In this document: piece by piece, positions 1-14,825 of the stretch
Layout: every line of letters starts with the position of its first letter
Position numbering within the stretch: position 1 is the stretch's first letter
Assembly: GCA_013153635.1 (NCBI GenBank)
Contig: JAADDZ010000017.1
Location: 1-14,825 of the forward strand
DNA from: Aquificota bacterium
Lineage (GTDB): Bacteria > Aquificota > Aquificia > Aquificales > Hydrogenothermaceae
Direction: 5' to 3'
Length of the DNA stretch: 14,825 nucleotides
Program-made: the position numbers and the translations under genes
Notes under the pieces: generated by a model
What the model saw: only the letters and a program-made list of their open reading frames with translations
The model's database searches: none
What the model was told of the DNA's origin: nothing

Positions 1-73
1 TGGTCTCAAAGTAGAGTGTGTTTTCTTTTCTTTTAAGCCGTCCGTTTGAGTTAATATAAAATCTACGGGACAT
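1..73 (-). CDS. cas1: CRISPR-associated endonuclease Cas1, N-terminal fragment cut by the window edge
   Basis: Reading leftwards from an ATG at 71-73 gives 24 codons running off the window: an opening of MSRRFYINSNGRLKRKENTL followed by YFET. This is the characteristic start of type I-B-like Cas1, where a short strand (YIxSxGRLKRKxNTLYFE) forms the N-terminal beta domain. A strong ribosome site (AAGAGGAAG) lies directly upstream. Cas1 integrates new spacers together with Cas2, usually helped by Cas4, and cas4 lies 1 kb upstream on the same strand. The catalytic residues lie outside the window, so intactness cannot be judged. The identification rests on a short but distinctive stretch and on the neighbouring cas4. 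Confidence 0.85.
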   Translation of the reverse strand, partial: MSRRFYINSNGRLKRKENTLYFET

Positions 74-92
74 ATCTTCCTCTTAGTATATT

Positions 93-103
93 GTGTTAAA
101 CAC
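93..103. promoter_or_regulatory. 11-bp perfect palindrome upstream of cas1
   Basis: GTGTT-A-AACAC is a perfect dyad in the 44-bp gap between the nucleotidyltransferase stop and the cas1 start. It could be a small operator or the stem of a weak hairpin. It has no uridine tract suited to a terminator, and chance is possible in such AT-rich DNA. Confidence 0.2.
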
Positions 104-117
104 TTTTATTCTTTTTT

Positions 118-447
118 CTAAAGCCATTTTATTCCTTCTTTTTTTATTGTTTCTTTTAGATAAGGAGTTTCTTTGAGGTCTATAACGTCAACTTTATATG
201 GAAGATTACTTTCATCTAACAGCTCTCTTAACAAGGAAAGCTCTTTGGAAATGTTTTTCTGGCTTTCAAAGGCTATATCAATATCTGAACAGTCTGTATG
301 TGTTTTCCTTGCCCTTGAACCAAAAAGAAAAACTTCCACTTTTTCGTTCTTAAAATAGTCTTTTATAAAATCTCTAAGGTCATTGATTGTTTTGACTTTT
401 CTTGACTTCTTTAAAAGCTCTTTATATTCCACTTGCAAAGCTCTCAT
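118..447 (-). CDS. MNT-type minimal nucleotidyltransferase (antitoxin-like)
   Basis: A 109-residue protein of the DNA polymerase beta superfamily, minimal nucleotidyltransferase class. The signature GSRAR (G43, S44) is followed by SDIDI with metal-binding D55 and D57, and a third acidic position in KVDVID (D87 or D90), so the active site looks complete. I chose ATG 445-447; a TTG five codons upstream (460-462) is the alternative, and neither has a clear ribosome site. Family members usually pair with a HEPN toxin, which they silence by AMPylation. No HEPN gene is next to it here. Its neighbours are a Doc toxin 42 bp upstream (counting from the ATG) and cas1 downstream. A role as third member of the toxin-antitoxin module is inference; a stand-alone or orphaned antitoxin is the alternative. 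Confidence 0.8.
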   Translation of the reverse strand: MRALQVEYKELLKKSRKVKTINDLRDFIKDYFKNEKVEVFLFGSRARKTHTDCSDIDIAFESQKNISKELSLLRELLDESNLPYKVDVIDLKETPYLKETIKKEGIKWL

Positions 448-489
448 ACTGAAAATATACAAAAAAATAAAATTATTGAAAAGATGTTG

Positions 490-861
490 TTATTTAACAT
501 GTGTCTTAACCCATTTGATTATTTCACTAAAGTCATACCTTCCAGATGCTATACCCGTAACGAAATTAAATTTTTCATCTTCGTCGGCTATAATTTTTAA
601 CCCGTTTTCTTCTAAAAACAATCTAAATAACACATAAGCTACTCTTTTATTACCATCTATAAAGGGATGATTTTTTATTATAGCTTCTATTAATTTAGCT
701 GCTTTTTCCTCTGCCGATGGGTATAATTCCTTTTCTTCAAAAGTTTGAAATGGTTGTTTTAAAGAACTTTCTAATAGATTTTTGTCTCTAACCCCTAAAG
801 TCCCTCCAGTTTCCATTATTATCTCCTCATGAATCCTTAAAACTAGTTCAGTAGAAAACAA
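490..861 (-). CDS. doc: Doc-family (death-on-curing) toxin
   Basis: A 123-residue Fic-fold protein. The catalytic loop HPFIDGNKR spans residues 65-73 (H65, D69, N71, K72, R73). The NKR ending, where AMPylating Fic enzymes have NGR, is typical of Doc, which phosphorylates and inactivates elongation factor EF-Tu. The GG..GVRDKNLLESSL segment near residues 19-34 also matches the family. The start codon is TTG, directly after the antitoxin stop in the same frame (TAA TTG), with AAAAGG about nine bases upstream as ribosome site. The P1 Doc length (126 residues) agrees. Its partner is the upstream small protein rather than a recognisable Phd. Placement between cas4 and cas1 is unusual. Toxicity and target are inferred from the family. 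Confidence 0.9.
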   Translation of the reverse strand: MFSTELVLRIHEEIIMETGGTLGVRDKNLLESSLKQPFQTFEEKELYPSAEEKAAKLIEAIIKNHPFIDGNKRVAYVLFRLFLEENGLKIIADEDEKFNFVTGIASGRYDFSEIIKWVKTHVK

Positions 862-1044
862 TTATGATAGCCTTTTTAAAAGATTTTTTTCTTCTTTAAT
901 TATTTTCTTTGCTTTTTCCAGTAATTTCTCGTCTAAACTTTTTCTTATGAGTTCCTCAACAACACATTCTTCAGAAACATTTTCCTCTTTGCTTATTTTT
1001 TTGATTAATTCATACAGCTCATCACTGATTTTTATCGCTTTCAT
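862..1044 (-). CDS. Ribbon-helix-helix-like antitoxin partner of Doc
   Basis: Sixty residues starting MKAIKISDELYELI, an N-terminal beta strand followed by two helices, which is the CopG/ribbon-helix-helix pattern, then a charged helical tail (about residues 38-60) suited to binding a toxin. ATG 1042-1044 is preferred over a TTG seven codons upstream because GGTGA sits about seven bases before it. It is immediately followed by the Doc gene with no spacer. Antitoxins of this kind neutralise the toxin and repress their own promoter; a 6-bp dyad overlapping the ribosome site (1047-1065) would suit that. The fold is judged by eye from a short sequence; the antitoxin role rests mainly on position. 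Confidence 0.75.
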   Translation of the reverse strand: MKAIKISDELYELIKKISKEENVSEECVVEELIRKSLDEKLLEKAKKIIKEEKNLLKRLS

Positions 1045-1046
1045 TG

Positions 1047-1065
1047 TTGTATCACCAAAATACAA
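1047..1065. promoter_or_regulatory. Dyad just upstream of the antitoxin start, candidate autoregulatory operator
   Basis: TTGTAT-N7-ATACAA is a perfect 6-bp inverted repeat. On the minus strand it encloses the GGTGA ribosome site of the antitoxin gene and lies downstream of the likely transcription start. Binding by the antitoxin, or a hairpin hiding the ribosome site, would both give autoregulation. Both readings are inference. Confidence 0.4.
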
Positions 1066-1077
1066 ATTTTTAATTAA

Positions 1078-1105
1078 AATATACAGCCTACTTTATACAA
1101 AGCAA
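1078..1105 (-). promoter_or_regulatory. Candidate promoter of the toxin-antitoxin module
   Basis: On the minus strand TTGCTT (1100-1105) and TATATT (1078-1083) are separated by 16 bp, giving a start near 1071. The -35 element lies inside the last codons of cas4, so the module could be transcribed independently of the cas genes. Confidence 0.4.
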
Positions 1106-1605
1106 AACTCAAAATAAGCACATTTCTTGCAGTAGGGAGCGTTTATGACCGGTGGCGGTTTATCCTGTTTCAGGATTTTGTTTATTTCCTGCAGGGCTTT
1201 TTCTATCTTTTTTTCATCTTTAGCTGTCAGCTCTACGAACTCCCTTTTCCGCTGTTTTGGATAATTGATTATCCCTTTTTTGTTTATGCCCAGTCTTTTT
1301 AGAAAGTATAAATAATACAAAATCTGCATTTTATCAGCTTCAGCCATTTTGTCAGAGTATTTTACTTCCCTGATGTTTAAGCTGTCCAAAATGTCTATTG
1401 ATATAAGGTTATCAATCAGCACTTCCCGTGATTTTTCCCGTCTATAGGTATTTTCGTGTAATAAAGCTCCCATCAAAACTTTATCTGACTGATTTTCCAT
1501 ACCTATCTTTCTATCAAACAGCCACAGCTTTCTTGGACATATAAAGTAATAATTAACCTTCAAACCGTTAACCTTAAGCTCTTCAAAGTCTATTTCCGGT
1601 TGCAT
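1093..1605 (-). CDS. cas4: CRISPR-associated exonuclease Cas4 (type I-B-like)
   Basis: A 170-residue Cas4/Dna2-type PD-(D/E)XK nuclease with an iron-sulfur cluster. C23 (in FICPRKLW) and the C-terminal C159, C162 and C168 (YCKKC...FC) are the four cluster ligands. The nuclease residues are H50 (LLHE), D71 (SIDI), E80 and K82 (REVK), and Q94 with Y98 (QILYY), so the protein looks intact. ATG 1603-1605 has AGGT seven bases upstream; the longer reading from TTG at 1650 adds 15 residues with no family resemblance. Cas4 trims prespacers and selects those with the right PAM for Cas1-Cas2. It is normally sandwiched between cas3 and cas1 in type I-B, but here both flanks are interrupted by other genes. 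GC content in sampled stretches (40-43%) is higher than in the adjacent toxin module. Confidence 0.93.
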   Translation of the reverse strand: MQPEIDFEELKVNGLKVNYYFICPRKLWLFDRKIGMENQSDKVLMGALLHENTYRREKSREVLIDNLISIDILDSLNIREVKYSDKMAEADKMQILYYLYFLKRLGINKKGIINYPKQRKREFVELTAKDEKKIEKALQEINKILKQDKPPPVINAPYCKKCAYFEFCFV

Positions 1606-1716
1606 TTTTATACCTATTTGGCAATTTTGGTAAAACAATACCGATAACAAACTATAAATTTAGGCAATCTAAAAGCTTATTTCTAGTAATCGTATCCTTT
1701 CTTAGATTTAAGATTT

Positions 1717-1733
1717 TACTATTGCTTATAGTA
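1717..1733. promoter_or_regulatory. Operator candidate 1 of the copper efflux operon
   Basis: TACTAT-TGCTT-ATAGTA is a perfect 6-bp inverted repeat with a 5-base centre. It covers the likely -35 element TTGCTT and lies upstream of a gene set that includes a BlaI/CopY-type repressor. A similar dyad follows 42 bp away, about four helical turns. Confidence 0.5.
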
Positions 1734-1749
1734 GAAAAAGTTTTATCTT
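1722..1749 (+). promoter_or_regulatory. Candidate promoter of the copper efflux operon
   Basis: TTGCTT (1722-1727) and TATCTT (1744-1749) are spaced by 16 bp, giving a start near 1756. The -35 lies within the first dyad and the second dyad lies just after the start, an arrangement suited to repression. Neither hexamer is close to consensus. Confidence 0.4.
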
Positions 1750-1759
1750 AATACTTAAA

Positions 1760-1774
1760 ACTACAAGGAGTAGT
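1760..1774. promoter_or_regulatory. Operator candidate 2 enclosing the lipoprotein ribosome site
   Basis: ACTAC-AAGGA-GTAGT is a perfect 5-bp inverted repeat whose centre is the Shine-Dalgarno sequence of the first gene (AAGGAG at 1765-1770, twelve bases before ATG 1783). Its arms resemble the first dyad (ACTAT/ATAGT against ACTAC/GTAGT), which supports a shared DNA-binding protein. An RNA hairpin would instead present the ribosome site in a loop. Confidence 0.45.
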
Positions 1775-1782
1775 AGAACAAA

Positions 1783-2175
1783 ATGAAAAGGCAAATTAGT
1801 CTATTTATTGCGTTAATATTAACTGTATTCATCACAGCTTGTAATAAAAAAGAAGGATTTAAAAAAGAACTCCAAAATGAAGGATACAAAGCAGTAATAA
1901 CATCTAACAAACCTCTACACATTGGGATAAACATATGGAAAATAAAAATTTATTCTCCAGATGGAAAACCTCTAACAGGGGCTAAAGTGTATATAAATGG
2001 TTATATGCCACCAATGCCCGGCATGCCTGAAATGAGTTTTGACTATCCAGTAGAAGACAAAGGAAATTACTATGAAGCTAAAGTAAATCTGTCTATGGCA
2101 GGAACTTGGCAGATAACAATAAAAGCAGAAAAAAACGGTAAAACAACAACATTTAAGTTTGGATTTAACTTATAA
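1783..2175 (+). CDS. YtkA/FixH-like lipoprotein with methionine ladder, probable periplasmic copper-binding protein
   Basis: A 130-residue secreted protein with a lipoprotein signal: positive start, hydrophobic residues 5-17, and lipobox ITAC with C20 as the lipidated cysteine. The rest is a small beta sandwich resembling the YtkA/FixH-type domain found in many copper pump operons (KIYSPDGKPLTGAKV, then an AGTWQITI strand). Residues 75-84 read MPPMPGMPEM, placing Met at 75, 78, 81 and 84, a pattern suited to soft metals such as Cu(I) or Ag(I). It is the first gene of the operon, 12 bp before the repressor gene. A metallochaperone role delivering copper to the pump, as CusF does, is inference; direct homology to CusF is not evident. 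Confidence 0.75.
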   Translation: MKRQISLFIALILTVFITACNKKEGFKKELQNEGYKAVITSNKPLHIGINIWKIKIYSPDGKPLTGAKVYINGYMPPMPGMPEMSFDYPVEDKGNYYEAKVNLSMAGTWQITIKAEKNGKTTTFKFGFNL

Positions 2176-2187
2176 GGGGGATAACGT

Positions 2188-2613
2188 ATGGAATTTTTCA
2201 AAAAAGCTTTTAAGGCTTTAAGGTTCAATAAGAATAAACCTACTGTCTTTGGAGAACTTGAAGAAAAAGTGATAAATATAATCTGGGAGAAAAAAAGCGG
2301 AACTGTTAGCGAAGTTAGGGAAATCCTTGGAAAAGAAAAATTTGCCCACACAACAATAATGACAATCCTTGATAGGCTTTATAAAAAAGGAATTTTAAAA
2401 AGAGAAAAAGAGGGAAAAGGCTATAGATATTTTCCACTAATCACCAAAGAAGAATTCGAAAGAGAAGTCGCAAAAAAAGTGATAAAAGATATAGTCAAAG
2501 GAAAACCTGACGTTGCAATTGCCGCATTTGAAGGCGTTTTGGAAGAACTTTCTCAAGAAGAGATAAAAAAACTAAAACACCTTATCCAGCAAAAGGTAAA
2601 AGATGAAGAATAA
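2188..2613 (+). CDS. BlaI/MecI/CopY-family transcriptional repressor
   Basis: A 141-residue winged-helix protein. Residues about 20-75 carry the family pattern: LEEKVINIIW, GTVSEVREIL, then the recognition helix TTIMTILDRLYKKGIL and the wing KREKEGKGYRY. The C-terminal helical part is the usual dimer region. A strong ribosome site (AAGGGGG, nine bases before ATG) follows the lipoprotein stop. It overlaps the M56 protease gene by 11 bp, the BlaI-BlaR1 or MecI-MecR1 arrangement. It contains no cysteine, so it lacks the CxCxxxxCxC metal motif of copper-sensing CopY and probably cannot sense metal alone. The first 17 residues are a basic extension not typical of BlaI. The likely target is the two dyads before the operon. 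Confidence 0.9.
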   Translation: MEFFKKAFKALRFNKNKPTVFGELEEKVINIIWEKKSGTVSEVREILGKEKFAHTTIMTILDRLYKKGILKREKEGKGYRYFPLITKEEFEREVAKKVIKDIVKGKPDVAIAAFEGVLEELSQEEIKKLKHLIQQKVKDEE

Positions 2614-3379
2614 ACTTTTTTTCTTAATGGTCTTTTTAATAAGTACTTATGTTTATATCTACTTTTTGCTTATATCTAATCTTGAGAGTTGGATAGTTGA
2701 TATAAAAAGTTGCTTTAAAGTTATGGAAAAAGCGGATTTTTTTATTGAACATACAAATGTATTTTTTTATTTGATATTGTTTGGTTTCATGAGCTTTTCT
2801 GTTTTAAAGGTTTTTATAAAAGCTTTTCTAGAGCTAAAAAAAGCTTTTCTACTAAAGAATAGTATAAATTTACTTAAGATTAAATCTTATAAAAACATAA
2901 TTATTATAAACTTTCCAAAACCTGTGGCATTTAACTTCTTAGATAAGATTGTTTTATCCTCTACTATCCTAAAAGGCTTAAGTAAAAAAGAGAAAAAAGC
3001 TGTCTTTTACCATGAAGTTGGACATTTAAAAAATTTAGATAGTTTTAAATTATTTGTAATTAATATTGCTCTGTCTTTATTTCCAAAACTTGTTAATAAG
3101 AAACTTTTCAGTGGTGTTTTATTAGAAGCAGAACATAATGCAGATACTTTTGCCAGTTTAAAGGTTGGAAAAGAATCTCTTGCGAATGCTCTTATTAATG
3201 TAAAAAGTCTAATTTCAAGTTATCCACTAATGAATAACTTCACCCAAAAAAGAATCGAAATGCTACTCGAAAAGAAAGATTTTAAACTGCCAAAAACTAT
3301 TTGGTTCATATCTTTGTTTTTCTTCACAACACTATTTTTACTACTATGTTACAAAACCTGTTTTTGCGGTACTATGTAG
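2603..3379 (+). CDS. M56-family (BlaR1/MecR1-like) membrane zinc protease, signal transducer
   Basis: A 258-residue membrane protein with the gluzincin zinc site HEVGH (H137, E138, H141) and a downstream EAEHNAD segment (175-181) that supplies the third ligand. Hydrophobic segments lie near residues 5-25, 52-72, 150-162 and 233-249. The stretch PVAFNF before the active site also matches M56 proteins. In BlaR1, a C-terminal penicillin-binding domain senses the drug and activates the protease, which leads to BlaI cleavage. That domain is absent here: the protein ends nine residues after the last helix with C249, C253 and C255. It sits between the repressor gene (11-bp overlap) and cusC (start directly after the stop). 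Metal sensing through the Cys tail is inference. Confidence 0.85.
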   Translation: MKNKLFFLMVFLISTYVYIYFLLISNLESWIVDIKSCFKVMEKADFFIEHTNVFFYLILFGFMSFSVLKVFIKAFLELKKAFLLKNSINLLKIKSYKNIIIINFPKPVAFNFLDKIVLSSTILKGLSKKEKKAVFYHEVGHLKNLDSFKLFVINIALSLFPKLVNKKLFSGVLLEAEHNADTFASLKVGKESLANALINVKSLISSYPLMNNFTQKRIEMLLEKKDFKLPKTIWFISLFFFTTLFLLLCYKTCFCGTM

Positions 3380-4600
3380 ATGTTAAAAGTTTTGGTTTTG
3401 ATTGTAACTTTTTTATCTGAATTTTCGTTTGCAATAACTGTAGAACAACTAGCAGAAAACATAGCAAAAAATCACCCTAAGATAAAATCTATAGAATACA
3501 GATTAAAAGCCCTAAAAGAAAGGCAAACCTTTGAAAATAGTTTACCTGACCCTGTAATTACTTTTTCTATCAATGATATTCAGCTATTTTACAGACCATT
3601 TGCAAGGAACTTAGAGCCGATGCAAACTATAAACTTTGGTTTTTCTCAAAAAATACCTTACCTTCCAAAGCTCAAACAAAAATCCAAAATCATAAAAGTA
3701 AAATACAACAAAACTTACTATAAGCTTTTATTAGAAAAGCTAGAACTAAAATTTGATATATACAAACATGTATACCTTTTTTGGCAGACAAAAGAAAAAC
3801 TAAAAGTACTAGAGGAATTTAAAAACATAGCAAAACATCTAATCGAATTTTCCAACACACTATACAGCATTGGGAAAATATCACAGGCAGAAGTGTTTAA
3901 CACGAATGTATTTTATTCAGAGCTTCTTCAAAGAGAAGTCTTTTTAAAGGGAAGACTAAAGCAGATAGAAAGTAGTTTTGCATACTTTAGTGAAGTTTCT
4001 CTAAAAGAGATAGACATAAAGGTAACCTATCCAAGTGATGTTTTAGAGTTAAATATATTTTTAAAATTTCTAAAAAGAAATAACCCCCAGCTTTTAGTTT
4101 TAAAAGAAGAACTAAAAGAGGCAAAAGAAAAAGTAAAACTTGCAAAACTTGACTATAAACCAGATTTTTCAGTCTTTGCTACATATGCATATAGAAACCC
4201 ATTTAGAGATTATGTATCTTTTGGAGGGAGCTTTAATATACCGCTGTGGGCAAAGAAAAAACAAGAAAAGAAAGTTTTAGAAGAGAGCTTTTATAAACTG
4301 TCAAAAAAGAAAAAACTTTTAGATATAGAAAAAATGCTTATTTCAAAACTTCAAGAAGAGTACTACAAGGCAAAAACTTCATATGAAAGCTTTAAAGTGT
4401 TCCATCAGTATCTAAAGCCACAAACTCAAAAAGTTTATGAAGGTGTACTTTCAGAGTATCAGGTAGGCAAGAAAAATATATTTGATGTACTAAAGGCTTT
4501 AAACCAAATTTTGACTGTACGACAAAAAATAATAGATGAAACTGTAAACTACCACATCGCGTATAAAAACATTCAAAAACTTATGGGGACACTAAAATGA
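3380..4600 (+). CDS. cusC: Outer-membrane efflux protein of the TolC family (CusC-like)
   Basis: A 406-residue protein with a signal peptide (cleavage likely after A18, FSFA-ITVEQ) and two outer-membrane efflux repeats, roughly residues 20-210 and 220-403. Typical marks are AENIAKNHPKIKS near the N-terminus, the QKIPYLPKL strand, and GGSFNIPLW in the second repeat. It forms the trimeric outer-membrane duct of an RND metal pump. No lipobox is seen, unlike E. coli CusC. The ATG follows the M56 stop without a gap and has no ribosome site, so translation is probably coupled; the stop overlaps the cusB start by four bases (ATGA). Membership of the Cu/Ag pump is given by its neighbours. Confidence 0.9.
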   Translation: MLKVLVLIVTFLSEFSFAITVEQLAENIAKNHPKIKSIEYRLKALKERQTFENSLPDPVITFSINDIQLFYRPFARNLEPMQTINFGFSQKIPYLPKLKQKSKIIKVKYNKTYYKLLLEKLELKFDIYKHVYLFWQTKEKLKVLEEFKNIAKHLIEFSNTLYSIGKISQAEVFNTNVFYSELLQREVFLKGRLKQIESSFAYFSEVSLKEIDIKVTYPSDVLELNIFLKFLKRNNPQLLVLKEELKEAKEKVKLAKLDYKPDFSVFATYAYRNPFRDYVSFGGSFNIPLWAKKKQEKKVLEESFYKLSKKKKLLDIEKMLISKLQEEYYKAKTSYESFKVFHQYLKPQTQKVYEGVLSEYQVGKKNIFDVLKALNQILTVRQKIIDETVNYHIAYKNIQKLMGTLK

Positions 4601-5787
4601 AAAACAAAGTTTTAATAGTTATCATTGCTTTAATCTCTGCTTTAGTAGGACTTACTGCTGGTTTTGTTTTTAAAATATATGACAAGGTAGACTTTGAGAG
4701 CTTAATATACAAAGAAGACAAAACTATAAAAAGTGAAAACCTACCAGTTAAAACAACCACCAGACCTGTAGATATATTAACAGTAGAACAGCTTTTTAAC
4801 ATTGACACGACAGTTGTTAGGAAAATGAAACTTGCAAAAACCATAGAAACATATGCAGATGTAGTTCACCCAGAAACAGACCTAAAAGAGATAGTTTTTA
4901 AGATTGACGGCTATGTAGAAGAGATTTACGCAGATTTTACAGGAAAGTATATAAAAAAAGGACAACCTCTTGTGAAGATATACAGTCCGGAGCTTGTTTC
5001 AGCACAGGAAGAGTTCTTAAGAGCTTATGAATATCTAAAAAGCGTTGAGAACTCCAAGGATTATATTATAAAAAACACAGCAAAAAAACTTTATGAAGCA
5101 TCTTACAAAAAGCTCTTATATTGGGACATAACACCAAAACAGATAGAAAATCTAAAAAAAACGAAAAAAGTTATGAAAACTCTCACCCTATACTCCCCTT
5201 ACGATGGCTGGATTATGGAAAAGTATATTTACCTTGGCTCTAAAATTCAGGCAGGTAAACCCTTGTTTAGAATAGCAAACCACGAAAAACTATGGGTTTT
5301 AGCAAAGATTTATGAACCATACCTATCTTTTGTAAAAGAAGGATTAAATGTAGAACTTTACTTTGATAGTTACCCAGATAAAAAAATCATAGGAAAAATA
5401 GATTATATCTATCCAATAATAGACTTTAAAAACAGAACAATAGACGCTCGTATAGTAATAGATAATAAGAACTACAAATACATTCCAAAAATGTATTCAA
5501 AGGTTATAGTAAAAATTTTTCTTGGAGAAAAACTTGTTTTGCCTGATACAGCTGTTATCAACACAGGAAAAAGGCAGATAGTATTTTGGCAAAAGGAAAA
5601 AGGTGTATTTGAGCCAGTATTTGTAAAACTTGGAATGTTTGTAGATGGGTTTTATGAGATAAAGGAGGGACTTCACGAAGGTATGGTCGTTGCAAACTCT
5701 GCACTGTTCTTGCTTGATGCAGATGCCCAGCTAAGAGGTAAGTACTCAAAAGACAAAAAACAAACTAATATGATACATCATCATTAA
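4597..5787 (+). CDS. cusB: RND periplasmic adaptor subunit (CusB-like)
   Basis: A 396-residue membrane fusion protein with an N-terminal membrane anchor (residues 4-26). The barrel-sandwich halves are near 98-132 (FKIDGYVEEIYADFTGKYIK) and 195-228 (LYSPYDGWI...GKPLFRI), with the helical hairpin between them and a beta barrel from about 230. CusB proteins link the inner-membrane pump to the outer duct and hand Cu(I)/Ag(I) to CusA. The protein ends in MIHHH (392-396), a short possible metal-binding tail. No fused CusF domain or heavy-metal-binding N-terminal domain is present. Start ATG overlaps cusC's stop, so the two are translationally coupled; cusA follows after 54 bp with its own ribosome site. 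Confidence 0.9.
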   Translation: MKNKVLIVIIALISALVGLTAGFVFKIYDKVDFESLIYKEDKTIKSENLPVKTTTRPVDILTVEQLFNIDTTVVRKMKLAKTIETYADVVHPETDLKEIVFKIDGYVEEIYADFTGKYIKKGQPLVKIYSPELVSAQEEFLRAYEYLKSVENSKDYIIKNTAKKLYEASYKKLLYWDITPKQIENLKKTKKVMKTLTLYSPYDGWIMEKYIYLGSKIQAGKPLFRIANHEKLWVLAKIYEPYLSFVKEGLNVELYFDSYPDKKIIGKIDYIYPIIDFKNRTIDARIVIDNKNYKYIPKMYSKVIVKIFLGEKLVLPDTAVINTGKRQIVFWQKEKGVFEPVFVKLGMFVDGFYEIKEGLHEGMVVANSALFLLDADAQLRGKYSKDKKQTNMIHHH

Positions 5788-5841
5788 AGAGATTAAAGAC
5801 CACGCATAAAGAGAGGAAAATATTATCCCAAGGGATTAGAT

Positions 5842-8800
5842 ATGATAGAGAAGATAATAGACTGGTCAGTCAGGAATAAGATAATAGTTCTATCTTTAAT
5901 AGCCTTAGTGCTTGGAGCTTCCCTATGGGCTTTAAAGGAAACACCCCTTGATGCAATACCAGACCTATCACCTCCACAGGTTATAGTATGGACGAAGTGG
6001 TCTGGTCAATCACCACAGATTATAGAAGACCAGATAACATACCCTCTAGTCAGCACACTTTTATCAGTTCCAAATATAGAAACTGTTAGAGGAATATCTT
6101 CATTTGAGACCTCCGCCGTTTATGTGATTTTCAAAGAAGGAACTAATATTTACTGGGCAAGAAGCAGAGTTTTAGAATACTTGACCCAAATTAAAGACAA
6201 ACTACCAAAGTCTGCCGAAATCACTCTAGGAGCTGACGCCACAGGAGTGGGCTGGATATTTGAGTATGCTATCTTTTCAGAAAAGAGAAATCTATGGCAA
6301 CTTAGAACCCTTCAGGACTGGTATTTGAGATACCATCTTTTGTCTGTTGATGGGGTTGCTGAAGTAGCATCAGTTGGAGGTTTTGTAAAAGGTTATCAAA
6401 TCACGATAGACCCCCAAAAACTTAGAATCTATAACCTGTCTCTAAAACAAGTCCTAAAAGCCCTAAGAGAAAACAACAACGACACAGGCGGAAGAATTAT
6501 AGAGCATAACGGTTTTGAATACATAATTCAAGGTAAAGGTTATATCCAAAATTTAGAAGAAATAATGAACCTAACTATAAAAACAGATGAAAACGGAATA
6601 CCAATAAGGATAAAAGAGATAGGAAAAACAGAGCTTGTTCCAATGCCAAGAAGAGGAATAGCAGAGCTTAACGGTATCGGGGAAGTTGTAGGCGGGATTA
6701 TAGTAATGAGATTTGGAGAAAATGCCTACAGAGTTATCCAGAGTGTAAAACAAAAATTAAAAGAGATAAAACAGTCCCTACCAGAAGACATCAAAATAGT
6801 TACAACCTATGACCGCTTTGAGCTTATAGAAAAAGCGATAGCAACCTTAAAAAGAGCATTACTTGAAGAGATGTTAATAGTAACAGCAGTAATAGGACTG
6901 TTTTTGTTACATTTTAGAAGCTCGCTTGTAATAATACTAACCCTTCCACTAGCAGTTTTAATCGGATTTTTATTTATGAAAATGTTTGGAATTACATCAA
7001 ACATTATGTCCCTTGGAGGAATAGCTATAGCTATTGGAGCTATGGTAGATGGTGCTATCGTTATGGTAGAAAATGCCCACAAAAACCTTGAAAAATTAAA
7101 AAAAGAAAAAGGACATATCACAAACGAAAACAGAATAAAAGCAGTAATAAACGCATCTAAACAGGTAGGAAAACCTATATTTTTTGCACTACTTATTATA
7201 GTTGTTTCATTTTTACCTATTTTTGCTCTTTCAGGACAGGAAGGACTACTGTTTAAACCCCTTGCATACACAAAGACATTTACAATGCTAGCATCATCAG
7301 TTTTAACAATAACTCTTGTTCCAATCCTTATGCTATGGTTTATAAAAGGAAATATTATTCCAGAGCATAAAAACCCTATAAACTGGTTACTTATAAAACT
7401 TTACTCACCAATAATCAAACTTACATTAAAGGCAAGATATATAGTTTTAATACTTACTATCCTTGCAATATACGCAGTTTACCCACTTTATAAAAAACTA
7501 TCATGGGAATTTATGCCAATGTTTAATGAAGAAACCTTTATGTATATGCCTGTTACCCCTTTTGGAATATCAGCAGACGAAGCAAAAAGAATAACCCAGC
7601 TGACAGACAAAATACTTGCATCATTTCCAGAGGTAGACACTGTATTTGGAAAAGCAGGAAGAGCAGAAACAGCAACAGACCCAGCACCCCTTTCAATGAT
7701 AGAAACCATTATCACATTTAAGCCTAAAGAGTACTGGCGAGAAGGAATGACCTATGAAACTCTTATGCAAGAAATGGAAGATAAACTAAAAGTTCCGGGA
7801 CTCACAAACAGTTGGACTTACCCAATAAGAGGTAGAATTGATATGCTACTAACAGGCATAAAAACCCCTCTTGGGATAAAACTCTACGGAGATGATTTAG
7901 ATAAACTTCAAAAAGTTGCAACCCAAATAGAACAATCTCTATCAAAATTACCGCAAACCTTATCAGTTTTTGCAGATAGGATAGCCCAAGGGTATTACAT
8001 TAACATAGAGATAAACAAACAAAAACTTGCCAGATACTCCCTTACAACAGATGATATTTTAACAGTTATCCAAACAGCTATAGGAGGAATTCCTATTTCT
8101 ACAATCTACAAAGGACTTGAAAGATACCCACTACTTGTAAGATTTCCGTATGATTATAGAAATAATATACAAGCACTTAAAAATCTTATAATTCCAACCC
8201 CTTTAAACAGAGGAATACCCTTAAAAGAAGTAGCCAAAATATACTATAAAGAAGCCCCAATAGTGATAAAATCAGAAAAAGGAATGAAAGTAGTATTTAT
8301 CTATATAACGCCACAACCAGATGTACCTCTAAAAGAGTATATATCAAAAGCAAAAAAAGTCATTGCAAATATAAGCATACCTTCAGGATTTTTTATAGAA
8401 TGGGCTGGACAAAGTCAATATCTAAAGCACGCACAAGAAAAACTAAAGCTAATAATTCCTCTAACAATACTGATTATATTTTTACTTGTTTACATAATCT
8501 TTAAAGATATAACCAATACACTCATAGTAATGCTTTCGTTACCATTTGCATCTATTGGGGGGCTGTGGTACTTAGATTATCTAAATTTTAATATGAGTGT
8601 AGCAGTTGTAGTTGGATTTTTGGCACTTTTCGGAGTAGCAGTAGAAACAGCAATAATCATGATTCTGTACATAGAAAAGAGTATAGAAAAATATAAAAAA
8701 GAACACAAAGAGCTAACAAAAGAGTTGTTTTTCAAAGCAATTTACGAAGGAACAGTTTTAAGAGTTCGCCCAAAAATGATGACAGTTTTGACAATACTAG

Positions 8801-8958
8801 CAGGACTAATCCCACTTATGTACATAACAGGAGTAGGAAGTGAAGTTATGCAAAGGATAGCCGCACCAATGATAGGAGGAATAGTATCTTCAGCAATTTT
8901 AACCTTAGTAATTATACCTGCTCTTTATGCAACTTTTAAAAGTAGACTAAGAGAATGA
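5842..8958 (+). CDS. cusA: Heavy-metal RND efflux pump, Cu(I)/Ag(I) type (CusA-like)
   Basis: A full-length 1038-residue proton-driven inner-membrane pump. The TM4 motif GGIAIAIGAMVDGAIVMVEN (D403) has the form found in copper/silver exporters rather than the DFG form of Co/Zn/Cd pumps. Three methionines that bind Cu(I) in E. coli CusA (M573, M623, M672) have exact counterparts at M569 (YMP), M619 (PLSMIET) and M668 (RIDML), each shifted by four. The proton-relay residues are present as D403, E935 (AVETA) and K978 (RPKMM). AAGGG seven bases upstream of ATG is the ribosome site. It is the last gene of the operon and ends nine bases from a convergent gene with no evident terminator hairpin. Copper/silver specificity is inferred from these residues. 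Confidence 0.95.
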   Translation: MIEKIIDWSVRNKIIVLSLIALVLGASLWALKETPLDAIPDLSPPQVIVWTKWSGQSPQIIEDQITYPLVSTLLSVPNIETVRGISSFETSAVYVIFKEGTNIYWARSRVLEYLTQIKDKLPKSAEITLGADATGVGWIFEYAIFSEKRNLWQLRTLQDWYLRYHLLSVDGVAEVASVGGFVKGYQITIDPQKLRIYNLSLKQVLKALRENNNDTGGRIIEHNGFEYIIQGKGYIQNLEEIMNLTIKTDENGIPIRIKEIGKTELVPMPRRGIAELNGIGEVVGGIIVMRFGENAYRVIQSVKQKLKEIKQSLPEDIKIVTTYDRFELIEKAIATLKRALLEEMLIVTAVIGLFLLHFRSSLVIILTLPLAVLIGFLFMKMFGITSNIMSLGGIAIAIGAMVDGAIVMVENAHKNLEKLKKEKGHITNENRIKAVINASKQVGKPIFFALLIIVVSFLPIFALSGQEGLLFKPLAYTKTFTMLASSVLTITLVPILMLWFIKGNIIPEHKNPINWLLIKLYSPIIKLTLKARYIVLILTILAIYAVYPLYKKLSWEFMPMFNEETFMYMPVTPFGISADEAKRITQLTDKILASFPEVDTVFGKAGRAETATDPAPLSMIETIITFKPKEYWREGMTYETLMQEMEDKLKVPGLTNSWTYPIRGRIDMLLTGIKTPLGIKLYGDDLDKLQKVATQIEQSLSKLPQTLSVFADRIAQGYYINIEINKQKLARYSLTTDDILTVIQTAIGGIPISTIYKGLERYPLLVRFPYDYRNNIQALKNLIIPTPLNRGIPLKEVAKIYYKEAPIVIKSEKGMKVVFIYITPQPDVPLKEYISKAKKVIANISIPSGFFIEWAGQSQYLKHAQEKLKLIIPLTILIIFLLVYIIFKDITNTLIVMLSLPFASIGGLWYLDYLNFNMSVAVVVGFLALFGVAVETAIIMILYIEKSIEKYKKEHKELTKELFFKAIYEGTVLRVRPKMMTVLTILAGLIPLMYITGVGSEVMQRIAAPMIGGIVSSAILTLVIIPALYATFKSRLRE

Positions 8959-8967
8959 ATCTTTTGG

Positions 8968-9777
8968 TTAGGTAGAATTACAAACTTGAGGCTCGTATCT
9001 GAATATCATTTCTTTCAAAAGAAAATCAAATTCGAAACTTTCTGGATAAGAAACTTTTATCTTCCACTTTTTTAGGAAATTTTCGTAATATTCTAGGTTT
9101 TCTTCGATAAATCTATTTAAAATCTCAATTTTTGGTTTAAGCTCTAGTTCTTTAGATTTTTTCTTTTCTTCTAAAAGTTTTAAAATCTCTGCTTTTATAT
9201 TTTGGGAGATACTTACCAAGTTTATTAGTTTTTCAAACTCTATCGGAGGTATTTCCTTTTTCTCTTCAATATACTTTAAGGCTGAAATAGGTCTAAGCAC
9301 ATAAAAATATTTTTTTATCTTTACTAAATCCCCTCTTAGATACTCTCTATAGTTAGATTTTGTCATGTGGAGATAGTGATACATAAGAGATTTTGGATTG
9401 AATGATTTTTCCATAAGTTTTTTTATTTTTTTATAAAAGTCTTCATCTTTTAGATAAACGATGGGTGAGTTTAGCCACTCAATCAAGGAAGGGTTTGATT
9501 TTCGTAATAAAAATAAACTTTTCCTCAAATCCCACCCGACAAAGTCCAATTCTCCTTCTCGCAGTTCAATAACATCTCTTTTTTTCTCTATAGAAAGGTA
9601 ATAATCTAATCTGTTTACATAAATAAACCTAATATCATAATCACTATCAGGAGATTCAAATCCCCAAGCCCTGCTTCCAGATTCACATGCATAGAGGATT
9701 TTTATATTGTGTTTTTTTTCAATATCTTCAAGCCGGGTTGTTATATTCTTTTGCATATCTACTATTTTTCTTTCCAT
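8968..9777 (-). CDS. YcgL/RlaP-like nucleotidyltransferase
   Basis: A 269-residue protein of the polymerase beta superfamily, close in layout to the YcgL/RlaP group (Pfam PF10127 by recollection). The active-site stretch is ESGSRAWGFESPDSDYDIRF: G34-S35, catalytic D46 and D48, and a third acidic residue D78 in ELDF. The C-terminal two thirds is helical and charged. The gene starts inside the end of the ATPase gene, overlapping by 16 bp; a second ATG at 9754-9756 (residue 8) just past the ATPase stop is the alternative start. Such overlap implies coupled translation and a shared role. The substrate is unknown; RNA end modification and toxin-antitoxin or defence roles occur in relatives. It differs in class from the small MNT protein at the left end. 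Confidence 0.8.
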   Translation of the reverse strand: MERKIVDMQKNITTRLEDIEKKHNIKILYACESGSRAWGFESPDSDYDIRFIYVNRLDYYLSIEKKRDVIELREGELDFVGWDLRKSLFLLRKSNPSLIEWLNSPIVYLKDEDFYKKIKKLMEKSFNPKSLMYHYLHMTKSNYREYLRGDLVKIKKYFYVLRPISALKYIEEKKEIPPIEFEKLINLVSISQNIKAEILKLLEEKKKSKELELKPKIEILNRFIEENLEYYENFLKKWKIKVSYPESFEFDFLLKEMIFRYEPQVCNST

Positions 9778-11066
9778 AACAGTAAATACTCATACATAGG
9801 CATTATCTTTATATTTTTATCCCCAACAGTTATTTCGTCTTTTTCTTCATAGGTAAGAATTATTCCTTCTTTTTTGTTTAAATAATTTAATGCTTCTAAA
9901 AGACCTTTTATCTCTCTTTCTTTAGTTTTTTTATCCTGTAGGCTATAGCTAACCTGTATAGGAATAATATCTTTATCTTTTATCGCAACAAAATCACATT
10001 CTTTTTTCTCTTTAAAATAAAAAAGTTCGTATTCTCTTGCAATAAGCTCCTTTGCAAGGATATTCTCTAAAAGCTTCCCATAGTTTTCTAAAAAGGAAAA
10101 TGTAAGGGCAGTTAAGAAGCCGTTATCCACCAAGTAGGCTTTTTTCTGTGAAAACTCTGTTTTTAAAATCGACTTTGAAAACTTTTTTATAATCAGTATG
10201 AAAAAGACAGCCTCAAGCATATCAAAAAACTCATACAGAGTGTCTTTTGAGACTTTATAGCCTTGGGATTTTATTTCGTTATAGATGTTATTTATAGATA
10301 TAGGCTTGCCTATGCTTTCTATTAATCTTTTTGTAAAGTATTTAAGGATAGTTGGAGATTTTATATGGTATCTTTCTACTATATCTTTATAAAGCATAAC
10401 TTCAAAGTATTCTTGTAAAATTTTTATTTTTAAATTCTCATCTTCTACTTTAACAACTTCGGGAAAGCCACCAAATTTCATATACTCATTGAACAGATTT
10501 TTTAATATGGTTTTCTTTTCTAAAGAGTATAAATACTTTTTCTCAAACTCAAAATTTTTAAATTTAAGAAACTCTTTGAAACTTAGTGGAAAAATCTTAT
10601 AAGTTATAGTCCTGCCTCTCAAAGAGGTAGCTATTTCAGTAGAAAAAAGTTTTGAATTTGAGCCTGTAATAAAAATGTTTTTAGAGTAGTTGTCATAAAC
10701 CCTTCTAACAAATCTTTCCCAACCTTCAATATTTTGAATTTCATCAAAAAAGAAATAAACCTCATTTAGAGGAATTTCTGGATAAAGCTCTTTATACGCT
10801 TCAATCAGTAAACTAAGCTCTTCGGCTTTTAATTCCAGTCTTTCATCTTCAAAGCTTATGTAAACGATTTTTTCAATGGGTGTATTTTTTAAGAGCTTTT
10901 TTATTGTTTGAAACAAAGCATAAGTTTTTCCACTTCTTCTAACCCCAATTACTGATATTATTTTTTTGGTATTTATAGGTATAACAATATCCCTTTCTAT
11001 TATAAGAGGGAGTTTTTTTCCTTGAAAATCAATTATAAGCTCTTTAAGAATATCTTTCTTTTTCAT
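9762..11066 (-). CDS. AAA-type ATPase with C-terminal DUF4143 domain
   Basis: A 434-residue protein of the AAA_14-DUF4143 architecture. Walker A is GVRRSGKT (41-48), Walker B YFFFDEIQ (104-111, D108-E109), and sensor 1 lies in FITGSNS (132-138). The C-terminal part resembles a restriction-endonuclease fold: E334, then ECDFV with D358, then PIQVSYS. Active members carry (E/Q)xK at the last position, but here it is Q371-V-S373, so nuclease activity is doubtful. These ATPases are common, often mobile, and mostly uncharacterised. No ribosome site precedes the ATG; instead a pyrimidine arm TTTCCTT abuts it, and a mini-ORF overlaps the start. It is followed by the overlapping nucleotidyltransferase gene. 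Confidence 0.88.
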   Translation of the reverse strand: MKKKDILKELIIDFQGKKLPLIIERDIVIPINTKKIISVIGVRRSGKTYALFQTIKKLLKNTPIEKIVYISFEDERLELKAEELSLLIEAYKELYPEIPLNEVYFFFDEIQNIEGWERFVRRVYDNYSKNIFITGSNSKLFSTEIATSLRGRTITYKIFPLSFKEFLKFKNFEFEKKYLYSLEKKTILKNLFNEYMKFGGFPEVVKVEDENLKIKILQEYFEVMLYKDIVERYHIKSPTILKYFTKRLIESIGKPISINNIYNEIKSQGYKVSKDTLYEFFDMLEAVFFILIIKKFSKSILKTEFSQKKAYLVDNGFLTALTFSFLENYGKLLENILAKELIAREYELFYFKEKKECDFVAIKDKDIIPIQVSYSLQDKKTKEREIKGLLEALNYLNKKEGIILTYEEKDEITVGDKNIKIMPMYEYLLLWKEK

Positions 11067-11082
11067 AAGGAAATTTTATCAT
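11044..11082 (-). CDS. Possible 12-codon leader ORF overlapping the ATPase start
   Basis: ATG 11080-11082 opens a 12-residue frame (MIKFPYEKERYS) in another frame than the ATPase. It has a good ribosome site (AAGGA, about six bases upstream), which the ATPase itself lacks. It ends 20 bases inside the ATPase gene, so ribosomes finishing it could restart on the ATPase ATG. This is speculative for so short a frame. Confidence 0.25.
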   Translation of the reverse strand: MIKFPYEKERYS

Positions 11083-11105
11083 GTTTTTTCCTTTTTAGAA
11101 GGAAA
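11067..11105 (-). promoter_or_regulatory. Alternating 7-mer arms before the ATPase, candidate translational switch
   Basis: On the minus strand the order is TTTCCTT (11099-11105), AAGGAAA (11087-11093), TTTCCTT (11067-11073), then the ATPase ATG. The middle arm, which contains the only ribosome site, can pair with either flank: with the first through a 5-base loop, or with the last through a 13-base loop. The two hairpins exclude each other. Confidence 0.4.
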
Positions 11106-11136
11106 TTTTTTACAAAATTATCTTATTCTTACTAAA

Positions 11137-11156
11137 ACTAAAAATAACTAAAAATA
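11137..11156. repeat. Tandem 10-bp direct repeat
   Basis: AACTAAAAAT occurs twice in tandem in the 109-bp gap between the ATPase and membrane-protein genes. It is low-complexity DNA and may mean nothing. The gap also holds the switch-like arms described at 11067-11105 but no clear promoter. Confidence 0.5.
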
Positions 11157-11175
11157 GATGCTATTTACACATTTG

Positions 11176-12408
11176 TTATTTTTTATGTGAATTACTGTTC
11201 TCTTGCGTTTGTGTTTCTTCTTTAATGCTATATCTAAAGTTGATTATATCATTGTTTAGAAGATGTCTTTTAGGAATTGAAATTGTCAACGAAATACTTT
11301 CAGGAACTTTATTTTTGTTAACCTTATTACTATCTTTATTCTTATCGTTTTCTTTATACTCATTTTTTAATTTATTCTTTATCCAGATACTATCATTACC
11401 ATTCCAGATTATTTTTAAATTCTTAAAACATTTGAAAGATTTACTAAGGTTTTCTTTATTTTGTAAGGAAAACTTTATGGGAACTTTTATTCTTAAATCT
11501 GTGTCTTCATATAGGATTGAACATATTCCGTTACAACTATACTCCAATATATTGGAATTTAACATTATATTTAAAGGAAAATCTTCTTTTATACAAACTA
11601 TATTTTTATTTGAAGTAACTCCTAGGAAAGAGTAAGAGGTTTCTAAAAATTTTATGAATCCATTCCAGTTAAAAAACAGATATATTATAGGAAGAGTTGC
11701 TAAGAGAATAGAAGGCACATATTCTCCAGTATAAATACTTAACCCTGATAATAAAATAAGAATTATCGTTATAATAACGACTATCAAGGTTGATATAAAA
11801 TCAAAATTTCCTAATACAAACCATATAAAAAATAATGACATTGAAGAAATTAGAATAAAAAAAGATGATATTGTCCTGAATATGGAAATAGTTATCAATT
11901 TAAAAAAGGGTAAATCAATTCTCTTCTTACTGTAAAAGAAATCAGCAAGTCCTACTATTAATAAAATTAGAAAAATTACATAAAAATACTCACTTTCCTT
12001 AAAGGAAATCAATAAGCCCAGTAAAATTGCCACTATATGTAAAGCACCAATTATAAATACAAATTGTCCTTTTTCTTTATTTGCTTTAATGTCTGGATAA
12101 ATATATAGAAAAGTAAAAAAGAATAAGAAAAATCCTACTGCTACTAAAGTTATTATCGAGGCAAAACCAACTACAGCTATAGTTATCAGAATCAAAAACT
12201 TAACTGGTATAGTATCAAATGACATATCTACAGGCAAAAACCTATGGTAGAGAAAATATGGAATAATAAACACTGCAAATCCATATATTGATACAAGAGA
12301 TAGGATTTTTCCTAAAGGAAAGTCCTTAATTAGCTCTAAAAATTTTTGTGAATCAGAATTTTTGTCATGTCTATTGTTTTTTAAAGGATTGTTTTCTTTT
12401 TCTTTCAT
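11176..12408 (-). CDS. Unrecognised multi-helix membrane protein downstream of cas3
   Basis: I do not recognise this 410-residue protein. The first 30 residues are charged and polar. About eight hydrophobic helices follow, near residues 34-54, 69-89, 90-105, 115-136, 141-159, 172-199, 203-224 and 230-248. Residues 250-410 form a soluble part with four cysteines (C272, C292, C296, C327), beta-rich segments (LRIKVPIKF, ESISLTISI) and a lysine/asparagine-rich linker near 346-368. The ATG has a good ribosome site (GAGGGA, eight bases upstream). The gene begins 36 bp after the cas3 stop on the same strand, so it is probably co-transcribed with cas3. Sampled stretches are only 22-23% GC, far below cas3, which suggests later acquisition. 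A membrane effector role in defence is conceivable but unsupported by any motif. Confidence 0.8.
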   Translation of the reverse strand: MKEKENNPLKNNRHDKNSDSQKFLELIKDFPLGKILSLVSIYGFAVFIIPYFLYHRFLPVDMSFDTIPVKFLILITIAVVGFASIITLVAVGFFLFFFTFLYIYPDIKANKEKGQFVFIIGALHIVAILLGLLISFKESEYFYVIFLILLIVGLADFFYSKKRIDLPFFKLITISIFRTISSFFILISSMSLFFIWFVLGNFDFISTLIVVIITIILILLSGLSIYTGEYVPSILLATLPIIYLFFNWNGFIKFLETSYSFLGVTSNKNIVCIKEDFPLNIMLNSNILEYSCNGICSILYEDTDLRIKVPIKFSLQNKENLSKSFKCFKNLKIIWNGNDSIWIKNKLKNEYKENDKNKDSNKVNKNKVPESISLTISIPKRHLLNNDIINFRYSIKEETQTQENSNSHKK

Positions 12409-12444
12409 TTAATTTTCCCTCTTCTAGTGAGATTTAAAGTTTTC

Positions 12445-14733
12445 CTATAAAAATATATCTTCATCTACTCCATACTTTTCCAGTAAATCTTTGTTTAATC
12501 TTATTCCCAGCTTATCGTCGTATTCAAAATATTTTGCTGAAACTATGATGTTGTAATTTTTATCTAAAATTTCAAATGGAGATTTATCTTTTAGTCTTTC
12601 GTCTAACAGCCAATACATTGGGATAGGGACTTTTATGTCGTTTAGCTGTTTTAGTATGTTTATTCTTTTTAATCTTCTTTCTTTTCTATCTGGGATTTGT
12701 TTAATCTCTTCCAGATTTTCCAGTAAACGCTCTGCTTCTTCTTTGAACTTGTAAGGCACTACTTCAACGCTGAAGGTGTCTCTGAATATCCTCTGGGCTT
12801 CACTTTTGAACAGGTAATCCCAGTTTGAGTTTAATACTTTTTCAACCTCATTCCATCTCTCCAGATATTTTGAGTTAAGCCTTTCCAGTGTTTCCTGTGA
12901 GTATAGTATCTCTACGATTTTTCTTTTTGCCTGCGATAGTAAAAAGCCGTCCTTTGAGAGATATTTTTCAATCAGTTTTATACTTTCTTCTCTTAAGGCT
13001 TTTTCGTATATTTGGGAGTTTTTCTTCTCGTCAACCTGCGTCAGAATGTAAACATTAGGCTCTTTTCCTGAATAATCGGTCGTCCTGTTTCTCCATACTC
13101 TTCCCATTCTTTGTATCAGGCTGTCTGCTGTTGCAACCTCTGTAAACAAAATATCAAAATCTATATCTAACGACGCCTCTACAAGCTGAGTTGAAATCCA
13201 GATTATACCTTTTTTTGTTTTGTAATCGTTTCTTATCTGCTCTTCTTTTCCTTTTCTTGTTTTCCATATAAAACGGCTGTGTAGTAGATTAGCTCTGTCT
13301 TTTAATTTCTGATAAAGCTCTTGGGCTGTGGAGACGGTGTTTGTAATGATTAGAATGTTTTTCCCTTTATCTGCAAGCTGGATTATTTTATCCACTGCCG
13401 AAAATATGTCCCTGTTTACTATTTCTACCTTGTGTCTTTTTGTGTTGTCTATCGTTTCTGGCTCGTTTGTCTTTATCTCAAAGCCTATCTTTTCAAGCTT
13501 CTCCTTAACAATTTGTGGAAGTGTTGCCGTTATTATTAAGTATCTCGTTCCAAGCTTTATTGTTTCCTTTATTTGCCTTATTATCGGCACAATTTGAGCT
13601 GGCTCAAAGCCTTGTATTTCGTCTATTATGATGTCTGAATAGGATAGTGTGGCGTATATTTTTTCATAGGTAGGATACTTAAAAACTGCCGTAAAAAGCT
13701 GGTCTGCCGTTGATATAGTTGCTGGCTTTGATAGATTTTTAGTATTTTCAAAGTCCCTTAAAATTGTGTAGTCTTCTGAATCTGCGTTTTCGTGTATGTA
13801 AAACAGGCTCGTTGAGTGCAGTAGACCTATTTTTTCACTTCCAAAAATATCCTTCATAGTCTCAAACATGGCATTTGTGGAGGCTCTATTTGGCAGTATG
13901 TAAAACATCTTCCTTTTTGACCACAAAACAGCAAGTCCGGTTTTCCCTAATCCTGTATCTGCCACTAAAACTAAATTTTCCCTGTCTTTGAATTTTTTCT
14001 GAAATGGTCTTAATTTTGGCTTAATGCCTTTCTTTTTTAGATAACTGAAAAACAGGCTTTCCCTGTCTGCACTTATAGGTTCTTCCTCAACTGTTAAGTC
14101 TTCCCCTGATGCCGAGTGGTCTATTCTTATTAATAGTCCAGCGATTTTAATTAAGCTTTTAATAAAATCTGTTTCACTTTCAAATTTTTCATTTAAGTTT
14201 TTTATATTAGCAACTTCATCAACTATATGTTCTAAATATTTTTTGTAAAACTCCTCCGTTTCTAATGATAGTTTCGTAATCCCAATGTGTGAAAAGAAGT
14301 CTTTTATATTACCTTTTATATCGTTTATTAAAATATCTATTCCCTTGCTGTTTAGATACTCTTCTCTTCCTCTTGAGTGATGGTTTATAATGGCATAAAT
14401 AAGAAATAACATTTCTTTTGGTGAAAAATTACTCTCTAATTTTCTCAAAAAAAGCGGAGATAAATATTGATGTGGCACTCTGTCATCTTTCTCACCGGCT
14501 CCACAACGGACAGGCTTGTCTTTAATCGGCAATTTACACTGAAAAAGCCTGTTTAACTTGCCGTAATCGTGGTAGTGTATAGCTGTTTTTAGTATTTCTT
14601 TTTCTTTATCAGTCAAAACATTGGGATAGTAGCTCGTAAAAACATCAAACTGCTTTTTTAAATCGTTAATATGCTCCTCTATGGTAGTTCCATCGCTTTT
14701 AGCAAGAAGTTTCTTAAGGTAATCTGTAAACAA
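12445..14733 (-). CDS. cas3: CRISPR-associated helicase-nuclease Cas3 with N-terminal HD domain
   Basis: A 762-residue type I Cas3. The HD domain shows H21, H55-D56 (HYHDYGK), H88, H118-H119 (INHHSRG) and D205-H206. The superfamily 2 helicase follows: Walker A ADTGLGKT (258-265), DEIQ (371-374) in the DExD/H position, TAT (402-404), motif IV near 460-475, motif V ISTQLVEASLDID (513-525) and motif VI QRMGRVWR (541-548). DEIQ rather than DEVH or DECH occurs in type I-B relatives. Cas3 is recruited by Cascade to unwind and degrade target DNA. The start is TTG 14731-14733, with AAAGGA eight bases upstream. It has its own promoter and is divergent from the next gene, so no cas5 lies directly upstream. 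The domain set looks complete. Confidence 0.95.
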   Translation of the reverse strand: MFTDYLKKLLAKSDGTTIEEHINDLKKQFDVFTSYYPNVLTDKEKEILKTAIHYHDYGKLNRLFQCKLPIKDKPVRCGAGEKDDRVPHQYLSPLFLRKLESNFSPKEMLFLIYAIINHHSRGREEYLNSKGIDILINDIKGNIKDFFSHIGITKLSLETEEFYKKYLEHIVDEVANIKNLNEKFESETDFIKSLIKIAGLLIRIDHSASGEDLTVEEEPISADRESLFFSYLKKKGIKPKLRPFQKKFKDRENLVLVADTGLGKTGLAVLWSKRKMFYILPNRASTNAMFETMKDIFGSEKIGLLHSTSLFYIHENADSEDYTILRDFENTKNLSKPATISTADQLFTAVFKYPTYEKIYATLSYSDIIIDEIQGFEPAQIVPIIRQIKETIKLGTRYLIITATLPQIVKEKLEKIGFEIKTNEPETIDNTKRHKVEIVNRDIFSAVDKIIQLADKGKNILIITNTVSTAQELYQKLKDRANLLHSRFIWKTRKGKEEQIRNDYKTKKGIIWISTQLVEASLDIDFDILFTEVATADSLIQRMGRVWRNRTTDYSGKEPNVYILTQVDEKKNSQIYEKALREESIKLIEKYLSKDGFLLSQAKRKIVEILYSQETLERLNSKYLERWNEVEKVLNSNWDYLFKSEAQRIFRDTFSVEVVPYKFKEEAERLLENLEEIKQIPDRKERRLKRINILKQLNDIKVPIPMYWLLDERLKDKSPFEILDKNYNIIVSAKYFEYDDKLGIRLNKDLLEKYGVDEDIFL

Positions 14734-14753
14734 GTTTGTTTTCCTTTTAATTT

Positions 14754-14786
14754 TTCGTTTTTAGATTATAATAATATAAAAACGAA
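14754..14786. promoter_or_regulatory. 10-bp perfect inverted repeat over the cas3 promoter, candidate operator
   Basis: TTCGTTTTTA (14754-14763) and TAAAAACGAA (14777-14786) are perfect inverted arms around a 13-base centre. The dyad covers the -10 region of cas3 and lies between cas3 and a divergent gene, so a bound protein could block cas3 or both. Each arm contains a CG step, unusual in this AT-rich gap, which makes chance less likely. Confidence 0.6.
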
Positions 14787-14795
14787 TTTTGTAAA
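14765..14795 (-). promoter_or_regulatory. Candidate cas3 promoter
   Basis: On the minus strand TTTACA (14790-14795) is followed by TATTAT after 16 bp (14768-14773), or by a perfect TATAAT after 19 bp (14765-14770). The start would lie about 25-30 bases before the TTG. The -10 region is itself palindromic, so TATAAT also reads on the plus strand (14767-14772), towards the divergent gene. Confidence 0.5.
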
Positions 14796-14798
14796 GAG

Positions 14799-14825
14799 AT
14801 GAGATTTATAAATAGAGAAAATGAG
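14799..14825 (+). CDS. Start of a divergent gene, probably an ATPase of the DUF234 class (cut by the window edge)
   Basis: ATG 14799-14801 opens nine codons, MRFINRENE, to the window end. The form MxFINRExEL is the usual opening of archaeal-type and bacterial AAA ATPases with DUF234 or similar C-terminal domains, where the Arg and Glu precede the first helix. AAAGAG abuts the start codon, a poorly spaced ribosome site. Nine residues are too few for certainty. If correct, this would be a second AAA ATPase near the cas genes, related in lifestyle to the one at 9762-11066. Confidence 0.45.

Follow-up and report, generated by a model that had tools for sequence, protein, structure and literature searches.

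In the window, the whole stretch of 14,825 nucleotides analysed here, which is contig C14 in its entirety, from a draft genome of 1.69 Mb (G000, 96% complete), a type II toxin-antitoxin (TA) cassette consisting of a ribbon-helix-helix (RHH) type antitoxin and the toxin Doc appears to have settled seamlessly between the stop codon of cas4 and the start codon of cas1. This cassette is intact and probably occupies an exchangeable accessory slot, which the Hydrogenothermaceae would repeatedly have filled with exchangeable TA or defence genes, and from which it would stabilise the cas genes by virtue of its location, with no link dedicated to CRISPR function. An accessory slot with ordinary TA cassettes is favoured because the cargo of the junction is interchangeable and because the Doc cassette is also found at unrelated loci.

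On the minus strand, cas4 is followed by the genes for the antitoxin, Doc and an MNT nucleotidyltransferase and by the start of cas1, all co-oriented (Table 1). An earlier note on this DNA had placed these three genes between cas4 and cas1, which is borne out by profile matches and by the cas1 N-terminus of 24 codons, 96% identical (E 5.6e-9) to Cas1 of G012, a genome of another genus, with which the window equally shares 84% identity in Cas4. The contig holds just 73 bases of cas1 and an N-terminal query gave no match to the remainder in the assembly of G000. Between cas3 and cas4, a membrane protein, an AAA_14/DUF4143 ATPase and the RlaP gene are encoded besides a plus-strand efflux cluster with BlaI/BlaR-like regulators (1783-8958), which separates cas3 and RlaP from cas4. 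Elsewhere in G000, two CRISPR arrays with one repeat type are located, L221 (C1:70182-70994), the leader of which reaches the contig end where the missing cas1-cas2 may lie, and L222 (C12:191859-192341), close to type III-B-like genes.

Table 1. Features of the window, with coordinates counted from its first nucleotide.
Feature	Start	End	Strand	Basis
cas4, type I-B-like, 170 aa	1093	1605	-	PF01930 E 8e-57; Cas4b profile 8e-64
Antitoxin, ribbon-helix-helix type, 60 aa, C-terminal tail EEKNLLKRLS	862	1044	-	Conserved tail, AF2 fold
Doc toxin, Fic fold, TTG start, 123 aa	490	861	-	PF02661 5e-18; TIGR01550 2.3e-18
MNT nucleotidyltransferase, MntA-like antitoxin, orphan	118	447	-	PF18765 1.9e-14
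Probable HEPN toxin gene remnant, MALEKRIKVFNTIY and stop	83	127	-	10-nt overlap with MNT stop
cas1 5' end, 24 codons, contig ends at 1	1	73	-	Similarity to G012 Cas1
12-bp palindrome TTTTAATTAAAA in the cas4-antitoxin gap, probably the dyad of the earlier note	1068	1079	.	Chance level
cas3, same contig	12445	14733	-	Cas3b profile 7e-173
RlaP nucleotidyltransferase	8968	9777	-	PF10127 3.4e-88

By all available tests of sequence and predicted fold, the antitoxin-Doc pair qualifies well as a type II module. The matches of Doc to Fic and TIGR01550 exceed the curated cut-offs, the motif HPFIDGNKR is intact including the catalytic histidine, and the AF2 model (pLDDT 97) has the Phd-Doc complex 3dd7 as best match with a TM score of 0.82. 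Translation is assigned to the TTG directly after the antitoxin stop, a start position common to the relatives. The antitoxin, modelled as beta-alpha-alpha with a pLDDT of 86, finds RHH antitoxins and CopG/Arc as best matches in the PDB with weak E-values, and a match to Pfam RHH_1 that is equally weak (E 0.028); the Phd/YefM DNA-binding domain which strict membership in Phd-Doc entails was not found in this RHH-like protein. The strongest argument for its predicted identity is the conserved tail. While the antitoxin shares 50% identity with its counterpart in G012, the tail is invariant, and the same kind of tail ends the upstream gene in 75 of 78 Doc relatives from other phyla versus 61 of 1016 background genes (6%), being kept across many phyla whatever the DNA-binding part of the upstream gene. 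Thus a Fic/Doc fold, an intact motif and a tailed antitoxin gene directly upstream, as in Doc-type type II modules, are found together, and a chance reading is dismissed because the relatives have kept the reading frames, the catalytic motif and the antitoxin tail. Where the window has HPFIDGNKR, Doc of phage P1 has HIFNDANKR, so that Doc here may act on its target either by phosphorylation, as P1 Doc does, or by AMP transfer.

The third gene of the insert can best be read as an antitoxin left over from an MNT-HEPN pair with a deleted toxin; the gene would be what remains here of a second TA pair, now decayed. With a start at ATG 447, the MNT gene product matches Polbeta/NTP_transf_2 and possesses the motif GSRAR...SDIDIAF, its match to the NCBIfam model of MntA being below the family cut-off; of the features of type VII HepT-MntA systems it thus has the GS...DxD motif, but no HEPN toxin gene lies beside it in the window. 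A gene with the HEPN motif is located directly downstream of MNT in 9 of the 12 nearest relatives within the family (the other three are without a HEPN gene), is PF08780/HepT-like, and in clean cases its start overlaps the MNT stop by 10 nt. The same overlap of 10 nt is found in the window for a 14-codon open reading frame (127-83), which begins like the intact HEPN genes of the relatives (MAL.KR) and stops just upstream of the ribosome-binding site of cas1. This frame is probably the stub of the deleted HEPN toxin gene; probable and not proven, because it shares its first 10 bases with MNT, whose reading frame constrains them as well.

The earlier note had proposed a promoter candidate inside the cas4 tail, a dyad of the module's own and transcription into cas1 that would couple spacer acquisition to the antitoxin. 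The cas4 tail has no promoter match at a threshold of 9/12, with 4 matches in 1-1900 versus 7.3 in shuffles, and the palindrome in the cas4-antitoxin gap, made of A+T, is one of 10 such elements in the window versus 8.75 in shuffles, without a counterpart in the G012 interval. In G012, the gap between cas4 and antitoxin is just 29 nt including a ribosome-binding site, so that a promoter outside cas4 would hardly fit. Equally, no minus-strand terminator is recognisable between module and cas1. Of its observations, gene order and module thus stand and promoter and dyad fall to chance level; of its interpretation, a TA module within the adaptation operon, recurrent and not isolated from cas1 by a terminator, is retained without the separate promoter and operator. 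As judged from spacing only, co-transcription of cas4, module and cas1 is the simplest reading. That the antitoxin, through an operator before the module, autoregulates and thereby tunes cas1 transcription and hence spacer acquisition would be in line with the RHH-like fold and the missing terminator, but with a promoter not above chance, a chance-level dyad and the short gap in G012 such tuning is very unlikely.

Next to no probability can be assigned to a CRISPR-regulated module of the CreTA or CrePA kind, in which a crRNA-like RNA together with the effector represses the toxin. The type I cas context and the two arrays of G000, which share one repeat type, would agree with it, but no repeat-like element and no CRISPR-repeat-flanked ectopic CreA gene was found in 1-1800 (best similarity 17/30, equal to the shuffle mode), spacer matches to the window are, among the matches listed, short and chance-like, a protein antitoxin is present, and two queries gave no I-B Cas7 in the assembly, though the contig ends at cas3. 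Without a CreA-like ectopic CRISPR repeat, the parallel to CreTA is one of outcome at most.

The use of the junction across the order was surveyed by measuring the gap wherever cas4 and cas1 lay on one stretch, the G033b junction with a decayed cas4 being excluded. Filled junctions were found in 14 of 31 cases in the Hydrogenothermaceae, one of them with a remnant, versus none of 28 for the remaining families of the order (Fisher p 2e-5; about 0.01 when close relatives were roughly collapsed by hand), and cas4 stop and cas1 start are undamaged by insertion. Ten genomes from the cas lineage of the window have cas4 and cas1 with an empty junction. As inserts, antitoxin-Doc (two), MNT, RlaP alone or with a helicase, HNH or GP88 gene, McrBC-like/DUF2357 genes and an AAA_14 ATPase on the opposite strand occur, and in a second cas lineage either an 82-aa gene with TumE or a DUF6036 nucleotidyltransferase with a 72-aa partner. 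Besides Doc and MNT, the cargo families at this junction thus include RlaP, SF1 helicase, HNH, GP88, DUF2357, AAA_14, DUF6036 and TumE, with RlaP found also at cas4-cas1 or cas3-cas4 in G051, G023, G073, G041 and G029.

RlaP is a recurrent cas neighbour in the family (besides the window, L160:8090-9241 and L162:6348-7136), once as a MazG-like fusion and once overlapping the cas4 start. TumE (PF20126, 3.5e-21) with the 82-aa gene (L225:864-1440 and L224:874-1464 in G015 and G047) represents an independent TA toxin at cas4-cas1. The DUF6036 nucleotidyltransferase and its partner of 72-73 aa, which belongs to no known family (L223:982-1750 in G023; L231:1389-2151 in G057), possibly form an undescribed two-gene module, of which the G043 junction retains a remnant only (L226:981-1136). 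TA genes are also located between cas7 and cas5, namely Phd/YefM with a YafQ-like toxin in G029 (L162:2685-3212) and RelB in G015 (L163:15318-15602); an apparent loss of cas7 beside these genes is a gene-calling artefact, as cas7 is intact in both genomes. Upstream of cas4, a four-gene cluster (DUF6884, 548 aa, HerA/DUF87, 432 aa; L160:2338-7642 in G023, L161:13976-19292 in G041) looks like an unnamed defence cluster, and C-terminally shortened cas1 copies lie beside phage tail genes together with HNH and helicase genes (L161:5725-6639, L167:7888-8640).

The Doc cassette itself was searched for in 41 Hydrogenothermaceae genomes and is present in seven, one copy being decayed. The earlier note had proposed a survey of cas4-cas1 intervals in relatives, and at the same junction the module recurs in G012; there the order is cas4, antitoxin, Doc, cas1 with no other gene between, and the Doc stop shares bases with the cas1 start (TAATG). 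At unrelated loci, the cassette occupies one site common to G003 and G023 and decayed in G085, a place beside a transporter-like gene in G051 and, in G073, the position immediately after an sfsA-like gene; in the G003 copy the catalytic histidine is replaced (H to Y). In other phyla, none of 80 loci of Doc relatives has cas genes in flanks of up to 6 kb, as queried with Aquificales Cas proteins, which could miss distant cas genes. One shared insertion in G000 and G012 was considered and rejected: the Cas4 trees reject the two as sisters (p-AU 0.029 for DNA, 0.012 for protein), G012 grouping with genomes that carry RlaP cargo, and Doc trees, in which the two cas-borne copies group weakly (80/69), cannot decide. 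These trees are compatible with two separate arrivals as well as with a single old one followed by replacement, and under either history the exchange of cargo at the cas4-cas1 junction is clear.

In the accessory slot, the module would most likely share with cas4 a transcript that runs on into cas1, and the C-terminal helix of the antitoxin would cap Doc as Phd does. Loss or silencing of the segment would deplete the labile antitoxin ahead of the toxin and leave Doc unopposed to modify its target and arrest growth, so that a stabilising effect on the adjacent cas genes would follow from position without a dedicated CRISPR link. Two points stand against this account: the weak grouping in the Doc tree would fit one old insertion with subsequent co-inheritance, and the enrichment of inserts compared with other families could reflect selection for coupling instead of a permissive slot.

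Evolved guarding of the cas genes is possible. In its strict form, a TA cassette selected at cas4-cas1 would release Doc when the adaptation operon is lost or shut down, as a protein counterpart of CreTA, to which the sharing of the junction by unrelated TA types within the family (Doc in two genera, TumE, the MNT-HEPN remnant) and the tight overlap of Doc and cas1 in G012 lend weight. Such a dedicated guard is nevertheless unlikely, because the junction is empty in close relatives, non-TA cargo is as frequent as TA cargo, Doc cassettes stand alone at non-cas sites and the HEPN toxin has apparently been lost from the window junction; a crRNA-like control element is equally missing. The wider version, in which the junction is a selected socket whose interchangeable co-transcribed TA cassettes impose a cost on losing or silencing the adaptation operon, as a protein analogue of CreTA acting via operon position and not crRNA-like control, is improbable as well. 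A more doubtful role is that of a backup by abortive infection, Doc acting when a phage degrades the antitoxin or shuts off the operon and thereby complementing CRISPR: the slot otherwise carries defence-type genes (McrBC-like, RlaP-helicase-HNH, ATPases), and Doc and MNT match candidate defence profiles (PDC), but these matches are partial.

The positional reading of an ordinary cassette in an accessory slot can be set against systems already described. With Phd-Doc of phage P1 (3dd7, 3kh2) the window shares the Doc fold, an antitoxin gene directly upstream and a tail as the likely neutralising part, at 21-25% identity, with a different motif, and with an RHH-like instead of a Phd/YefM DNA-binding part. 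HepT-MntA resembles the MNT gene in its motif and in the relatives with HEPN directly downstream, whereas the window has only the probable 14-codon remnant of the toxin. As in CreTA and CrePA, TA genes are linked to a type I cas locus and addiction to the cas genes might result, but a crRNA-like antitoxin and the effector complex act there, and a protein antitoxin without a repeat-like element is encoded here. CRISPR loci are frequently lost and RNA guards such as CreTA are one known counter-measure; filled junctions and closely related empty ones provide natural plus/minus pairs for distinguishing a stabilising effect of protein TA modules on cas genes from mere hitch-hiking. TA pairs in type I cas loci, Fic/DOC toxins included, mostly on the same strand and with the antitoxin first, have been reported (Zhang, Doak and Ye 2013, PMC3936711), and the window has equally a same-strand pair, antitoxin first, between cas genes in a locus with cas3. 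While the examples reported there are scattered, one junction is refilled across a family here, with an RHH-type partner to Doc, and this repeated use of a single junction by unrelated toxins merits further attention.

Follow-up and report, generated by a model that had tools for sequence, protein, structure and literature searches.

Introduction

The membrane protease BlaR1 cleaves the N101-F102 bond of the repressors MecI and BlaI. The protease domain of BlaR1 is oriented toward the cytoplasm, while the loop EL1 (residues 56–96), which lies between helices α2 and α3, and the C-terminus are outside; H201ExxH205, D210, E242xxxD246, and R293/R294 are functional, and α3, the link between EL1 and the protease, moves when EL1 is displaced from the sensor domain (PMC9834060). 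TACA/TGTA operators have been described for BlaI, MecI, and CopY (PMC7253601). A pair of the same type responds to copper in the cyanobacterium Synechocystis, where PetR/PetP (slr0240/slr0241) combine a BlaI-type regulator with a BlaR1-type protease, and activation of the protease by copper leads to degradation of the regulator (PMC7896320, PMC13421787, PMC12292863). BlaR-family homologues of PetR/PetP were also found in heterotrophs in a survey of marine bacteria, with their role unknown (PMC10141476), and how sensor-less BlaR1-type proteases perceive signals is an open question, stated as such for the M. tuberculosis homologue (PMC9834060). Our literature search found no paper reporting a Cus or Czc pump under BlaI/M56 control, or a protease of this type with a metal site. 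Here we describe a locus through which the heat-loving Hydrogenothermaceae appear to run Cu/Ag export on the principle of the penicillin-resistance switch of staphylococci.

Results

Organization of the operon, its pump, and its operator

The stretch of DNA analyzed here (14,825 nucleotides, hereafter the window) contains a six-gene operon on the forward strand, encoding a YtkA-type lipoprotein, a BlaI-type repressor, a BlaR1-like protease, TolC, CusB, and CusA (Table 1), with the reading frames of the repressor and the protease overlapping by 11 bases. The lipoprotein carries an invariant Met-rich GYMPPMPGMPEM stretch, its gene holds the identical position in all relatives whose contig covers that part, and the protein is possibly a periplasmic metal chaperone. 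The C-terminus of the CusB-type adaptor is His-rich (MIHHH).

Table 1. Features of the operon and its control region in the window.
Feature	Position	Strand	Remarks
Operator, dyad TACTA-N7-TAGTA (TACTATTGCTTATAGTA)	1717..1733	+	upstream of first gene
Possible second operator, one mismatch (AACTACAAGGAGTAGTA)	1759..1775	+	overlaps ribosome-binding site; weaker; window only
YtkA-like lipoprotein gene	1783..2175	+	operon gene 1; Pfam YtkA 78.6 bits
BlaI/MecI-type repressor gene	2188..2613	+	Pfam Penicillinase_R
BlaR1-like (M56/M48-type gluzincin) membrane protease gene	2603..3379	+	258 aa, 3 TM helices, no sensor domain
Protease outer loop, residues 27–52, matching BlaR1 EL1 and start of helix α3	2681..2758	+	invariant W30, D33, C37, M41, H50; proposed metal site, half 1
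Protease catalytic HEVGH (H137–H141)	3011..3025	+	invariant H137, E138, H141
Protease C-terminal tail past last helix	3350..3376	+	invariant C253, C255; CxC-G/S-(x)-M; proposed metal site, half 2
TolC-family outer membrane factor gene	3380..4600	+	Pfam OEP
CusB-type periplasmic adaptor gene	4597..5787	+	Pfam HlyD_D23, NCBIfam CusB/CzcB
CusA-type Cu(I)/Ag(I) RND pump gene	5842..8958	+	Met triad, TM4 motif

The pump scores 1041 bits against E. coli CusA versus 520 bits against the zinc pump ZneA. It has the Cu/Ag methionine triad (M569/M619/M668, equivalent to M573/M623/M672 of CusA), kept in all aligned relatives, and a TM4 motif, AIGAMVDGAIVMVEN, in which Ala replaces Asp and which reads AIGAMVDGA or a near variant in the relatives. 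Because of the triad, the TM4 motif, and the closer match to CusA, Cu(I)/Ag(I) is the cargo expected of this pump from its sequence, in keeping with the name of copper operon given to the locus in the initial annotation.

Upstream of the first gene lies an operator-like dyad, TACTA-N7-TAGTA, broadly similar in type to the TACA/TGTA operators of BlaI, MecI, and CopY. Of the 20 upstream regions scanned, 17 contain the exact pattern, where a dinucleotide-based simulation predicts 0.018; among the exceptions, the sites of L032 and L048 lie outside or inside the chosen stretch, with the start codon probably misplaced, and L044 is truncated where its contig stops. The window itself has a single site (0.03 expected) and, for its own promoter, no recognizable sigma-70 match; in one relative (L031), a −35 box, TTGACA, falls within the dyad. 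Extending the search to the whole genome gave 10 exact sites against 4 for a reversed control, showing that the bare pattern alone defines no regulon, and the only other genomic site with a TACTAC half (L092) lies within unrelated genes.

A BlaI-type repressor and a BlaR1-like protease without a sensor domain

The repressor matches the Penicillinase_R winged helix of Pfam with 101 bits (curated cut-off 22.6), and MecI and BlaI are its top solved matches. It contains no cysteine at all, and hence lacks the C-terminal Cys-X-Cys metal motif of CopY/CopR; its score against the CopY model TIGR02698 (68 bits) is likewise below the cut-off of 122. The absence of a CopY metal site from this cysteine-free repressor, pointed out in the initial annotation, is thus borne out. 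Its A113-F114 (codons 2524–2529) aligns with N101-F102 of MecI/BlaI, F114 corresponding to MecI F102, and Phe at the P1′ position of the BlaR1 cleavage site is invariant among 21 repressor homologues.

The protease had been described as an M56-type enzyme that overlaps the repressor gene and has no penicillin-binding domain, a description that we can endorse on the basis of its HEVGH motif, its length, and the first rank of BlaR1 by sequence and fold, even though its score against the Pfam M56 model itself is under the cut-off. The Pfam scores are 30.3 bits for M48 (cut-off 20.3) and 20.5 bits for Peptidase_M56 (cut-off 31); the sibling proteases G076, G079, and G081 pass the latter cut-off, and the HtpX equivalog models all score the window protease far under theirs. 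The first sequence match of the family profile is S. aureus BlaR1 (E = 3e-8). An AlphaFold2 model computed from a 15-sequence input reached a pLDDT of 88, and the solved folds that match it best are without exception those of S. aureus BlaR1 (Z = 11.3, with model residues 1–215 placed on BlaR1 32–289; Foldseek E = 1e-3). By fold and sequence, therefore, BlaR1 is closer to the window protease than the M48 enzymes HtpX and Ste24 are.

The gluzincin signature is complete (H137ExxH141 and E177xxxD181), and the invariant H137ExxH141, D146, E177xxxD181, and R217 are the counterparts of BlaR1 H201ExxH205, D210, E242xxxD246, and R293/R294. R217 stands five residues past a conserved aromatic residue, F212, within a low-confidence loop of the model, and this loop may match the BlaR1 autocleavage loop, a correspondence that is suggestive only. 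The penicillin-binding sensor domain is absent, the chain stopping 9 residues past the last helix. In BlaR1 terms, the protease maps to α2, EL1, α3, the protease domain, and the last TM helix, with α1 and the sensor domain missing. Because of this segment correspondence and the cryo-EM topology of BlaR1, we infer that the loop bearing C37, M41, and H50 and the CxC tail lie on the periplasmic face. The positive-inside rule agrees, the N-terminus having about 2.5 K/R, the loop a net negative charge, the protease domain a net charge of +11, and the tail one K/R. The tail is accordingly predicted to be outside, as the proposal of the initial annotation requires, and not cytoplasmic.

Invariant candidate metal ligands in the outer loop and tail

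An alignment of 15 full-length proteases, 30–53% identical to the window protein, contains 18 invariant positions (W30, D33, C37, M41, H50, F110, S119, H137, E138, H141, D146, P161, E177, D181, P208, R217, C253, and C255). The window protease has 15 Cys, Met, or His residues, of which seven are invariant, namely the catalytic zinc ligands H137 and H141 and, on the outer face, C37, M41, H50, C253, and C255. Invariance thus applies to 5 of 6 such residues on the outer face versus none of 7 elsewhere (Fisher p = 0.005, for rows that are not independent). Besides the catalytic zinc ligands, the family alignment shows no conserved Cys, Met, or His on the cytoplasmic side.

C253 and C255 are kept in all 17 proteases with a known C-terminus, the interrupted G065 and G093 copies included, and a Met follows C255 by 2–3 residues in each of the 15 aligned proteases. 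The initial annotation had proposed a metal site made by three tail cysteines. Two of these, C253 and C255, hold up, whereas C249 is present in the window protein only and was rejected as a ligand; the proposal was also incomplete, since the probable site takes in C37, M41, and H50 of the loop, which, like the operator, had not been noted before. The 17 homologues all belong to one bacterial family, and invariance among them could be structural instead.

Sister operons on plasmids and other BlaI-protease pairs

The order BlaI, M56, TolC, adaptor, and CusA/CzcA recurs on plasmids of Shewanella sp. ANA-3, Pseudoalteromonas, Glaciecola, and P. aeruginosa, which places the same regulator pair before the same pump gene order as in the window. 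These proteases are longer (about 325–331 aa versus 258 aa), and, outside the stretch seen for P. aeruginosa, a HupE/UreJ-type gene lies downstream. In the pumps, the motif is DFGLLVDGA or DFGLIVDGA and the methionine triad is missing, a pattern of divalent-metal pumps, and the operons have a common operator-like dyad, AAACCGAT...ATCGGTTT, different from TACTA-N7-TAGTA. The proteases of the Alteromonadales plasmids retain HWHH and SSWH in the loop and HH..E....H in the tail; that of the P. aeruginosa plasmid has C, H, H, C, and WH in the loop, including two cysteines, and LHSVTE in the tail. Judged from these sequences, there is an apparent and striking match between ligand type and pump type in the two groups, with Cys/Met/His beside Cu/Ag pumps and mainly His/Glu beside divalent-metal pumps.

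BlaI-protease pairs were noted at several individual loci. A conjugative P. aeruginosa plasmid (L133, 6977–14135) has a BlaI-M56 pair before a Czc-type pump, and a Salmonella plasmid (NZ_CP100354.1, about 52550–53913) has a pair whose protease is 79% identical to that of Shewanella. On a Meiothermus plasmid (L135, 4950–6249), BlaI adjoins an M48-type protease that ends in Cys; genes for an ArsR-type regulator and a heavy-metal P-type ATPase lie nearby, and the pair is possibly another metal version. Pairs with no pump gene nearby were seen in Aliiroseovarius (L080, 7001–8531) and, near gluconate genes, in Pseudoalteromonas sp. CuT4-3 (L134, 7001–9009); the pair as such therefore implies no metals.

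Distribution and surroundings of the locus

In the genomes searched, close relatives of the protease are confined to one Aquificota family, the named records being Hydrogenothermaceae, Hydrogenothermus, and Persephonella, and the six-gene order is identical in those Hydrogenothermaceae contigs that are long enough to show it. Of 136 Aquificota genomes, 21 have BlaI, and exactly these 21 also have the protease; one further genome (G054) has a distant protease match and no BlaI. BlaI and the protease are both present in all genomes whose CusA shares 74% identity or more with that of the window, and the CusA relatives found elsewhere in Aquificota, at most 54% identical, occur without BlaI of the window type. 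The viral contigs searched contained no protease homologue, and the plasmids searched no close one. Distant profile matches in Aquificaceae were set aside; L070 is a stand-alone protease without BlaI, and most of the others span the HExxH region only, as HtpX-like proteins would. In one relative (G065; L033, 7619–8398), codon 86 of the protease gene is an in-frame TAG, either decay or a sequencing error, and the repressor and pump genes are intact.

The copper operon seems to be set into a defence-rich stretch, flanked at a distance by a Cas4-family gene (1093–1650) and a Cas3-like HD and helicase gene (12445–14733), both on the reverse strand. The reverse strand also encodes an MNT-type nucleotidyltransferase and a Fic-domain protein together with a small ORF of the sort expected for an antitoxin partner (118–1065), an RlaP RNA-repair-type nucleotidyltransferase overlapped by an AAA_14/DUF4143 ATPase (8968–11066), and a 410-aa multi-helix membrane protein with zero Pfam matches, which adjoins the Cas3-like gene (11176–12408).

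Discussion

The locus is probably a self-regulated Cu/Ag export operon, governed by a proteolytic BlaI/BlaR1-type switch that senses metal through the outer loop and tail of the protease. At rest, the BlaI-type repressor would occupy TACTA-N7-TAGTA and block the promoter that serves all six genes, its own and that of the protease among them. On a rise in periplasmic Cu(I)/Ag(I), the metal would be bound by C37, M41, and H50 of the loop together with C253, C255, and the last Met of the tail. It would stand in for the sensor domain by bridging the EL1-like loop and the tail, where BlaR1 bears its penicillin-binding domain; the proposed ligands are located at EL1, where α3 starts (H50), and at the position where the sensor domain would start. 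Such bridging may shift the second helix, the counterpart of BlaR1 α3 and the connector from loop to protease, and so make the active site available. The activated protease would then cleave the repressor near A113-F114, derepressing the operon, and CusCBA and the YtkA lipoprotein would clear the metal.

The pair might instead control the operon by repressor proteolysis while its outer Cys, Met, and His residues are structural or redox-active, for instance in a C37-CxC disulfide, and the protease senses membrane or protein damage caused by copper. A vicinal CxC and a third Cys on the periplasmic side could indeed make disulfides, and, where we infer metal binding by the outer residues, β-lactam switches rely on a folded sensor domain and not on bare residues. 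We nevertheless consider this explanation unlikely; the invariant Met41, His50, and terminal Met would be superfluous for a disulfide, yet are usual Cu(I)/Ag(I) ligands, and the sister proteases beside divalent-metal pumps carry mainly His/Glu in the same loop and tail. It is very improbable that the metal acts elsewhere (at the catalytic face or within the cytoplasm, for example), in a PetR/PetP-like manner that leaves the outer residues a role in folding only: the reviews consulted state that copper directly activates PetP and do not place its binding site, but the cytoplasmic side of the window family is devoid of conserved candidates other than the zinc ligands. Finally, that the protease is a housekeeping enzyme or a decaying passenger, with another regulator handling copper, has in its favor the stop codon of the G065 relative, but we give it hardly any credence in view of the strict linkage of the protease to BlaI and the CusA subtype, the invariance of all its catalytic residues, the clear operator, and a genome with zero CsoR-family repressors (in a search limited to that family).

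Sensing of Cu(I)/Ag(I) by the loop and tail, the reading that we prefer, would have some practical appeal: the receptor is small, five invariant residues are candidate ligands, and both a cleavage position and an operator can be named, so that a few point mutants would make the question tractable. Judging by the contrast with the divalent-metal sister operons, changes of loop and tail residues may be a means of redirecting the class. A broader generalization, which we put forward tentatively, is that sensor-less BlaR1-like proteases could be modular periplasmic metal receptors whose EL1 loop and tail form the site, with ligands matched to the co-encoded RND pump (Cys/Met/His in Hydrogenothermaceae, mainly His/Glu on proteobacterial plasmids).

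Several known systems share parts of this arrangement. With BlaI/BlaR1 and MecI/MecR1 of staphylococci, the window pair has in common the repressor family, the gluzincin fold, the catalytic residues, a cytoplasm-facing protease, and the Phe at the cleavage position; unlike BlaR1 and MecR1, its protease has neither a penicillin-binding domain nor α1, and bears instead a short loop and a 9-residue tail with residues of metal-ligand type. CopY/CopR belong to the same winged-helix repressor family and control a copper export operon, but sense metal via Cys-X-Cys in the repressor, whereas here the repressor is without the motif and the membrane partner would sense the metal. E. coli CusRS/cusCFBA resembles the locus in its pump type (CusA; E = 0 to 3k07) and in periplasmic Cu(I)/Ag(I) as the probable signal; CusRS, however, is a two-component phosphorelay, where the window has a repressor and a protease, and a YtkA-type lipoprotein replaces CusF. 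The initial annotation regarded the locus as a possible proteolytic metal-sensing route distinct from CueR, CusRS, and CopY. The CopY-type Cys motif is indeed lacking, but the claim was overstated in one respect, for PetR/PetP is a known copper-sensing proteolytic pair of the BlaI/BlaR1 type (PMC7896320, PMC13421787). To that copper-activated pair the present one is likened by description only, and the targets differ, plastocyanin and cytochrome c6 (petE/petJ) for PetR/PetP and a TolC-CusB-CusA detoxification operon for the window pair. Relative to PetR/PetP, what is new here is the candidate metal site, the export pump as a target, and the apparent match between ligands and pump.
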